From Streptomyces sp. RKAG290 (GTDB lineage: Bacteria; Actinomycetota; Actinomycetes; Streptomycetales; Streptomycetaceae), in assembly GCF_023701695.1 (NCBI RefSeq), contig NZ_JAJOZC010000001.1, positions 3,347,894-3,411,893 on the forward strand: DNA of 64,000 nt, in the 5' to 3' direction. The translations under genes and the position numbers were made by a program. The first letter of the stretch is position 1. The number at the start of each line of letters is the position of its first letter. The notes beneath the pieces are model-generated. The model ran no database searches and was not told where the DNA came from. It was given only the letters and a program-made list of their open reading frames with translations. Of this stretch, positions 1 through 64,000 are shown piece by piece.

Positions 1-95
1 GCGACCGGCGGCTCAACCACCGCCCCGAGGTGATCGCCGGGGTCCTCGAAGCCGACTGCGCGGCCCGCCTCACGGCCTTCTTCCGCGACCGCTGA
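1..95 (+). CDS. tadA: tRNA adenosine(34) deaminase, C-terminal end (partial)
   Basis: Only the last 30 codons and the stop (TGA at 93-95) are inside the window; the reading frame starts at base 3. The visible peptide contains NHRPEVIAGVLEADCAARL and ends in FFRDR, which I recognise as the C-terminal helix of bacterial TadA; the catalytic HAE and PCxxC motifs lie outside. TadA converts A34 to inosine in tRNA-Arg(ACG), and a tRNA-Arg(ACG) gene is present at 24977-25049. The location directly before a tRNA-Ser is the arrangement I recall for Streptomyces tadA. Confidence is limited by the short visible length. Confidence 0.75.
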   Translation, partial: DRRLNHRPEVIAGVLEADCAARLTAFFRDR

Positions 96-173
96 ACCGG
101 CTTCCGCGTGTCCGCGGGGCGCCTCGGGCAATCGGATTTCGAAGGACGGCCGAGATGGTCTAAGCTCTCTCTC

Positions 174-258
174 GGTAGCGTGTCCGAGCGGCCGAAGGAG
201 CTCGCCTCGAAAGCGAGTGTGGGGAAACTCACCGAGGGTTCAAATCCCTCCGCTACCG
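174..258 (+). tRNA. tRNA-Ser (anticodon CGA)
   Basis: Class II tRNA. The acceptor arms GGTAGCG (174-180) and CGCTACC (251-257) pair perfectly, G258 is the discriminator, and a long variable arm is present. The anticodon loop reads CTCGAAA, giving CGA (Ser, UCG codons). The T arm has GGTTCAAATCC. The encoded 3' tail reads GCA, so a full CCA is not encoded. A strong terminator-like hairpin follows at 267-300. Confidence 0.96.
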
Positions 259-266
259 CAGGTAGA

Positions 267-300
267 TGAAGGGGCAGACCCGTTTGGGTCTGCCCCTTCA
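267..300 (+). terminator. Hairpin terminator of tRNA-Ser(CGA)
   Basis: A perfect 15-bp inverted repeat (267-281 with 286-300) closes a 4-nt loop GTTT. It lies 8 nt past the tRNA. There is no U-tract, as is usual for Streptomyces terminators. Confidence 0.85.
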
Positions 301-470
301 CTGCGTTCCGTCTCCGATCCGGCGGGCCTCGGCCACGAGCCCGTGGGGCAGCCCCGGCCCCCACGCAGGCGTGGTCGATCGGCCCGTCCCGGTAGGAGGC
401 GCTCGCGAGCTCCGGAGCCAGGACGATCAGGGCCCGCAGGTCTTCGCCGGCGCGCCGGCGAGGGCCCCCA

Positions 471-528
471 CGCGCAGCACCGCGGCCCCGGACCGACAGA
501 GGTCGGTCCGGGGCCGCGGTGCTGCGCG
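471..528. repeat. Perfect 27-bp inverted repeat, 4-nt loop
   Basis: The left arm 471-497 and right arm 502-528 are exact reverse complements around the loop AGAG. It begins CGCGCAGCACCGCGG and would form an extremely stable hairpin. No gene ends just upstream on either strand, so a simple terminator role is not obvious. Confidence 0.9.
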
Positions 529-538
529 GACGATCAGG

Positions 539-578
539 TCGGGGGAGGCGGCGTCGGGGGACAAGCCGCCTCCCCCGA
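539..578. repeat. 14-bp inverted repeat
   Basis: The arms 539-552 (TCGGGGGAGGCGGC) and 565-578 are perfect reverse complements with a 12-nt loop. It lies 10 nt after the 27-bp hairpin. Confidence 0.8.
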
Positions 579-598
579 TGAGAACAGGCCCTGCCAGC

Positions 599-630
599 CC
601 TCGCCGCGATCGGGGGATGCCGCGGCGAGG
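599..630. repeat. 10-bp inverted repeat
   Basis: CCTCGCCGCG (599-608) and CGCGGCGAGG (621-630) are perfect reverse complements with a 12-nt loop. It is the third hairpin of the series after the tRNA. Confidence 0.7.
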
Positions 631-859
631 ACCCCACAGTGAGGTCCTGTTCCTCGCCCCTCGGATTTCTGCCACATCCGCTGGGCTCGTCATCCATCCT
701 GCCGCCCCGCGGAAGCCGTGCGGACCGGCGAAGGACCCCGATCGCCGGGTCCTTGGTCCCTAAAGACCGAATGAGTGATCGAAACAGCAGGCGGATACGG
801 CCATTCGTGCGGATAGACTCGCCCGACTGCACAGGGGATCGAAGGGGAGTCAGGGGCAG

Positions 860-1024
860 ATGGTGCAAGCGAAGAAGATCGCTCTCTACTTGATAGTCGT
901 CTTCGTGCTCTACACGATCATCACGTCCCCGGCCCGGGCCGCGGATCTCGTCCAGGTAGGGTTCGAAGGCGTTTCGAGTGCCGCACAGGGCGTCGGCGAC
1001 TTCATGTCCGAGCTCGTGAAGTAG
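860..1024 (+). CDS. Small membrane or secreted protein, 54 aa
   Basis: ATG at 860 follows AGGGG five bases upstream and the frame ends TAG at 1022. The peptide starts MVQAKKIALYLIVVFVLYTI: a short basic N-terminus, one hydrophobic segment (about residues 7-21), then SPARA, which could be a signal-peptidase site. A soluble amphipathic tail (about residues 28-54) follows. Codon use is typical of the host. Only 10 bases separate it from the Dabb gene, so the two probably form a transcript. I recall near-identical small proteins at this place in other streptomycetes, but no function is known to me. Confidence 0.7.
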   Translation: MVQAKKIALYLIVVFVLYTIITSPARAADLVQVGFEGVSSAAQGVGDFMSELVK

Positions 1025-1034
1025 GAGTACCCGC

Positions 1035-1328
1035 ATGATCCGCCATCTGGTCCTGTTCAAGCTGAACGACGGCGTCGAGCGCGACGAGCCGCGGGTCGTC
1101 GCGGGGGCCGAGGCCTTCCGGGAACTGGCGGACAAGGTCCCCGAGCTGGAGTTCTGGGAGTGCGCCTGGAACATCACCGACCGGCCGATCGCGTACGACT
1201 TCGCCATCAACTCGGCCGTCGCCGACGAGGCCGCGCTGAAGAGTTACATCGAGCATCCGGCCCACCAGGCGGCCGCCGGTCAGTGGCGTGAATTCGCCAC
1301 CTGGGTGATCGCCGACTACCCGTTCTGA
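1035..1328 (+). CDS. Dabb-family (stress-responsive alpha-beta barrel) protein
   Basis: 97 aa, about the full length of a single Dabb domain. It begins MIRHLVLFKLNDGV, the typical first strand and His-containing signature (IRHxVLFKLxxG), has the central ELEFWECAWNI segment, and ends in the family-typical FATWVIADYPF. Dabb proteins are dimeric ferredoxin-like folds found in stress proteins and some polyketide cyclases; the substrate cannot be deduced. The start is supported by GTAGGAG 6-12 bases upstream. It lies 10 bases after the small membrane protein gene and is closed by a textbook terminator at 1346-1378. Confidence 0.9.
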   Translation: MIRHLVLFKLNDGVERDEPRVVAGAEAFRELADKVPELEFWECAWNITDRPIAYDFAINSAVADEAALKSYIEHPAHQAAAGQWREFATWVIADYPF

Positions 1329-1345
1329 CGGCTTCGGCCCTGCGA

Positions 1346-1378
1346 GCCCCTCACCACTGCGGTGAGGGGCTTTTCTTT
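1346..1378 (+). terminator. Rho-independent terminator
   Basis: The perfect 10-bp stem GCCCCTCACC (1346-1355) / GGTGAGGGGC (1361-1370), with loop ACTGC, is followed by TTTTCTTT. It closes the Dabb gene. Confidence 0.95.
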
Positions 1379-1507
1379 GTGTTTAAACCGATTCGAGGTC
1401 AACACGACGTAATGGGGTGCTTGCACATAGTGGACATGTCTTGTGATGCTATGACCGCTTTTGACGGATGAATTGACCGAAGTTGACCGCAAAGGGGTGG
1501 CGTCATC

Positions 1508-2424
1508 GTGCCGGCCAGTACCGCGCCTCAAGTGCCTCCCCAGACCGTCCAGACGGTGCAGACCGTCCAGACGGCACCGCCCAGCCGGACGGAGCAGCCG
1601 GCCCAGCCGGTGCAGACGATCCAGACCGAGACGCCCGACGACACCGCCACGCCCACCAGGACCAGGGGGCGGACACCAGGGCACTGACCCAGGTGCTCTT
1701 CGGGCAGCTCAAGGGGCTGGAGCCGGGCACCGCGGAGCACGGCCGGGTCCGGGCGGCACTGATCGAGGCGAACCTCCCCCTCGTGCGGTACGCCGCGGCG
1801 CGGTTCCGGAGCCGCAACGAACCGATGGATGACGTCGTCCAGGTCGGCACTATCGGACTGATCAACGCCATCGACCGGTTCGACCCCGAGCGCGGCGTGC
1901 AGTTTCCGACCTTCGCGATGCCGACCGTGGTCGGCGAGATCAAGCGGTACTTCCGGGACAACGTGCGGACCGTCCACGTGCCGCGCCGGCTGCACGAGCT
2001 CTGGGTCCAGGTCACCGGGGCCACCGAGGACCTGACGACCGCTCACGGCCGCTCGCCCACCACCGCGGAGATCGCCGACCGGCTGAAGATCTCCGAGGAC
2101 GAGGTACTGGCCTGCATCGAGGCGGGCCGCTCGTACCACGCGACCTCGCTGGAGGCTGCCCAGGAGGGCGACGGACTGCCCGGCCTGCTGGACCGGCTCG
2201 GCTACGAGGACCCGGCGCTGGCCGGGGTGGAACACCGCGACCTGGTCCGGCACCTGCTGGTCCAGCTGCCCGAACGCGAGCAGCGGATCCTGCTGCTGCG
2301 TTACTACAGCAATCTGACGCAGTCCCAGATCAGCGCCGAACTGGGGGTCTCGCAGATGCATGTGTCAAGGCTTCTGGCCAGAAGTTTCGCCCGACTGCGA
2401 TCCGCAAACAGGATCGAGGCGTAA
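1508..2424 (+). CDS. sigF: SigB/SigF-type RNA polymerase sigma factor (probable frameshift near the N-terminus)
   Basis: Group 3 sigma-70 of the SigB/SigF/SigG kind. Core region 2 ([20 protein letters not shown], then [37 protein letters not shown]), region 3 (VPRRLHELW) and region 4 ([33 protein letters not shown]) are complete. The Streptomyces homologue is the late-sporulation factor SigF. The core is read in the frame open from 1483, but the natural start looks like GTG 1508 (GGGGTGG 8-14 nt upstream) in another frame, giving [12 protein letters not shown]. That frame stops at 1687. One more G in the run 1665-1669 would fuse the two frames as [15 protein letters not shown] take this as an error or mutation, not a real short gene. 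Confidence 0.88.
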
Positions 2425-2506
2425 CCGGATCGGGTAAACAGCCCCCGGTGCGCTCCCGCCGGGCCAAATGCCCCACACCCCTTGTTAACTGCGCGAACTC
2501 CCCCAA

Positions 2507-2522
2507 GACTTGTCGACAAGTC
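2507..2522. promoter_or_regulatory. 16-bp perfect palindrome in the sigN upstream region
   Basis: GACTTGTCGACAAGTC is fully self-complementary. It lies 136 bases before the start of the second sigma factor gene and 82 bases after the first one ends. No binding protein can be assigned from sequence. Confidence 0.6.
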
Positions 2523-2658
2523 ACTACAGCGTGTTGCCGACATGTGACATTCTGCGGGAACCGCGTTTGCCGCTGCCTCCCCTCCGGTATTCAGGTGGAG
2601 GCTGCGTTCCTCCGATGGTCGCGGCCACCGCGACCGTCCGCGACCTCAAGGGGGTGGC

Positions 2659-3525
2659 ATGTCCGCAGAACAGGGCAGCTCGAAGGTGCTCACGCTCACC
2701 AAGAGCGCACCCGCACCCGTTGTGCTCACCAGCTCGTCGGAAGCCATCGACACCCGTACGCTGTCCCGCTCGCTGTTTGTGCGGCTCGCCGCACTGGGTC
2801 CCGCTCCGGGCCCGGAAGGAACGGAGAGCCCGGAGCGGGCCTATGTGCGGGACACACTCATCGAGCTCAACCTGCCGCTGGTGCGTTACGCCGCGGCGCG
2901 GTTCCGGAGCCGTAACGAACCCATGGAGGACATCGTCCAGGTCGGCACGATCGGCCTGATCAAGGCGATCGACCGGTTCGACTGCGAACGCGGCGTGGAG
3001 TTCCCGACGTTCGCGATGCCCACGGTCGTCGGCGAGATCAAGCGCTTCTTCCGCGACACCTCGTGGTCCGTGCGGGTGCCGCGCCGGCTTCAGGAGCTGC
3101 GGCTCGCCCTCACCAAGACCAGCGACGAGCTCGCCCAGAAGCTCGACCGCTCGCCGACCGTGCCGGAACTGGCCAAGGCGCTCGGGGTCTCCGAGGAGGA
3201 CGTGGTCGACGGCCTCGCCGTCGGCAATGCCTACACCGCCTCCTCGCTGGACTCGCCCTCCCCGGAGGACGACGGCGGCGAGGGGTCGCTGGCCGACCGG
3301 CTGGGATACGAGGACGCGGCGCTGGAGGGCGTCGAGTACCGCGAGTCGCTCAAGCCGCTGCTGGCCAAACTGCCGCCGCGCGAACGGCAGATCATCATGC
3401 TGCGGTTCTTCGCCAACATGACCCAGTCGCAGATCGGCGAGGAGGTCGGCATCTCGCAGATGCACGTCTCCCGGCTGCTGACCCGCACGCTCGCCCAGCT
3501 CAGGGAGGGGCTCATCGCCGACTGA
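2659..3525 (+). CDS. sigN: SigB/SigF-type RNA polymerase sigma factor, tandem paralogue
   Basis: 288 aa. It shares long identical stretches with its left neighbour in region 2 ([45 protein letters not shown]) and region 4 ([20 protein letters not shown]). It differs in the N-terminus and in region 3 (DTSWSVRVPRRLQELRLALT). In S. coelicolor the gene beside sigF is sigN, a sporulation and subapical stem sigma factor; I assign the name from position and family. ATG 2659 follows GGGGGTGG. A 234-base gap upstream gives it its own promoter region, with a palindrome at 2507. No anti-sigma gene is adjacent. Confidence 0.9.
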   Translation: MSAEQGSSKVLTLTKSAPAPVVLTSSSEAIDTRTLSRSLFVRLAALGPAPGPEGTESPERAYVRDTLIELNLPLVRYAAARFRSRNEPMEDIVQVGTIGLIKAIDRFDCERGVEFPTFAMPTVVGEIKRFFRDTSWSVRVPRRLQELRLALTKTSDELAQKLDRSPTVPELAKALGVSEEDVVDGLAVGNAYTASSLDSPSPEDDGGEGSLADRLGYEDAALEGVEYRESLKPLLAKLPPRERQIIMLRFFANMTQSQIGEEVGISQMHVSRLLTRTLAQLREGLIAD

Positions 3526-3582
3526 CCCGCGCGCAGCAGCGCAAGGGTTCCGAATTGACGGGCCGTCAGCCACACTGGCGCG

Positions 3583-4442
3583 ATGCGACGTCAGACATTC
3601 GTGCGGACCGGCCGCCGGGGCACCGTGATCGCCGCCTCGGCGGCCGTGCTGTGCCTGGGCGGCGCCCTGGCGGCCTGCGGCGCGGGGGCGGACGGCGGTG
3701 ACGGCTACGTGGCGGTCGGCGCGGCGGGCGCGCGGCCGCAGAAGGCGCCCACCGGTGCGGTGGCACCCACCGGGAAGGTGACCCTGATCCCGCTGGACGG
3801 CGAGCGCGGCGGCAGCGCGGACAGGGACCCGGAGCCGGGCTCCGCCGCGGCGGGCGGCGCCCCCGCCGGCAAGGGCGGCACAGGCGGCGGCACAGGCGGT
3901 GACGCCGGCAGCGCGAGCGGCGGCACGCAGTCGCCCAGCGGCTCCGGTGGGGCCGGCGGGTCCAGCGGGTCCAGCGGGTCCAGCGGGTCCGGCGCGAACG
4001 GTGGGTCCAGCGGGTCCAGTGCGGCCGGAGGCGGTGGTGCGGCCGGAGGCGACGGCTCAGGGGCGGCACCGGCTCGGGAAGCGGTTCGCCCGACCCGGCT
4101 ACCCCCTCGGCCCCCGGCACCACCGCGCCCGCAGGGCCGGCGGTACTGAAGGTGGGGGCGCCCGTGCGTGCGGCGGCGGACGAGCGCTGGTGCGAGAAGG
4201 TGACCGTGGAGTTCCGCAACACCGGCGGATCACCGGCGCGCTCGGGCACCGTCACCTTCGCCACGCACATCATCGGCGGACTGGGGATCGACTGGGCGAC
4301 CCGGGAATCGACAGCGCCGCTGCCCGCGCCTGTCGACGCGGGAGCGGCGCGGAAGAAGACGTACACCGTCTGTGTGGACGCCTGGCGGGTGCCCCTGGGC
4401 ATGCATATCGAGACCCGGGACGTCACCGCCGTCTGGAAGTGA
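3583..4442 (+). CDS. Putative lipoprotein with Ser/Gly-rich linker (frameshifted)
   Basis: The N-terminus MRRQTFVRTGRR, a hydrophobic stretch and lipobox LAAC (Cys32) indicate a lipoprotein. A long Gly/Ser/Ala linker follows, including six GGGTCCAGC-type codon triplets at 3958-4020. The conserved C-terminal domain, about 95 aa (ERWCEKVTVEFRNTGG, GTVTFATHIIGGLGIDWATR, TYTVCVDAWRVPLGMHIETR), is in another frame and resembles a small beta-sandwich. The N-terminal frame would otherwise stop at 4149. One more G in the run 4060-4063 joins the linker to ...PAVLKVGAPVRAAADERWC without a break. Two conserved cysteines may form a disulfide. Function unknown; it lies directly after the sigma pair. Confidence 0.75.
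3958..4020 (+). repeat. 9-bp tandem repeat GGGTCCAGC in the lipoprotein linker
   Basis: Four consecutive units at 3958-3993 and two at 4003-4020 encode Gly-Ser-Ser. They lie inside the coding region, 40 bases before the frame break. Confidence 0.9.
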
Positions 4443-4471
4443 CGGTTGAGGAGAGGGAGACCGGGGGCCGG

Positions 4472-4684
4472 TCAGCCGAGCGCGAGCCAGGCGACCGCGC
4501 CCAGGACGACGATCACCGCGACGACTGCGACGATCATTCCGGTCCTCGGTCCGGACGACACGGCCGCGGGCTGCTGCCTGCGCTGCGGCTCGCCCTCGTC
4601 GACGAAGGCGCGGAACATCTGGGTGTTGCCCGCCGGGTCGCCAGTACCCTCGGGACCCTGCGGTGCGTGGGGATTGTGTGCCAT
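4472..4684 (-). CDS. Small single-pass membrane protein, 70 aa
   Basis: The start at 4684 gives MAHNPHAPQGPEG. The soluble N-terminal half is Pro/Gly/Gln-rich (TQMFRAFVDEGEPQRRQQ), and a hydrophobic segment at about residues 50-69 (MIVAVVAVIVVLGAVAWLAL) ends the protein. Topology is probably N-in with a C-terminal anchor. It is convergent with the lipoprotein gene, 29 bases apart. The longer frame upstream to 4960 has no ribosome-binding support, so I chose the internal ATG that gives host-like codon use. No function recognised. Confidence 0.65.
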   Translation of the reverse strand: MAHNPHAPQGPEGTGDPAGNTQMFRAFVDEGEPQRRQQPAAVSSGPRTGMIVAVVAVIVVLGAVAWLALG

Positions 4685-5200
4685 GGGCCAGGACCCTAGC
4701 GAACTCGGCGGAAGCGCCCAACCCCCAGGGCGGTGAAGGCGCGAGACCGTAAGCCGGGGAACCGGTGAAGAAGGCGCGGGCGAAGGGCGGGCAGCCGCCG
4801 GGTCCACCGTGCCCCGGACGGGAAGAATCCCGGACCGGCCCGCACAACACCGGCGCTCTGCGAGCCAGTTGGTGATCTTCCGCGCCTCCGCATGCCCCGG
4901 CCCCCGTATATACGCGCGAAGGGCGAGCGCGCGCCGCTCAGTGGTGTCGCGGCATCGCACGGGAGCGCACCGGTTCCGTACGGAGGCCCGGACCAGGCCC
5001 GCACCACTGCGGCCTCGCGTGTGGCACGAGACACATCAGCCACCCACGTAGCGCACACGCTGGGGGTTTGACTATCGCCCTACACAGCCTTTTGCGTTCC
5101 TTTACTTATGCAAGCCGCTTTTCGTTTGCCTGCAGCAACCAACGGCTTCTATGGTTGCCCTAAGCAACAAGATGACCGGTGCGAGATGTCTGGGGGTCCC
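4685..5200. other. Intergenic region between small membrane gene and MarR gene
   Basis: About 500 bases with no convincing gene on either strand. It holds the upstream regions of both flanking genes. The last 110 bases are markedly more A/T-rich than the surroundings and contain two copies of a MarR-type operator (5126-5138, 5155-5167). Confidence 0.6.
5126..5168. promoter_or_regulatory. Two MarR-type operators upstream of the MarR gene
   Basis: TTGCCTGCAGCAA (5126-5138) and TTGCCCTAAGCAA (5155-5167) are both TTGC-n5-GCAA palindromes, sharing TTGCC-n3-AGCAA, with centres 29 bases apart. The second extends to GTTGC...GCAAC (5154-5168). MarR-family proteins are known to bind TTGC-n5-GCAA-like palindromes. 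The position just before the regulator start suggests autorepression and joint control of the downstream transporter. Confidence 0.7.
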
Positions 5201-5722
5201 GTGGCCGCACGGAGTCAGTACGAAGAACTGGCCCGTCAGCTCAGCGCCATCGGCGCGGTGAAACGGGGTCTCGGCCGCATCCTGCCCGCCGAATGTCCTG
5301 CCGGCTCCGCCGCCGTACTGGCACTGCTGAGTCAGCACGGCGAGATGCGGATCAGCAGGCTGGCCGAGTTCCTCGATGTCGACATGTCAGTGACCAGCCG
5401 GCACGTCGCCCACGTGGCGGAACGCGGCTGGATCGAACGGTCCCCGGATCCGGCGGACAAGCGCTCCCGGATCCTGCGGCTGACTCCCGCGGGCGAAGGC
5501 GTGCTCGACAACCTGAACTGCCGGACCACCGAAATGTTCGCCCACCATCTCCAGGATTGGTCCGACGAAGAGGTCGGACAGCTCAACACTTTGTTGGCCC
5601 GGCTGCGCGACAGCTTCTCCTGTCGCGGCCCCGGCGGGTGCCCCCCTGGGAAGCACAGCGGCGACTGCCGCTCCCGGCCGGCCGACAGCCACGACGGCTC
5701 GTACACCCGTACACCCGTGTAA
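5201..5722 (+). CDS. MarR-family transcriptional regulator
   Basis: Winged-helix domain: MRISRLAEFLDVDMSVTSRHVAHVAERGWIERSPDP is the helix-turn-helix region, followed by DKRSRILRLTPAGE, the beta-wing signature of MarR. From GTG 5201 it is 173 aa (VAARSQYEELARQL); ATG 5186 in the same frame is an alternative. The tail after about residue 130 is Cys/Gly-rich (SCRGPGGCPPG) and less conserved-looking. It lies 23 bases before the MFS gene on the same strand, with two palindromic operators upstream. It most likely represses itself and the exporter until a ligand binds. Confidence 0.88.
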   Translation: MAARSQYEELARQLSAIGAVKRGLGRILPAECPAGSAAVLALLSQHGEMRISRLAEFLDVDMSVTSRHVAHVAERGWIERSPDPADKRSRILRLTPAGEGVLDNLNCRTTEMFAHHLQDWSDEEVGQLNTLLARLRDSFSCRGPGGCPPGKHSGDCRSRPADSHDGSYTRTPV

Positions 5723-5745
5723 CAGAAGCAAAGACAAGGATTTAA

Positions 5746-8220
5746 ATGGCTACGACCACACCAACCGGTGTGCGGGGCGGCCACGCCAAGCACGGAGGGA
5801 ACGACTCCTCCGACGGCACGCCGATGACACACCGGCAGATCATGGAAGCGCTCACCGGGCTGCTGCTCGGCATGTTCGTCGCGATTCTGTCGTCCACCGT
5901 CGTCTCCAACGCCCTGCCGGAGATCATCTCCGACCTCGGCGGCAGCCAGAGCTCGTACACCTGGGTCGTCACGGCCTCGCTGCTGGCCATGACGGCGACC
6001 ACCCCGCTGTGGGGCAAGCTCTCCGACCTGTTCAGCAAGAAGCTGCTGGTCCAGATAGCACTGATCATCTACGTGCTCGGCTCGGTCGTCGCCGGTCTTT
6101 CGACCAGCAGCGGCATGCTGATCGCCTGCCGTGTCGTGCAGGGCATAGGCGTCGGCGGTCTCTCCGCCCTCGCCCAGATCGTGATGGCCGCGATGATCGC
6201 CCCGCGTGAGCGCGGTCGCTACAGCGGCTACCTCGGCGCGGTCTTCGCCGTCGCCACCGTCGGCGGTCCGCTGCTCGGCGGTGTCATCACCGACACCAGC
6301 TGGATGGGCTGGCGCTGGTGCTTCTACGTCGGCGTGCCCTTCGCGGTCATCGCCCTCATCGTGCTCCAGAAGACCCTGAAGCTCCCGGTCGTCAAGCGCG
6401 AGGTCAAGGTCGACTGGACCGGCGCCTTCTTCATCAGCGCCGCGGTCTCGCTGCTGCTGCTCTGGGTCACCTTCGCGGGCGACAAGTACGACTGGATGTC
6501 CTGGCAGACCGGCGCGATGCTGGCCGGCTCCCTGGTCCTGGTGCTGCTCTTCGTCTTCACCGAGTCCCGGGCCAGTGAGCCGATCATCCCGCTGCGGCTG
6601 TTCCGCAACCGCACCATCACGCTCGCCTCGCTGGCGTCGCTGTTCGTCGGTATCGGGATGTTCGCGGGCACCGTCTTCTTCAGCCAGTACTTCCAGCTGG
6701 CGCGCGGCAAGTCGCCGACGATGTCCGGTGTGATGACGATCCCGATGATCACGGGTCTGTTCCTCTCCTCGACCCTCTCGGGCCAGATCATCACCAAGAC
6801 GGGCCGCTGGAAGGTCTGGCTGGTCAGCGGTGGCTTCCTGCTCACCGCCGGTCTCGGGATGCTCGGCACCATCCGGTACGACACCACGTACTGGCACATC
6901 GCGATCTTCATGTTCGTGATGGGTCTCGGCATCGGCATGATGATGCAGAACCTGGTGCTCGCCACCCAGAACCAGGTCGACCCCAAGGACCTCGGTTCGG
7001 CCAGCTCCGTCGTCACGTTCTTCCGTTCCCTCGGTGGTGCCATCGGTGTCTCGGCGCTGGGCGCCGTCCTGGCGAACCGCGTCACCCACTACGTCAAGGA
7101 CGGCCTGACGGACCTCGGTCCCAAGGGCGCTTCCATGAGCACCGGCGGCGGGGGCATCCCCGACCTGGACAAGCTGCCCGCTCCGCTGCGTACGGTCGTC
7201 GAGGGCGCCTACGGGCACGGCGTCGGTGACGTCTTCCTGTACGCGGCCCCGGCCGCCCTGCTCGCCTTCCTGATCACGATCTTCATCAAGGAGGTCGCGT
7301 TGCGGACCAACGCAGCCAACGACGCCCCGGCCCCCGCCGAGGCGACGGCGACCACCGAGGCCCCGTCCGCCGCCATCGCCGCGCCGGCCTACGAGGGAAC
7401 GGCCGGCGTGACCGCGGTCGACACCCTCCAGGTCCCCGCGACGGCGACCGTGCAGGGCACCGCGGTACGCGGTGTGGTGCGCGGCGCCGAGGGCACACCC
7501 GTCGCCCAGGCCGCCGTCACGCTGATCTCGCTCGGCGGCCGGCAGCTCGGCATCTCGGTCGCGCAGGCCGACGGCAGCTACGGTCTGGACGCCCCGGGCG
7601 CCGGTTCGTACGTGCTGATCGCGTCCGCCGACGGCTTCCAGCCGCAGGCCTCCACCGTGGTGGTCGGCGACGAGCCGCTCGCCTACGACATCCTGCTCGC
7701 CGGTACGAGCGGCCTGGCCGGGACCGTACGGGCCGCCGAGGGCGGCGCGCCGGTCGAGGGCGCCATGATCATCGTCACCGATGTGCGCGGCGACGTGCTG
7801 GCCACCGGCAAGTCCGGCCAGGCGGGCGAGTTCACCTTCGGTGAGCTGGTCCCCGGTTCGGTGACCGTCGCGGTGAACGCGGCCGGGTTCCGCCCGATGG
7901 CGCTGCCGGTCGAGGTCGGCGGCCAGGGTGTCACCCGGGTCGACGCGGCACTGCGCTCCGGCGCACTCGTGCAGGGCGTCGTGCGGGCCGGTTCCGGCCG
8001 GCGGCCGCTGCCGGACGCCCGGGTCACCCTGATCGACGCGGCGGGCAACGTCATCGCCAACTCGACGACCGGGGAGGACGGGGCGTACGCCTTCACCGAC
8101 CTGGACGCGGGCGAGTACTCGGTCATCGCGACCGGCTACCCGCCGGTGGCCGGTGCCCTGACCGTGGCCGGCCGCGGGGTCGACGGCCACGACATCGAGC
8201 TCGCCCACCCCGGCGAGTAA
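5746..8220 (+). CDS. DHA2-type MFS transporter with C-terminal carboxypeptidase-regulatory-like domains
   Basis: 824 aa. Residues about 28-520 form an EmrB/QacA-like transporter with many hydrophobic segments. Motif A-like GKLSDLFSKK follows helix 2, and a motif C-like glycine/proline pattern (GGPLLGGVITDTSWMGWRW) follows later. This part is probably a 14-helix drug:H+ antiporter. After an Ala/Pro linker (about 525-570) come three roughly 80-residue beta-sandwich repeats of the CarboxypepD_reg/SdrD-B kind. Each has G.V..A.G.PV..A.V.L, then a DG.Y.F..L..G.Y.V segment. With an even helix count these would lie in the cytoplasm, which is odd for such domains. ATG 5746 is 23 bases after the MarR stop, so co-transcription is likely. 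Confidence 0.9.
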   Translation: MATTTPTGVRGGHAKHGGNDSSDGTPMTHRQIMEALTGLLLGMFVAILSSTVVSNALPEIISDLGGSQSSYTWVVTASLLAMTATTPLWGKLSDLFSKKLLVQIALIIYVLGSVVAGLSTSSGMLIACRVVQGIGVGGLSALAQIVMAAMIAPRERGRYSGYLGAVFAVATVGGPLLGGVITDTSWMGWRWCFYVGVPFAVIALIVLQKTLKLPVVKREVKVDWTGAFFISAAVSLLLLWVTFAGDKYDWMSWQTGAMLAGSLVLVLLFVFTESRASEPIIPLRLFRNRTITLASLASLFVGIGMFAGTVFFSQYFQLARGKSPTMSGVMTIPMITGLFLSSTLSGQIITKTGRWKVWLVSGGFLLTAGLGMLGTIRYDTTYWHIAIFMFVMGLGIGMMMQNLVLATQNQVDPKDLGSASSVVTFFRSLGGAIGVSALGAVLANRVTHYVKDGLTDLGPKGASMSTGGGGIPDLDKLPAPLRTVVEGAYGHGVGDVFLYAAPAALLAFLITIFIKEVALRTNAANDAPAPAEATATTEAPSAAIAAPAYEGTAGVTAVDTLQVPATATVQGTAVRGVVRGAEGTPVAQAAVTLISLGGRQLGISVAQADGSYGLDAPGAGSYVLIASADGFQPQASTVVVGDEPLAYDILLAGTSGLAGTVRAAEGGAPVEGAMIIVTDVRGDVLATGKSGQAGEFTFGELVPGSVTVAVNAAGFRPMALPVEVGGQGVTRVDAALRSGALVQGVVRAGSGRRPLPDARVTLIDAAGNVIANSTTGEDGAYAFTDLDAGEYSVIATGYPPVAGALTVAGRGVDGHDIELAHPGE

Positions 8221-8303
8221 CCGGCTCCGGGTACCACCCGGACCGGCATGACCCCTGGCGGGACGGCACTTCTAGCGGAGAGGCTGTCCGGGCCGGCGGA
8301 AAT

Positions 8304-8362
8304 GGGCCCCGAGGGCGGGGACGGCAGGCAGGGGACGGCCTGCCGTCCCCGCCCCGGGGCCC
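8304..8362. terminator. Long hairpin between the MFS and YceI genes
   Basis: A 16-bp perfect stem (8314-8329 with 8338-8353) is extended by GGGCCCC (8304-8310) pairing with GGGGCCC (8356-8362) across a small bulge. It sits 84 bases after the MFS stop and probably ends that transcript. Confidence 0.75.
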
Positions 8363-8423
8363 GACTCATTGAGTGACCCGCTTCCGTGAACGGACGGGTC
8401 ATTGAGCAAGGAGAGAAAACGGG

Positions 8424-9242
8424 ATGGGACTTCGCGCACAGGTACGGACGCGGGACGGCTGGGCCGTCCAGCACGCGATCGTCACGGTCACCGACATGAC
8501 CGGCACGCAGGTGCTGCGGGCCGCCGCCGACGAGGACGGGGCGGTGCGGGCTGACGCCCGGCTGGCCGCGGGCGCGTACACCGTGATCGTCACAGCGGTC
8601 GGGTACGCCCCGGCCGCCTCCACCGCCCTCGTCACGGCGAGCGGCCGGGTCGAGGCCGGCACGGTGGTGCTGGCCCGTCAGGGCGGCGTGGAGCTGCCGC
8701 CGCCGGGCGCCTGGTCGCTGGACCCCGCGCACTCCTCGGTCGGCGCGGTCGCCCAGCACCTGGGGATCTCCAGCGTGCACGGCCGGTTCACCGAGTTCGG
8801 CGGCCGGATCGAGATCGCCGAGGACGTCCAGCGGTGCCGGGTGGACGCGGTCATCTCCGCGGCCAGCATCGACACCGGCAACGGCATGCGGGACAAGCAC
8901 CTGCGCTCCCCCGACTTCCTCGACACGGACCGGTTCCCGGAGATCACCTACCGCTCCAACGCCCTGACCCCGGCCGGACCCGACCGCTGGACCGTGCACG
9001 GCCAGCTGGCGCTGCACGGGGTGGAGCGCCCGGTCGACCTCGACCTGAGCTACCTCGGCACCGGCCCCGACCCGTGGGGCGGCGTCCGCGCGGCCTTCAA
9101 GGCGACGGCCGAGCTGCGCCGGGACGACTTCGCGATGAACTACAACCAGGTGGTCCAGGCGGGCATCTCGGCGATCGGCACGACGCTGCGGGTGGAACTC
9201 GACATCCAGGCCGTGCAGGGCGATTCCCTGCCGACCGCGTAA
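8424..9242 (+). CDS. YceI-family protein with N-terminal carboxypeptidase-regulatory-like domain
   Basis: 272 aa. Residues about 3-85 are a small beta-sandwich (QVRTRDGWAVQHAIVTVTDM, DEDGAVRADARLAAGAYTV) like the repeats in the MFS protein just upstream. From about residue 95 a YceI lipocalin-like domain follows: GAWSLDPAHSSVGAVAQHLG, VDAVISAASIDTGNGMRDKH, LRSPDFLDTDRFPEITYRS, LDLSYLGTGPDPWGG. YceI proteins bind isoprenoid chains and are often exported, but no signal peptide is visible here. The shared accessory domain suggests that it works with the transporter. ATG 8424 follows GGAGAGAAAACGGG. Confidence 0.88.
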   Translation: MGLRAQVRTRDGWAVQHAIVTVTDMTGTQVLRAAADEDGAVRADARLAAGAYTVIVTAVGYAPAASTALVTASGRVEAGTVVLARQGGVELPPPGAWSLDPAHSSVGAVAQHLGISSVHGRFTEFGGRIEIAEDVQRCRVDAVISAASIDTGNGMRDKHLRSPDFLDTDRFPEITYRSNALTPAGPDRWTVHGQLALHGVERPVDLDLSYLGTGPDPWGGVRAAFKATAELRRDDFAMNYNQVVQAGISAIGTTLRVELDIQAVQGDSLPTA

Positions 9243-9268
9243 CCTCCCGCGGTCGTAGGGTCTGTTCC

Positions 9269-9739
9269 ATGGCATCCAACATCGCGACCAACACCGCCGT
9301 GGAACTCGACGAGTTGCTGGCGTTCGTACGGCCCCGGCACCGGGCGATCCTGCTGACCACCCGGTCCGACGGCCGCCCCCAGGGCTCCCCGCTCACCTGC
9401 GGCGTCGACGACGCGGGCCGGATCGTCGTCTCGACGTACCCCGAACGGGCCAAGACCCGCAACGCGAAGCGGGACGAGCGGGTGAGCCTGATCGTCCTGT
9501 CCGACGAGTGGAACGGGCCGTGGGTGCAGATCGACGGTTCGGCCGAGGTGATCGACTCACCGGACTCGGTCGAACCGCTGGTCGAGTACTTCCGCAACAT
9601 CTCGGGGGAGCACCCGGACTGGGACGAGTACCGGGCGGCGATGGTGAAGCAGGGCAAGTCGATCATCAGGATCACTCCCGAGCGGTGGAGCCCGGTCGCG
9701 ACGGGCGGCTTCCCGGCACATCTGGCATCCGGCAGCTGA
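9269..9739 (+). CDS. PPOX-class (flavin/F420-type split beta-barrel) oxidoreductase
   Basis: 156 aa from ATG 9269. The fold signature is clear: LDELLAFVRPRHRAILLTTR, GRPQGSPLTCGVDDAGRIVV, STYPERAKTRNAKRDERVSL, then WVQIDGSAEVID and a C-terminal RITPERWSP. This matches the PPOX/F420-dependent family common in actinomycetes, whose members reduce cofactors or xenobiotic quinones. Substrate and cofactor cannot be fixed from sequence, though F420 is plausible. It starts 26 bases after yceI and ends 4 bases before the dehydrogenase gene, so these form an operon. Confidence 0.88.
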   Translation: MASNIATNTAVELDELLAFVRPRHRAILLTTRSDGRPQGSPLTCGVDDAGRIVVSTYPERAKTRNAKRDERVSLIVLSDEWNGPWVQIDGSAEVIDSPDSVEPLVEYFRNISGEHPDWDEYRAAMVKQGKSIIRITPERWSPVATGGFPAHLASGS

Positions 9740-9743
9740 CCGG

Positions 9744-10676
9744 ATGACCGTCCCGCCGATCGGTGCCGAACACCTGGCGCGGGCGCGGTTGCTGGCCGCG
9801 CCCGGCCTCGCGCCCGCCGTGGTGCGCTCGCTGGAGGAGATCACCGGCCGCCCGGCGGAGCCGGGCGGCACCGTGCCGGACGGCCCCTACGTGTACGTGG
9901 GGGCCACGCTGCCCGAAGCGCTGCGCGGGGACGGGCTGCTCTGGTTCCACAGCGTGAACGCCGGCACGGACGCCCTGCTGGGCGCCGGCCCGTGGCCCGC
10001 CGGGGCGCTGCTCACCCGGACGGTAGGCCGGATGGGCGAGCGCATCGCCCAGTACGTGCTGGCCTGGGTGCTGGCGGACTGCCAGGCGGTCCCGGAGTTC
10101 GCCGCGCAGCACGAGCGGGCCGAGTGGCGCCGCATCCCCTCCGAGCTCGCGGCCGGGCAGACGGCCGTGATCCACGGCACCGGCCGGATCGGCTCGGCCG
10201 TCGCCGGGCTGCTGCGGGCCTGCGGCATCCGGACGGTGGGCGTGGCGCGGACCCCGCGCGAGGTCCCGCCGGGCTTCGACGAGATGGCCGGCCCCGACGA
10301 GTCGGTGGCCGCCCGCTGGGTGGTCTCCACGCTTCCGCTGACCGGTGCGACGGCCGGGTACTTCGGGGCGGACCGGTTCGCGGCCATGGGCGGCGCCGCG
10401 TTCATCAACGTGGGCCGGGGCGGGACCGTGGACCTGGTGGCGCTGGAGGCCGCGCTGCACTCCGGCGCGGTGGGGCGCGCGGTGCTCGACGTGCTGCCCG
10501 AGGAGCCCGCCGCACCCGGTGACCTCTGCTGGCGGCTGCCCCGCACGGTGATCACCTCGCACTCCGCGGGCATCACCTCGGACGGCGACATCGTCACGGA
10601 CTTCGCGGCGTGCCGGCGGGAGCTCGCGGCGGGCCGCGTCCCGGCGCTGGCCGTGGACCCGGCGCGCGGCTACTGA
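9744..10676 (+). CDS. NAD-dependent D-2-hydroxyacid dehydrogenase family protein
   Basis: 310 aa, the usual length for the family. The Rossmann nucleotide-binding motif is GTGRIGSAVAGLL (about residues 147-159). The substrate/NAD region STLPLTGATAG is followed by FINVGRGGTVDLVALEAAL, and the catalytic glutamate and histidine lie in DVLPEEP and ITSHSAG. Relatives include phosphoglycerate and glyoxylate reductases; the N-terminal catalytic domain (LWFHSVNAGTDALLG) is typical, but the specificity is open. The start is 4 bases after the PPOX gene stop, suggesting translational coupling. The gene ends 39 bases before a convergent TetR gene. Confidence 0.87.
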   Translation: MTVPPIGAEHLARARLLAAPGLAPAVVRSLEEITGRPAEPGGTVPDGPYVYVGATLPEALRGDGLLWFHSVNAGTDALLGAGPWPAGALLTRTVGRMGERIAQYVLAWVLADCQAVPEFAAQHERAEWRRIPSELAAGQTAVIHGTGRIGSAVAGLLRACGIRTVGVARTPREVPPGFDEMAGPDESVAARWVVSTLPLTGATAGYFGADRFAAMGGAAFINVGRGGTVDLVALEAALHSGAVGRAVLDVLPEEPAAPGDLCWRLPRTVITSHSAGITSDGDIVTDFAACRRELAAGRVPALAVDPARGY

Positions 10677-10715
10677 CGGCGGGCGGCCACTGCGGCGGGC
10701 GCCCCCTGCCGGGGG

Positions 10716-11477
10716 CTACTCCCGGCCGCGCATCGCCTCGATGCCCGCGATGAGCAGGTCGAGGGCGAAGGTGAAGTCCCGCTCGCGCATCTCCTCGACG
10801 GTGTCCCCGCCACGCGCCTCGATCAGGCTCTGCGAGGCCGCCAGCAACTCCTTGAGCTGTGGCTGGGAACTGATCGTGCCGAGCGCCTGCTGGTAGAACT
10901 CGTCCTGGCTGAGGCCCGCCTCGGCGGAGCGCTGCACGACGTGGCCCTCGATGGTGCCGAAGCCGTACACGAACTGGAAGACCGCCGACATCGCCCCCGT
11001 CCGGTGCCGGAGCGGCAGGCCGGTGGCCCGGATGATGTCCTGGACGGCGTACGAGAAGAGCATCGAGTGCGGGCCGATGTTCAGGAAGTTCCCGGCCAGC
11101 GCCGACGCCCAGGTGTGCCGGACCAGCAAGCTCCGGTAGCTGGTGGCCAGTTCGCGCAGCCGCTCGCGCCAGTCGGCGTCCTCGCGCGGGGGCGCGATCT
11201 CGGCGAAGACCGCGTCCAGGGCCAGCTCCAGCAGGTCGTCCTTGGTGTCGACGTACCAGTAGAGGGACATCGCCGTGACGTTCAGCTCGGCGGCGAGGCG
11301 GCGCATGGAGAACCTGGCGAGGCCGTCGGCGTCCAGCAGCCGGACCGAGGCGACCGTGATCTTCTCCCGGTCGAGCCCGGCAGGCTGTTCGGACTTCCGG
11401 CTGCGCGCGGGCGTCCTGCCGTCGAGCCACACACTGGTCCGGCCGGGGTTCTTCACGCGATCGGCCGCGGACACCAT
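10716..11477 (-). CDS. TetR-family regulator (TetR class C-terminal domain)
   Basis: 253 aa. The HTH is at about residues 35-85: REKITVASVRLLDADGLARF, SMRRLAAELNVTAMSLYWYV, then KDDLLELALDAVF. The C-terminal domain resembles tetracycline-repressor-type TetR_C (HTWASALAGNFLNIGPHSML, FGTIEGHVVQRS). It lies downstream of an MFS exporter gene on the same strand (93-base gap) and is probably its ligand-responsive repressor. The likely operator is the large inverted repeat at 13124-13161, in front of the exporter. The N-terminal 30 residues are basic and poorly conserved-looking, so a later start is possible. Confidence 0.9.
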   Translation of the reverse strand: MVSAADRVKNPGRTSVWLDGRTPARSRKSEQPAGLDREKITVASVRLLDADGLARFSMRRLAAELNVTAMSLYWYVDTKDDLLELALDAVFAEIAPPREDADWRERLRELATSYRSLLVRHTWASALAGNFLNIGPHSMLFSYAVQDIIRATGLPLRHRTGAMSAVFQFVYGFGTIEGHVVQRSAEAGLSQDEFYQQALGTISSQPQLKELLAASQSLIEARGGDTVEEMRERDFTFALDLLIAGIEAMRGRE

Positions 11478-11570
11478 GGCGCACTCCCTTGTCTCGCCGG
11501 CGGGACGAACCGGTTACGTACTCCATGCCCGGAAACCGGAGGCGTACGGTCCGGTACGTCCCGCCCGATG

Positions 11571-13094
11571 CTATGCCGCTACAGCGGCCGGGTCAGCCTG
11601 AGCCGATTCTCCCCGCTCCGCCCGGCGCAGCAGCACGGCGGCCAGCAGACCGCCGGCCAGCACCGCCACCGCGCCGACCAGCTGGCTGGTCTCCAGGCCC
11701 GAGGCGAACGCGTCCGTGATCCAGCGGCGCTCCGCCTCGCCCCCGGCGGCGGCCAGCGCGGCGGGCAGCGAGGCGGCGCCGACGGCGGTCGGGACGAGCG
11801 CCGCGAACCGGGAGTTCAGCACCGCGCCGAGCACCGCGACCCCCAGGCCGTTGCCGCACTCGGCGAGGGTGCCGTTGACCCCGGCGCCGACGCCCGCCTT
11901 CTCCGGCGGGATCGCGCTCATGATCGCGTTGGCCATGGCGGGCATGGCGAGCGCGATGCCCGCCCCCATCACGACGAGGCCGAGCAGCATGCCGCCGTAG
12001 CCGTCCCCGCCGAGCAGCGCGATCGCGGCCAGACCAGCGGCGAGCAGCCCCATCCCGGCGGCGATGGTGACGGGGGTGCCGAGCCTGGGCACCAGCCGTG
12101 CGCCCAGTCCAGTGAGGTTGAGCGCGACGACGCTCAACGCCAGCGGGGCCGTCCGCAGCCCGGCCTCCAGCGGACCGTAGCCGAGGACGAACTGCAGCTG
12201 CTGGGTGAGCAGGAACAGCGAGCCGCCCATCCCGAAGGCGACCAGGATCGCGCCCGCGACCGCGCCGACGAACTTCTGGTTCCGGAAGAAGTGCATGTCC
12301 AGCATCGGATAGGGGATGTGCAGCTCCCACAGCACGAATCCGGTGAGGACGGCGACCCCGGCGAAGGCGGTCAGCAGCACGTGGCCGGAGGTCCAGCCGT
12401 GTCCCGGTCCGGAGATGATCGCGTAGACCACGGCGGCCATCCCGATGGTGGAGAGCAGCGCGCCGAGCAGGTCGGGGCGCTCCCCGCTCGGGTTCTTGGA
12501 CTCCGGCACCAGCCGCGCCACGGCCACCAGGCCGATCACGGCGACCGGGATGTTGATCAGGAAGATCGCACCCCACCAGAAGTGGTCGAGCATGACCCCG
12601 CCGATCAGCGGACCGACCGCGAAGCCGAGCGAGCTGACGGTCGACCAGATGCCGATCGCCTTCACCCGCTCGGCCTCGTCGAAGATCTGGACGACGACGG
12701 CGAGCGTCGTGGTCATAAGGAGCGCACCGCCGATGCCCATGCCGGCCCGCGCGGCGATCAGCTGCCCGGAGGACTGCGCGAGTCCGGCCACCAGCGAACC
12801 GATGCCGAACAGGGCGAGGCCCGCGATCAGCATCTTCTTGCGGCCGTAGCGGTCGGCCGAGCTGCCGGCGGTCAGCAGCAGACCGGACTGGACGAGCGAG
12901 TAGGCGTTGATCATCCACTGCACGTCGGCGGTGGAGGCGTCCAGCTCCCGGGTGAGGGAGGGGATCGCGACGTTGAGGACGGTGTTGTCGAGCAGCACGG
13001 TGAGCTGCGCGAGGCAGATGACACCGAGTATCAGCCAGCGTTGCGGATGGCTCGTCGGCGAGAGGCTGTGCTGCTCGGCGGCGGTCGCCGTCAT
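11571..13094 (-). CDS. DHA2-family MFS drug exporter
   Basis: 507 aa with about 14 hydrophobic segments. DHA2 signatures are present: LAQLTVLLDNTVLNVAIPSL in helix 1, SSADRYGRKKMLIAGL as motif A, and GIGGALLMTTTLAVV with GFAVGPLIGGVMLDHFWWGA as motif C. The closest functional class is the QacA/EmrB multidrug proton antiporters. It is transcribed toward a TetR gene and is divergent from the secreted phosphodiesterase-fold gene. The 142-base divergent region holds a 38-bp inverted repeat likely to be the TetR operator. ATG 13094 is preceded by GGGAGTCCG. Confidence 0.9.
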   Translation of the reverse strand: MTATAAEQHSLSPTSHPQRWLILGVICLAQLTVLLDNTVLNVAIPSLTRELDASTADVQWMINAYSLVQSGLLLTAGSSADRYGRKKMLIAGLALFGIGSLVAGLAQSSGQLIAARAGMGIGGALLMTTTLAVVVQIFDEAERVKAIGIWSTVSSLGFAVGPLIGGVMLDHFWWGAIFLINIPVAVIGLVAVARLVPESKNPSGERPDLLGALLSTIGMAAVVYAIISGPGHGWTSGHVLLTAFAGVAVLTGFVLWELHIPYPMLDMHFFRNQKFVGAVAGAILVAFGMGGSLFLLTQQLQFVLGYGPLEAGLRTAPLALSVVALNLTGLGARLVPRLGTPVTIAAGMGLLAAGLAAIALLGGDGYGGMLLGLVVMGAGIALAMPAMANAIMSAIPPEKAGVGAGVNGTLAECGNGLGVAVLGAVLNSRFAALVPTAVGAASLPAALAAAGGEAERRWITDAFASGLETSQLVGAVAVLAGGLLAAVLLRRAERGESAQADPAAVAA

Positions 13095-13123
13095 TCGGAC
13101 TCCCGGGGCGTTCGGTCATGGCC

Positions 13124-13161
13124 CTATACGGTGTACAGGGAAGCGGTTGTACACCGTATAG
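13124..13161. promoter_or_regulatory. Probable TetR operator in the MFS/phosphodiesterase divergent region
   Basis: CTATACGGTGTACA (13124-13137) and TGTACACCGTATAG (13148-13161) are perfect reverse complements with a 10-nt spacer. Each arm is itself nearly palindromic (TATAC-n3-GTAcA), as expected if two repressor dimers bind side by side. It lies 29 bases upstream of the MFS start and 75 bases upstream of the divergent gene. Confidence 0.8.
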
Positions 13162-13236
13162 CCACTCCCGTGCGGCCTACAACCGACTTTGCCGCGGTAC
13201 GGTGCCGGTCGCTGATCCGACAAGGGCTGGAGTGGT

Positions 13237-14100
13237 ATGTCACTGCGTCGTCGTACGGTGGAAGTCCTGCTGGCCGCGGGCCTGTTGGGGACGGCGCTCG
13301 CGCCTCCCGCGACAGCCGCGGGGCATGGGCACGGGCAGCTGGTGCCCCTGCGCGTCGCCACGTACAACATCCATGCGGGGGCGGGCATGGACAACGTCTT
13401 CGACCTCGACCGGCAGGTGGCCGAGATCCGCTCGCTGGACGCGGACGTGATCGGGCTCCAGGAGGTCGACGTCCACTGGGACGCCCGCAGCGAGTGGCGC
13501 GACCTTGCGGGCGAGCTGGGCCGGCGGCTCGGCATGCGGGTGTCGTTCGCCCCGATCTACAGCCTCGATCCGGCCACGCCCGGTGCGCCGCGCCGGGAGT
13601 TCGGGGTCGCGGTGCTGTCCCGGTACCGGGTCGTGAGCGCGGAGAACCACGACATCACCCGGCTCTCCACCCAGGACCCGAACCCGGTGCCGGCGCCCGC
13701 GCCCGGCTTCGGCGAGGTGGTGCTGCGGGTGAAGGGGCTGCCCGTGCACGTGTACGCGACGCACCTCGACTACCGCGGCGACCCGTCGGTGCGGACCGCC
13801 CAGGTGGCCGACACCCGGCGGATCATGGCCGAGGACCGGAAGTCGGAGCGGCGGCCGGTGCGCCAGATCCTGCTCGGCGACTTCAACGCCCCGCCGGCCG
13901 CTCCGGAACTGGCCCCGCTCTGGCAGGAGCTGACGGACGCCGAGCCCGGTGGGCCCACCTACCCGGCGCAGGACCCGGTGCAGCGGATCGACTACGTGGC
14001 GGTGTCCAAGGACACCGTGCGGGTACGCGACGCGGCGGTGGCCGAGACGCTTGCCTCGGACCACCGCCCCGTTGTCGCGGACCTGCTGCTGCGGCGTTGA
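13237..14100 (+). CDS. Secreted endonuclease/exonuclease/phosphatase-family hydrolase
   Basis: 287 aa. The N-terminus MSLRRRTVEVLLAAGLLGTA...ATAAG is a Sec or Tat-like signal (RRR before a hydrophobic core). The mature part has the EEP fold motifs: LRVATYNIHAG (Asn), DVIGLQEVD (metal-binding Glu), VYATHLDYRG (His), ILLGDFNAPP (Asp-x-Asn), RIDYVAVS and SDHRPVVADL (catalytic Asp-His). The set of catalytic residues is complete. Family members hydrolyse phosphodiester or phosphomonoester bonds in nucleic acids or lipids; the extracellular substrate is unknown. It shares a divergent promoter region with the MFS exporter and ends 3 bases before a convergent gene. Confidence 0.9.
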   Translation: MSLRRRTVEVLLAAGLLGTALAPPATAAGHGHGQLVPLRVATYNIHAGAGMDNVFDLDRQVAEIRSLDADVIGLQEVDVHWDARSEWRDLAGELGRRLGMRVSFAPIYSLDPATPGAPRREFGVAVLSRYRVVSAENHDITRLSTQDPNPVPAPAPGFGEVVLRVKGLPVHVYATHLDYRGDPSVRTAQVADTRRIMAEDRKSERRPVRQILLGDFNAPPAAPELAPLWQELTDAEPGGPTYPAQDPVQRIDYVAVSKDTVRVRDAAVAETLASDHRPVVADLLLRR

Positions 14101-14103
14101 GCC

Positions 14104-16270
14104 TCAGCTGCTCGCCGGCCGGGTCAGGTCGTAGAACGTGGCGCTGCCGGCCGTCACCTTCTTGAAGCTCTTCTCCACCCAGGAGGAGATCGCGGACGAG
14201 GTGCCGCTGTTGCCGCCCATGCCGCCACCGCCGCCCTCGCCGCTGGAGATGAAGTAGTGGATCCTGCCGTCCTCGACGTACTTCTTGAACTGGGAGAGCG
14301 TCGGGGACGGGTCACTGCCGTTGAAGCCGCCGATCGCCATCACCGGGTCGCCGGTGGCGAGCTGGTAACTGGCCGCGTTCTGCGAGCCGATGGCCGCGGC
14401 GCTCCAGGTGTAGTCGTCCGCGTCCGCCGCCAGCAGCTTCTTCGCCGCGGCGTCGACGGAAGCGCCGTTGAGCAGACCGCCCATGCCTCCGCCACCGCCC
14501 CGGAAGCCCTCTCCCATGCCGGCCGGCGCACCCGGCCGCTGCCCCTGCTGCGCCGCACCGGTGCGGCCCTGGCCCTGCCGGCCCTGGCCCTGCTGGTTGC
14601 CGAACGGCGGCTGCCCGCCGCCGCCGGCCTGGGGCTGTCCCCCGCCGCCCGCCTGGCGGTTGCCCTGGCCGGGGGCATCCCGCCGGGGCCGCCACGGCCG
14701 CCACCACCTGGGCCGCCGCCCATCCCGCCGGCCGTGGCAGGCCCGGCCGTCACGATCGAGCCCTGGTGCCCGGTGTTCAGGGTGTTCAGCGTGTACGCGA
14801 GCGGTCCGGCCAGTGAGGCGGCAAAGCCCAGACCCACCGCGGCAAGGGCCAGTTGGCGCCCCAGCCGGGCCACGAGCAGCAGGCCCACCGCGGCCACGAC
14901 CCCGGCGGCCAGGACGGCCTGGCGCAGCCACGGCAGATAGTCCGGGGCCCGTCCCAGCAGGACGTACGACCAGAGCGCCGTCGCGACCACGGTGAGCGCG
15001 AGCGTGGCCCCCGCCCACCAGCGGGCCCGCTCCTCCCACAGGACCGTGACGCCCATGCCGATCAGCGCCGCGATGTAGGGGACCAGGGCCACCGTGTAGT
15101 ACTGGTGGAAGATGCCGGCCATGAAGCTGAACACGCCCGCGGTCATCAGCAGCGAGCTGCCCCAGGCGAGGAAGGCCGCGCGGGCCAGGTCCGTCCTCTT
15201 GGCCCGCCAGGTCAGCCAGACACCCGCGGCCAGCACGATCAGCGCGGCGGGCAGCAGCCAGGAGATCTGGCTGCCGATCTCGGAGTTGAACATCCGGTCG
15301 ATGCCGGTCTCGCCCCACTGACCGCCGCCACCGCCCCCGCGGCCGCCACCGCCGCCGACACTGCCGGTCTCCTCGCCGTTGATGCGGCCGAGCCCGTTGT
15401 AGCCGAAGGTCAGCTCGAGGAACGAGTTGTTCTGCGAACCCCCGATGTACGGGCGCGAGGAGGCGGGCCAGAGCTCGACAATCGCCACCCACCAGCCACC
15501 GGAGACGACCATCGCCAGGGCCGAGAGCCCCAGCTGCCCGAACCGCCTGCGTACCGGGACCGGTGCGAACACCCCGTACAGCACCGCCAGCGGCGGCAGG
15601 ATCAGGAACGCCTGAAGGGTCTTGGACAGGAACGCGAGACCGACCGCGACACCCGCCCACACCAGCCACTTGGTGCGGCCGTTCTCCATCGCGCGCAGCA
15701 CGCAGTAGACCGTGACGGTCATCAGCAGCGCGAGCAGCGCGTCCGGATTGTTGAAGCGGAACATCAGCGCGGCGACGGGCGTCAGCGCGAACACCGCCAT
15801 GGTGATCAGCCCGGCGGCGGCGCTGAACCGGCGGCGCACGGAGGCGTACAGCACCCCGGCCGTGGCCGTGGCCATCAGCACCTGCGGGATCAGGATCGCC
15901 CAGGAGCTGAGGCCGAGGATCCGCACCGACAGGGCCATCGGCCACAGGGTGGCCGGGGCTTGTCGACGGTGATGGCGTTGGCCGAGTCCAGCGAGCCGAA
16001 GAAGAAGGCCTTCCAGCTCTGGCTGCCGGCCTGCGCGGCCGCGGAGTAGAAGGAGTTGGCGTATCCGGAGGCGCTGAGGTTCCACAGGTACGCCGCCGTG
16101 ATGACCAGCAGCATGGCGAGGAACGCCGGGCGGGCCCAGCGGGGGTCCTCGGGCCTGCCCCGCAGGACACGGTGCGCCACCGGCCCGCCGGGGCGTCCGT
16201 GGCCCGCGGCGGCGGCTGGCGGGGGCGCATCCGGTGGGTACGGGAGACGGTCGGGATGCAGCGTGGTCAT
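14104..16270 (-). CDS. Membrane glycosyltransferase, GT39/ArnT-like (two frame breaks)
   Basis: A polytopic glycosyltransferase using lipid-linked sugars. The N-terminal frame (ATG 16270) has the first helix (RPAFLAMLLVITAAYLWNLS) and the family signature ANAITVDKP. The main membrane frame continues PPATLWPMALSVRILGL, FRFNNPDALLALLMTVTVYC and FMAGIFHQYYTVALVPYIA. The C-terminal extracytoplasmic domain (GGFNGSDPSPTLSQFKKYV, SSWVEKSFKKVTAGSATFYD) is in the first-named frame again. One more G on the + strand in each of the runs 15955-15958 and 14671-14675 would give one continuous protein of about 720 aa. It overlaps the preceding glycosyltransferase gene by 4 bases (ATGA), so it is the last gene of the two-component operon. 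Confidence 0.85.
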
Positions 16271-17610
16271 CGGACGTTCCTCAGTTCGTGGTGGGTGTCG
16301 TCGGCCGGTTCGGCGGCCGGTCCGGGGACGGGGCCGGCCGAGCGGGCCGCCGCACCGCCCCGGTCGCGGTCCGGGAAGACCCAGGCGCGGAAGAGCAGGA
16401 AACGCAGCACCGTTGCCGCGAGGTTGGCCGCGATCAGCACGGCGAGTTCGGTGGAGTGCGAGGGCGCCCCGGCCGCGGCCCCCAGCGCCGCGAGCGAACC
16501 GCTCGTCAGCGCGAGGCCGATGGCGAAGACCACGAGCCCCTGCGCCTGATGGCGTACGGCTCCGCCCCGGCCGCGCACACCGAAGGTGAGCCTCCGGTTG
16601 GCCGAGGTGTTCGCGACGGCCGACACCAGCAGCGCGCCGCCGTTGGCGATCTGCGGGCCGACGCCCAGCCGGAAGAGCGAGTACAGGGCCAGGTAGAACA
16701 GGGTCGAGAGGGCCCCCACGACACAGAACCCGACCAGCTGCCGGGCCAGGCCGCCCGGCACCCCGCCGATCCCGCGGTCGCGCGGGTCGTCACCGAAGGG
16801 CCGCGCCAGCCGGTCCAGCGGCAGCGCGCCGACGGCCAGTGCCCGCCCGACCCGCCAGACACCCTTCAGGTCCTCGGCCGCCGTCCGCACGATGTGCACC
16901 GTCGAATCCGGGTCGTCGACCCAGTCGACCGGCACCTCGTGGATCCGCAGACCGGCCCGCTCGGCCAGCACCAGCAGCTCGGTGTCGAAGAACCAGCCGG
17001 TGTCCTCGACCATCGGCAGCAGCCGCTGCGCGACCTCCCGGCGGATCGCCTTGAACCCGCACTGCGCGTCGCTGAACCGGGCGGCCAGCGAGGAGCGCAG
17101 GATGATGTTGTACGCCCGCGAGATGAACTCCCGCTTCGTCCCCCGCACCACCCGCGAACTGCGGGCCAGCCGCGAGCCGATGGCCAGGTCGGAGTGGCCC
17201 GAGATCAGCGGTGCGACCAGCGGGAGCAGCGCGTTCAGATCGGTGGACAGGTCCACGTCCATGTAGGCGAGGACCGGGGCGTCGGAGTGCGACCAGACGG
17301 TACGCAGCGCCCGTCCGCGGCCCTTCTCCTCCAGCCGGAAGGACCGCACCCCCGCAAGCGTCCGCGCGAGCCGCTGCGCCACCTGCGGCGTCCCGTCGGT
17401 GCTGGCGTTGTCCGCGACGGTGATCCGGAAGGCGTACGGGAAGGTCCGCGCCAGATGGTCGTGCAGCCGCAGCACACAGGGTTCGAGGTCCTTCTCCTCG
17501 TTGAAGACGGGTACCACCACATCGAGTACGGGGGCACCTGCCGCACAGCCCGCGCCGCTCAGCAGGTGTTCCCGGGCCGGCAGAGAGCCCCAGGGAGTGT
17601 CGGTTCGCAT
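16267..17610 (-). CDS. Bifunctional GT2 glycosyltransferase/GtrA-like membrane protein
   Basis: 447 aa from ATG 17610. Residues about 25-260 are a GT2 domain of the polyprenyl-phosphate sugar synthase type: APVLDVVVPVFNEEKDLEPC, ADNASTDGTPQVA, AYMDVDLSTDLNALLPL (DxD) and AQCGFKAIRREVAQRLLP. Residues about 310-430 form a GtrA-like four-helix membrane domain (LVGFCVVGALSTLFYLALYS, SANRRLTFGVRG, FLLFRAWVFP). It probably makes or flips a lipid-linked sugar used by the adjacent GT39 enzyme. It starts 26 bases after the kinase stop and overlaps the next gene by 4 bases. Confidence 0.9.
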   Translation of the reverse strand: MRTDTPWGSLPAREHLLSGAGCAAGAPVLDVVVPVFNEEKDLEPCVLRLHDHLARTFPYAFRITVADNASTDGTPQVAQRLARTLAGVRSFRLEEKGRGRALRTVWSHSDAPVLAYMDVDLSTDLNALLPLVAPLISGHSDLAIGSRLARSSRVVRGTKREFISRAYNIILRSSLAARFSDAQCGFKAIRREVAQRLLPMVEDTGWFFDTELLVLAERAGLRIHEVPVDWVDDPDSTVHIVRTAAEDLKGVWRVGRALAVGALPLDRLARPFGDDPRDRGIGGVPGGLARQLVGFCVVGALSTLFYLALYSLFRLGVGPQIANGGALLVSAVANTSANRRLTFGVRGRGGAVRHQAQGLVVFAIGLALTSGSLAALGAAAGAPSHSTELAVLIAANLAATVLRFLLFRAWVFPDRDRGGAAARSAGPVPGPAAEPADDTHHELRNVR

Positions 17611-17636
17611 GACATCGACACTCGCCAACCGGGCTG

Positions 17637-19268
17637 TCACGCCCGTGTGCTGAGCCTGTGGTACCCCTGTGAGTGCTGCCGGGCGCTGCCCGTGCCGTCG
17701 TCTGCCAAGCCGTCCGTGCAGCCTTGGGCCGGGCCGCTCCCGTATCCGGTGTCCGTGGGCAGGTGGACGGCGAACAGCGTGTTCCCCGGCACCGAACGCA
17801 CCTCGGCCCGGCCCCCGTGCGCGGCGACGACGGCCTGCACGATGGCGAGGCCGAGGCCGGTGGACCCGGCGTGCCGGGAGCGGGAGGCATCGCCGCGCGC
17901 GAACCGTTCGAAGACGTGCGGCAGCAGCTCCGCCGGGATGCCCGGACCGTCGTCCTGGACCTCCAGGGTCACCCACGGATGCCCGGCTCCCGAGCGCACC
18001 CGGGCCGTGACCGTGGTACCGGGCGGGGTGTGGGTACGGGCGTTGGCCAGCAGGTTGACCAGCACCTGGTGGATCCTGGTCGGATCGGCCCGCACCGTCA
18101 CCGGGGCCTCGGGCAGCTCCAGCCGCCAGTGATGGGTGGGCCCGGACCCGTCCGGTGCGGCCGCCGGGCCCGCGACCCGGGCATCGCTCACCGCGTCCAC
18201 GACGAGCGGCGACAGATCGGTGCTCTCGTACGAGAGCGGCCGGCCGGCGTCCAGCCTGGCGAGCAGCAGCAGATCCTCCACCATGCCCGTCATGCGTTCC
18301 GCCTCGGACTCGATCCGGCCGAGGGCGTGCCGGGTGTCGGGGCCGGTGTTCTCCCTTCCGCGCCGGGTCAGTTCGGCGTACCCGCGGATCGAGGCGAGCG
18401 GGGTGCGCAGCTCATGGCTGGCGTCGGCGACGAACTGCCGCACCCGCATCTCGCTCTTCTGCCGCACGTCCAGGGCCGAACCGACGTGGCCCAGCATCCG
18501 GTTGAGGGCCGCGCCGACCTGCCCGACCTCGGTACGCGGATCGGCCTCCGCCTCGGGAACCCGCTCGAACAGCGCGACCTCACCGCTGTGCAACGGGAGT
18601 TCGGAGACGCGGGTCGCGGTGGCCGCCACCCGTCGCAACGGCCGCAGGGCGACGCCGACCATCGCGGCGCCCGCGATCCCGGCGGCGATGAGCCCGGCAG
18701 CGGTGACGCAGACCTCGACGACGATCAGGGTGGTGACGGCGCCGCTCACCTCGGCGGTGGGAATGCCGACGAGGACGGTCGCACCCTCGCTCACCGCGGT
18801 GGTAGCCCGTACCCGGTAACCGCCGAGCCCGGGCAGCTCCACGTCGTGCGCCTCGCCGTCCGCGGTCACTCCGGCCGCCACCAGGGCATCCTGCTGCGCG
18901 GCGGTCAGCGGCCCGGTGTTCTCCTTGGCGTCGAACCCGCCGCCCTTCACGACCGCGGAATCGGTGACGTCACCGTCCGCGAGGAGCGCGCCGAACGTCT
19001 CCAGGGGCTGGCCGCCCATGCCGATGAAGCCGAGCGGCTCCTTGTCCCTGAGCCCGCCGGGTACGGGCGCACCCGGCATGCGTTCGGCCCGGGTGGCGAT
19101 GTCGCGCAGCTGGCCGTCCAGCTTGCCGTACATGTAGCTGTGGAAGGCGATGGCGGTGACCGAGCCGATCACGGCCGCGACGACCGCGATCAGCATCACC
19201 GCGGAGACGACGAGCCGGGTCCGCAGCGTCCACGGCCCCTTCGCCAGCCGCTTCACGCGGCTACTCAC
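17637..19268 (-). CDS. Sensor histidine kinase (OmpR-type partner)
   Basis: 543 aa. Order of parts: helix 1 at about 18-42, an extracytoplasmic sensor of about 130 residues, helix 2 at about 175-207, HAMP (ALRPLRRVAATATRVSELPL), HisKA with phosphoacceptor His285 in VADASHELRTPLAS, and HATPase (VLVNLLANARTHTP; DDGPGIPAELLPHVFERF; STGLGLAIVQAVVAAHGG). The architecture resembles MprB/TrcS-like actinobacterial kinases. Its 5' end overlaps the response regulator gene by 8 bases, so the two are translated together. The operon continues into two glycosyltransferases, which points to cell-surface control. Stimulus unknown. Confidence 0.93.
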   Translation of the reverse strand: MSSRVKRLAKGPWTLRTRLVVSAVMLIAVVAAVIGSVTAIAFHSYMYGKLDGQLRDIATRAERMPGAPVPGGLRDKEPLGFIGMGGQPLETFGALLADGDVTDSAVVKGGGFDAKENTGPLTAAQQDALVAAGVTADGEAHDVELPGLGGYRVRATTAVSEGATVLVGIPTAEVSGAVTTLIVVEVCVTAAGLIAAGIAGAAMVGVALRPLRRVAATATRVSELPLHSGEVALFERVPEAEADPRTEVGQVGAALNRMLGHVGSALDVRQKSEMRVRQFVADASHELRTPLASIRGYAELTRRGRENTGPDTRHALGRIESEAERMTGMVEDLLLLARLDAGRPLSYESTDLSPLVVDAVSDARVAGPAAAPDGSGPTHHWRLELPEAPVTVRADPTRIHQVLVNLLANARTHTPPGTTVTARVRSGAGHPWVTLEVQDDGPGIPAELLPHVFERFARGDASRSRHAGSTGLGLAIVQAVVAAHGGRAEVRSVPGNTLFAVHLPTDTGYGSGPAQGCTDGLADDGTGSARQHSQGYHRLSTRA

Positions 19269-20001
19269 CGGGCTTGATGAGATACCCCGCGCCCCGCCGG
19301 GTGTGGATCATCGGCGTGCGGCCCGCGTCGATCTTCTTGCGCAGGTAGGAGATGTAGAGCTCGACGACGTTGGCCTGCCCGCCGAAGTCGTAGTTCCAGA
19401 CCCGGTCCAGGATCTGCGCCTTGCTCAGCACCCGGCGCGGATTGCGCATCAGGAAGCGCAGCAGCTCGAACTCGGTCGCGGTGAGGTGGATGTTGCCACC
19501 GCCCCGGCTCACCTCGTGGCTGTCCTCGTTCAGCGTCAGGTCGCCGACGACGAGCGTCGACTCGCTGCGTACCGCCGCCGTGCCGGACCGCCGGATCAGC
19601 CCGCGCAGCCGGGCCACGACCTCCTCCAGGCTGAACGGCTTCGTGACGTAGTCGTCGCCGCCGGCCGTGAGCCCGGCGATCCGGTCCTCCACGGAGTCCC
19701 GCGCCGTCAGGAACAGCACGGGCACGTCGGAGAGCTCCCGGCGCAGCCTGCCGAGGACGGCGAGCCCGTCCATGTCGGGCAGCATCACGTCGAGGACCAC
19801 CGCGTCGGGCCGGAAGTCACGGGCGGTCCGCACGGCCCCGGCCCCGTCCCCGGCGCTGCGCACCTCCCAGCCCTCGTAGCGCAGCGCCATGGAGAGCAGC
19901 TCCGCCAGCGGAGCCTCGTCGTCCACGACCAGCACCCGGACGGGGCTGCGGTCCGGCCTGAGCAGTTCGCTGCGCCCCTGGGGCGAGGTCGTCGTCGTCA
20001 T
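19261..20001 (-). CDS. OmpR/PhoB-family response regulator
   Basis: 246 aa. The receiver has acidic Asp27/Asp28, phosphoacceptor Asp71 (VVLDVMLPDMDGL), T99 and Lys121 (DDYVTKPFSLEEV). The C-terminal winged helix carries LTATEFELLRFLMRNPRRVL, then RVWNYDFGGQANVVELYISY and THRRGAGYLIKPGE-like ending residues (HTRRGAGYLIKP). All switch residues are present. It is the first gene of a minus-strand operon with its kinase (8-base overlap) and two membrane glycosyltransferases, so these are natural candidate targets. The 89-base gap upstream to the amidohydrolase gene should hold the promoter. Confidence 0.94.
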   Translation of the reverse strand: MTTTTSPQGRSELLRPDRSPVRVLVVDDEAPLAELLSMALRYEGWEVRSAGDGAGAVRTARDFRPDAVVLDVMLPDMDGLAVLGRLRRELSDVPVLFLTARDSVEDRIAGLTAGGDDYVTKPFSLEEVVARLRGLIRRSGTAAVRSESTLVVGDLTLNEDSHEVSRGGGNIHLTATEFELLRFLMRNPRRVLSKAQILDRVWNYDFGGQANVVELYISYLRKKIDAGRTPMIHTRRGAGYLIKPGE

Positions 20002-20090
20002 GCCTCAACCCTGTGAGACGCCCGTGAGAGAGTCCTTTCCCGATTCTGTGAATTCGCTGAGAAACCGGGGGGGCGGGAGATCTCCGGGCC

Positions 20091-20975
20091 TCAGCAGTCG
20101 AACAGCAGCTTCGCGTTGTCGTGACAGACCGCCCGCAGCCAGTCGTCCCCGAGCTCCAGCCGCTCCAGGGAATGCAGCTGATGGGCGTACGGATACGGGA
20201 TGTTCGGGAAGTCCGTCCCCAGCAGGATGCGGTCCCCGAGCGCCGCGAGCCGCCCCCGCTCCGCCACCGGGAACGGGGTGAACTCCTCCGTGAAGTCGGT
20301 GAACGCCATCGTCGTGTCGAGCCGCACCTGCGGATACGACTCCGCGAGCGTCAGGAACTCCGCGTACTCCGGCATCCCCATGTGCGCCACGATCAGCGGC
20401 AGCCGGGGGTGCCGGGCGAGCAGCGCGCCGACCGGTCCCGGTCCGGTGTGCTTCCCGGGCGCGGGCCCGGAGCCGCAGTGCATCACCACCGGAACGCCGG
20501 CCTCGGCGAGCAGCCCCCACACGGGTTCCAGCAGCGGGTCGTTCGGGTCGTACGCGCCGACCTGCAGATGCGACTTGAAGACCCGCGCACCCGCCTCGAC
20601 GGCCTCCGTCACATAACCCTCCACACCCTCCTCCGGGAAGAAGGTCGCGGTGTGCAGGCAGTCGGGCACCCGGCGGGCGAAGTCGTCCGCCCAGCCGTTC
20701 AGCCAGGCCGCCATGCCGGCCTTGTGCGGGTAGAGCATGGAGGTGAACCGGAGCACGCCGAACGAACGGAGCAGCGCGAGCCGTTCGTCCTCGTCGTGGC
20801 GGTAGGCGATCGGCCACTCCATCCCGGTCAGCGGGCCGACGGAGTCGAAGTACGCCCAGACCTTGCGCAGCACCTGCTCCGGCATGAAGTGCGTGTGTAC
20901 GTCGATGAGTCCGGGCAGCCCGAGCCGCTCCCGGAACCGCGCCACGTCGTCCCGGCCGTCCGCGCCCTCACTCAT
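20091..20975 (-). CDS. Metal-dependent amidohydrolase-2 family protein
   Basis: 294 aa TIM-barrel hydrolase. Metal-binding motifs: HTH at His27/His29 (LIDVHTHFMPEQV), His in VVMHCGSG, His in LIVAHMGMPEY, and the catalytic Asp in ILLGTDFPNIPYPY. C-terminal ending AVCHDNAKLLFDC is typical of this family. Members act as decarboxylases or hydrolases on aromatic or lactone acids (ACMSD-like); the true substrate cannot be named. It reads in the same direction as the two-component operon but is separated by 89 bases. No partner gene nearby suggests the pathway. Confidence 0.88.
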   Translation of the reverse strand: MSEGADGRDDVARFRERLGLPGLIDVHTHFMPEQVLRKVWAYFDSVGPLTGMEWPIAYRHDEDERLALLRSFGVLRFTSMLYPHKAGMAAWLNGWADDFARRVPDCLHTATFFPEEGVEGYVTEAVEAGARVFKSHLQVGAYDPNDPLLEPVWGLLAEAGVPVVMHCGSGPAPGKHTGPGPVGALLARHPRLPLIVAHMGMPEYAEFLTLAESYPQVRLDTTMAFTDFTEEFTPFPVAERGRLAALGDRILLGTDFPNIPYPYAHQLHSLERLELGDDWLRAVCHDNAKLLFDC

Positions 20976-21022
20976 CCGGCACCCCTCTCCTCATCTCCCG
21001 TACACCCGACGTCCCGACGATC

Positions 21023-21919
21023 TCAGAACAGCCCGCCCTGCGACGCGCCGCCCCCGACCGCGACGGTCGGCACGCTCACCCCGGCCCCCGGGCCGGCCGC
21101 GGCGAGCGCCCAGCCGCTCATGAGCCGGGTGTCCACCACCACGACACCGTCCGCACCGGTCTCCAGATGCAGATCCGGCCCGGCCGCCGCGATCAGCCGC
21201 CCCGCGACCGCACCACCGTCCACGAGACCGGTCACCGCCCGCACCACCCGGCCGCCCGCCACCCCGGCGGCCGCGTCGATGCCGAAGATCCCCGCATGGT
21301 CGACGGCCTCGAACGGCAGCCGCTCCAGCGCCTGGGGCCAGCCGCCCCCGTCGAGCGCCACCGCCCGCCCGTACAGCTCGGCCACCTCGCCGGCCCGCAC
21401 CGCCCGGGCCGGAAGGTCCATGCGCACCGCCCGCTTCCGCGCGTACGGAATCCGGTCCGGCACGCCGAGCGCGGCCCGCAGCAGCTCCTCGGCCCGCCGC
21501 GCCGCCATCAACGGCCCCCGCCCCAGCCAGCTGAACACGAGCGCCCCCTGCTCCCGCAGCCGGGCCGCGCCCCGCTCCTCGGCGGTGATCCCGACCTTCA
21601 CCATCCCGGCCCCGAACCAGGCCAGGTACACGCGGTAGGTGCGCGGGTCGTCGGGAATCGTGTCGGCCGCCACCGAATGCGCCCGGTCCAGCCGCCCGCA
21701 CTCCGGACACCGTCCGCCGGTGCTCCGCCCCGGCACCACGGCCGCGACCGGGCACGCGTTACCCCGCGCCCCACTGCAGCGCCGCTCACCCGCGGCCCGG
21801 AACCCGAGCTCCGACCCGAACGCGAGCGCACTGCCCCGCACGTCCCGGCCCCGTCGCCACCCGAGCACGGGCCCGCCCCGCTCCTCGGGCCACCGGAGGC
21901 CGGTGCACTGCCATTCCAT
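21023..21919 (-). CDS. DUF2797 family protein
   Basis: 298 aa from ATG 21919 (MEWQCTGLRWPEERG); the open frame extends further upstream but lacks support. Cysteine pairs RRCSGARGNACP and GRCPECGRLDRAH look like a zinc site. The central block TYRVYLAWFGAGMVKVGITA, AARLREQGALVFSWLGRGPL and RAEELLRAALGVPDRIP is characteristic of DUF2797, with a GIY-YIG-like YLAWF...KVGIT pattern. I therefore suspect a degenerate GIY-YIG nuclease relation. Function unknown. It is divergent from the ECF41 sigma gene, with a 177-base gap containing a hairpin. Confidence 0.85.
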   Translation of the reverse strand: MEWQCTGLRWPEERGGPVLGWRRGRDVRGSALAFGSELGFRAAGERRCSGARGNACPVAAVVPGRSTGGRCPECGRLDRAHSVAADTIPDDPRTYRVYLAWFGAGMVKVGITAEERGAARLREQGALVFSWLGRGPLMAARRAEELLRAALGVPDRIPYARKRAVRMDLPARAVRAGEVAELYGRAVALDGGGWPQALERLPFEAVDHAGIFGIDAAAGVAGGRVVRAVTGLVDGGAVAGRLIAAAGPDLHLETGADGVVVVDTRLMSGWALAAAGPGAGVSVPTVAVGGGASQGGLF

Positions 21920-22034
21920 GAACGAACTCCCGGGCTGCGGTGCGGGCGTACGGGTGCGCCCGCTGTACGGACGAGTCTGCTGCACGAGCGCGTCCGCTGC
22001 CGGACACCACCGCTCCGCGCGGACCACCCGCAAC

Positions 22035-22080
22035 GCGCGAGAGGCCTTCAGGATTTCTCCTGGGGGCGCAGGCCCTCTCG
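22035..22080. repeat. Hairpin in the sigma leader sharing sequence with the tRNA-Arg terminator
   Basis: CAGGATTTCTCCTG forms a 5-bp stem, flanked by CGAGAGG ... CCTCTCG. The block GAGAGGCC...CAGGATTTCTCCTGGGGGC is almost the same as the tRNA-Arg terminator at 24936-24967. It lies about 20 bases before the ATG of the ECF41 gene. Confidence 0.6.
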
Positions 22081-22096
22081 GGCTAGGATCCGGGCC

Positions 22097-23041
22097 ATGT
22101 CCCTGACGGTGAACGACGTGGATCGGTTCGAGGCCGCCATGCCTCGCCTGGAGGCCATCGCCTACCGCCTCCTCGGCTCCGCGAGCGAGGCCGAGGACGC
22201 CGTGCAGGACACGTTCCTGCGCTGGCAGGCCGCCGACGTCGACCGGATCGAGGTCCCCGAGGCCTGGCTGACGAAGGTCCTCACCAACCTGTGCCTCAAC
22301 CAGCTCACCTCGGCCCGCGCCCGGCGCGAGACCTACGTGGGCCAGTGGCTCCCCGAGCCGTTGCTCGCCGGGGACCGGATGCTCGGCCCCGCCGACACCG
22401 CCGAGCAGCGCGAGTCGCTCTCGTACGCGGTCCTCGCCCTGATGGAGCGCCTCTCCCCCAACGAGCGGGCGGTGTACGTGCTGCGGGAGGCCTTCGGCTA
22501 CCCGCACCGGGAGATCGCCGAGATCCTCGACATCACCGAGGCCGCGGGACAGCAGATCTTCCACCGCGCCAAGAAGCACATCGCGGACGGCAAGGCCCGC
22601 ACCGAGATCGACGGGGCGACCGCCCGGCGGATCGTCGAGGAGTTCCTCACTGCCGCCACCAGCGGCCGGACCGAGCCGCTCGTACGGCTGCTCACCGCGG
22701 ACGCCGTAGCGATCGGCGACGGCGGCGGCAAGGTCCCGGCCCGCGCCAAGGCGTTCGAGGGCGCTGTCGCGGTCGCGAAGTTCATGCGGGGTCTGTTCAA
22801 GCCGGCCCAGTCCAAGCGCAACCTGGCCGGCGGCTCACCCGAGGTCCACGTCACGACCGCCAACGGCGCACCCGCCGTCGTGGCGGTCATCGAGGGCCGG
22901 GTCATCGGCGTCATGTGCCTGGAGATCACCGCCGACGGCATCGCCGCGTTCCGCAACCAGGTCAACCCCGACAAGCTCGACCGCGCGACCCGGCAGTGGG
23001 CCGCCTCCGACCACGGGGAGCCCCTGTTCCACGCCTTCTGA
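22097..23041 (+). CDS. ECF41-type sigma factor with C-terminal SnoaL-like domain
   Basis: 314 aa from ATG 22097. Sigma region 2 (RLLGSASEAEDAVQDTFLRW) and region 4 (LSPNERAVYVLREAFGYPH, REIAEILDITEAAGQQIFHR) are followed by a SnoaL_2-like domain of about 110 aa. The three ECF41 hallmark motifs are present: WLPEP in the linker, DGGGK and NPDKL in the C-terminal domain. That domain is known in the group to modulate sigma activity in place of an anti-sigma factor. ECF41 genes normally sit beside an oxidoreductase or carboxymuconolactone-type gene. Here an FAD oxidoreductase follows 105 bases downstream. No anti-sigma gene is present. Confidence 0.93.
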   Translation: MSLTVNDVDRFEAAMPRLEAIAYRLLGSASEAEDAVQDTFLRWQAADVDRIEVPEAWLTKVLTNLCLNQLTSARARRETYVGQWLPEPLLAGDRMLGPADTAEQRESLSYAVLALMERLSPNERAVYVLREAFGYPHREIAEILDITEAAGQQIFHRAKKHIADGKARTEIDGATARRIVEEFLTAATSGRTEPLVRLLTADAVAIGDGGGKVPARAKAFEGAVAVAKFMRGLFKPAQSKRNLAGGSPEVHVTTANGAPAVVAVIEGRVIGVMCLEITADGIAAFRNQVNPDKLDRATRQWAASDHGEPLFHAF

Positions 23042-23054
23042 GAGCGATGCCACC

Positions 23055-23080
23055 TGCGATGTGACCTGGTTCACATCGCA
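23055..23080. promoter_or_regulatory. Crp-type palindrome between sigma and oxidoreductase genes
   Basis: TGCGATGTGA and TCACATCGCA are perfect 10-bp arms around CCTGGT. The core TGTGA-n6-TCACA (23060-23075) equals the classical Crp/FNR-family consensus and fits the GTG-n8-CAC geometry known for Streptomyces Crp. It lies 72 bases before the oxidoreductase ATG. A terminator for the sigma gene is the alternative reading. Confidence 0.6.
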
Positions 23081-23146
23081 CTCCTGTCAGGAAACGGCGG
23101 GCCGCCCGGTTCAAGTGGCGAACCCGCGCGAGACAGGAGCAGGGAA

Positions 23147-24349
23147 ATGCAGCACCGAATCATCGTTCTCGGAGCCGGCTACGCCGGAGCCATCGCCGCC
23201 GGACGCCTCGCCAAGCGACTGCGCCGCGAAGACGTCGCCATCACCCTCGTCAACGCCGAACCCGACTTCGTCGAGCGCGTCCGGATGCACCAGCTCGCGA
23301 CCGGCCAGGACCTCAAGCCCCGCCCGTTCAACGAGATGTTCGCCGGCACCGGAGTCGAAGTGAGGGTCGCGAAGGTCACCGGCATCGACGTCGACCGCCG
23401 GACCGTCGCCGTCGTGGAGGCGGACAGCGTCCCGGAACTGGAGCTGGAGTACGACAGCCTCGTGTACGCCCTGGGCAGCGGCTGGAACAGCCAGGGCGTC
23501 CCCGGCACCGCCGAGCACGCCTACGAGATCGCCGGCCGCCCCGGAGCGCTCCGGCTGCGCGAGCGCCTGGCCCGCCTGGACGCCGGGCAGGCCGTGGTCG
23601 TGGTCGGCGCCGGCCTCACCGGCCTGGAGGCAGCGACCGAGATCGCCGAGGCCCGCCCGGACCTCGACGTCGCCCTCGCCGCCCGCGGCGACCTCGGCGA
23701 CTGGCTCTCGCCCAAGGGCCGTGAACACGTACGGAAGGTCTTCGACAGGCTCGGCATCACCGTGCACGAACAGGCCGCCGTCACCGGCGTCGAGGCGGAC
23801 CGCGTCACCACCGCCGACGGCGGGTCCGTCCCGGCCGCGGTCACCGTGTGGACCACCGGCTTCGCGGTCCACCCGATCGCGAAGGCCACCGCCCTGGAAG
23901 TCTCCGCCACGGGCCAGATCGTGGTCGACGGGACGATGCGCTCGGTCTCGCACCCGGACGTGTACGCCATCGGCGACTCGGCCATGGCGATGGGTCCCGG
24001 CGACAAGCCGCTGCGGATGTCGTGCGCCTCGGGAAGCCCCGCCGCATGGCAGGCCGCCGACGCCATCGCCGCCCGCCTGACCGACGGCAAGCTCCCGAAC
24101 ACCCCGATCCGCTACTTCAACCAGTGCATCTCGCTGGGCCGCAAGGAAGGCCTGATCCAGTACGTCACCGCCGACGACCGCTCCGTCCGGGCCGCCCTGA
24201 CGGGACGGCTCGCCGCCGTCTACAAGGAACTGGTCTGCAAGGGCGCGGCCTGGGGTGTCGCCAACCCGACACTCGGCATGCCGGGCCGGCGCCGCCCCGT
24301 GGTGCGCCGCCAGGCCCAGGAGGGCTCGGCCGTCAACGCCCAGGCCTGA
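23147..24349 (+). CDS. FAD-dependent NAD(P)H oxidoreductase (type II NADH dehydrogenase-like)
   Basis: 400 aa, two-dinucleotide-binding-domain flavoprotein. FAD motif IIVLGAGYAGAIAAGRLAKR at the N-terminus, NAD(P) motif VVVVGAGLTGLEAATEIAEA in the middle, and the C-terminal FAD contact VYAIGDSAMAMG followed by RMSCASGSPAAWQAADAI. No redox-active CxxC is seen, which fits NDH-2-like enzymes and not thioredoxin reductases. The position after an ECF41 sigma gene fits the usual ECF41 partner, so it is probably the sigma's main target. ATG 23147 follows GGAGCAGGG. A Crp-type palindrome lies upstream. Confidence 0.9.
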   Translation: MQHRIIVLGAGYAGAIAAGRLAKRLRREDVAITLVNAEPDFVERVRMHQLATGQDLKPRPFNEMFAGTGVEVRVAKVTGIDVDRRTVAVVEADSVPELELEYDSLVYALGSGWNSQGVPGTAEHAYEIAGRPGALRLRERLARLDAGQAVVVVGAGLTGLEAATEIAEARPDLDVALAARGDLGDWLSPKGREHVRKVFDRLGITVHEQAAVTGVEADRVTTADGGSVPAAVTVWTTGFAVHPIAKATALEVSATGQIVVDGTMRSVSHPDVYAIGDSAMAMGPGDKPLRMSCASGSPAAWQAADAIAARLTDGKLPNTPIRYFNQCISLGRKEGLIQYVTADDRSVRAALTGRLAAVYKELVCKGAAWGVANPTLGMPGRRRPVVRRQAQEGSAVNAQA

Positions 24350-24419
24350 CGCAGACAGCAGAACGGGCGCGCTGAACCGCCGGCCCGTCCCTGTGCGGGA
24401 CAGCCCTTAGGCTGCGCCC

Positions 24420-24848
24420 ATGTGGAGAGAAGCCGCCACCGCAGCCCTGCCGGAGGCCGAGTTCCGGGCACCCGTCGACGCACCGGCCCTGGCCGACGCG
24501 GAGCGGCGCCTGGGCGGGCGCCTGCCGGCGCAGCTGACCGCACTGCTGACTGAGACCGACGGGATGGTCGGGGAGTACGGGACGGACATCATCTGGCCCC
24601 TGGACCACATCGTGGAACAGAACCTGCTGTTCCGGTCCCCCGACACCTTCCCGGGCCTGTACATGCCCTTCGACCCGCTGCTGTTCTTCGGTGACAACAG
24701 CGGGGGCGACCAGTTCGCCTTCGTGGTGACGCCCGAGCGCCCGGACATCTTCGTCTGGGACCACGAGACCGACAGCCGACTGTGGGCCGCCCGGGAACTG
24801 GAGGACTACCTGCACCGGGCCCTCGCGGGGGACGGGGACTGGTGGTAG
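24420..24848 (+). CDS. SMI1/KNR4 (SUKH) family protein
   Basis: 142 aa. The fold signature LADAERRLGGRLPAQLTALL, TETDGMVGEYG, IIWPLDHIVEQN, MPFDPLLFFGDNSGGDQFAF and VFVWDHETDSRLWAARELED-like ending (FVWDHETDSRLWAA) match the SUKH superfamily. Members are immunity proteins of contact-dependent or polymorphic toxin systems, or housekeeping relatives. No toxin gene is adjacent, so an immunity role is not supported here; it may be one of the widespread solitary members. The gene lies 70 bases after the oxidoreductase and is followed by a short tandem repeat and tRNA-Arg. Confidence 0.85.
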   Translation: MWREAATAALPEAEFRAPVDAPALADAERRLGGRLPAQLTALLTETDGMVGEYGTDIIWPLDHIVEQNLLFRSPDTFPGLYMPFDPLLFFGDNSGGDQFAFVVTPERPDIFVWDHETDSRLWAARELEDYLHRALAGDGDWW

Positions 24849-24865
24849 CCGGGGGCGGCGGGCAC

Positions 24866-24913
24866 TGATGTCGGGCGTTGGCGTCGGGCGTTGATGTCGG
24901 GCGTTGCTGTCGG
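24866..24913. repeat. 13-bp tandem repeat, about 3.7 copies
   Basis: The unit TGATGTCGGGCGT is repeated with one to two changes at 24866, 24879, 24892 and partly at 24905. It begins 18 bases after the SMI1/KNR4 stop, in non-coding DNA. Confidence 0.85.
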
Positions 24914-24935
24914 ACACCGGTGCACGGACAACGCG

Positions 24936-24967
24936 AGAGGCCCCCAGGATTTCTCCTGGGGGCCTCT
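24936..24967 (-). terminator. Terminator of tRNA-Arg(ACG)
   Basis: Perfect 14-bp stem (24936-24949 with 24954-24967), loop TTTC. It lies 9 bases beyond the tRNA 3' end on the minus strand. Confidence 0.88.
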
Positions 24968-24976
24968 GGCCTGCTG

Positions 24977-25049
24977 TGCACTCGGCAGGATTCGAACCTG
25001 CAACCTTCTGATCCGTAGTCAGATGCTCTATCCGTTAAGCTACGAGTGC
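24977..25049 (-). tRNA. tRNA-Arg (anticodon ACG)
   Basis: The acceptor arms GCACTCG/CGAGTGC pair perfectly. The anticodon stem-loop CTGA-CTACGGA-TCAG gives ACG; the T arm has GGTTCGAATCC; the discriminator is A. There is no encoded CCA. A34 of this tRNA is the expected substrate of TadA, whose gene end is at the left edge of the window. Confidence 0.97.
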
Positions 25050-25224
25050 TTGGCGTCCTGGGCTTTTCTGCCCCGTCGGCGTTGCGAGAACAACATTACA
25101 TGACCTGCGCCGTCACGCGAAATCCATTAGCCACACCCCTGCTGAGCTGTGAAAACACCCGTTCGGCGACGTCTGTTGGCTGCTGCGTCCAGGCCCGTCC
25201 CCGACCCGTTGCGGCCCGGATACG

Positions 25225-25258
25225 ACCGAAGCCCCGGCCAGTGGCTCGGGGCTTCGGT
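25225..25258 (-). terminator. Terminator of tRNA-Ser(GCU)
   Basis: ACCGAAGCCCCG (25225-25236) and CGGGGCTTCGGT (25247-25258) are perfect 12-bp arms with a 10-nt loop, 7 bases past the tRNA end on the minus strand. Confidence 0.85.
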
Positions 25259-25265
25259 GATCACG

Positions 25266-25356
25266 CGGAGGCGGAGGGATTTGAACCCTCGATGGGCTTT
25301 AAGACCCAAACCGCATTAGCAGTGCGGCGCCATAGACCGGACTAGGCGACGCCTCC
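25266..25356 (-). tRNA. tRNA-Ser (anticodon GCU)
   Basis: Class II tRNA with acceptor GGAGGCG/CGCCTCC, anticodon stem CCGCA/TGCGG and loop CTGCTAA (GCU, for AGC/AGU), a long variable arm and T arm GGTTCAAATCC. Discriminator G. Canonical serine tRNA features are all present. Confidence 0.97.
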
Positions 25357-25580
25357 AGCACACCCCGCGCAAGCGCGGGTGGTGCGTGCAGATGATGACA
25401 CAGCTCCTCGCCGTGTCACCAATCGCTGCCTACGGTACTAGGCAGTCGGCCGCCAGAGCAAAGTGCTGCGGTTGCGCAACGCCGTGGCGTGCGGAGCGTT
25501 AGTCATGCGGGGGCGCCGCCCCCGCCGTTCCCCTCTGTCGCCGGCCACTGCCGACGACGTGCACGACCACAGGAGCCCGC

Positions 25581-26048
25581 ATGCTGCGTCGCCTCGCCCT
25601 CACCGCTGTCGTGTCCCTCGCCGCGCTGTCCGCCCTCGCACCCGCCGCCTCGGCCTCGGCCGGGCCCCTGCCGCTGCCGCTGCCGCTGTCCCTGCCCGTC
25701 CTCCAGGGCGACGACGCGCAGACGACTCAGCTGACCGTGGTCGTCTCGGGGTCGGGGGACCGGGCGGCGGACGGCCGCTACGAGCTGGAGTGCGACCCGG
25801 CGGGCGGCAGCCACCCGGTGGCGAAGCAGGCCTGTGAGCGGCTGGCGCAGCTGCCGGGCGAGAGTGCGGACCCGTTCGCCCCGGTGCCCGCCGACGCGAT
25901 GTGCACTCAGCAGTTCGGCGGATCCGCCACCGCCCGGGTCACCGGACGCTGGCACGGGCGAAGCATCGATGCCGCGTTCGACCGGACCAACGGGTGCGAG
26001 ATCGCCCGTTGGAACAGCCTGCGCCCGGTGCTCCCGAACGTCCGCTGA
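25581..26048 (+). CDS. Secreted subtilisin-inhibitor-like (SSI family) protein
   Basis: 155 aa. A signal peptide is clear (MLRRLALTAVVSLAALSALAP...ASASAG). The mature part has SSI landmarks: YELECDPAGGSHPVAKQACE, ADPFAPVPADAMCTQQFGG, TARVTGRWHGRSIDAAFDR, and NGCEIARWNSLRPVL. Four cysteines match the two disulfides of the family. SSI proteins are dimeric inhibitors of serine proteases. Aligning MCTQQ with MCPMV of classic SSI puts Gln at P1, where Met or Lys is usual, so its protease target may differ. A Pro/Leu-rich stretch (LPLPLPLSLP) follows the signal. It is a single-gene unit. Confidence 0.9.
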   Translation: MLRRLALTAVVSLAALSALAPAASASAGPLPLPLPLSLPVLQGDDAQTTQLTVVVSGSGDRAADGRYELECDPAGGSHPVAKQACERLAQLPGESADPFAPVPADAMCTQQFGGSATARVTGRWHGRSIDAAFDRTNGCEIARWNSLRPVLPNVR

Positions 26049-26260
26049 GCAGCGGCTCCACCCTTGGCGGGGCGGCCCCCAGGGCACGTAATGGGCCAGA
26101 GTCGTACACCGTATGCACAGAACCTTGGTGAGAGCTCCCCCTCATCCGCCGCCCCTTGCCCCTCCCCTGCCTTTAGACTCCTCCAGTGACAGCCTGAGGC
26201 CCGAGGGGCAAGATGGGGCCGCTGTCGGCAAGGTGCAGTAATCAGGGAGGAAGCGTCGTC

Positions 26261-29200
26261 GTGAGCAGCAGGCCATCCCGAGGCGCTGCTCGCCTCGCAG
26301 CCATACTCGACGCCCTGCCGGACGGGCTACTGCTCGTCAACTGCAACGGTACGGTCGTCAACGCCAACACCATCGCCCTCGAAATGTTCGAGACGCCGGG
26401 CACCGCGCTCGTCGGACGCGGACTGCTCGATCTGCTGCCGGAGTTCGACTCCAAGCTGATCCCGGGGTCGATGCGGAGGCCGGAGGCTGCGGACGAGCGG
26501 GGCCGGACCAAGCCCACGCGGATGACCGCGCGGCGCACCGACGGCAACGAGTACCCCGTCGAGGTGACGAGCGCCAGCCTGGAGGACGGGCAGGCCGCGT
26601 ACAACGACGTCCAGATCAACTACAGCGGCACTTACACGGGCGACGAGCTGCTGATGCTCGTCGTGCGCGATCTGTCGGGCACGGTCGACACCGAGGCCGA
26701 GCTGGCCCGGTCGCAGCGCCAGACCGAGATGATCCTGCGGGCCGCGTCCGAGGGTGTCGTCGGCACGGACACGGACGGCCGTGTCGTGCTGGTCAATCCC
26801 GCCGCCGCACAGATCCTCGGCTTCCGCGCCACCGACCTGGGCGGCCAGGAGCTGCATCCGCTGATCCTGCACTCGCGGGCCGAGGGTGAGCCGTTCCCGT
26901 ACGAGGAGTCGCCGCTGGCCGACACCCTCAAGTCGGGTCGCAAGCACCGGGTGCGCGGGCAGGTCCTGTGGTCCAAGAGCGGCGCACAGGTGCCGGTCGA
27001 CCTGACCACGGCGCCCGTGCGGGACGGCGACCAGCTGGTCGGCGCGGTGATGACGTTCACCGACCGCAGGCCGTACGAGGAACTCGGCGAACACCACTCC
27101 TCCGAGGTCGCCGAGCTGATCGCGAGCCACACCGCCACCGTCACCGAGCTGACCACGGGCCACAGCGCGGAGATCACCGCACTGACTGAACGGCACGCCG
27201 CGGAGCTGGCCGACCGGACCGAGCGGTATGCCTCCGCGCTGGAGGAGCAGGCCGAACGGCTGGAGGAGAGGGACGTGCTGCTGGCGGACCTGTCCGCCCG
27301 GCACACCCAGCTGACCGCCGTGCTCGGCGAGTCGCTGCGCGGGCCGCTGGAGGAGCTGCGCGGCGAGCTGTCCATGCTCGCCGCCGACCCGGCGGGCCAG
27401 CTGTGGCCCGAGGCCAACCAGATCCTGCACCACCTTGCCGCGGGCTATGCGCGGATGACGACGCTCGTCGACAACGTACTGAGCTACCAGCGCCTGGACG
27501 GCGGCTCCGAGGCGCTCGTCAAGACGAACGTGCTCCTCGACGGCGTGGTGACGGCCGGCATCGACGCCGCGGTCGAGCTGATCGGGCCCGGCCGCGCCCA
27601 GTTCGCGGTGCACGCGCCGCCGATCGAGGCCGAGGTCGACGCGGGGCGGCTGGTGACCGCGCTCGCGCACCTGGTCGCGGACGTCGCCGGGGTCGACTCG
27701 ACTGGCAAGGCCCGGCTGGTGCCGGGCGGCGGCTACGTCGACTCGACGGTCGTCGTCGCCGCGGCACAGCGCGGTGAGGTCGTACGGATCGAGGTGCGCG
27801 GGCCGTTCGCCGGGGGAGACCCGGTGCACGAGCCGATCGTGCGCGGGATCGTGCGGGCGCACGGCGGCGTGCTCCAGACGCACGAGATGCCGGGCATGAG
27901 CGGCAGCGCGTACGTGCTCGAGGTGCCGCTGGGCGCGGGCTCGGGGACGGTGCTGCCGCCGATGCCTCCGGAGGCCGCTGACCCGGCCGTGACTCAGGGG
28001 CTTCCCGAGGCGTCGCAGGCTGCGGCGGCTCAGGAGAGTCAGGACACCGGGGTCGCTCACGAGAGCGGCGGGGGGCGGCGCCGGGCGCGCAGGGCCTCCA
28101 CCGATGCCTTCCTGGAGAGCCCGGTGGACGGTTCCGAGGGTGCGGGCGAGCTCGGCGCGGCAGCCGGGGACACCGGAGCGGCCGAGCCGACCGGCCGGCG
28201 TCGGGCCCGGCGGGAGCCTGCGACCGGAACAGCTGCCGACTCCGTGGACCCGGCAGCGGCAGCGGCCGCCGTCGAGCACGACGGGACGTACCCGCACGAA
28301 CTCATCCCGGCCCAGCAGGGCCAGGGCTCCGGGCGCAGGCGCGGCCGCCCCAGCCCGGCGGAGACGGCCGCCGCTCAGGCTGCCGGCGGCCAGCAGGGCC
28401 CCGGGCAGGCCCTCGCACTGCCCGCTGCCGCGACTCCCCCGGCGCCTTCCGAGGGGTCCGTGGTGACGGCGGCCGAGGGTGCTCAGGGGGCCGGGGGCCG
28501 CCCGCAGCGCGGCCAGACCGTGCCGCCCCGGGGCGTGCCCGCCGAGGCGCCGACCGGGGGACACCGGGCGCACCGGGGCGCGGAGGGCCGGCTGGCGCTT
28601 CCCGCCCTGCCTTCGGTGAACGCCGTCGGCTCCGAGGCCCCCGCGGACTACTCGGACCTCGCCCCTGCCACGCGGACGCAGGCGCCGGGCCAGGAGAACC
28701 GTCAGGCGGCGCCCGCTCCGGAATCCGCACCCGCGCAGCAGCCGACCGGGCGGCGGGCGCGGCGCGCACTGTCGATCGCACAGGACCGGGCCGCTCAGGC
28801 CGAGCCGACAGGCCCCCGGGTCCCCTTCGCCCTGCCGCCCGCCGCCGCCGACCGGCTGCCGCCCGCCGCCACTGAGGCGGACGGCTCGCTGCCGGGGCGC
28901 CACGACGCCGCATCCGGTGAGCCGGACCACGACCACACCCCGCCGCAGCCGCACCCGCTCCCGACCGGCCGACGCCGGGCCCGGCACGCGGACGGGGACG
29001 GCGACGCAAGCACCCACGCGAACGGGGGCGCGAACGCGAGCGCCCCGGCGCAGGGCGACCCGTCCGGTATGCCCATGCCGAACGTGCCGTCCGCGCCCTT
29101 CGGCCAGCCCGAACAGGCCGCACCGTCCGCGCCCTTCGGCCAGCCCGAACAGGCCGCACCGAGCGCGCCCTTCGGCCAGCCCGAACAGGCCGGTCCGACC

Positions 29201-30685
29201 GCCCCCTTCGGCCAGCCCGAACAGGCCGTGCCCGCCGCGCAGCCGGCACCGCCCGCGCAGCCCGATGACTGGGAACAGCCCGGTGACTGGGAGCAGCCCG
29301 GTGACCCCCGGCAGGACGGCGCACCGGGGCAGCGCCGCGGAACGTCGGCCGGGCCTGCCGTCGAGCCGCCCTCCGGCGACGCGGAGTGGCCCGGGGCCGG
29401 CCGCACCACGCACACCACCGGCACCGCCGCGGCCGAGAACGCCCGCGGCGCCGCCGGTCCTCCCGTGCCCGACGAGAGCCGTCCGCGGACCCTCGTACCC
29501 GGGCCGGACGCGCGCAGGCAGCCGTTGCCCGCCGAGGCGCCCATGCCCGGAGGGTCGCCGGACTCGACGCAGGGGCGCGCGTTCAGCGTGCGGACGCTGG
29601 GGCAGGGCGTGCCGTTCGCCCAGCACATCGCGCACCAGCAGAACCAGACGCTCGGCGGCGCCGGCCGGCGCCGCAAGCTCGCGGCACCGCCCGAGGCCGA
29701 CCGGCCCGACCGGCCTGCCCTGTCGGGGCCCGCTGCCGCGGCGCCGGAGCCGGCGGAGCCGCAGCCCGGCCCGGGCGGCACCGGTCCCGGCGGCACCGTT
29801 CAGGGGTCGGGGCAGCTCCTGTCCGCTCCGGCGGCCGAAGGCCGTGCCTACGCCATAGGGGCGCCCGACGAGGGCGCCGAGGGGCCGCAGCCACTGGACG
29901 GCCCCGGTGGCGCGGTCGAGGTCGCCAACCGCCCCTCCCCGCAGCCCGTCGACGACGAGCTGCCCCCGGAGCCGCTGGACAACCCGCGCCGGCTGCTCGT
30001 CTGGCCCGCGCCCGACGTCTCCACCCAGCAGGCCCTGAGCGACCGCGGCTACCGCCCGGTGATCGTGCACTCGCGCGAGGAGGTCGACGCGCAGATCGCC
30101 GCGTTCCCCGCCGCGCTCTTCGTGGACCCGCTGACCGGTCCCATCACCCGTAAGGCGCTGCAGTCGTTGCGGCAGGCGGCGGTGGCGGCCGAGGTGCCGG
30201 TGCTGGTGACGGCCGGTCTGGGGCAGGCCTCGCGGGAGGCCGCGTACGGCGCCGACCCTGCCGTACTCCTGAAGGCGCTCGCCCCGCGCGACAGCGAACA
30301 GCACCCGCCCCGTGTCCTGCTGATCGAGGAGCACGAGGACATCGCGCTCGCGCTGACGCAGACCCTGGAGCGCCGGGGCATGCAGGTCGCCTGTGCCGCG
30401 ACCGACAGCGAGGCCGTCTCGCTGGCGACCCGGATGCGGCCGAACCTGGTGGTGATGGACCTGATGCAGGTACGCCGCCGCCGGGCCGGGATCGTCGACT
30501 GGCTGCGCGCCAACGGCCAGCTGAACCGCACCCCGCTGGTCGTCTACACCTCCGCCGACATGAGCGAGTCCGACCTGCCGAAGCTGAGTTCGGGGGAGAC
30601 CGTGCTCTTCCTCGCCGAGCGTTCGACGAGCGACGAGGTGCAGTCACGCATCGTCGACCTGCTCGCGAAGATAGGGACCAACTGA
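26261..30685 (+). CDS. Very large PAS / kinase-like / receiver-like signalling protein
   Basis: 1474 aa from GTG 26261, preceded by GGGAGGAAG. Order: PAS (about 10-140; LDALPDGLLLVNCNGTVVNA), PAS (about 150-275; ILRAASEGVVGTDTDGRVVL), a Glu/His-rich coiled coil (about 280-355), then a histidine-kinase-like part. There the HisKA helix reads LGESLRGPLEELRGEL, with no His at the phosphoacceptor site. The ATPase-like part is also degenerate. A roughly 670-residue Pro/Ala/Gln-rich disordered linker follows, with four 12-residue repeats, then a receiver-like end (RVLLIEEHEDIALALTQTLE; LVVMDLMQVRRRRAGI) with the Asp but Glu where Lys is expected. It looks like a non-canonical scaffold rather than an enzyme. 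It is monocistronic. Confidence 0.8.
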   Translation: MSSRPSRGAARLAAILDALPDGLLLVNCNGTVVNANTIALEMFETPGTALVGRGLLDLLPEFDSKLIPGSMRRPEAADERGRTKPTRMTARRTDGNEYPVEVTSASLEDGQAAYNDVQINYSGTYTGDELLMLVVRDLSGTVDTEAELARSQRQTEMILRAASEGVVGTDTDGRVVLVNPAAAQILGFRATDLGGQELHPLILHSRAEGEPFPYEESPLADTLKSGRKHRVRGQVLWSKSGAQVPVDLTTAPVRDGDQLVGAVMTFTDRRPYEELGEHHSSEVAELIASHTATVTELTTGHSAEITALTERHAAELADRTERYASALEEQAERLEERDVLLADLSARHTQLTAVLGESLRGPLEELRGELSMLAADPAGQLWPEANQILHHLAAGYARMTTLVDNVLSYQRLDGGSEALVKTNVLLDGVVTAGIDAAVELIGPGRAQFAVHAPPIEAEVDAGRLVTALAHLVADVAGVDSTGKARLVPGGGYVDSTVVVAAAQRGEVVRIEVRGPFAGGDPVHEPIVRGIVRAHGGVLQTHEMPGMSGSAYVLEVPLGAGSGTVLPPMPPEAADPAVTQGLPEASQAAAAQESQDTGVAHESGGGRRRARRASTDAFLESPVDGSEGAGELGAAAGDTGAAEPTGRRRARREPATGTAADSVDPAAAAAAVEHDGTYPHELIPAQQGQGSGRRRGRPSPAETAAAQAAGGQQGPGQALALPAAATPPAPSEGSVVTAAEGAQGAGGRPQRGQTVPPRGVPAEAPTGGHRAHRGAEGRLALPALPSVNAVGSEAPADYSDLAPATRTQAPGQENRQAAPAPESAPAQQPTGRRARRALSIAQDRAAQAEPTGPRVPFALPPAAADRLPPAATEADGSLPGRHDAASGEPDHDHTPPQPHPLPTGRRRARHADGDGDASTHANGGANASAPAQGDPSGMPMPNVPSAPFGQPEQAAPSAPFGQPEQAAPSAPFGQPEQAGPTAPFGQPEQAVPAAQPAPPAQPDDWEQPGDWEQPGDPRQDGAPGQRRGTSAGPAVEPPSGDAEWPGAGRTTHTTGTAAAENARGAAGPPVPDESRPRTLVPGPDARRQPLPAEAPMPGGSPDSTQGRAFSVRTLGQGVPFAQHIAHQQNQTLGGAGRRRKLAAPPEADRPDRPALSGPAAAAPEPAEPQPGPGGTGPGGTVQGSGQLLSAPAAEGRAYAIGAPDEGAEGPQPLDGPGGAVEVANRPSPQPVDDELPPEPLDNPRRLLVWPAPDVSTQQALSDRGYRPVIVHSREEVDAQIAAFPAALFVDPLTGPITRKALQSLRQAAVAAEVPVLVTAGLGQASREAAYGADPAVLLKALAPRDSEQHPPRVLLIEEHEDIALALTQTLERRGMQVACAATDSEAVSLATRMRPNLVVMDLMQVRRRRAGIVDWLRANGQLNRTPLVVYTSADMSESDLPKLSSGETVLFLAERSTSDEVQSRIVDLLAKIGTN
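29087..29230 (+). repeat. 36-bp in-frame tandem repeat, four copies
   Basis: Units at 29087, 29123, 29159 and 29195 encode P-S-A-P-F-G-Q-P-E-Q-A-A with few changes. They lie in the disordered linker of the large signalling protein. A shorter repeat, DWEQPG, follows. Confidence 0.92.
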
Positions 30686-30742
30686 CCGCCGGGCAGCAGC
30701 AGCGGCGGAGCGGCAGCGGCGGAAACAGCAGTGACGCGAACG

Positions 30743-30782
30743 CGATGAGGGCGGTACGGGTTTCCCCGTACCGCCCTCATCG
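30743..30782. terminator. Bidirectional terminator between convergent genes
   Basis: Perfect 18-bp stem (30743-30760 with 30765-30782) around the loop TTTC. It separates the signalling gene (+) from the acyl-CoA ligase gene (-). Confidence 0.92.
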
Positions 30783-30799
30783 TGTCCACGACCGCCGGC

Positions 30800-32449
<1,650 letters not shown>

Positions 32450-32689
32450 GGCGTCCTCCCGGTGGGCGCTACGCGGCAGTAAGGTTCCGCTGATTCTGCG
32501 CACATACCGCGTGGTATGTCACTACTCCCGGGCGTACGAATCGGTGTCGAGCGACAAAATCACACCAGTCGGACACAACGGCCGAACACTCCTCAAGCCT
32601 GCCCGTGGCGTGGTCTGCGACCTGCCCGCGGCATCATCCGAACGAGAGGCACTTGGTCTCCGGCCTGCCCGTGGCTCCGGTTCGACGGC

Positions 32690-33427
32690 TCACCTGACCG
32701 GTGTCAGCTCCGGGTCCTGCCGCAGCTTGCCGAGCGCCCGGGACACCGCGCTCTTGACCGTACCGATGGACACCCCGAGCACCTCGGCCGTCTGCGCCTC
32801 GCTCAGGTCCTCGTAGTAGCGCAGCACGACCATGGCGCGCTGGCGGTCGGGGAGCTTCAGCACAGCCCGCCACATGGCGTCGTGCAACGACTGCTGTTCG
32901 GCGGGGTCGGGCCCCGGAGTGGTCTCCTGCTCGGGCAGCTCGTCGCAGGCGAACTCGTCGACCTTGCGCTTGCGCCACTGCGAGGTCCGGGTGTTCAGCA
33001 GAGCCCGGCGGACGTAGCCGTCGAGTGCGCGGTGGTCCTCGATCCGCTCCCAGGCGACGTACGTCTTGGTCAGCGCGGTCTGCAGCAGGTCCTCGGCATC
33101 GCTGGGGTTCGCGGTGAGCGAGCGGGCGGCCCGCAGCAGCACCGGCCCGCGGGCCTTCACGAACGACGTGAACGACGGGTACGGAACGTACGGGGCCCGT
33201 GCCCCGTACGGTGCCCGCGCGGTGGCCGGCGTGCGCGCTGTGGCCGGCGCGTGCCCGGTGGCCGGCGTGCGCGGCGCCGCGTACGGGGCGTGCGGCGCGT
33301 GCGGTGCGCGCGGGGCCGGCGACGCGTGCGGTGTATGCCCGGCGAGCGGCTCGTACGGGGTGCGCGGCGTGCGTACGGTGGTGGCAGCAGCTCCCCTGGA
33401 GGTGCCCGTGCAGACTGGCGTGGTCAT
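32690..33427 (-). CDS. SigE-family ECF RNA polymerase sigma factor with Ala/Pro-rich N-terminus
   Basis: 245 aa. The sigma core starts near residue 85: FTSFVKARGPVLLRAARSLT, NPSDAEDLLQTALTKTYVAW (region 2), and LPDRQRAMVVLRYYEDLSEA, TAEVLGVSIGTVKSAVSRAL (region 4). This is the actinobacterial SigE-like family (FxxFVxxxxxxLLRxA...). The first 80 residues are a low-complexity Ala/Pro/His/Thr-rich extension, encoded by GTGGCCGGCGTGCGCG-like DNA repeats (33221-33275), and could be a regulatory pro-region or a mis-chosen start. No anti-sigma gene is adjacent. Confidence 0.87.
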   Translation of the reverse strand: MTTPVCTGTSRGAAATTVRTPRTPYEPLAGHTPHASPAPRAPHAPHAPYAAPRTPATGHAPATARTPATARAPYGARAPYVPYPSFTSFVKARGPVLLRAARSLTANPSDAEDLLQTALTKTYVAWERIEDHRALDGYVRRALLNTRTSQWRKRKVDEFACDELPEQETTPGPDPAEQQSLHDAMWRAVLKLPDRQRAMVVLRYYEDLSEAQTAEVLGVSIGTVKSAVSRALGKLRQDPELTPVR

Positions 33428-33597
33428 GCCTCCACGCTAGGAGTGGGCGTCCCTCCGGGGATCGCCCCCAGGTCCCGAAACCTCGTCCGCCTCAGGGAGT
33501 AGGGGCAGGCCCCCGTCCACCTCCTGTAGGTGGAGGGCCCGTCCCGCAGTCCTCAGGGTCGCCCCCGAGGCGGCGGCGCCCGGCCGTCCGGCCCCGC

Positions 33598-34764
33598 TCA
33601 CTCCGCCCGGCCCAGCACCAGACCCGAGGTGGGTACCCCGGTACCGGCCGTGACCAGCGCCCTGGCCGCCCCGGGCAGCTGGTTCACCGACGTGCCCCGG
33701 ATCTGCCGGACCGCCTCCGCGATGCCGTTCATCCCGTGCAGGTACGCCTCCCCCAGCTGGCCGCCGTGGGTGTTCAGGGGCAGTGCGTCGGCGGCCACGA
33801 AGTCCGCGGCCTCACCCGGCGCGCAGAAGCCGAACTCCTCCAGTTGCATCAGGACGAACGGGGTGAAGTGGTCGTACAGGATCGCCACGTCGATGTCGGC
33901 GGGGGAGAGGCCGGAGTTGCGCCAGAGCTGGCGGGCGACGACAGCCGTCTCCGGAAGCCCGGTCAGCCCGTCACGGTAGAAGCTCGTCATCTGTTCCTGC
34001 GACCGCCCGGCTCCCTGGGCGGCGGCGACGATCACCGCGGGCGGCTGCGGCAGGTCCCTGGCCCGTTCCGCACTGGTGACCACGATCGCCTGTCCGCCGT
34101 CGGTCTCCTGACAGCAGTCGAGCAGCCGCAGGGGTTCTACGATCCAGCGGGACGCGGCGTGCTCGGCCAGGGTGATCGGCTTCTCGTAGAAGTACGCCGC
34201 CGGATTGCGCGCGGCATGGCGCCGGTCGGTGACCGCCACGTGGCCGAAGGCCTCCGGCGTCAGCCCGTAGGTGTGCAGATACCGCTGGGCGGCCATGGCC
34301 ACCCAGGAGGCGGGGGTGAGCAGCCCGAAGGGCAGGTTCCAGCCGAGCGCCGCGCCCTCGGCCGTGGGCTCCCGCTGCTGCACCCCGGAGCCGAAGCGCC
34401 GCCCCGACCGTTCGTTGAACGCGCGGTAGCAGACGACCACGTCGGCCACCCCGCAGGCCACGGCGAGGGCCGCCTGCTGGACGGTGGCGCAGGCCGCCCC
34501 GCCGCCGTAGTGGATGCGGGAGAAGAACGACAGCTCGCCGATGCCGGCCGCCTGGGCGACGGTGATCTCGGGGCTGGTGTCCATGGTGAAGGTGACCAGT
34601 CCGTCGACATCGGCGGGGCTGAGCCCCGCGTCGTCGAGCGCCGCGCGCACGGCCTCGACCGCCAGCTTGAGTTCGCTGCGTCCGGAGTCCTTGGAGAACT
34701 CCGTCGCCCCGATCCCGGCCACGGCCGCCCTGCCGCCGAGCGAATCGGCCCTGCGCACGCTCAT
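33598..34764 (-). CDS. Thiolase-like lipid-transfer protein / aldolase (Ltp2-like)
   Basis: 388 aa thiolase-superfamily protein: AAVAGIGATEFSKDSGRSEL at the N-terminus, GLVTFTMDTSPEITVAQAAG, HYGGGAACATVQQAALAV in place of the catalytic Cys loop of true thiolases, and a C-terminal NTHGGQLGEAYLHGMNGIAE motif typical of SCP2-thiolases. In mycobacteria and Thermomonospora the homologue Ltp2 pairs with the DUF35 part of ChsH2 and does a retro-aldol cleavage of the sterol side-chain CoA. Here a ChsH2-like gene is in the same operon. The start overlaps the MaoC gene by 4 bases (ATGA). Confidence 0.87.
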   Translation of the reverse strand: MSVRRADSLGGRAAVAGIGATEFSKDSGRSELKLAVEAVRAALDDAGLSPADVDGLVTFTMDTSPEITVAQAAGIGELSFFSRIHYGGGAACATVQQAALAVACGVADVVVCYRAFNERSGRRFGSGVQQREPTAEGAALGWNLPFGLLTPASWVAMAAQRYLHTYGLTPEAFGHVAVTDRRHAARNPAAYFYEKPITLAEHAASRWIVEPLRLLDCCQETDGGQAIVVTSAERARDLPQPPAVIVAAAQGAGRSQEQMTSFYRDGLTGLPETAVVARQLWRNSGLSPADIDVAILYDHFTPFVLMQLEEFGFCAPGEAADFVAADALPLNTHGGQLGEAYLHGMNGIAEAVRQIRGTSVNQLPGAARALVTAGTGVPTSGLVLGRAE

Positions 34765-35156
34765 GCGGATCCCTCCGGAACGCTGACGGTCACCGTGCCG
34801 GTGACGTGCCTGCCGAGCCCGTTGGTGCCCACGACCGACACCTCGGCCGTCCCGTCGTCGCCGCAGCCGGTGATCTTGCCGGTCAACACCATGGTGTCGC
34901 CCGGATAGTTGGGCACACCAAGCCTGATGGCGACCCTCCTGAGCACCGTCGAGGAACCGAAGTGATCGGTGACGTACCGCCCGACCAGGCCATTGGTCGT
35001 CAGGATGTTCATGAAGATGTCCGGGGCGCCCTTCTCCCGCGCCAGCTCCGCGTCATGGTGCACGTCCTGGTAGTCGCGGGAGGCGACGGCCCCCGCCACG
35101 ATCAGGGTGCGGGTCACCGCGATCTGCAACGGTGGCAGTTCCTCACCGACCTTCAC
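34761..35156 (-). CDS. MaoC-like enoyl-CoA hydratase subunit (ChsH1-like)
   Basis: 131 aa from GTG 35156, with GGAGGG six bases upstream; the longer upstream open frame is rejected. Hot-dog fold: LQIAVTRTLIVAGAVASRDY, QDVHHDAELAREKGAPDIFM (the Asp-His hydratase site) and a C-terminal GTVTVSVPEG. In the mycobacterial igr operon, ChsH1 with the N-terminal part of ChsH2 hydrates the unsaturated side-chain CoA. The tight overlaps on both sides (4 bases each) suggest that it is one subunit of such a complex. Confidence 0.87.
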   Translation of the reverse strand: MKVGEELPPLQIAVTRTLIVAGAVASRDYQDVHHDAELAREKGAPDIFMNILTTNGLVGRYVTDHFGSSTVLRRVAIRLGVPNYPGDTMVLTGKITGCGDDGTAEVSVVGTNGLGRHVTGTVTVSVPEGSA

Positions 35157-36199
35157 TGCGATCCCTCCTGCACCAGTAGTCCGCCGAGTTCTTGAAGCAC
35201 TTCGCTGCCGCAGCCGAGATAGGCGTCGAGCTGACGCCCCCAGAGGAAGTGCCGGTGCACCGGGTGATCGAGGTCGGCGCCCGTGCCGCCGTGCAGATGC
35301 TGCCCCGCGTGCACCACCCGCTTCCCGGCCTCGGAAGCCCACCACGCGGCGGTCAGCGCCTGCGCCGCGTACGGCAGCGCACGGTCGTGACGCCACGCCG
35401 CCTCGTACGCCGTGACACGTATCGCCTCGGTGTCCATGTGGGCGTCGGCGGCCCGCAGCAGCACTCCCTGGTTGGTCGACAGCGGGCGCCCGAACTGCTC
35501 CCGCGTGCGGGTGTGTTCAACGGCACGGGCGAGCGAGCCGGCACACACGCCCGCCTGGAGGCCGGCGAACGCCGTCCGAGCCGTGGCCAGCACCTCCTCG
35601 TACGCCCCCGCCCCGCCGAGCCGCTCCGCGGGCGCCGCTGCCAGCACCAGCCGCCCCGCCGCCCACGGGGCCGTGGTCTCCACGGGCTCGGTGCGCACGC
35701 CCGCGTCTGCGGTCCGCACGATCCACAGGGACCGGTCCGCAGCGGCGACGAGGATGTGGGTGGCCTCCCTGAGCCAGGGCACCAGCGGCACCGTGCCGCT
35801 CAACCGCCCCGGCCGGACGGCCCGGTCCTCCACCTGCACACCACCGCAGGCCGGGAACGCTCCGGTGGCCACCGCCGTGCCCTCCCGGAGGGGCGGCAAC
35901 AGCCGCTCCCGTTGCTCGTCCGTGCCCTGTCCGGCGACAGCGAGCAGCCCGTACACGCAGCTTGCCGCGAAGGGCACCTGGGCGGTTGTCCGGCCCTGTT
36001 CCTCCAGGAGCAGCACCAGTCCGAGGAGCCCGATCTCCTCGACCGCACCGGGCAATCCGGCCGCACAGAGCTCCTTCCAGAGCTCGGTGTCCGTACCGGC
36101 GCCGGTCGCGGCCAGCCGGTCATGCGTCGACAGATCGCCGAAGATCCGGGCGGCGAGCCCCTGCGCGGCGCTCTGCTCCTCAGTGGGTTCGAAATCCAT
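35153..36199 (-). CDS. Acyl-CoA dehydrogenase, FadE29/ChsE2-like subunit
   Basis: 348 aa, short for a full acyl-CoA dehydrogenase. It begins MDFEPTEEQSAAQGLAARIF and has the C-terminal FAD-domain segments LARAVEHTRTREQFGRPLST and AGKRVVHAGQHLHGGTGADL (GG-x-G near the end). The catalytic base expected before HxxGG is not obvious. In the sterol side-chain enzymes, the dehydrogenase is an alpha2beta2 heterotetramer in which one subunit lacks the base, which fits here with the gene at 37154-38329 as the partner. It overlaps the MaoC gene by 4 bases and ends one base from the ChsH2-like gene. Confidence 0.85.
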   Translation of the reverse strand: MDFEPTEEQSAAQGLAARIFGDLSTHDRLAATGAGTDTELWKELCAAGLPGAVEEIGLLGLVLLLEEQGRTTAQVPFAASCVYGLLAVAGQGTDEQRERLLPPLREGTAVATGAFPACGGVQVEDRAVRPGRLSGTVPLVPWLREATHILVAAADRSLWIVRTADAGVRTEPVETTAPWAAGRLVLAAAPAERLGGAGAYEEVLATARTAFAGLQAGVCAGSLARAVEHTRTREQFGRPLSTNQGVLLRAADAHMDTEAIRVTAYEAAWRHDRALPYAAQALTAAWWASEAGKRVVHAGQHLHGGTGADLDHPVHRHFLWGRQLDAYLGCGSEVLQELGGLLVQEGSQ

Positions 36200-36200
36200 C

Positions 36201-37157
36201 TCAGCCCTCGCTCCCCCGGAAGACCGGCAGTTCCAACTCCGGGTCCGTGCGCAGGAATTCCAGCCGCACCGGCATCCCCACCCGCACCTTGTCGCAGGGC
36301 ACGCCGATCACGTTGCTCACCATCCGGACGCCCTCCGCCAGCTCTATCAGCGCCACCGCGTAGGGCCCGGCCTCCTCGGTCGGGCTGAATGCGGGGAAGG
36401 GCGGGTGATGCATCACGACGTAGGAGAAGACGGTGCCCTCGCCCGAAGCCTCGACCGATTCCCACTCGGGCGATCCGCAGGCGTTGCATCCGGGCAGCCA
36501 GGGGAACCGCAGGGTGCCGCACGCACCGCAGCGCTGGAGCAGCAGCTGGTGAGCGGCGACCCCCTTCCAGAATCCGGCGTTGTCCCGGTTGACCACCGGC
36601 CTGGGCCGCAGGCCCCCACTGCGCCGAATCGCTGGCTTCCCCGGGCTCACGGTCCGCGCCGCCGCCGGACGGTACTTGAGAATCCGGAAGCGGTGCGTCC
36701 CGGCCGGCTCGTCCTGTGCCCGGACGTCCATGCGTGTGGTGATGAAGTAGCCCGTGCCCAGCTTCGTCGTCTTCCGCTCCGAGACCGACTCGATCACCGC
36801 GTCGAAGGTGATCCGGTCGCCGGGCCGCAAGGGACGCAGATACTCCTGCTCGCAGTCGGTCGCGACCACCGAGGCGAACCCGGCCCCGTCGAGCAGGCCG
36901 AACAGCTCGTCGTAGGCGCCGTCCCGGTCCGTGTGCCCCGACAGGCCGCCCATCGTCCACGCCTGCAGCATGGTCGGCGGGGCAACGGCACCGGGGCCGG
37001 TGTAAGCCGGGTTCGTGTCCCCCATCGCCTCGCACCAGTGCCTGATCATGGGCTCGTTGACCAGGTCCTTGCCGGTGCCGGCGGTGGCGGCCGCACGGCC
37101 CTCGTACGCCCTGAGCCGCTCGTACAGCTCGTCCCGCCCACCCTGCCCTCCCGTCAC
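36201..37157 (-). CDS. MaoC-N / DUF35 fusion protein (ChsH2-like)
   Basis: 318 aa. Residues about 5-165 form a hot-dog MaoC-type domain (DLVNEPMIRHWCEAMGDTNP, AYTGPGAVAPPTMLQAWTMG). Residues about 190-318 are a DUF35 domain: a rubredoxin-like zinc ribbon (QRCGACGTLRFPWLPGCNAC) plus an OB fold (VFSYVVMHHPPFP, MPVRLEFLRTDPELELPVF). In mycobacteria, ChsH2 has exactly this layout: it pairs with ChsH1 for hydration and with Ltp2 for the retro-aldol step. Both partners are present here. It overlaps the upstream dehydrogenase gene by 4 bases. Confidence 0.9.
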   Translation of the reverse strand: MTGGQGGRDELYERLRAYEGRAAATAGTGKDLVNEPMIRHWCEAMGDTNPAYTGPGAVAPPTMLQAWTMGGLSGHTDRDGAYDELFGLLDGAGFASVVATDCEQEYLRPLRPGDRITFDAVIESVSERKTTKLGTGYFITTRMDVRAQDEPAGTHRFRILKYRPAAARTVSPGKPAIRRSGGLRPRPVVNRDNAGFWKGVAAHQLLLQRCGACGTLRFPWLPGCNACGSPEWESVEASGEGTVFSYVVMHHPPFPAFSPTEEAGPYAVALIELAEGVRMVSNVIGVPCDKVRVGMPVRLEFLRTDPELELPVFRGSEG

Positions 37158-38329
37158 CGCTTCCCCCTCTTCATTCCGAGCCGCATCGTCGCGACGATCT
37201 CCCGCTGCACCTCGCTCACCCCGCCCCCGAAGGTGTTGATCTGCGCCGCCCGGTTCATCCGCTCCAGCTCCCCGTCACCGAAGGAGCCGGGCGAACCGCC
37301 CCGGATCATTGCGGCATCCCCCGTGATTTCCTGGCACATTCGATACACCTCCACGGCGCTTTCGGTTCCCACGAATTTCACGCCGCTCGCATCGCCGGGG
37401 GCCAGCGCGTTCGCTCCGACGTCACCCACCAGACGCCAGCTGAGCAGGCGGGTCACCGCCAGCCGGGCATAGGCCTCGGCCAGCCGGGACCGGACCCAGG
37501 GCTCGTCAACCGGACGTCGGCCGGTCACCGGATCGGGCGTACGGGCGAAGGTGAGGGCCGCGTCGTAGAAGTCCTCGGCCTGCATGCCGATCGCGGCCAG
37601 GGCCACCCGTTCGTGGTTCAGCTGGTTGGTGATCAGCCCCCAGCCGCCGTTCTCCGCGCCGACCAGCCCGGTGACGGGCACGTGCACGTCGTCGTAGTAC
37701 GTGGCGGTCGTGGTCAGACCGCCCACGGTGTCGATGGGCGTCCAGGAGAAGCCGGGCGCGTCCGTCGGCACGAGAATGATCGAGATGCCCCGGTGCTTGG
37801 GTGCGTCCGGGTCCGTGCGGCAGGCGAGCCAGATCCAGTCCGCGTTCTGCGCGTTGCTGGTGAAGATCTTCTGCCCGTCGATGACCCACGAGTCGCCGTC
37901 GCGTACCGCCCTGGTGCGCAGCGCGGCAAGGTCGGTACCCGCTTCGGGCTCGCTGTATCCGATGGCGAAGACGATTTCGCCGGCCAGGATCCGCGGCAGG
38001 AAGTACTCCTTCTGCTGCTCGGTCCCGTACTTCATCAGGGTGGGGCCCACGGTGTTGAGGGTGACCATCGAGACGGGTGCGCCGGCGCGGTAGGCCTCGT
38101 CGAAGAACAGGAACTGTTCGTCCGCGCCACGCCCCTGCCCGCCGTACTCGACGGGCCAGCCCAGTCCGAGCAGTCCGTCGGCGCCGATACGACGCAGCAG
38201 CCGCCGCTGTCCGGCGGGGCTCCCGGCCACCGGGCCGGTCCGGCCGACGGATGGCGGCATCACATCGCGGAAGTAGGTGCGGAGCTCGGCGCGCAGCTGT
38301 AGCTGGCGCTCCGTCGGGGCCAGGTGCAC
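37154..38329 (-). CDS. Acyl-CoA dehydrogenase, FadE28/ChsE1-like subunit
   Basis: 391 aa, full length. N-terminus MHLAPTERQLQLRAELRTYF, middle ILAGEIVFAIGYSEPEAGTD and VIDGQKIFTSNAQNADWIWL (FAD and substrate site), LITNQLNHERVALAAIGMQA, and a C-terminal ITGDAAMIRGGSPGSFGDGE. It is the first gene of a five-gene minus-strand operon in which all neighbours overlap or touch. As in the mycobacterial ChsE1-ChsE2 enzyme, it probably forms a heterotetramer with the 348-aa dehydrogenase. A palindromic operator lies 40-56 bases upstream of the ATG. Confidence 0.88.
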   Translation of the reverse strand: MHLAPTERQLQLRAELRTYFRDVMPPSVGRTGPVAGSPAGQRRLLRRIGADGLLGLGWPVEYGGQGRGADEQFLFFDEAYRAGAPVSMVTLNTVGPTLMKYGTEQQKEYFLPRILAGEIVFAIGYSEPEAGTDLAALRTRAVRDGDSWVIDGQKIFTSNAQNADWIWLACRTDPDAPKHRGISIILVPTDAPGFSWTPIDTVGGLTTTATYYDDVHVPVTGLVGAENGGWGLITNQLNHERVALAAIGMQAEDFYDAALTFARTPDPVTGRRPVDEPWVRSRLAEAYARLAVTRLLSWRLVGDVGANALAPGDASGVKFVGTESAVEVYRMCQEITGDAAMIRGGSPGSFGDGELERMNRAAQINTFGGGVSEVQREIVATMRLGMKRGKR

Positions 38330-38368
38330 GGCGGCTGCCTCTCGGGAACATGCCTGCGGATCAGTGTT

Positions 38369-38385
38369 TCTGACTGTCCGTCAGA
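38369..38385. promoter_or_regulatory. Palindromic operator upstream of the acyl-CoA dehydrogenase operon
   Basis: TCTGAC-TGTCC-GTCAGA is a 17-bp sequence with perfect 6-bp arms, 40 bases before the first ATG of the operon. It resembles TetR-family sites in front of fatty-acid or sterol catabolic genes; the cognate regulator is not in the window. Confidence 0.6.
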
Positions 38386-38583
38386 TTCCGCTCGACTGTC
38401 AAGGCACCCGACGCCAACCCGTCACCCCCCACGCTCCCGCCCGCCCCTTCCCCGCCGCCCCACATTTCCCGACATCCCAGGAGAACGACGAACGACCTGC
38501 ATGCCGCCACCGAAGTGACACCACGCAGGCCGTCGTCCCCCAACCGCGGCCCGGCCCCCCGACCGGCCCGCGGCAGGCACCGA

Positions 38584-38895
38584 TCACCAGAGATTGGTGA
38601 AGTTCACCGCGAGATTGTGGGTGGACTGGTCGATATCGGTGAAGGCGGAGCCGTTCACCTGGGCGGAGTTGCTCTGGTTCGACGCCCCGGAGCCGGTGGC
38701 CTGCTGCTGCGACGTGGACGAATTGCCGAGGTTGTCCCCACCGACCCCGCTGCCACTGATCGTGGCCACACCCGCGTTCGACCCGTCGTTCGCGAACGAC
38801 CCGTTGTCGGCCTGTGCCACACCACCGAAGACGGCGGCGACGAGGGGCAGCGCGGCAACCACGGCGAGGGCGCGAGCGGTACGGATGCTTGCCAT
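38584..38895 (-). CDS. Small secreted Asn/Ser/Gly-rich protein
   Basis: 103 aa from ATG 38895, with GGAGGAA six bases upstream. The signal peptide is MASIRTARALAVVAALPLVA...GVAQA, cleaved before DNGSFANDG. The 75-residue mature part lacks Cys and Lys, and is rich in Asn, Ser, Gly, Gln and Thr, with NSSTSQQQATGSGASNQSNS in the middle and a hydrophobic tail ending TNLW. The composition recalls amyloid-like or surface-coat proteins of streptomycetes, but it is neither a chaplin nor a rodlin by motif. It is divergent from the primase-polymerase gene. Function unknown. Confidence 0.75.
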   Translation of the reverse strand: MASIRTARALAVVAALPLVAAVFGGVAQADNGSFANDGSNAGVATISGSGVGGDNLGNSSTSQQQATGSGASNQSNSAQVNGSAFTDIDQSTHNLAVNFTNLW

Positions 38896-39206
38896 GTCTA
38901 TTCCTCCAGGAACGGAAAGTGAGGCTGATCCCGGGCCGGTCGGCCGACCGGTCCGGCGTTGGTCACGACGTCGCGAGGTCAAGGTTGCCCAGCGCCGCCA
39001 CGGCGAACCACCCATGCATTCCGATTCCCCTCAAGCATGAGGAACGGCCGATAAACCCCAGACTCCACAAATTCCCAGGTCAGTCGGGCATGGCGCGGCC
39101 GCCCCTGCCGCGCGGGAGAAGAAGCGTTTCGCCACCCCACCCCGCACCGCCACTCCCGCACTCTCCCCCTCTTCCATTATTCGAACATTAGTACGAACAT
39201 GGAAGC
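38896..39206. other. Divergent intergenic region, secreted protein / primase-polymerase
   Basis: About 310 bases carrying both upstream regions. I see the ribosome-binding site of the secreted protein at the left edge and an A/T-richer stretch (about 39165-39200) before the primase-polymerase start. No additional gene or strong repeat was found. Confidence 0.5.
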
Positions 39207-40085
39207 ATGGCCATCCACGACCGGCGAACCTCCACCCTGGCCCTGGCCCACGCCCTCTCCGCGGCCGAACACGGGCTCCCTGTCATCCCGTTGTCCGCCA
39301 CCAAGCTCCCCGCCCTGCGCTCCCCGCACCGGGACGAGGACCGGCCGAACATCTGCCGCGGCCGCTGCGGCCTGCCCGGGCACGGCGTCCACGACGCCAC
39401 CACCGACCCCGCCGCGGTGCGCGCCCTCTTCGCCGCCGCCCCGTGGGCCACCGGTTACGGCATCGCCTGCGGCCGGGCCCCGCACCACCTCATCGGTATC
39501 GACCTCGACATCGACTCCACCGGCCGGCACGACTCCGCCGCGGCGCTGCAACAGCTGGCGCTGGAGCACCTGTTCACCATCCCGCCGACCGTCACGGTGC
39601 TCACGCCCAGCGGCGGCCGCCACATCTGGCTGTCCGGCCCGCCCGGCGTGGCAGTACCGAACTCCGCCGGCCGACTCGCCCCCGGCATCGACATCCGCGG
39701 CACAGGCGGTTACCTGGTCGGCCCCGGCTCGGTCACCGCCCACGGCGCCTACCGGGTCGCCCCCGGCACCGGCGGCCTCCCGCCGGCCCCCTGCCCGCGC
39801 CCCCTCCTCCAGCTGCTGACGCCCCCAGCACGCACAGCCCGCCACCACAGCCACCCCGACCGGGGCCAGGGCCTGATCCAGTTCGTCCTCGCGGCGGACG
39901 AGGGGCAACGCAACACCCGGCTCTTCTGGGCCGCCTGCCGCGCCTACGAACACGGCTTCGGCGACGACCTGGCGGACGCCCTCACCGAGGCCGCGGTCCG
40001 CACCGGCCTGCCCGAGCACGAGGCCCGCGCCACCATCGCCTCGGCATCCCGCCTCACCACGACCCGGTGCGAACCTCCGGGGTGA
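39207..40085 (+). CDS. Bifunctional DNA primase/polymerase (AEP, Prim-Pol domain)
   Basis: 292 aa. Archaeo-eukaryotic primase fold with all three catalytic motifs: IGIDLDID (Asp99/Asp101), TPSGGRHIWLSG (His139) and GIDIRGTGGYLVGPGS (Asp162). The N-terminal AAEHGLPVIPLS and the cysteines/histidine in NICRGRCGLPGHGVHD are typical of Prim-Pol N-terminal regions. The C-terminal 100 residues include a small helical part (EGQRNTRLFWAACRAYEHGF). Such domains are frequent in phage and plasmid replication modules, but no helicase, phage or plasmid gene is nearby. It may be a chromosomal repair or tolerance primase. Confidence 0.9.
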   Translation: MAIHDRRTSTLALAHALSAAEHGLPVIPLSATKLPALRSPHRDEDRPNICRGRCGLPGHGVHDATTDPAAVRALFAAAPWATGYGIACGRAPHHLIGIDLDIDSTGRHDSAAALQQLALEHLFTIPPTVTVLTPSGGRHIWLSGPPGVAVPNSAGRLAPGIDIRGTGGYLVGPGSVTAHGAYRVAPGTGGLPPAPCPRPLLQLLTPPARTARHHSHPDRGQGLIQFVLAADEGQRNTRLFWAACRAYEHGFGDDLADALTEAAVRTGLPEHEARATIASASRLTTTRCEPPG

Positions 40086-40229
40086 CAGTGGGGAACGCCC
40101 ACACCCCCGGCGCGGGCCGGGGGGACACCCCGATACGGGTGGACCGGGGGACACACCGCGCATCGTGGGCCCCCATACCGACCACGTGGGCACCCTCGCG
40201 ACAATGCTCGAAAGAGACGAGGGTGCCCG

Positions 40230-40688
40230 ATGACGGTCTTCCAGTGCCGCAGCTGCCACCGTGCGGTGACGCCGACGGTCACCGAGCGGCCCCTGCCGGA
40301 CCCCGAGGGGGATGCGGGGTGGCACCGGGCGGAGGCGTCTCCCCCGGACGCGAGCGGGCACTCCGCCGAACCCGTCGTACGGATGCCGCCGGGCACGTTT
40401 GCGGTTGATCCCGATCCGTCCGGCCCACCGTACGTACTGGATGAGCCGTCCGGCTTCCTGGTGGAGTCCGGTCCGGTCGGCACCATCGTGCTCAACCCCG
40501 TCGACGGCCTCGGTCTGGAGGGGCACCCCGACATCGCGATGCGCCGCGGCTACTGCTGCGGGATGGACGGCGAATGGGGGCCCAACCTGGTGTGCACGTG
40601 CGGCGCTGTCGTCGCCACCGTCTACTCGGATTGCTATCAGGTCCAGGAACTGAGACTGCGACCCGACGCCGTGGCGCGTGAAGACTGA
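40230..40688 (+). CDS. Hypothetical protein with cysteine clusters, 152 aa
   Basis: ATG 40230 gives MTVFQCRSCHRAVTP, a CxxC, and a second cluster near the C-terminus, GYCCGMDGEWGPNLVCTCGA, so a zinc-ribbon-like pairing is plausible. The middle is Pro/Asp-rich (PPGTFAVDPDPSGPPYVLDE). I do not recognise a family. A good ribosome-binding site (AGACGAGGG) lies about 8 bases upstream and codon use is host-like. It follows the primase-polymerase gene by 144 bases on the same strand. Confidence 0.7.
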   Translation: MTVFQCRSCHRAVTPTVTERPLPDPEGDAGWHRAEASPPDASGHSAEPVVRMPPGTFAVDPDPSGPPYVLDEPSGFLVESGPVGTIVLNPVDGLGLEGHPDIAMRRGYCCGMDGEWGPNLVCTCGAVVATVYSDCYQVQELRLRPDAVARED

Positions 40689-40776
40689 TCGTCAGGTGGC
40701 CCGCCTGCACGCATGCCCCTTCCGTGCCCGGTCGAGCGGGAACCGACGGGGACCCACGGCTACTGACGGGGACCAC

Positions 40777-40822
40777 GAAAAGGGAACGGCCCCCGACCGA
40801 TTCACCTGGTCAGGGGCCGTTC
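40777..40822 (-). terminator. Terminator of tRNA-Ser(UGA)
   Basis: GAACGGCCCC (40784-40793) and GGGGCCGTTC (40813-40822) are perfect arms; the loop contains a second small stem GACC/GGTC. On the minus strand it is followed by TTTT (40777-40780). Confidence 0.88.
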
Positions 40823-40827
40823 ATCTG

Positions 40828-40914
40828 CGGTGGGTGTGGGATTTGAACCCACGGTGACATCGCTGCCACGACGGTTTTCAAGACCGTTCCCTTAGGCCGC
40901 TCGGGCAACCCACC
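40828..40914 (-). tRNA. tRNA-Ser (anticodon UGA)
   Basis: Class II tRNA with acceptor GGTGGGT/ACCCACC, anticodon stem ACGGT/ACCGT and loop CTTGAAA (UGA), a long variable arm and T arm GGTTCAAATCC. Discriminator G; no encoded CCA. Confidence 0.97.
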
Positions 40915-40963
40915 CCGCCTCAGCGGTCTGCGACCTGCTTCGACGAGAGGACAGCCTAGCCGG

Positions 40964-42451
40964 TCAGCTGTCGCCCTTGCGCTCCCCCAGGGTGACTTCG
41001 GCCGTCGCCGTCTTGCCGTCGCGCTTGTAGGTCAGCGTGACCTTGTCGCCCGGCTTGTGGGTCCAGATCTCGCCGATCAGGGTCGGGCCGCTGTCGACCA
41101 CGGTGTCGTTGAACTTCGTGATGACGTCGCCCGCCTTCAGGCCCGCCCTGGCCGCGGGGCTGTCCTTCGGGACCGCGGCCGTGCCGCCCGTGCCCTGGTC
41201 CGAGATGACCGCGCCGCCGGTCTTCTCGTCCATCGTCACCGTGGCTCCGATGACGGGGTAGACCGGCTGGCCCGTCTTGATCAGCTGCTGGGCGACGTTC
41301 TTCGCCTGGTTGATCGGGATGGCGAAGCCGAGGCCGATGGAGCCCGCCTGGCTCTGGCCGGTGGAGCTGCCCGTCGACTGGATCGCCGAGTTGATCCCGA
41401 TGACCGCGCCGCCGGCGCTCAGCAGCGGGCCGCCGGAGTTACCCGGGTTGATCGAGGCGTCGGTCTGCAGGGCGCTCATGTACGAGCTGCTGCCGCCGGA
41501 GCCGTCGCCGGAGGCGACCGGGCGGTTCTTCGCGCTGATGATGCCCGTGGTGACGGTGTTGGACAGGCCGAACGGGGCGCCGATCGCGATCGTCGAATCG
41601 CCGACCGCGACCTGTTCCGAGTTGCCCAGGGCCAGCGGCGTGAGGCCCTGCGGCGGGTTCTTCAGCTTGAGGACCGCGACGTCGTAGCCCTCGGCCCGGC
41701 CGACCACCTCGGCGTCGTACTTCTTGCCGTTCGAGAACGTCGCCGACAGCTGGCCGTTGTCCGCCGCGGAGGCCACCACGTGGTTGTTCGTGAGGATGTG
41801 GCCCTCCTTGTCGTACACGAAGCCGGTGCCGGTACCGCCCTCGCCGTCGCCGCCCTGCGCGTCGATCGTGACCACGCTGGGCAGCGCCTTGGCCGCGACC
41901 CCCGCGACCGTGCCCGGGTCGCGCTTGAGGTCCTGCGGATTCGTCGACGCCGCGACCGTGGTCGAAGCGGAGGAGCCGGAACTGTCGTTGCTGTCCGCCG
42001 CCCAGTACCCGAGGGCGCCGCCGACGCCGCCCGCGACGAGCGCCGCCACGGCCACCGCGGCCACCAGACCGCCGCCGCGCCGCTTGCGGGGGGCGTCGTG
42101 CGCGTGCGGCTGACCGGGCGGGCCCCACACCGGGCCGCCGCCCTGGGCGTGGTGGGCGTAGGCGGGGACGGCGGGCGGCGGCGGGGGCCAGCCCGCGTCC
42201 GCCGCCGACTGCGGCGCGGGAGGCGGCGTGTGGGCCGGAGCCCCTGTCGGGACCGGGGCCATGGGAGTGGTCGCCGGGTCATGCGCCTGGGGGACCTGCG
42301 GCTGCGTGGCCGTCACGTCCGGCTGCGGCGGGACCGCGGGCGCGCCTCCAGGAGGCCCGTGGGGAGCGTCGGCCGGCACTGGAGGTGCGGACGGAACGGA
42401 CGGGGCGGCCTCGGCCGCGTTGCGCTCGTTGCCCTCGTTCTCTGTGCTCAC
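40964..42451 (-). CDS. HtrA/DegP-type membrane serine protease with PDZ domain
   Basis: 495 aa from GTG 42451. A Pro/Ala-rich cytoplasmic N-terminus (about 1-120) is followed by RKRRGGG and one membrane helix (about 128-149), then a trypsin-like domain. Its triad is His224 (ILTNNHVVAS), Asp257 (GYDVAVLKL) and Ser339 (INPGNSGGPLL). A PDZ domain covers about 390-490 (SPAARAGLKAGDVITKFNDT). It degrades or refolds damaged exported proteins at the outer face of the membrane. It stands alone, with no CssRS-type two-component genes beside it. Confidence 0.93.
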   Translation of the reverse strand: MSTENEGNERNAAEAAPSVPSAPPVPADAPHGPPGGAPAVPPQPDVTATQPQVPQAHDPATTPMAPVPTGAPAHTPPPAPQSAADAGWPPPPPAVPAYAHHAQGGGPVWGPPGQPHAHDAPRKRRGGGLVAAVAVAALVAGGVGGALGYWAADSNDSSGSSASTTVAASTNPQDLKRDPGTVAGVAAKALPSVVTIDAQGGDGEGGTGTGFVYDKEGHILTNNHVVASAADNGQLSATFSNGKKYDAEVVGRAEGYDVAVLKLKNPPQGLTPLALGNSEQVAVGDSTIAIGAPFGLSNTVTTGIISAKNRPVASGDGSGGSSSYMSALQTDASINPGNSGGPLLSAGGAVIGINSAIQSTGSSTGQSQAGSIGLGFAIPINQAKNVAQQLIKTGQPVYPVIGATVTMDEKTGGAVISDQGTGGTAAVPKDSPAARAGLKAGDVITKFNDTVVDSGPTLIGEIWTHKPGDKVTLTYKRDGKTATAEVTLGERKGDS

Positions 42452-42649
42452 AGCTCTTTACTCCTCGGTTCCACATCATCATTCGGCAAGAGATCCGCTG
42501 TGTACGTGTCTGGAGTCAGCTTTTCCCACAGCACGTCAGACCACTGTAAGCAGGAGCTGTGCATCTGCGCACGGCTCTTTACATCGGGCAAAACGGTCCC
42601 GCCTGGCAAGGTGTGCACGCCCACGGGCTCCCGATGACACCATGACGCG

Positions 42650-43486
42650 GTGACCCAAGCACGGCAGCAGCACACCATGCAGCATCCCATCCAGGTCATC
42701 GCACACCGAGGCGCGTCCGACGACGCCCCCGAGCACACCCTGGCCGCGTACCGGAAGGCGATCGAGGACGGCGCCGACGCCCTGGAGTGCGATGTACGAC
42801 TCACCGCCGACGGCCATCTCGTATGCGTACACGACCGCCGGGTGAACCGCACATCCAACGGTCGCGGCGCGGTGTCCGCCCTGGAGCTCGCCGAACTCGC
42901 CGCCCTCGACTTCGGCTCCTGGAAGGACCGCGAGGAGTCGGAGTCACCGGACTGGGACCCGGTGCCGGGCGAGCTCACCTCCGTACTCACCCTGGAACGG
43001 CTGCTGGAACTGGTCGTCGAGACGAGAGCCGCCGGGCGTCCGCTCCAGCTGGCCATCGAGACCAAGCACCCGACCCGCTGGGCGGGCCAGGTCGAGGAGC
43101 GGCTGCTGCACCTGCTGAAGCGCTTCGAGCTCGACGCACCGCCGGCCGACGGCCCCTCACCGGTCCGCATCATGAGCTTCTCGGCCCGCTCCCTGCACCG
43201 CATCCAGGAAGCCTCACCGCATCTGCCCACCGTCTACCTGATGCAGTTCGTCTCGCCGCGGCTGCGCGACGGACGGCTGCCGGCCGGTGCCCGGATCGCC
43301 GGTCCCGGGATGCGGATCGTACGCAGCCACCCGGGCTACATCGACCGTCTGCACCGCGCGGGCCACCGGGCCCACGTCTGGACGGTCAACGAGCCGGAGG
43401 ACGTCGAACTCTGCATTCGGCTCGGAGTGGAGGCAATCATCACGAACCGCCCGAAGCAGGTCCTGTCACAACTGGGGCGCTCTTAA
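42650..43486 (+). CDS. Glycerophosphodiester phosphodiesterase
   Basis: 278 aa TIM-barrel. The catalytic motif IQVIAHRGASDDAPEHTLAA and the metal-binding Glu/Asp in ALECDVRLTADGHLVCVHD are intact, followed by LQLAIETKHPTRWAG and the C-terminal VWTVNEPEDVELCIRLGVEA, IITNRPKQVL. The enzyme hydrolyses glycerophosphodiesters to glycerol-3-phosphate and an alcohol. No signal peptide is visible, so it is probably cytosolic. GTG 42650 is used; an internal ATG ten codons in is possible. Divergent from the HtrA gene. Confidence 0.92.
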   Translation: MTQARQQHTMQHPIQVIAHRGASDDAPEHTLAAYRKAIEDGADALECDVRLTADGHLVCVHDRRVNRTSNGRGAVSALELAELAALDFGSWKDREESESPDWDPVPGELTSVLTLERLLELVVETRAAGRPLQLAIETKHPTRWAGQVEERLLHLLKRFELDAPPADGPSPVRIMSFSARSLHRIQEASPHLPTVYLMQFVSPRLRDGRLPAGARIAGPGMRIVRSHPGYIDRLHRAGHRAHVWTVNEPEDVELCIRLGVEAIITNRPKQVLSQLGRS

Positions 43487-43626
43487 TATCAGCTACGGGG
43501 AGTACACCGGCGCATTCGGGCTGTATTCGATCGTTACGAGTGCGTCACTGGCAGACCGTTGGCCGGTTTCCGGCCCAGCCCAGGAGGGCATCCACTCCCT
43601 GGCGTGGGGCAAAGGAGGTCTCGGGG

Positions 43627-44199
43627 GTGGCGTTGGTGGTGGCACAGGAAGTGCCCACGTCGTCGAGCATGGCCGTTCCCCATGGCCCTGCGGGCGTGGG
43701 TCAGGCACGGCACCGGATGCGTGAGCAGTTGCGCAGCCACGGGGTGTCGGATTCGGTCGTCGACGATGCTGTATTGATCCTTTCCGAACTGCTCAGCAAT
43801 GCCTGCCGGCACGGCAGGCCGCTGGGCCGGCACACCGACGTGGGAGACGGCGACGTGCGCGCCGCTTGGCGCGTCGACAGAACGGGCGGACTGACGGTCG
43901 AAGTGACGGACGGCGGCGGTCCGACCCGACCGGTTCCGGCCACTCCCTCGGTGACCGCGCGCGGCGGCCGGGGGCTCAACATCATCAGTGCGCTCGCCGA
44001 GGCATGGGGCGTACGCGACGACTCGTCCGGCGAGGTCACGGTCTGGGTCCTGGTCAACGAGGGCCCCGCACGCCCCGACGTCCGTGCGGGCGGACGGGGC
44101 AACGGGCGCCCGTCGGGCACCTCCGGGCTGTCAGGCGTACCCGGAGTGCCGGGGTTCGACGGGCTGGATCTCGCCGACGCCTTCGACGACGCGGGCTGA
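43627..44199 (+). CDS. Anti-sigma-factor-like ATP-binding protein (HATPase_c_2)
   Basis: 190 aa from GTG 43627, with AAAGGAGG eight bases upstream. GHKL fold: VGQARHRMREQLRSHGVSDS, VDDAVLILSELLSNACRHG (N box), VEVTDGGGPTRP (G1) and GGRGLNIISALAEAWGV (G2). The C-terminal 40 residues are low complexity. The family includes SpoIIAB/RsbW anti-sigma kinases, but streptomycetes have dozens of solitary relatives. Together with the ATPase at 50487-51074 and the phosphatase at 47360-48847, it suggests partner-switching control, though no STAS antagonist is seen here. Confidence 0.87.
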   Translation: MALVVAQEVPTSSSMAVPHGPAGVGQARHRMREQLRSHGVSDSVVDDAVLILSELLSNACRHGRPLGRHTDVGDGDVRAAWRVDRTGGLTVEVTDGGGPTRPVPATPSVTARGGRGLNIISALAEAWGVRDDSSGEVTVWVLVNEGPARPDVRAGGRGNGRPSGTSGLSGVPGVPGFDGLDLADAFDDAG

Positions 44200-44204
44200 C
44201 GGAC

Positions 44205-44227
44205 GGGCCGGCGCAGGGAGCCGGCCC
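44205..44227 (+). terminator. Hairpin after the ATP-binding protein gene
   Basis: GGGCCGGC (44205-44212) and GCCGGCCC (44220-44227) form an 8-bp stem with a 7-nt loop, 6 bases after the stop codon. Confidence 0.6.
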
Positions 44228-44428
44228 AGGGAACAGCGGTACGGTCTGCGGAGGACATCCGGGCAGCACCTCGGGGCGGCGCTCCCGAACTCGTGCCCGG
44301 GGGCCGCGGCGCGGCGTTCCCGCACCCCGGTGCCCACGGGCCGCCAGGGGCAGCTGCGCCCCGGACAGCGCACGGGCGGCTAGGCTCGCGGCCCAGACCG
44401 CACTGTCGCAACCGGGAGAAAGCCCACC

Positions 44429-45394
44429 ATGGCCAAGAAGCGCCCTCAGACCAAGGCCGGGAAGCAGCAACTCAAGGACGGCGAGATCCCGGTGGTCGGG
44501 GCTCGCGAGCCCTGCCCGTGCGGTTCGGGCCGCCGCTACAAGGCCTGTCACGGCCGCGCCGCCGCCCAGGCCGTGACCGAGCTGGTCCAGCGCCCCTTCG
44601 AGGGGCTCGCCGGTGAATGCGACTGGGTCGCGCTGCGCGAGCTGGTCCCCGCCGCCACGGTCGAACTGACCCTGAAGGGCGGCCTGCCCGAGGGCGTGCC
44701 GTCCGTGACGCTCGCGACCGTGCTTCCGATGGCCTGGCCCGCGCTGCGCCGCGACGACGGTTCGGTTCTGCTCGCCCTGCAGAACGACACCTCTTCCGGC
44801 GACCTCAGCCGCGATCTCGCCGACACCCTGCACCGGGCGCTGGAGACCGAGCCCGGCTCTCCCGTCGCCGCCCGGCGCGTTCCGGCCGACGGGCCCCGGC
44901 TGCAGGACGTCCTGGACTCCGATGCGCCGTTCGCGCCCGTCGTGCACTCCGGCTTCGAATTCTGGGTGCCGGACGCGGAGAACGCCACACCCGAGGTGTC
45001 CGCGTCCCTGGAGCGTGCGAACGACGCGGCGATCCCGACCGTCCTGCTCACCGGGGGGGACGCCGCCTACTGGTGCGAGACGCCGGAGAAGAACCACCTG
45101 CGCTGGGTCATGCCGCACCCCGAGGAGCAGCTCCTCGACGCGCTCGCCCGGCTGCACGCCGCCGGCGCCTCGTCGCTCGGCGAGGGGACCCGGCTGGTCG
45201 GCTCCTTCCGTGCGCACGGCCTGATGGTCCCCGTCTGGGATCTGCCGAGTGCGATGGGGGCCGAGGACTGCGAGAAGCCCGCCGCCGTGTTCGCCGAGCG
45301 ACTGGCGACGGCACTCGCGTCGGACGCGCCGCTCACCGCCGATGAGCGGCGGGCGCGCGGGGGGCTCACCAACCGCCAGGTGACCCTCAGCTGA
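44429..45394 (+). CDS. SEC-C-motif protein, DUF5926-like
   Basis: 321 aa. The basic N-terminus MAKKRPQTKAGKQQLKDGE is followed by a SEC-C zinc motif, REPCPCGSGRRYKACHG (CxC...CH), as found at the end of SecA and in many small proteins. The rest is a uniform actinobacterial domain (GECDWVALRELVPAATVELT, WCETPEKNHLRWVMPHPEEQ, LVGSFRAHGLMVPVWDLPSA) that I recognise as DUF5926. No enzymatic motif is visible. ATG 44429 is preceded by GGGAGAAAG. It is the only gene in its transcript unless it reads on to the hairpin at 45519. Confidence 0.82.
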   Translation: MAKKRPQTKAGKQQLKDGEIPVVGAREPCPCGSGRRYKACHGRAAAQAVTELVQRPFEGLAGECDWVALRELVPAATVELTLKGGLPEGVPSVTLATVLPMAWPALRRDDGSVLLALQNDTSSGDLSRDLADTLHRALETEPGSPVAARRVPADGPRLQDVLDSDAPFAPVVHSGFEFWVPDAENATPEVSASLERANDAAIPTVLLTGGDAAYWCETPEKNHLRWVMPHPEEQLLDALARLHAAGASSLGEGTRLVGSFRAHGLMVPVWDLPSAMGAEDCEKPAAVFAERLATALASDAPLTADERRARGGLTNRQVTLS

Positions 45395-46184
45395 GAGTGA
45401 CCACAGCCCGGACAGTGCGGTGACTCGCGTCACAACTCCCCGTACTGACAGGTAAATCGCTGTCCGAATACGCGAGATCGAATTTGCGAACGGCAGATCT
45501 CTTGTTACCGTTCTAGAAGCCCGGTCGCTGGTGCATCCCCCGTCGCCAGCGATCGGGCATCCTCATTTCCGGGTACGGCGCACACGGCGCGCCCCGCGGC
45601 GCACGGACCGCGCACAGACCTGAGACAGGTCCCCGGACAGGCCCCTCGGCCGCCACCGCCCCCCTCACTCCGCACGGCCTCCCGACAGTCCGCGGCCGGA
45701 GTCGCGCCGGTGCCGCGTCAACGCGACGCGGACGGACTGCGGTTGAATCCGGACCCGGCAGCGGCGCCGCACAGCCGCCGGCCCGCGTCATCGGCCGGCA
45801 GACCGCGTTCGCGGCAGCCGAGCGAAAAGCTGCCGGAAGAGCATCCGGACAGGGCCGAAAAAGATCATCGAATTCTCTTCGAACCAGTTTCGGAGGGGGC
45901 ATCAGAATGCCGACCCCCGACCGGCTTTGCACCGGCAGACTTTGCATGCCGGGGACGAGGCCGTGGCGGCGGCCGGCCGTCCCGGAGGGCCCGGCAGCAG
46001 TCGGTGCGGGAAAGCGGGCCGTGCGGTACGGAGACCGCACGGAAAATCGGCCCGCGAACAGAGAGGACGGACGAAATGACGCCGCCCTCACACCCGCCCA
46101 GGCATTTTCTGGTGACACCGCTCACGCGCTGCGGGCATTTCTGACGGTGCGCCGGAATACCGGTGCGATGCCACCAGCCGACCG
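45395..46184. other. Gap of about 790 bases
   Basis: No convincing gene. The left part (45395-45515) is A/T-richer and includes a hairpin at 45519-45558 that may end the SEC-C gene transcript. One short open frame at 45907-46191 has a GGAGGGGG ribosome-binding site, but its codon use and Arg/Pro-rich product are not persuasive, and it overlaps the next gene's end. The rest shows no repeat. Confidence 0.5.
45519..45558 (+). terminator. Hairpin downstream of the SEC-C protein gene
   Basis: GCCCGGTCGCTGG (45519-45531) pairs with CCAGCGATCGGGC (45546-45558), 13 bp with one G-U pair. It is 124 bases after the stop codon. Confidence 0.6.
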
Positions 46185-46894
46185 TCAGTAGGCGAGTCGG
46201 CTTCCGCCGTCCGGCGCGCTGTTGCTCGCTTCGACCAACGCGTCCAGCACCGCACCCACATCCGGCAGCCACGGCGACGCGGCCACCCGGGCCGGCGCTC
46301 CGCCCTTCAGCCGCGGCCGGGAGACCCGGTGCGGTGCCCGCTCCCAGCGCACCTGCCCCGGACCTGTCTCGGACGGCGGAAGGATGAGATAACCCCCTCG
46401 CCGTGGAATCGCAATGAACTGGGCACCCAGTCCTGGGCGTGCAGCAGTTCGCCGAGCCGCTCAAGGGTGTACGGAGCGACCAGCAGGGACCACCGGGTCG
46501 GTGTCGCCACCACGGGCCCCAGCCGCACGCCCATCCGGTCGAGTGCGGCCAGCGCCCCGGCAGCGGCGACGGCCGGCAGGCTCAGTGCGCACGGCGCCCG
46601 CCCACCGGTGGCCAGCACGACCGGCGCGGTGGGCCGGTTCGTCCACCACCAGCGCACCATCCTCGGGTCGGTGCTCGCCGCGAGGAGTCCGGGATCGAAG
46701 GGGTGTGCGCCGGGCACGGCGCACTCGGGATCTGGGCAGGCGCAGCCACGTTCACCGCGGCTGCCGGCCGTCTGCAGCCCCACTCCCGGGAGTACCGGCC
46801 ACTGCCACTCGGTGGCACAGGTCAGGGCCGCGTCGAGCTGAGCGGGCCTGTCCCGGAACCGGAGCCTGCGTCGCCTTCCGAGGATCTCGCGCAT
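46185..46894 (-). CDS. Primase-polymerase-like protein lacking catalytic residues (frameshifted)
   Basis: The frame from ATG 46894 (MREILGRRRRLRFRDRPAQL) runs through CACPDPECAVPGAHPFDPGL, MVRWWWTNRPTAPVVLATGG and VPSSLRFHGEG, then drifts into ISSFRRPRQ and stops at 46307. The other frame continues YLILPPSETGPGQVRWERAP to a stop at 46185. One more base in the five-base run 46393-46397 gives FHGEGGYLILPPSE, so I annotate one 236-aa gene. It resembles the Prim-Pol family, but the Asp-x-Asp and SGGxH motifs are replaced (PCALSLP; TPTRWSLLVAP), so it is probably inactive. It keeps a cysteine cluster. I recall it as widely conserved in Streptomyces. Confidence 0.8.
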
Positions 46895-47359
46895 GAGCGC
46901 TCGTTCCTTTCCGTTGAACGCCGAGGGTCCGCATCACATCGCGTGTGCGGATCTTCACTGTGTGTACGTGCTCGTCGAGCCTGCGGTACGGGTGGGTCGT
47001 CGCTACCGAGCGTGAGCTGTGCTGAGCCGAATCGAGCCGGTTCCAGTCGAAACGATGGCGAGGCGCAGGGCGCGTCTCGCGCCTGCCGTCCGTGCGTACA
47101 ACCTCGCCACTCGGGGGTGGGGCGTGGCCGTCACAGATGAGGACGTCCGGGCCCGCTGCCAGGTTCCGGGAGCGGTCGGAACCGCTCCTGGCCGTCTATC
47201 GATTACGTACCCAGCATGCCCGCAATGACGCGCCCCTCGGGACTTCACCCCGAGGGCACCCCCTGTCGAGCAGACCCAGTCGACCGCAAATATCTTTCGC
47301 AGGGTGCATTTTTTGGCCAAGTTAGTTGTCACATGGACACCACAAATCCCGTGGGGACA
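46895..47359. other. Gap between Prim-Pol-like and phosphatase genes
   Basis: About 465 bases. It holds one doubtful small frame (47019-47228). Just before the phosphatase start is a strikingly A/T-rich stretch for this genome (about 47289-47332, including TTTTTTGGCCAAGTTAG), probably the promoter region. No repeats of note. Confidence 0.5.
47019..47228 (+). CDS. Possible small protein, 69 aa (doubtful)
   Basis: The GTG 47019 frame encodes RIEPVPVETMARRRARLAPA, VRAYNLATRGWGVAVTDEDV and RLSITYPACPQ. The middle looks protein-like, but the ribosome-binding site is weak and codon bias is only moderate. Internal ATG 47055 is an alternative. I include it only as a candidate between the two larger genes. 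Confidence 0.3.
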   Translation: MLSRIEPVPVETMARRRARLAPAVRAYNLATRGWGVAVTDEDVRARCQVPGAVGTAPGRLSITYPACPQ

Positions 47360-48847
47360 ATGCTGGACATCGCCTTACTTGTGCGTGTACATGTGGATGC
47401 ACTGATAGCGGCGCAGAATGACATGGGGGTTTGCGATGCTATTCGACGAAACACGCCAGTCGGAGAGCCGACGACCATGAGCGCCCCACACCTGCCGAAA
47501 GTGGCTGGAATCGATCCCACAGTTCCGGTTTCGGCGCACACTGCCGGACCTCTCTCCGAGGTGCCCGCCGCGCCCGGCGCCTTCATCCAGGACCGGCTGG
47601 CGGGCTGGGTCTCCGACCTCACCACGCTGCACGAGCTCACCGAGCGGCTGGCCAGAACCAGCACTCTGGACGACGCACTGCACGAGCTGCTCGACGCCGG
47701 GGCCGCTCTGGTGGGTGCCCGCCGCGGGCTGATCGTGTTCGAACCGTCCGACCGCCGCGGCCCCGTCAGCACCATCGGTCTCGGTCTGGCCCACGCGGAG
47801 CTCGGCCAGATCGAGACGGTGCCGCGCAGCGCCACGTCCTACGGACGCATCCTGGAAGGCCTGCCGAACCCCGAAGGCCCGCTGACCACCCCCGACCTGC
47901 TCGGTGACACCAGCCTGGACCCCCGCAGGCGCGAGGTCGCCGCCCAGCTGGGCTACGCCGCCAGCTACGCGCTGCCGATCACCACCGACCGGACGGGACG
48001 GCTCGCCGCCGCGGTCTGGCTCTACGACGAACCCGCCGAGCCGCTGGAGCGCCAGCGTCACCTGGCCGGCCTGTACACCGGGTACGCCGCCGAACACCTG
48101 GCCCGGCTGCTGGAACTGGAACGGGCCAGGACCGACGTCGCCACCGTCACCGAGGAACTCCTGCCCAGCCGGCTGCCCCGGGTCCCGGGCGTGGAGCTCG
48201 CCGTACGCCACCACGCCGCGCCCCGGGGCGGCAACGACTGGTACGACGCGCTGGCCCTGCCGGAGGGGGCGCTCGGTCTCGCCGTCGGCTCGGTGAGCGG
48301 CTCCGGGCCGAGCGCCCTGGCCGCCACGGGGCGGCTGCGCGCCAGTCTGCGGGCGTACGCGGTGATGGAGGGCGAGGACCCCGTCGCCGTACTCTCCGAT
48401 CTGGAGCTCCTGCTGCGGCTGACCGAGCCCACCCGTTCCGCCACCGCTCTGTTCGCCTACTGCGAGCCCGCCCGCCGCAAGATCGTGCTGGCCGGGGCCG
48501 GGCACACCCCGCCGCTGATCATCGGCGACCGGCGTACCGAATTCGTCGAGACCACCCTGTCCGCGCCGCTGGGCATGCTCGCCTGCTGGGAGGCGCCGAG
48601 TGTGGAGATCACGCCCGCACCCGGCGAGACCGTGCTGCTGTACACCGACGGCCTGCTGCACCGTGCGGGCGACTCGATGGACCGGGCGTTCGCACGGCTC
48701 CACTCGGCGGCGGCGAGTGTGCCCAAGGCGCTGCGCCACGACGCCGCGTCGGTCGCCGACCATGTGCTGCGCACCGTGCTCCCCGACGGGCCCGGCCAGG
48801 ACGACGGCACCGAGGACGTGGTTCTGCTGGCGGCCCGGTTCGACTGA
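47360..48847 (+). CDS. PP2C/SpoIIE-family protein phosphatase with GAF domain
   Basis: 495 aa from ATG 47360 (MLDIALLVRVHVDALIAAQN); ATG 47333 in the same frame is an alternative. Residues about 85-260 form a GAF-like domain (DLTTLHELTERLARTSTLDD; AALVGARRGLIVFEPS). Residues about 280-495 form the SpoIIE/RsbU-type phosphatase: LAVRHHAAPRGGNDWYDALA (metal-binding Asp), FAYCEPARRKIVLAGAGHTP, TVLLYTDGLLHRAGDSMDRA and DDGTEDVVLLAARF. In the usual role it dephosphorylates a STAS-domain anti-sigma antagonist in response to a small-molecule or redox signal. No antagonist gene is in the window. Confidence 0.9.
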   Translation: MLDIALLVRVHVDALIAAQNDMGVCDAIRRNTPVGEPTTMSAPHLPKVAGIDPTVPVSAHTAGPLSEVPAAPGAFIQDRLAGWVSDLTTLHELTERLARTSTLDDALHELLDAGAALVGARRGLIVFEPSDRRGPVSTIGLGLAHAELGQIETVPRSATSYGRILEGLPNPEGPLTTPDLLGDTSLDPRRREVAAQLGYAASYALPITTDRTGRLAAAVWLYDEPAEPLERQRHLAGLYTGYAAEHLARLLELERARTDVATVTEELLPSRLPRVPGVELAVRHHAAPRGGNDWYDALALPEGALGLAVGSVSGSGPSALAATGRLRASLRAYAVMEGEDPVAVLSDLELLLRLTEPTRSATALFAYCEPARRKIVLAGAGHTPPLIIGDRRTEFVETTLSAPLGMLACWEAPSVEITPAPGETVLLYTDGLLHRAGDSMDRAFARLHSAAASVPKALRHDAASVADHVLRTVLPDGPGQDDGTEDVVLLAARFD

Positions 48848-48971
48848 GCCACCCTCCGCTCCCGCGGCGCGGCGGGGCGATCCTTGTGTAAGAGGTCTTC
48901 CGGCCCTGGGCCCCCTTCCGTACGCCCGTACGATGGAGGGGGCCCAGTGTCGTACCAAGGAGAGACAAGTC

Positions 48972-50435
48972 GTGTCTGAGGAGCTCATCCCGGAGAACCC
49001 GGAGACCGAAGAGGCAGAGCCGGTCAAGCAGCGGAAGAACGGCCTTTACCCGGGCGTATCCGACGAGCTCGCCGCGAGCATGAAGTCCGGCTGGGCCGAC
49101 ACCGAGCTGCAGGGGCTGGAGCCGATCGCGCAGGCCGGGCACACCGCGGACCGCCGCGCCGCGCTCTCCGCACGCTTCCCCGGCGAGCGGCTGGTCATCC
49201 CCGCCGGCCGGCTGAAGACCCGTTCCAATGACACCGAGTACGCCTTCCGTGCCTCCACCGAGTACGCGTACCTCACCGGTGACCAGACGCAGGACGGCGT
49301 CCTCGTCCTGGAGCCGAAGGACGACGGCCACGAGGCGACGGTCTACCTGCTGCCGCGCTCGAACCGGGAGAACGGCGAGTTCTGGCTCGACGGCCAGGGC
49401 GAGCTGTGGGTCGGCCGCCGCCACTCCCTCACCGAGGCCGAGCAGCTGCTCGGCATCCCGGCGAAGGACGTACGGGAACTGCCCGCCGCGCTCACCGAGG
49501 CCACCGGCCCGGTCCGTAACGTCCGCGGCCACGACTCCGGCATCGAGGCGGCGCTGACCGACAAGGTCACCGCGGAGCGCGACGAGGAGCTGCGGGTCTT
49601 CCTCTCCGAGGCCCGCCTGGTCAAGGACGCCTTCGAGATCGCCGAGCTGGCGAAGGCCTGCGACATCACCGCGCGCGGCTTCGAGGACGTCGTGAAGGTC
49701 CTCGACAAGGCCGAGGCTACGAGCGAGCGCTACATCGAGGGAACGTTCTTCCTGCGCGCCCGCATCGAGGGCAACGACATCGGCTACGGCTCGATCTGCG
49801 CCGCGGGCCCGCACGCCACCACCCTGCACTGGGTGCGCAACGACGGCGCGGTGCGCTCCGGCGAACTGCTGCTGCTGGACGCCGGCGTGGAGACCAACGA
49901 CCTCTACACCGCCGATGTGACCCGCACCCTTCCCATCAACGGCACGTTCACGCCGCTGCAGCGGAAGATCTACGACGCGGTGTACGAGGCGCAGGAGGCC
50001 GGCATCGCCGCGGTGAAGCCCGGCGCCGACTACCGCGACTTCCACGACGCCGCACAGCGTGTCCTGACCGAGAAGCTCGTCGAGTGGGGTCTGCTCGGGG
50101 ACCTCTCCGTGGACAAGGTCCTGGAGCTGGGTCTGCAGCGCCGCTGGACCCTGCACGGCACCGGTCACATGCTCGGCATGGACGTCCACGACTGTGCCGC
50201 CGCGCGGACCGAGTCGTACGTCAACGGAACGCTGGAGCCCGGGGTCTGCCTCACCGTCGAGCCCGGTCTCTACTTCCAGGCGGACGACCTGACCGTGCCG
50301 CAGGAGTACCGCGGCATCGGCGTCCGGATCGAGGACGACATCCTCGTCACCGAGGACGGCAACCGGAACCTCTCGGACAAGCTGCCGCGCCGCGCCGACG
50401 AGGTCGAGGCCTGGATGGCCCGGCTCAAGGGCTGA
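48972..50435 (+). CDS. Aminopeptidase P (Xaa-Pro aminopeptidase, M24 family)
   Basis: 487 aa from GTG 48972, after AAGGAGAG. The N-terminal domain (about 60-190; TEYAFRASTEYAYLTGDQTQ) is of the aminopeptidase P kind. The C-terminal pita-bread fold has the five metal ligands in LLLLDAGVETNDLYTADVTR (two Asp), HGTGHMLGMDVHD (His), LTVEPGLYF (Glu) and GIGVRIEDDILVTEDG (Glu). The enzyme removes the N-terminal residue from X-Pro peptides using two Mn/Co ions. It is cytosolic and the sequence is complete. Confidence 0.95.
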   Translation: MSEELIPENPETEEAEPVKQRKNGLYPGVSDELAASMKSGWADTELQGLEPIAQAGHTADRRAALSARFPGERLVIPAGRLKTRSNDTEYAFRASTEYAYLTGDQTQDGVLVLEPKDDGHEATVYLLPRSNRENGEFWLDGQGELWVGRRHSLTEAEQLLGIPAKDVRELPAALTEATGPVRNVRGHDSGIEAALTDKVTAERDEELRVFLSEARLVKDAFEIAELAKACDITARGFEDVVKVLDKAEATSERYIEGTFFLRARIEGNDIGYGSICAAGPHATTLHWVRNDGAVRSGELLLLDAGVETNDLYTADVTRTLPINGTFTPLQRKIYDAVYEAQEAGIAAVKPGADYRDFHDAAQRVLTEKLVEWGLLGDLSVDKVLELGLQRRWTLHGTGHMLGMDVHDCAAARTESYVNGTLEPGVCLTVEPGLYFQADDLTVPQEYRGIGVRIEDDILVTEDGNRNLSDKLPRRADEVEAWMARLKG

Positions 50436-50472
50436 CCTGCCGTCGGCCGGTTCCCGGCCGCCGACGAGCGCC

Positions 50473-50514
50473 GGAGGGCGCCCTGCTCAGGACACCATGA
50501 GCAGGGCGCCCTCC
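50473..50514. terminator. Bidirectional terminator overlapping the ATP-binding gene end
   Basis: Perfect 17-bp arms (50473-50489 with 50498-50514) with an 8-nt loop lie between the aminopeptidase gene (+) and the ATP-binding gene (-). The loop and right arm include the last codons of the latter, whose stop is at 50487-50489. Confidence 0.88.
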
Positions 50515-51074
50515 CGCCATTTCAGGACCTTGTCGAAGCTCACCACCGCGCCGCCGTGCCCCGGCCGGTTGCCGAAGTGGACGTGGTCGGCGAGCTGCTC
50601 GATCAGGCAGAGGCCCCGCCCGTCCTCGGCGGTGAGCGGCGGGTGTTCGTCCGGCCGGCGTTCGTACTTCTGCGATTCGGCCCGCTGGGGTTCGTACTGC
50701 TCGGCTTCCTGCTGGTGCGGTGGGTATTGCTGTGCGGCGTCGCGAAGGGCAGGGCGGGCGGGGAAACCGGGCCCTGAGTCGGCGACTTCGATGCGGCATT
50801 TCTCGCCGTCCAGATACGCGGTGACCCGGTACTGCCCGCAGGCTCTGCCGGACAGCTCCTCCCACGCGTCCCAGGTCTGCCCGGTATCGCCGGGGCCGCC
50901 GTGGGACCCGCCGTGCTCGACGGCGTTCGCACAGGCTTCGCTGAGCGCGACCGACAGGTCGAAGGAGATGTCCGGGTCCACGCCCGCGGTTTCCATCGTG
51001 CCGAGCAGGAAACGACGGGCGAGCGGAACGCTCGCAGCTTCGCGCCGCAAATGGAGTGACCACCAAATGCTCAT
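50487..51074 (-). CDS. Anti-sigma-factor-like ATP-binding protein
   Basis: 195 aa from ATG 51074, chosen for its AGGAGG seven bases upstream. GHKL fold: ISFDLSVALSEACANAVEHG (N box), CRIEVADSGPGFPA (G1), a Gln/Glu/Pro-rich insertion of about 40 residues (QYPPHQQEAEQYEPQ), then DGRGLCLIEQLADHVHF (G2). The insertion between G1 and G2 is unusual for RsbW-like kinases. Such proteins are numerous and mostly unassigned in streptomycetes. Convergent with the aminopeptidase P gene and divergent from the membrane protein gene at 51335. Confidence 0.87.
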   Translation of the reverse strand: MSIWWSLHLRREAASVPLARRFLLGTMETAGVDPDISFDLSVALSEACANAVEHGGSHGGPGDTGQTWDAWEELSGRACGQYRVTAYLDGEKCRIEVADSGPGFPARPALRDAAQQYPPHQQEAEQYEPQRAESQKYERRPDEHPPLTAEDGRGLCLIEQLADHVHFGNRPGHGGAVVSFDKVLKWREGALLMVS

Positions 51075-51334
51075 GCTCCAGCCTCCTGGCTGCGGCTCGA
51101 CATACCGATACGTATTGCCGCCCTGGACCGTTCGTAAGCACAGACGGGATGTGAGACCGCTCATTCGGCGGATACCCGCAATCACCGCACCTGTGTATGA
51201 CCTGCCCACAGCGGCCGTTTTCGCCCCCCGTCCGTAACCGCTCCAACGGCCCGGCTCGCAGCCAATCGGGCGGAAGGTGACCTTCCGGACCTGCCGTACG
51301 GGGGCCCTGGGCGCAGTGCGATGATGACCCGGCC

Positions 51335-52148
51335 ATGTCTACGTCTGTGGGACGCGCCGGAGCCGGTCTGCGGCTGTTGAGGGCCGCGGTGTTCGCCGCG
51401 GTCTGCGTCGCGTTGTCCGCGGCCGGACACACCATGGCCTCCTGCGCGGCGGTCCCCGGGTGGACACTGCTCGCGGCATTTCTCGCAGTCCTCGCGGTGG
51501 CGGTCCCGCTCGCCGGACGTGAACGCTCCCTGCCGTCCATCGCCGCGGCGCTGGCCGGCGGACAGATCGCCCTGCACACCCTCTTCGGCGTCGGCACGCA
51601 CACCGCCACGCCGCAGGCTCCGGGCGGCGAGGACGCGCTGATCCGGTTCGCGGCAGGCCTCGTCTGCGGGGCGGGCCCGGAGCAGCTGAACGCCGCCGAC
51701 GCCCATCGCATCGTCACCACCGCGGGCATCGACCCGGCAGCGGTGACCGGTCAGGCCCACCAGCACATGGCCACCGCCCCCTCCGCCGGCCTGCCCGGCA
51801 GCTGGGCCGCCGTCGCCGGAATGCTGCCCAGCCTGCCCATGCTGCTCGGCCACCTGCTGGCCGCGCTGGTCACCGGCTGGCTGCTGCGGCGCGGCGAGAT
51901 CGCCCTGTTCCGGATCGCCCGGCTGTCGGCGCACGGCGCCCAGCAAGTGGCGGCCGGGGCCCGGCTGCGGGCGCTGCGGGCGGCACTCGTCCTGGTGGCC
52001 GCGCTGCGCGCCGGTCTTCCCGCCGGCCCGACGACCGGGCCGTGCACCCCCGTACGGCCGCCGACACACCGGCCCCGGACACCGGGGATCCCTGCAGCAC
52101 ATGGTGATCAGGCGCGGGCCGCCACCCGTATTCACTCTCGCAGCCTGA
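51335..52148 (+). CDS. Polytopic membrane protein ahead of the copper operon (two frame breaks)
   Basis: ATG 51335. Four hydrophobic segments: about 12-35, 40-60, 65-85, and 150-170 (MLPSLPMLLGHLLAALVTGW). His and Met residues lie in the outer loop (AHQHMATA). As written, the frame runs on past the natural end into Arg/His-rich sequence to 52315. One more C in the run 52047-52051 and one more G in 52084-52087 would give a continuous end RTAADTPAPDTGG, SLQHMVIRRGPPPVFTLAA, stop at 52148. I recall this ending from streptomycete homologues. Position 163 bases before the YcnI gene suggests a part in copper handling; function unproved. Confidence 0.7.
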
Positions 52149-52311
52149 CGCGACACCCTCCACGCGAAGCACGCGCGATCCTGGCGGGCACCTCTCCGGT
52201 GCCGGTTCGGGTCCGCGCGCACACCGCTCGTGAGGAAGAGGTGTCGCGATGCCGTCGCGCACCCGCGCGCCGGAGCACCTTTTCCTTCGTGCCTTGTGGA
52301 GTGATCCCTTC

Positions 52312-53052
52312 ATGAACGTTTCCCGCATCGCCCTCGCCGGCGGCGTCGCCGCGACCACCGTGCTGCTCCTCGCCGGTACGGCCTCCGCGCACGTCAGCGT
52401 CCAGCCGCAGGGCGAGGCCGCCAAGGGCGGTTACGCCGTCATCAACTTCAAGGTTCCCAACGAGCGCGACGACGCCTCGACGACCAAGCTCGAAGTGAAC
52501 CTTCCGACGGACCACCCGCTGGCTTCCGTCCAGCCGCAGCCCGTGCCCGGCTGGGACATCAAGGTCACCACGAGCAAGCTGGCCAAGCCGCTCGACATGC
52601 ACGGCAAGAAGATCAACGAGGCCGTCTCCAAGGTCACCTGGACCGCGGACGGCGGCAAGATCGAGCCCGGCCGCTTCCAGCAGTTCCCGCTCTCCGTCGG
52701 CCAGCTCCCCGAGGACGCCGACCAGCTGGTGTTCAAGGCCATCCAGACGTACGACGACAAGGAAGTCGTCCGCTGGATCGAGGAGCAGAAGGACGGGGCG
52801 GAAGAGCCCGAGAGCCCCGCGCCGGTGCTCAAGCTGACGGCTGCCTCCGACGACGCGCACGGCGCCGCCGCGGCCACCGGCTCCGACGACAAGAGCGGCG
52901 CCGCCGACCACGCGAAGGACGAGAAGACGACCGCTTCGGCGTCCTCCTCCTCCAGCGACACCACGGCCCGCGTCCTCGGCATCCTCGGCATCGTCATCGG
53001 CGTCGCGGGGGTCGCCTTCGGCGTCCTGGCCGGCCGTCGGCGTACCGCCTGA
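52312..53052 (+). CDS. YcnI-like copper-binding protein (DUF1775)
   Basis: 246 aa from ATG 52312. The signal peptide ends in ASA before HVSVQPQGEA, leaving His as the mature first residue, as in YcnI where it forms the copper-binding histidine brace. Then follow AVINFKVPNERDDASTTKLE, VTWTADGG (the conserved Trp) and FPLSVGQLPEDADQLVFKAI. A Ser/Ala/Asp-rich stalk leads to a C-terminal membrane helix (LGILGIVIGVAGVAFGVLAG) and RRR. It is thus anchored outside the cell. It is the first clear gene of the copper operon, 48 bases before sco. Confidence 0.9.
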   Translation: MNVSRIALAGGVAATTVLLLAGTASAHVSVQPQGEAAKGGYAVINFKVPNERDDASTTKLEVNLPTDHPLASVQPQPVPGWDIKVTTSKLAKPLDMHGKKINEAVSKVTWTADGGKIEPGRFQQFPLSVGQLPEDADQLVFKAIQTYDDKEVVRWIEEQKDGAEEPESPAPVLKLTAASDDAHGAAAATGSDDKSGAADHAKDEKTTASASSSSSDTTARVLGILGIVIGVAGVAFGVLAGRRRTA

Positions 53053-53100
53053 TCACCCAAGCCCCACCCGCCACACCGACCCATCAGGAATCAGTGCTCC

Positions 53101-53754
53101 ATGGTTAAGAAGTCTGTGCTGGCCGCGGCGCTCGTCGCCGCGGCCGCACTCTCCCTGTCCGCCTGCGGCGGCAGTGACAACGACAGCAAGAAGCCGGTCG
53201 CCGACGTCTCGGTGGAAGCGAAGACCAAGGCCGCGACGGTGCTCGACCAGCCGTTCACCAAGCCGGATCTCGTCCTGACCGACACCCACGGCAAGAAGTA
53301 CGACCTGCGCGAGAAGACCAAGGGCAAGCCGACGCTCATCTACTTCGGCTACACCAACTGCCCCGACGTCTGCCCGCTCATCATGAGCAACATCGCGATC
53401 GCCAAGAAGTCCCTCCCCGCAGCCGACCGGGACAAGCTCCAGGTCGTCTTCGTCACCACCGACCCCGACCGGGACACCCCGTCCTCGCTGGGCAGCTGGC
53501 TCAAGTCGCAGGACCCCTCCTTCACCGGTCTCACCGGCGACTTCCCGACCATCCAGGCGGGTGCCCGGCAGATCGGCATCGGGATCGACCCGCCGAAGAA
53601 GGAGAAGGACGGCACGATCGTGTCGATGCACGGCTCGCAGGTCATCGCGTTCTCCCCGAAGACCGACAAGGGGTACGTGCTGTACAGCGAGGACACCACT
53701 CCGGACGACTACACCAAGGATCTCCCCAAGATCATCAAGGGGGAGAACCCGTGA
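53101..53754 (+). CDS. sco: Sco1/SenC-family copper chaperone lipoprotein
   Basis: 217 aa. Lipobox LSAC with Cys22 anchors it on the outer face. The thioredoxin fold has the copper ligands Cys87 and Cys91 (GYTNCPDVCPL) and the conserved histidine in SMHGSQVIAF. DPDRDTP is also typical. In S. lividans, Sco delivers copper to the CuA site of cytochrome c oxidase, fed by ECuC. The gene overlaps ecuC by 4 bases, so both proteins are made together. Confidence 0.94.
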   Translation: MVKKSVLAAALVAAAALSLSACGGSDNDSKKPVADVSVEAKTKAATVLDQPFTKPDLVLTDTHGKKYDLREKTKGKPTLIYFGYTNCPDVCPLIMSNIAIAKKSLPAADRDKLQVVFVTTDPDRDTPSSLGSWLKSQDPSFTGLTGDFPTIQAGARQIGIGIDPPKKEKDGTIVSMHGSQVIAFSPKTDKGYVLYSEDTTPDDYTKDLPKIIKGENP

Positions 53755-54200
53755 ACCGCCGCACCACCCTCGCCGGCGTCCTGGCCCTCACCACGGGGCT
53801 GACGCTGGCGGGGTGCTCCTCCGCCGGCAGCAAGCCGGAACTGAAGGTCATCGGCGCGTTCATGCCGCAGCCCGTAAACGACATGGCCGCAGCCTTCCTC
53901 GTCGTGGAGAACAGCGGCGGCAGCTCCGACCGGCTCACCTCGGTCACCAGCCCGCTCTCGGACGACGTCACGATCCACGAGACGAAGAACCAGGCGATGC
54001 GCATGGTGACATCCTTCGCCGTGCCCGCGGGCGGTGAGCTCGACCTGGAACGCGGCGGAAACCACATCATGTTCATGAAGCTCAAGCAGCAGCCCAAGCA
54101 GGGCGAGAAGGTGTCCGTGGAGCTGCACTTCGAGAAGGCCGGCCCCATCAAGGTCGACCTTCCCGTGAAGGAGACCACCCACAACCCGAAGAAGCAGTGA
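53751..54200 (+). CDS. ecuC: Extracellular copper chaperone, PCu(A)C family (ECuC)
   Basis: 149 aa from GTG 53751, overlapping the sco stop by 4 bases. Lipobox LAGC with Cys22. The Cu(I) ligand pattern of the PCuAC family is present: His in VTIHETKNQAMRM with downstream Met, then HIMFM near residue 105. GGSSDRLTSVTSPLSDDV and LELEKGG-like LDLERGGNH are also typical. It binds Cu(I) and hands it to Sco. In S. lividans the same pair forms the pathway to the oxidase and the DtpA peroxidase. Confidence 0.93.
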   Translation: MNRRTTLAGVLALTTGLTLAGCSSAGSKPELKVIGAFMPQPVNDMAAAFLVVENSGGSSDRLTSVTSPLSDDVTIHETKNQAMRMVTSFAVPAGGELDLERGGNHIMFMKLKQQPKQGEKVSVELHFEKAGPIKVDLPVKETTHNPKKQ

Positions 54201-54214
54201 GGGACTGACAGACC

Positions 54215-56314
54215 ATGACAGCCACCGCCCCGCCCTTCGGGCCGCCCCCGTCCGAACCCGCCATACGCCGGCCGCTCGCCGCGGCCGGGCTCCTCGCCGC
54301 CCTGGTCGGCATGGTGTTCGGTCTGCTGCTGGCCGTCGCGGGCCCCGCGTCGGCTCACGCCGCACTCACCGGGAGCGATCCGCAGGACGGGGCGGTGGTC
54401 GCCACCGCCCCCAAGCAGGTCACGCTGACCTTCTCCGAACAGGTCGCCATGGGTGAGGGATCCATCCGGATCCTGGACCCCGGCGGCAAGCGCGCCGACA
54501 CCGAAGGCGCCCCGCTCGATCTGCACAGCGGCTCCACCGTGAAGTACGGCGTCCCGCTGCACGCCGGTCTGCCCGACGGCACCTACACCGTCGCCTGGCA
54601 GGCCGTCTCCGCCGACAGCCACCCGGTCTCCGGCGCGTTCACCTTCTCCATCGGCGCCCCCTCGAAGACCAGCGTCGCCCTCCCGGACAACGAGGCCGGG
54701 GGCGGCCTCGTCGGCGCGCTCTACGGCATCGCGCGCTACGCCGCGTACGCCGGGTTCATCGTGCTCGTGGGCGGCGCCGCCTTCGTACTGGCCTGCTGGC
54801 AGCGCGGGGCGGGCGCGCGCCCGCTGCAGCGCCTCGTCGTGCGCGGCTGGATGACCCTCACCGCTGCCACCCTCGCCATGCTGTTGCTGCGCAGCCCCTA
54901 CACGGGTTCCGGAAAGCTCGCCGACGCCCTCGACCTCGACGGTCTGAAGGCCGTCCTCGACACCAAGCCCGGCGCCGCGCTCGTCTCACGGCTGCTGCTG
55001 CTCGGCGCCAGTGCGCTGTTCATCGCGGTGCTGTTCGGGGCGTACGCCAAGCGCGAGGACGAACGCGAGAAGAAGGACCTCACCTTCGGCCTCTCCCTCG
55101 GCGGCGCGGTCATCGCCGCCGGTATCGCCGGTACCTGGGCCCTCGCCGAGCACGCGTCGACCGGGATCCAGCCGGGCATCGCCATGCCGGTCGACGTGCT
55201 CCATCTGCTGGCCGTCGCGACCTGGCTGGGCGGGCTGAGTGCCCTGCTGGTCGCGCTCTACCGCACACCCGGCATCACCACCGCCGCGGTGCGGAGCTTC
55301 TCCCGGATCGCGTTCGGCAGCGTGCTCGTGATCACCGCGACCGGGATCTACCAGTCCTGGCGCCAGCTCGGTTCGTGGTCCGCGCTGACCGGCACGGGGT
55401 ACGGGCAGCTCCTGCTCGTGAAGGTGGGGCTCGTCGCCGTTCTGGTCGGGGTCGCCTGGATCTCGCGCCGGTGGACGGCGCGGCTGGCGGGGGAAAGTAC
55501 CTCTCCGGCCGCGGTGGACAGCGACACGGACAGCGATACGGACACGGGCCGGGGAATCGACGCGGAGGCCGGCCCGGAAGGCGACCGCGTGGAGGCCTTC
55601 GCACAGGCCGGCTTGACTCAGGCCGGCTCCGCACAGACCCCCGCCGCACAGACCCCCGCCGCGCAGACCGACGGCGCGCAGGACGAAGCGGGCGCACGCG
55701 CAGAGGCTTCGGACGACGAGGAAACGGCTGAGGCCGAGGACCCCGCGCGGGCCACCCAGCTCGCCCGGCAGCGGGCCGCCGTGGCAACCGCCGAGAAGAA
55801 GCGGGTACGTGATGCCGACCCCGACCGCTCCGGCCTCCGCCGCTCGGTGCTGGCTGAAGTCGGTGTCGCGGTGGCGCTGCTCGCGGTGACCACCATCCTG
55901 ACCTCGACCGAGCCCGGCCGGACCGAGGAGGAAGCGCGCACCTCGGCCCCGGCCGCCGCGCCCGCGGCGAGCGGTCCCGTCAACCTCACGCTGCCCTTCG
56001 ACACCGGCGGCAAGAACGGCAAGGGAACGGTCAGGATGGACCTCGACCCGGGACACACCGGAGCCAACGTGGTCCACCTCTGGATCGACGACATCGACGG
56101 GAAGGCCATGGACGTCCCCGAGGTGAAGCTTGCCTTCACCCTGAAGTCCAAGGACATCGGCCCGCTCCCCGCCCTCCCGGTCCGGCTGACCGAGGGGCAC
56201 TGGACGTCCTCCGGCATCCAGATCCCGATCGCGGGCGACTGGAACGTCGCGGTGACCGTGCGGACGTCGGACATCGACCAGACGACGGTCGACAAGAACG
56301 TGAAGATCGGCTGA
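54215..56314 (+). CDS. CopC-CopD fusion with C-terminal YtkA-like domain
   Basis: 699 aa. An N-terminal signal segment ends in ASAHAALTGSDP, giving a mature CopC domain with an N-terminal His (about 45-145). A membrane part follows with about eight helices (about 160-420), the CopD type (PVDVLHLLAVATWLGGLSAL). A charged, repetitive insertion (about 430-535; QTPAAQTPAAQTDG) is followed by a last helix and an extracellular YtkA-like beta domain (about 600-699). The CopCD fusion probably carries copper across the membrane, feeding the operon's chaperones. It lies 14 bases after ecuC. Confidence 0.9.
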   Translation: MTATAPPFGPPPSEPAIRRPLAAAGLLAALVGMVFGLLLAVAGPASAHAALTGSDPQDGAVVATAPKQVTLTFSEQVAMGEGSIRILDPGGKRADTEGAPLDLHSGSTVKYGVPLHAGLPDGTYTVAWQAVSADSHPVSGAFTFSIGAPSKTSVALPDNEAGGGLVGALYGIARYAAYAGFIVLVGGAAFVLACWQRGAGARPLQRLVVRGWMTLTAATLAMLLLRSPYTGSGKLADALDLDGLKAVLDTKPGAALVSRLLLLGASALFIAVLFGAYAKREDEREKKDLTFGLSLGGAVIAAGIAGTWALAEHASTGIQPGIAMPVDVLHLLAVATWLGGLSALLVALYRTPGITTAAVRSFSRIAFGSVLVITATGIYQSWRQLGSWSALTGTGYGQLLLVKVGLVAVLVGVAWISRRWTARLAGESTSPAAVDSDTDSDTDTGRGIDAEAGPEGDRVEAFAQAGLTQAGSAQTPAAQTPAAQTDGAQDEAGARAEASDDEETAEAEDPARATQLARQRAAVATAEKKRVRDADPDRSGLRRSVLAEVGVAVALLAVTTILTSTEPGRTEEEARTSAPAAAPAASGPVNLTLPFDTGGKNGKGTVRMDLDPGHTGANVVHLWIDDIDGKAMDVPEVKLAFTLKSKDIGPLPALPVRLTEGHWTSSGIQIPIAGDWNVAVTVRTSDIDQTTVDKNVKIG

Positions 56315-56322
56315 GCAGGATC

Positions 56323-57642
56323 GTGAGCGAACGCAGCACAAGCAACAGGAACAGGCCGGTCACCGGTGACGCCGACGCCCCGGCCACCGGCGCCCTCTCC
56401 CGGCGACGGCTGCTCGGCACCGCCGGCGCGGCCGGGGCCGCCGGACTGGTGCTCGGGGCGGCCGGTGGTGCGACCGGCTACGCCGCGACGCGGGACGAGG
56501 CGCCGACCCCACTGGCCTCCGTCGGCTCCACCGAGGTGATGTTTCACGGGAAACATCAACCGGGGATCACCACCCCGCTCCAGGCGAACGGCCATCTCGT
56601 CGCCTTCGACCTCGCCCCCGGCGCCGGGCGGAAGGAGGCGGCCGCCCTGATGCGCCGCTGGTCCACCGTGGCGCAGCGGCTGATGGCCGGCGAACCCACC
56701 GCCGGCGGAGCAGCTGACGGCACGGGGCACGACACCGGCATCGCTCTGGATGCCGGCCCCTCCTCCCTGACCGTCACCTTCGGCTTCGGGGCCACCTTCT
56801 TCGAACGCACGGGCCTGGTCGGCCACCGGCCGCCGGGACTCGACCCGCTGCCGCCGTTCTCCGCCGACCACCTCGACACCGCCCGCTCCGACGGCGATCT
56901 GTGGGTGCAGATCGGCGCCGACGACGCGCTCGTCGCGTTCCACGCACTGCGAGCCGTACAGAAGGAGGCCGCTTCGACGGCCGGCGTGCGCTGGCAGATG
57001 AACGGCTTCAACCGCACCCCCGGCGCCACCGCCGAGCCGATGACCACCCGGAACCTGATGGGCCAGATCGACGGCACCGGCAATCCGAAACCGGCCGACA
57101 GCGACTTCGACCGGCGCATCTTCGTCCCGGCCCGGGACGGCGACGCGAAGTACGAATGGCTGGCCGGCGGCTCGTACGCGGTCGTCCGGCGGATCAGGAT
57201 GCTGCTCGACGACTGGGAGAAGCTCCCGGTGGAGCGCCAGGAACGGGTCATCGGCAGGCGCAAGGCGGACGGCGCCCCGCTGAGCGGCGGCACCGAGACC
57301 ACCGCGATGGACCTCGACAAGGCCGGCCCCGACGGCAAGCTGCTGATCCCCGACAACGCGCACGCCCGGATCTCCTCCCCCGAGCGCAACAGCGGGGCGG
57401 CCATGCTGCGCCGCCCGTTCTCGTACCACGACGGCCTCGCCCCGGACGGCACCCCGGACGCCGGTCTGCTGTTCATCTGCTGGCAGGCCGATCCCCTGCG
57501 GGGCTTCGTACCGGTGCAGCGCAAACTCGACCGGGGCGACGCCCTGTCGCCGTTCCTGCGCCATGAGGCGAGCGGCCTCTTCGCGGTGCCGGGAGGCGCT
57601 GCGGCCGGGGAGTACGTGGGTCAGCGGCTGTTGGAGTCCTGA
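56323..57642 (+). CDS. dtpA: Tat-exported DyP-type heme peroxidase
   Basis: 439 aa from GTG 56323. The twin-arginine signal is SRRRLLGTAGAAGAAGLVLG (from Ser26), so the protein is folded with heme before export. Peroxidase landmarks: NLMGQIDGTGNPKPADSDF (the GxxDG motif with catalytic Asp), DNAHARISSPERNSGAAML (proximal His region), and LLFICWQADPLRGFVPVQRK. In S. lividans, DtpA is coupled to copper supply for GlxA and development. A parS-like palindrome lies in codons for MFHGK (56541-56554). It is the last gene of the copper operon; pheA follows after 27 bases. Confidence 0.94.
   Translation: MSERSTSNRNRPVTGDADAPATGALSRRRLLGTAGAAGAAGLVLGAAGGATGYAATRDEAPTPLASVGSTEVMFHGKHQPGITTPLQANGHLVAFDLAPGAGRKEAAALMRRWSTVAQRLMAGEPTAGGAADGTGHDTGIALDAGPSSLTVTFGFGATFFERTGLVGHRPPGLDPLPPFSADHLDTARSDGDLWVQIGADDALVAFHALRAVQKEAASTAGVRWQMNGFNRTPGATAEPMTTRNLMGQIDGTGNPKPADSDFDRRIFVPARDGDAKYEWLAGGSYAVVRRIRMLLDDWEKLPVERQERVIGRRKADGAPLSGGTETTAMDLDKAGPDGKLLIPDNAHARISSPERNSGAAMLRRPFSYHDGLAPDGTPDAGLLFICWQADPLRGFVPVQRKLDRGDALSPFLRHEASGLFAVPGGAAAGEYVGQRLLES
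56541..56554. promoter_or_regulatory. parS-like site inside dtpA
   Basis: GTTTCACGGGAAAC matches the ParB-binding consensus GTTTCACGTGAAAC at 13 of 14 positions. The palindrome extends to TGATGTTTC (56537-56545) and GAAACATCA (56550-56558). Streptomyces parS sites cluster around oriC, which is consistent with this location. Confidence 0.65.
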
Positions 57643-57669
57643 GCCACCACGGCCCATTAGGGTGACGGT

Positions 57670-58605
57670 ATGTCCGCCACGCGCTACGCCTATCTCGGCC
57701 CCGAGGGCACCTTCACCGAGGTCGCCCTCCGTACGCTCCCGGAAGCCGCCACCCGCGAACTCGTCCCGATGGTCTCCGTACCGGCGGCTCTGGACGCGGT
57801 ACGGAACGGCACGGCAGCCGCGGCACTCGTCCCCATCGAGAACTCCGTCGAGGGCGGCATCACCACCACCCTCGACCAGCTGACCAGCGGTGAACCGCTG
57901 ATGATCTATCGCGAGGTGCTGCTCTCCATCACCTTCGCGCTGCTCGTCCGTCCCGGCACCAAGCTGTCCGACGTCAAGACGGTCACCGCGCACCCGGCCG
58001 CGCAGCCGCAGGTCCGCAACTGGATGGCCGCCCATCTCCCGCAGGCCGTATGGGAGTCGGCGGCGTCCAACGCGGACGGTGCGCGCCTCGTGCAGGAGGG
58101 GCGCTACGACGCCGCGTTCGCCGGTGAGTTCGCCGCGGCGACCTACGGTCTCGAACCGCTGGTCACCGAGATCCATGACGCGGAGAACGCCCAGACCCGC
58201 TTCGTGCTGGTGGGCCGCCCGGCCCGGCCGTCGGCGCCGACCGGTGCCGACAAGACCTCCGTGGTCATCTGGCTCGGGGACGACCATCCCGGTGCGCTGC
58301 TCGAACTGCTCCAGGAGTTCGCGGTGCGCGGGGTGAACCTGATGCTGATCCAGTCCAGGCCGACGGGCGCGGGTATCGGGAACTACTGCTTCGCGGTGGA
58401 CGCCGAGGGCCATATCTCCGACCGCCGGGTGGGCGAGGCGCTGATGGGGCTGAAGCGGATCTGCCCGAATGTCCGCTTCCTCGGCTCCTATCCGCGGGCC
58501 GGCGTGACGCCCGCGGACGTGAGCCCGCTGCGGGCGGGTACGTCGGACGCGGAGTTCACGGTGGCGTCCGACTGGCTGGCCCGGAACCAGGACGGGCGAG
58601 CCTGA
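57670..58605 (+). CDS. pheA: Prephenate dehydratase
   Basis: 311 aa. The catalytic domain (about 5-185) has TRYAYLGPEGTFTEVALRTL, LVPIENSVEGGITTTLDQL and the Thr-Arg-Phe active-site motif in DAENAQTRFVLVGRP. The ACT domain (about 200-275) includes DDHPGALLELLQEFAVRGVN and LIQSRPTGAGIGNYCF, with the ESRP-like Phe-binding motif as QSRP. The enzyme converts prephenate to phenylpyruvate for Phe synthesis, with feedback inhibition by Phe. The gene is complete and follows dtpA by 27 bases. Confidence 0.96.
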   Translation: MSATRYAYLGPEGTFTEVALRTLPEAATRELVPMVSVPAALDAVRNGTAAAALVPIENSVEGGITTTLDQLTSGEPLMIYREVLLSITFALLVRPGTKLSDVKTVTAHPAAQPQVRNWMAAHLPQAVWESAASNADGARLVQEGRYDAAFAGEFAAATYGLEPLVTEIHDAENAQTRFVLVGRPARPSAPTGADKTSVVIWLGDDHPGALLELLQEFAVRGVNLMLIQSRPTGAGIGNYCFAVDAEGHISDRRVGEALMGLKRICPNVRFLGSYPRAGVTPADVSPLRAGTSDAEFTVASDWLARNQDGRA

Positions 58606-58611
58606 CGGCTG

Positions 58612-58630
58612 CCCGGTCCGAAGGGCCGGG
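58612..58630 (+). terminator. Hairpin after pheA
   Basis: CCCGGTCC (58612-58619) and GGGCCGGG (58623-58630) form an 8-bp stem with one G-U pair, a few bases past the pheA stop. Confidence 0.55.
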
Positions 58631-58655
58631 TCTGCTGACAGCGGGGGAGGCAGTC

Positions 58656-58745
58656 GCGCGGCCCGGCACGAGTCGCGGCGAAGGTGCGCGGCCCGGCACG
58701 AGTCGCGGCGCAGCCATGTGGCCCGGCGTGGATCGCAGGCACAGC
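58656..58745. repeat. 30-bp tandem repeat, about three copies
   Basis: Units start at 58656, 58686 and 58716. The first two are nearly identical (GCGCGGCCCGGCACGAGTCG...); the third has diverged, and a trace continues from 58746. It lies between pheA and the DnaA-box region. Confidence 0.8.
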
Positions 58746-58795
58746 CGCGCGCCCAGCATCCCGGTGCGATCAGCGGATTGTCTCCACCCACAGAG

Positions 58796-59093
58796 TTATC
58801 CACAGGCGCACGTCTCGACCTGGGGACAAGTCGACACCACAACACGACATAGTCGACAAATCTCCTCAGTCCGCCCAGACCCATCCACAGGCCTGCAGGA
58901 CCCCAGGTGTCACCTCAATTCCGTTGATCAACTCCTTAGGACGAGGAATTCCCACCCGAACGAGCGTGTGAGGCGGGTTTGAAGTGCGATTCCACAAGCC
59001 GCGATGCGGCTTTCGGAATGATCTCTTCCGTGTCCACAGACTTTCCTCACAGCCTGTGGATAACTTTTACGCACCACCCCACCCTGTGGACAA
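58796..59093. promoter_or_regulatory. Cluster of DnaA boxes between pheA and serS
   Basis: TTATCCACA forward at 58796-58804; the same reversed (TGTGGATAA) at 59055-59063; TTGTCCACA reversed at 59085-59093, the exact Streptomyces consensus; and GTGTCCACA at 59030-59038 with one mismatch. dnaA and dnaN are not here, so this is not oriC by context. It may titrate DnaA or mark a DnaA-regulated promoter for serS. Confidence 0.7.
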
Positions 59094-59306
59094 GCGCCCG
59101 CCAACTCCCCTTCCAGACAAGGGTCGTACGTCAAGACGCGCAGGGCCTTCTGCCCTGTTTAGGGGAATAGAGCCCATCTATTGACGGCGACACCCGACGC
59201 CGGCCGAGCATTCCCCCAGCATTACCAATACCGGCAATTCGGGCAAAGTGACACGCTTAGTGATATCGGTTCGAGCGGGGGAAGCCGACACCGGTAGCCT
59301 GGAGGG

Positions 59307-60596
59307 GTGATTGACCTTCGCCTGCTTCGTGAGGACCCCGACCGTGTTCGCGCCTCCCAGCGCGCCCGTGGAGAGGACGTCGCACTCGTCGACGCCCTTC
59401 TCTCCGCCGACGAACGGCGCAGGTCGTCCGGGGTCCGGTTCGACGAACTCCGTTCCGAGCAGAAATCGCTCGGCAAGCTCATCCCCAAGGCCTCTCCGGA
59501 GGAGCGCGCCGAACTCCTCAAGAAGGCTGAGCAGCTCAAGGTCGACGTCAAGGCGGCCGACGCGGCGCAGGGCGAGGCCGACGAGGAGACCAAGAGCCTG
59601 CTGCTGCGCCTCGGCAACATCGTCCACGAGGACGTGCCGGTCGGCGGCGAGGAGGACTTCGTCGTCCTGGAGACGCACGGCACCATCCGCGATTTCGGTG
59701 CCGAGGGCTTCGCGCCCAAGGACCACCTGGAGATCGGCGAGGCGCTCGGCGCGATCGACATGGAGCGCGGCGCCAAGGTGTCCGGCTCGCGCTTCTACTA
59801 CCTGACCGGCGTCGGCGCACTGCTGGAGCTCGCCCTGGTCAACGCGGCGATCGCCCAGGCCACCGAGGCCGGTTTCATCCCGATGCTCACCCCGGCGCTG
59901 GTCCGCCCGCGCGCCATGGAGGGCACCGGATTCCTCGGCCAGGCCGCGGAGAACGTGTACCACCTGGAGAAGGACGACTACTACCTGGTCGGCACCTCCG
60001 AGGTACCGCTCGCGGCGTACCACATGGACGAGATCATCGACGCGGACAAGCTGCCGCTGCGCTACGCCGGCTTCTCCCCGTGCTTCCGCCGCGAGGCCGG
60101 TACGTACGGCAAGGACACCCGTGGCATCTTCCGGGTCCACCAGTTCGACAAGGTCGAGATGTTCTCCTACGTCGACCCGGCGGACGCCCAGGCCGAGCAC
60201 CAGCGCCTGCTGGACTGGGAGAAGCAGTGGCTGACGGCTCTCGGACTGCCCTTCCAGGTGATCGATGTGGCCACCGGCGACCTGGGGGCCTCGGCCTCCA
60301 GGAAGTTCGACTGCGAGGCGTGGATCCCGACCCAGGGCAAGTACCGCGAGCTGACCTCCGCGTCCAACTGCGACGGGTTCCAGGCCCGTCGGCTCTCCGT
60401 ACGGATGCGTGACACCCGCGACGGCAAGAAGGTCCTCCAGCCGCTGTCCACGCTGAACGGCACGCTCTGCGCCGTACCGCGCACCATCGTGGCGATCCTG
60501 GAGAACCACCAGCTTGCCGACGGTTCGGTACGGGTGCCCGAGGTGCTCCGTCCGTACCTGGGCGGCCGTGAGGTTCTGGAGCCGGTCGCCAAGTGA
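59307..60596 (+). CDS. serS: Seryl-tRNA synthetase
   Basis: 429 aa from GTG 59307 ([20 protein letters not shown]). The N-terminal coiled-coil arm that grips the long variable arm of tRNA-Ser spans about 30-105. The class II catalytic core has motif 1 ([15 protein letters not shown]), motif 2 ([20 protein letters not shown], with the conserved Arg) and motif 3 ([17 protein letters not shown], Arg). It attaches Ser to tRNA-Ser. Four tRNA-Ser genes are in this window. The stop overlaps the HAD gene by 4 bases (GTGA). Confidence 0.97.
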
Positions 60597-61390
60597 CCTT
60601 TCCCTACAAGCTCGTCGCGACCGATCTCGACGGCACGCTGCTGCGTGACGACGACACGGTTTCCGGGCGCACGCGCGAGGCACTGGCCGCGGTCACCGCG
60701 GCCGGTGCGGCGCACATCATCGTCACCGGCCGCGCGGTCCCGTGGACCCGTCACATCCTGGACGACCTGGGCTACCAGGGCCTCGCGGTCTGCGGCCAGG
60801 GCGCGCAGGTCTACCACGCGGGCGAGCACAAGCTGCTGACCTCGTTGACGCTGGACCGGCAGCTCGCCGGTCTCGCCCTGTCCAAGGTCGAGGCCGAGAT
60901 CGGTCCGCTGGCGCTGGCCGCCAGCCGCGACGGGCTCGACGGCGAGGTGCTGGTCGGCCCGGGCTACCGCGTGCAGGAGGGCCCGCTGCCGGCGGTCTTC
61001 GTCAAGGACCCGGCCGAGCTGTGGTCCGCTCCGCTGAACAAGGTCTACATACAGCATCCTGATCTGGGCGACGACGCGCTGGCGAAGGCCGCGCGGGCGG
61101 CGGTCGGCAATCTGGTCGACGTGGTCATGGCCGGCCCGGGCGTCGTGGAGATCCTGCCGCTGGGGCTCAGCAAGGCCACCGGCCTCTCGCTGGCCGCACG
61201 CCGGCTGGGTGTGAAGGCGGCGGACACGATCGCCTTCGGTGACATGCCCAACGACATCCCGATGTTCGCCTGGTCGCGGCACGGAGTGGCGATGGCCAAC
61301 GCACACGAGGATCTGAAGGCCGTGGCCCACGAGATCACCGCGTCGAACGAGGACGACGGCATCGCCGTGGTCCTGGAACAGCTGGTCTAG
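60593..61390 (+). CDS. HAD-superfamily phosphatase (Cof-type, class IIB)
   Basis: 265 aa from GTG 60593, overlapping serS by 4 bases. HAD motifs: [19 protein letters not shown] (I; nucleophile Asp), [12 protein letters not shown] (II), the Lys in [16 protein letters not shown] (III) and [15 protein letters not shown] (IV; metal Asp). A C2B cap lies between. Substrates of such enzymes are sugar phosphates or cofactors such as FMN or PLP; the true one cannot be named. Tight coupling to serS is constant in streptomycetes as I recall, for reasons unknown. The tRNA-Ser gene on the opposite strand begins 40 bases after. Confidence 0.92.
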
Positions 61391-61429
61391 AACAGTCCGC
61401 GGAACGGGGCGGCGGGCAGGGCGCTGCGG

Positions 61430-61517
<88 letters not shown>

Positions 61518-61521
61518 GGGA

Positions 61522-61556
61522 GGGCGGCCGCACGCGATGCGCGTGCACGGCCGCCC
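61522..61556. repeat. Hairpin upstream of the second tRNA-Ser(GCU)
   Basis: GGGCGGCCG (61522-61530) pairs with CGGCCGCCC (61548-61556); inside, CACGCG pairs with CGCGTG with a 3-nt loop and a 2-nt bulge. It begins 5 bases before the tRNA 5' end on the minus strand, where a promoter would be expected. Confidence 0.65.
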
Positions 61557-61806
61557 GGGCGTGCGCATCGAAGCGGCTCGGCGGAGCAGTCGCTGACTAC
61601 TCCGGAGCCCGCTCGGGCACGCCCTGATGGGAGCTCGGACTCTCGGTCATCGCCGCGCTCCTCTCCCGGTCTGTGGCGTCGATCCCGGCGGCTGCCGTAC
61701 CGACCACTGTGCCGCGCCCCGCTGCCCGGTACCACTCATTTACGGGTGGCGGACGGCACCGGACACCGGGGCTTCTCTCAGCGGTCCTGTCGTCGGCTCA
61801 GGGCTC

Positions 61807-62502
61807 TCAGCGGTTCCTGTTGCGGCGGCTCAGGTCCTTCAGGTTGCGTGCCAGCTCGTCCATCCGTCCGTCGAGCCGGACGAGGTCCTCGGACACCCCG
61901 CCCAGTCGCACGCTCATGGCACCGATCACCTGGTGCGTGACCTCCAGCCTCCGGTCGAGGCTGTCGAGGCGGAGCGACATCCGGTTGAGGACCGGCCCCA
62001 GCTCCTGCAGGGCGGTGCCCACTCCGGCCAGGCAGCTTTCGACCCGGGTCACGCGGTGTTCGAGCGAGGCGTACCCCGCCCGCAGGTCCTGCTCGGCGTC
62101 GAGGAGATACGTACGGACGCAGCGCGCGATGTCGCTGTCGCGAAGAAGCATCGCGACGTTGAGGACGGTCCTGCGGGTGTAGAGGGTGAGCTGCGCGTGA
62201 GCCTGTGGATAACTTTCACCCTGCCCGCCGTCTAATAGGGACACCATGTCCCTATTAAAGACACGCAGGTCAGAGCCACGCAGCAGCCTGAGCCCGTTCT
62301 CCTCCATCTCTGCTCGGTGGCGCTGGGTCACCTTTTTGACGACCTCTGTGGATACTTCGAAGTACCGGGCCACGTCCTCGGTGCGAACGTGAACCCCGTC
62401 GGGGAGCATGACAAGGCTCTTCACCTTGTCGAGGGCGTCGACGCGCCCCATCTGTTCGACGCGCAGGGTGCGCGATTCGAGCAGGGCGACTTCCGTGAGC
62501 AT
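61807..62502 (-). CDS. Antirepressor/DNA-binding-like protein with C-terminal coiled coil
   Basis: 231 aa from ATG 62502 (MLTEVALLESRTLRVEQMGR). Residues about 15-100 look like a phage-antirepressor or Rha-like winged-helix domain: MLPDGVHVRTEDVARYFEVS, TEVVKKVTQRHRAEMEENGL, RRTVLNVAMLLRDSDIARCV, RTYLLDAEQDLRAG. A long heptad-rich coiled coil (about 140-220) follows, ending RNLKDLSRRNRNR. It has a TTA (Leu) codon at 62235-62233, so its translation may need the bldA tRNA. The TTA sits in a perfect 25-bp DNA palindrome within the gene. No phage genes are near. Function unknown. Confidence 0.7.
   Translation of the reverse strand: MLTEVALLESRTLRVEQMGRVDALDKVKSLVMLPDGVHVRTEDVARYFEVSTEVVKKVTQRHRAEMEENGLRLLRGSDLRVFNRDMVSLLDGGQGESYPQAHAQLTLYTRRTVLNVAMLLRDSDIARCVRTYLLDAEQDLRAGYASLEHRVTRVESCLAGVGTALQELGPVLNRMSLRLDSLDRRLEVTHQVIGAMSVRLGGVSEDLVRLDGRMDELARNLKDLSRRNRNR
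62233..62257. promoter_or_regulatory. 25-bp intragenic palindrome
   Basis: TAATAGGGACA (62233-62243) and TGTCCCTATTA (62247-62257) are perfect 11-bp arms around CCA. It lies within codons for about residues 82-90 of the DNA-binding-like gene. A TTATCCACA box lies 20 bases away (62204-62212). Confidence 0.75.
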
Positions 62503-62736
62503 GGGCGTGCCTTCCGATCGTGAAATCCGGTGCTGGACAGACAGCCCTGTCCCCGGGCTTCGGGGGCGGAGGACGCTCACGGTTGCCACTCACTCAATGA
62601 CCGACCGGCGGGGGTTCCCTCACCGCATCGGCTATCCCTGATTTCACGAAAGCTACGAAGCCACAGATTCCAGTTGCCTCCACGCGACATGAACAACGAA
62701 CCGATAACCGTACAGTCACGCGTAAGACTGTCCGAC

Positions 62737-62775
62737 ATGCGACAACCCCCGCCCGATGGGCAGGGGTTGTCGCAT
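62737..62775 (-). terminator. Terminator of the ABC exporter operon
   Basis: Perfect 13-bp arms (62737-62749 with 62763-62775; ATGCGACAACCCC on the + strand) with a loop that holds a second small stem (GCCC/GGGC). It lies 18 bases beyond the permease stop on the minus strand. Confidence 0.85.
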
Positions 62776-62792
62776 CGCAGGGACGCCTGTGC

Positions 62793-63512
62793 TCACTCCT
62801 CGCCGGCGAGCTTCAGGGTGCGCAGCTTCTGGCCCGCGTACCAGGTCGCCGCGACGGTGACCGCGATCAGCAGCACCGTCGCGAGCGGCAGCCCGACGTC
62901 GGAGGTGATGGCGCCGCCCCCGCCGACCTTCTCGGCCAGGGCGAGCGACCACTGCTGGACGCTGAGCGTGCGGGCGCCGGGTACCAGGCTGCCGAAGAGG
63001 GCCTCCCACACCAGCGCGTAGACGAGTCCGAGGACCACCGCGTGCCGGCTGACCGTCCCGAGGAGCAGGAACAGCGCGCTGTAGGCGATCGAGGCGACGA
63101 GGGCGGCGATCGTGTAAGCCACCGCGATCTGCTGGCCGTTGCCGTTCAGGATCAGTCCGGCGATCAGGGTCGGCACCGCCGAGAACACCATCGTCACGGC
63201 GATCGCCACGATCAGCTTGGTGAAGATGATCGTCGGCCGGGTCACCGGCTTGGCCAGCAGATAGACGATCGAGCCGTCGTCGATCTCGGGCCCGATCGCC
63301 CCGGTGCCGGCGATCACACCGATCAGCGGCACCATGGTGGCGATGGCGAAGCCGCCCAGCACGTCCGAGGCGACCTGGTCATCGGCACCGGCGAACATCC
63401 GTACCGCCACCGCGATGATCACCAGAAGTGCGGGCAGGACGAAGAGGATGGCGGCCCGGCGCCGGCCGAGCAGGGCCCGGTAGGTGAGCCGGGCGACTGT
63501 GGGGTCGTACAT
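62793..63512 (-). CDS. ABC transporter permease (ABC-2 type)
   Basis: 239 aa with six hydrophobic segments: about 20-40, 50-72, 95-120, 130-155, 160-180 and 205-228. It begins MYDPTVARLTYRALLGRRRA and has the typical cytoplasmic loop GPEIDDGSIVYLLAKPVTRP and LGTVSRHAVVLGLVYALVWE. It belongs to the ABC-2 type exporters that pair with a separate ATPase. The ATPase gene ends 30 bases upstream on the same strand, so they form one operon. Substrate unknown. Confidence 0.9.
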   Translation of the reverse strand: MYDPTVARLTYRALLGRRRAAILFVLPALLVIIAVAVRMFAGADDQVASDVLGGFAIATMVPLIGVIAGTGAIGPEIDDGSIVYLLAKPVTRPTIIFTKLIVAIAVTMVFSAVPTLIAGLILNGNGQQIAVAYTIAALVASIAYSALFLLLGTVSRHAVVLGLVYALVWEALFGSLVPGARTLSVQQWSLALAEKVGGGGAITSDVGLPLATVLLIAVTVAATWYAGQKLRTLKLAGEE

Positions 63513-63542
63513 GACGCTTCACAGCTCCTTTCAGGCCACTAC

Positions 63543-64000
63543 TCAGGCCGCTACGAGATAGGAAAAGACCGATTCGAGGGATTCGTCGGACGGCGAAACG
63601 GTCAGCAGCCGGATGCCCTGCTCGCGTGCCACCTTCGGCAGCAGCGTGGTGAAGCGTCCGAAGTCGACCGCCTGGATGCGCAGGGCCTGTTCGGTCAGGT
63701 CCACTTCGATCCCGGCCGTCGACGGGTCGGCGATGAGCGCGGCAGCGAGCGCGCGGTCGTCGCTGGACCGTACGAGATAGCGGTGCGGACGGTCCGTCAT
63801 CAGCCGGCGGATCTTCCGGAAGTCGCCGGACGCCGCATGCCGCCCGGCCACGATCACCTCGATGTGCGAGGCGAGTTGCTCGACCTCTTCGAGGATGTGG
63901 GAGGAGAAGAGAACCGTGCGCCCCTCCGCTCCCATCCGTCGCAGCAGTTCCATCAGCTGCATCCGCTGACGCGGGTCCATACCGTTGAACGGCTCGTCGA
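63543..64000 (-). CDS. ABC transporter ATP-binding protein (partial, 5' end outside window)
   Basis: The C-terminal part of an ABC ATPase is visible; the gene continues beyond base 64000. The residues before MDPRQRMQLMELLRRM read DEPFNG, the Walker B/D-loop end. Then the switch histidine occurs in TVLFSSHILEEVEQLASHIE, followed by an accessory C-terminal domain (VDFGRFTTLLPKVAREQGIR, LLTVSPSDESLESVFSYLV) as in ABC-2 exporters. Walker A and the signature motif are outside the window. It pairs with the permease 30 bases downstream. Confidence 0.9.
   Translation of the reverse strand, partial: DEPFNGMDPRQRMQLMELLRRMGAEGRTVLFSSHILEEVEQLASHIEVIVAGRHAASGDFRKIRRLMTDRPHRYLVRSSDDRALAAALIADPSTAGIEVDLTEQALRIQAVDFGRFTTLLPKVAREQGIRLLTVSPSDESLESVFSYLVAA

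Follow-up and report, generated by a model that had tools for sequence, protein, structure and literature searches.

The gene and its internal palindrome

The window analysed in this study, a stretch of 64,000 nucleotides from the genome of Streptomyces sp. RKAG290, contains near one end a gene for a helix-turn-helix (HTH) protein, which lies 79 kb from dnaA and whose start codon is conserved in the alignment of its homologues. Within the coding region of this minus-strand gene stands a 25-bp palindrome, TAATAGGGACA-CCA-TGTCCCTATTA, with perfect 11-bp arms and a spacer of 3 nt (Table 1). A preliminary description of this DNA had pointed to a perfect palindrome with an in-frame CTA-TTA, and reading the codons across it in the minus-strand frame (TTT AAT AGG GAC ATG GTG TCC CTA TTA) confirmed both.

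Table 1. Features of the locus, in window coordinates
Feature	Position	Strand	Remarks
Host gene, 231 codons and stop	61807..62502	-	HTH domain, short middle domain, long coiled coil
Predicted recognition helix, codons 52-61	62320..62349	-	Helix limits from the AlphaFold model; covariation with the site
Candidate embedded palindromic operator	62233..62257	-	Dyad at third base of codon 86; sense strand TAATAGGGACA-TGG-TGTCCCTATTA
DnaA-box 9-mer TTATCCACA, codons 97-100 (SYPQ)	62204..62212	-	20 nt past the palindrome
Second DnaA-box-like 9-mer GTATCCACA, codons 50-52	62347..62355	-	One mismatch; identical in 71 of 115 g1 genes
DnaA-box cluster between pheA and serS	58796..59093	.	About 3 kb from the gene; TTATCCACA at 58796(+) and 59055(-), TTGTCCACA at 59085(-), CCATCCACA at 58881(+), GTGTCCACA at 59030(+), TTGTCCCCA at 58821(-)

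The window holds six palindromes whose arms reach at least 11 and whose spacers measure 0-5, against a mean of 0.25 and a maximum of 1 in 20 first-order Markov resamples of the window. The palindrome in this gene has 15 A/T letters, a number reached in none of the 20 resamples, and the A/T letters of the remaining five number 6-8, with spacers of 4-5. In the 8.08-Mb genome, the exact 25-mer pattern is found a single time. An intrinsic terminator was rejected on inspection by eye alone, no T run following the stem. A separate hairpin lies at 62737-62775, upstream of the host gene.

Concerning the protein, the AlphaFold model has helices at residues 41-48, 52-61 and 124-230 and a strand at 72-75, with a pLDDT of about 84 at helix 52-61, a low-confidence linker at 93-98 and a whole-model pTM of 0.44. 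No confident family was found for it in Pfam, PHROG or NCBIfam, the best weak matches being PHROG 2286 (unknown function, E 2.6e-6) and PHROG 63 (E 3.4e-4); the Pfam matches up to E 1 included neither the XRE family nor Mrr, and Foldseek gave no match at E <=0.001. The structure neighbours of the modelled HTH in the VIA list were RacA (Z 7.4 over 55 residues, rmsd 1.8), the partition protein 3ez9 (Z 6.8 over 61 residues, rmsd 2.7) and MerR-like and Xis chains, every match being below Z 8, which may reflect a common arrangement.

Conservation of the palindrome and its correspondence with the predicted recognition helix

Relatives of the gene are patchily distributed. Genus searches matched 79 of 199 genomes and, in a second set, 144 of 392, and a search of the phylum matched 9 of 396, six of them in the same genus; outside the genus, one match was good (E 2e-29) and two were marginal. 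The family set was drawn from both genus searches, a few loci of the phylum search and 38 named loci, and the counts below cover the fetched loci, which are many, not all, of the matches listed. It gave 204 profile hits, of which 9 incomplete ones were set aside to leave 195, and 162 of these are distinct.

A palindrome with at least 8 of 10 pairs is found at this position of the gene in 158 of the 162 distinct genes, compared with 327 of 4043 control windows drawn in and around the same genes. A chance palindrome was rejected on this count together with the resamples, which never matched the A/T-rich 25-mer. Two geometries are distinguished: in type g1 (n=115) the dyad falls on the third base of codon 86, and in type g2 (n=47; 48 rows before re-centring) on the same base of codon 82, so that the g2 palindrome is centred 12 nt upstream, on the FK codons, in genes that have DHR in place of RHR. 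One gene, L198, fits neither centre well and has a palindrome with 12-bp arms nearby; it was kept among the 115 g1 rows, scored as a miss in the code table and omitted from the g1 column scan, which hence has 114 rows. Both types carry a variable 4-mer at +4 to +7 from the dyad, and at the centre g1 sites read CANNNTG, g2 sites CTTNAAG.

Pairing is complete, at 11 pairs, in 19 of 30 genus orthologues (counting the window's own); in 10 a single pair is non-Watson-Crick, and in one two pairs are. The loss of the palindrome through synonymous changes in close relatives, which the preliminary description had named as refuting its proposal, was thus not seen in these 30 genes. Changes are matched on both arms: GGGACA becomes GCGACA together with CCC to CGC opposite, and this paired change alters the encoded residues (R to S, N to H and L to W). 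More distant relatives have different letters, as in CCATAGGTCCA-CAA-TGGACCTATGG and TGAAAGGTCCA-ACA-TGGACCTTTCA. At its column in the palindrome, CTA provides 65 of 90 Leu codons, against a background use of about 1%.

The TTA codon itself is not part of this conservation. The preliminary description had suggested a translation checkpoint through the bldA tRNA; at this position, TTG stands in the next four relatives and TGG in most others, and any TTA codon occurs in only 3 of the 162 distinct genes, a count limited to the DNA fetched, in which some long relatives end at the edge of their locus. The bldA idea was rejected on these grounds, and the TTA in the window's gene comes with the outermost palindrome pair.

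The letters of the site correspond to those of the recognition helix. When the residues at positions 56 and 57 are taken together, the 4-mer in at least one half of the site is TCCC for KK (27/27), TCGC for RR (32/32) and TCAC for RQ (29/29), and other classes behave likewise, with TCTC for NR (3/3), ACCA for HS (3/3), TCGG for EK (3/3) and CAAC for RA (15/16). The KS class has GACC in at least one half in both geometries (8/8 in g1 and 7/7 in g2). The correspondence is looser in RS, with GAGC in a half in 9 of 13, and in ES, whose rows divide into GAGG and AGGG. The bases nearest the dyad vary with residue 61: TG accompanies R in 111 of 115 genes, and AAG accompanies D in 47 of 47. In the g1 scan, which took in all variable columns, columns 57, 60 and 56 carried the most information on the 4-mer (0.835, 0.761 and 0.655, ranks 1-3), the best other column outside the palindrome reaching 0.522; in the g2 scan (47 rows), column 84, whose codon is inside the palindrome, came first, 56 and 60 ranked second and third, and 57 was sixth. 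In the window's protein, K56, K57, Q60 and R61 would correspond to the core of the site.

Such a correspondence was also followed on trees. On a tree built from the C-terminal part alone, 62 changes of the helix and 64 of the site are required, and where branches are supported the site was seen to follow the helix in 9.4/10 for KK, 7.5/8 for RR, 4/4 for RQ and 3.4/5 for KS, with the opposite seen in none. The tree built from N-terminal DNA (codons 1-52 and 64-79), a stricter control for helix and site moving as one block, gave fewer supported pairs, 2.7/3 for KK, 0.8/1 for RR, 4/4 for RQ, 2.5/4 for KS, 0.7/3 for RS and 3/4 for RA and no opposite pairs, with no class reaching significance alone. 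When the same residue pair recurs in genes less than 70% identical outside the helix, the 4-mer was predicted in 92 of 118 genes (1.8 expected from other classes; 44 of 162 not testable); below 60% identity it was predicted in 78 of 93 (1.5 expected; 69 not testable) and below 50% in 10 of 12 (0 expected; 150 not testable). Among these sequence comparisons, reuse in unrelated backgrounds is better evidence than the trees against mere co-movement of neighbours.

Homologues are also found in phages. A tblastn search returned 75 phage records, the first match (E 6e-26) being annotated as the anti-repressor Ant, and a scan of viral contigs gave 55 loci. Scoring was possible for 50 distinct viral sequences, and 42 of them form at least 8 of 10 pairs at the same position, against 64 of 1250 control windows; among three named phages, one has an 8-bp palindrome, one a 6-bp palindrome and one none. 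In the 50 phage rows, scored by eye, 10 of the 15 with the pairs KK, RQ, KS, RS, RA, HS or RK have the exact Streptomyces 4-mer in one half or both. Of the 11 ES rows, 1 matches the Streptomyces code, 10 carry either ACGG or ACAG in a half, and all end in G; the other 24 rows have helix pairs that lack a Streptomyces class. The likeness to Ant-type anti-repressors (PHROG 63; Gordonia, Mycobacterium, Paenibacillus and Bacillus phages) covers the HTH and middle domain, the 20 best records being about 40-44% identical between residues 1 and 150. In two of three annotated records, though not in the third, the phage copies are next to an immunity repressor or XRE/HTH genes, whereas the Streptomyces copies are chromosomal, without a known partner repressor at their locus, and, in g1, have a DnaA box.

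Further copies of the site are few. A search of the RKAG290 genome for ATAGGGACA-N3-TGTCCCTAT with up to 3 mismatches returned the gene and one further place at 3 mismatches. The commonest KK/RR site form, searched in 61 genomes of the genus with one mismatch, was matched in nine genomes, once in each, eight of the matches being in the gene and the ninth, with one mismatch, in a genome lacking the gene. A relative is present in 25 of the 61 genomes, and in 17 of those 25 the site has a form outside this pattern, some also of class KK. For the commonest form, therefore, the only full site found for the predicted binding protein is in its own gene. A global regulator with many sites is unsupported for this form only, at no more than one site per genome in the 61 genomes.

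DnaA boxes and the chromosomal setting

The g1 genes carry a further element downstream of the palindrome. The sequence YY(A/C/G)TCCACA follows it in 110 of 115 g1 genes (104 of them reading TTATCCACA), against 3 of 1150 control windows, at a distance of 8-29 nt in the family. The codons of this box (AGT, TAT and CCA) are rare, yet nearly fixed, and a change of residue mostly preserves the box, Y to C giving TTGTCCACA and Y to H giving TCATCCACA; an exception is the g1 gene L048, in which Y to C reads TTGCCCACA and fits no box. The 9-mers are candidate DnaA boxes, named for their match, within two mismatches, to TTATCCACA or the actinomycete TT(G/C)TCCACA. The perfect box is TTATCCACA in E. 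coli and B. subtilis and TTGTCCACA in S. coelicolor, and a single box is reported to be bound weakly by S. coelicolor DnaA, according to the parts of PMC4285127 considered here. The sequence GTTATCCACA occurs 17 times in the RKAG290 genome (4 forward and 13 reverse), compared with one occurrence of the reversed control, and is often extended to GTTATCCACAGG. Near these 17 places, palindromes of at least 7 bp were found, besides this gene, at one, where the box stands with its own inverted copy.

The cluster of boxes between pheA and serS is possibly a known origin-proximal DnaA-box cluster of Streptomyces; a published cluster near oriC is reportedly called 'D78'. Joint action of the window's cluster with the putative operator is hypothetical. 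The passages of PMC3411110 and PMC13121528 considered here do not locate a DnaA-box cluster. Among 19 neighbourhoods, 10 are at pheA-serS-HAD and the other 9 share a different neighbourhood. The latter is presumably the pknB-rodA-pstP-fha operon (the pknB/sortase region), also near oriC. Two long relatives that were scanned, L045 and L049, have the same HTH and putative operator with a C-terminal Mrr_cat domain (E 2e-21 and 6.8e-20, respectively), and L049 is located at this second chromosomal home.

Based on this setting, the palindrome could be part of an origin-proximal nucleoprotein site, at which the protein and DnaA would sit side by side and influence replication, titrate DnaA or tether the origin; the operator would then lie in the gene as origins do in some plasmid and phage initiator genes, and self-control would be secondary. 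We regard this as unlikely, in spite of the box kept past the palindrome mostly regardless of residue change, the distance from dnaA, the ten neighbourhoods at pheA-serS, the DnaA-box cluster between pheA and serS in the window, and an HTH resembling RacA and the partition protein 3ez9. The g2 genes keep the putative operator, and a DnaA box is found in 1 of 47 of them (control 17/470). The box is lost in L048, 248 of 392 genus genomes have no match, a single box is reportedly bound only weakly by S. coelicolor DnaA, and structural similarities below Z 8 may come from a common arrangement.

The systems that this reading recalls differ in several respects. RepA_N, lambda O and RepC are plasmid or phage initiators with the origin inside the gene, and the likeness consists of a binding site of the protein's own, here a predicted one, within the coding sequence, with a DnaA box near some; the present case has one palindrome on the chromosome, with no iterons seen. 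RacA of Bacillus likewise has an HTH followed by a coiled coil, and binds near the origin at many sites, whereas few sites per genome, and no second copy of the commonest site form, were found here.

Readings of the conserved site

A hairpin in the mRNA, acting in translational or stability control, was initially favoured for the lean towards G.U on the sense strand, where mispairs in pairs 1-9 are G.T in 11 cases and A.C in 4, and it would also account for the matched changes in the arms. It was dropped once the core letters were found to follow the recognition helix, a tracking that a hairpin would not require. Moreover, pair 5 of 70 distinct sites occurs as four pair types with no wobble (G-C 25, C-G 28, T-A 15, A-T 2, unpaired 0), and the two central pairs are almost invariant (A-T 64/70 and C-G 70/70). 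We therefore consider an RNA hairpin highly improbable. Scarcely credible is a nuclease target, in which the site would direct the nuclease of Mrr-fused relatives and the embedded copy would mark self or drive allele replacement, since the putative operator is kept though the window's protein has no Mrr match and the serS-locus proteins aligned end after the coiled coil, the Mrr_cat domains of L045 and L049 and the differing codes of co-resident copies (4/4 genome pairs looked at) notwithstanding.

In our view, the palindrome probably serves as cognate operator for the product of its own gene, with an autorepressing block to elongation as its most likely use. Self-binding is the sole reading found that would account at once for the conservation of the dyad, the matched changes in both arms and the helix code, and that the encoded protein binds the palindrome is very likely on these grounds. 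The proposal of the preliminary description that the palindrome may be the protein's own binding site thus received strong support at the sequence level, from the matched arm changes and the covariation of the core with residues 56, 57 and 60; the autoregulation coupled to it is something that we infer.

The proposed mechanism is as follows. Because of the dyad symmetry, the protein would act as a dimer that sets its two recognition helices on both half-sites, residues 56, 57 and 60 reading the 4 bp at +4 to +7 and residue 61 going with the bases nearest the dyad. The operator would occupy codons 82-90, where the protein tolerates change, and helix and operator could therefore change and travel together. 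The protein bound about 250 bp into its own ORF would block the elongating RNA polymerase, so that the gene would limit its own expression without a site at the promoter. Such autorepression by roadblock is the likeliest use, and we hold it slightly more probable than its absence. DnaA on the adjacent box may strengthen the block or tie it to replication; this speculative role for DnaA is possible, if somewhat doubtful. In the 250 nt upstream, half-sites of the gene's own class are also in excess (23 of 105, compared with 10.6 on average for half-sites of other classes), and therefore promoter sites may contribute as well.

The closest known system is C.Kpn2I, which attaches within its own ORF and acts there as a roadblock to elongating RNA polymerase, a loop that its authors consider suited to horizontal transfer (the parts of PMC6237814 considered here). 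C.Kpn2I and the C.Kpn2I-like XRE regulators resemble the present case in being HTH regulators with a site, here predicted, inside their own coding sequence. As described there, C.Kpn2I is a restriction-modification (R-M) controller closest to XRE, with its motif at or near the ORF start and one motif common to its relatives, whereas the protein here is another HTH protein with a site about 250 bp into the gene, many specificities that track the helix and, in g1, a DnaA box. No R-M partner was noticed in the window around the gene. The transfer argument fits here because the gene is patchy (144/392 genomes) and has phage relatives, and the change of the site letters in step with the recognition helix suggests a compact, self-contained control loop that would travel with the gene.

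In the literature covered, from which subscription papers were mostly outside the scope, embedded sites of this Streptomyces and phage HTH family were not found described, and C.Kpn2I was the sole close precedent. Intragenic self-sites are already known; what would be new is an embedded operator that is family-wide and whose letters the helix of the encoded protein predicts, and the link of this operator with a DnaA box near oriC. As a broader picture, which in its entirety we hold to be rather unlikely, the genes would form a large phage and Streptomyces family, each carrying its own operator after the DNA-reading domain in a readable code selected for mutual orthogonality of coexisting copies, and in Streptomyces domesticated near oriC, where coupling to DnaA would make an origin-linked self-limiting switch.

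If binding is confirmed, each member would state its target in its own gene, and hundreds of protein-operator pairs would be readable without assays, providing a ready dataset for HTH recognition codes and orthogonal repressors. The loop, if true, would be an autoregulatory design independent of the promoter that stays intact through horizontal transfer, and a family-wide one rather than a curiosity of one R-M system. For Streptomyces, it would add near oriC a conserved element that bears a DnaA box and whose part in controlling replication is directly testable.

Several minor observations concern the family more generally. In four two-copy genomes, the copies differ in helix/operator class in 4/4 of the pairs looked at. 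The frame is broken in four copies, in all of them between alignment columns 59 and 72, that is, after the recognition helix and before the palindrome, which is still visible in at least two of them. Codon 77 (window 62272-62274) ends in T in at least 100 of 114 g1 genes irrespective of the amino acid (TCT, GCT, CCT or GAT), a further nucleotide-level constraint upstream of the palindrome. In g2 genes, AGT accounts for 29 of 30 Ser codons at column 88, and GCA CGT at columns 125-126 is almost invariant (46 of 48 genes each); these fixed codons are candidates for other DNA-level elements. One g2 gene, L203, has a perfect palindrome of 43 bp with 21-bp arms inside the coding region.
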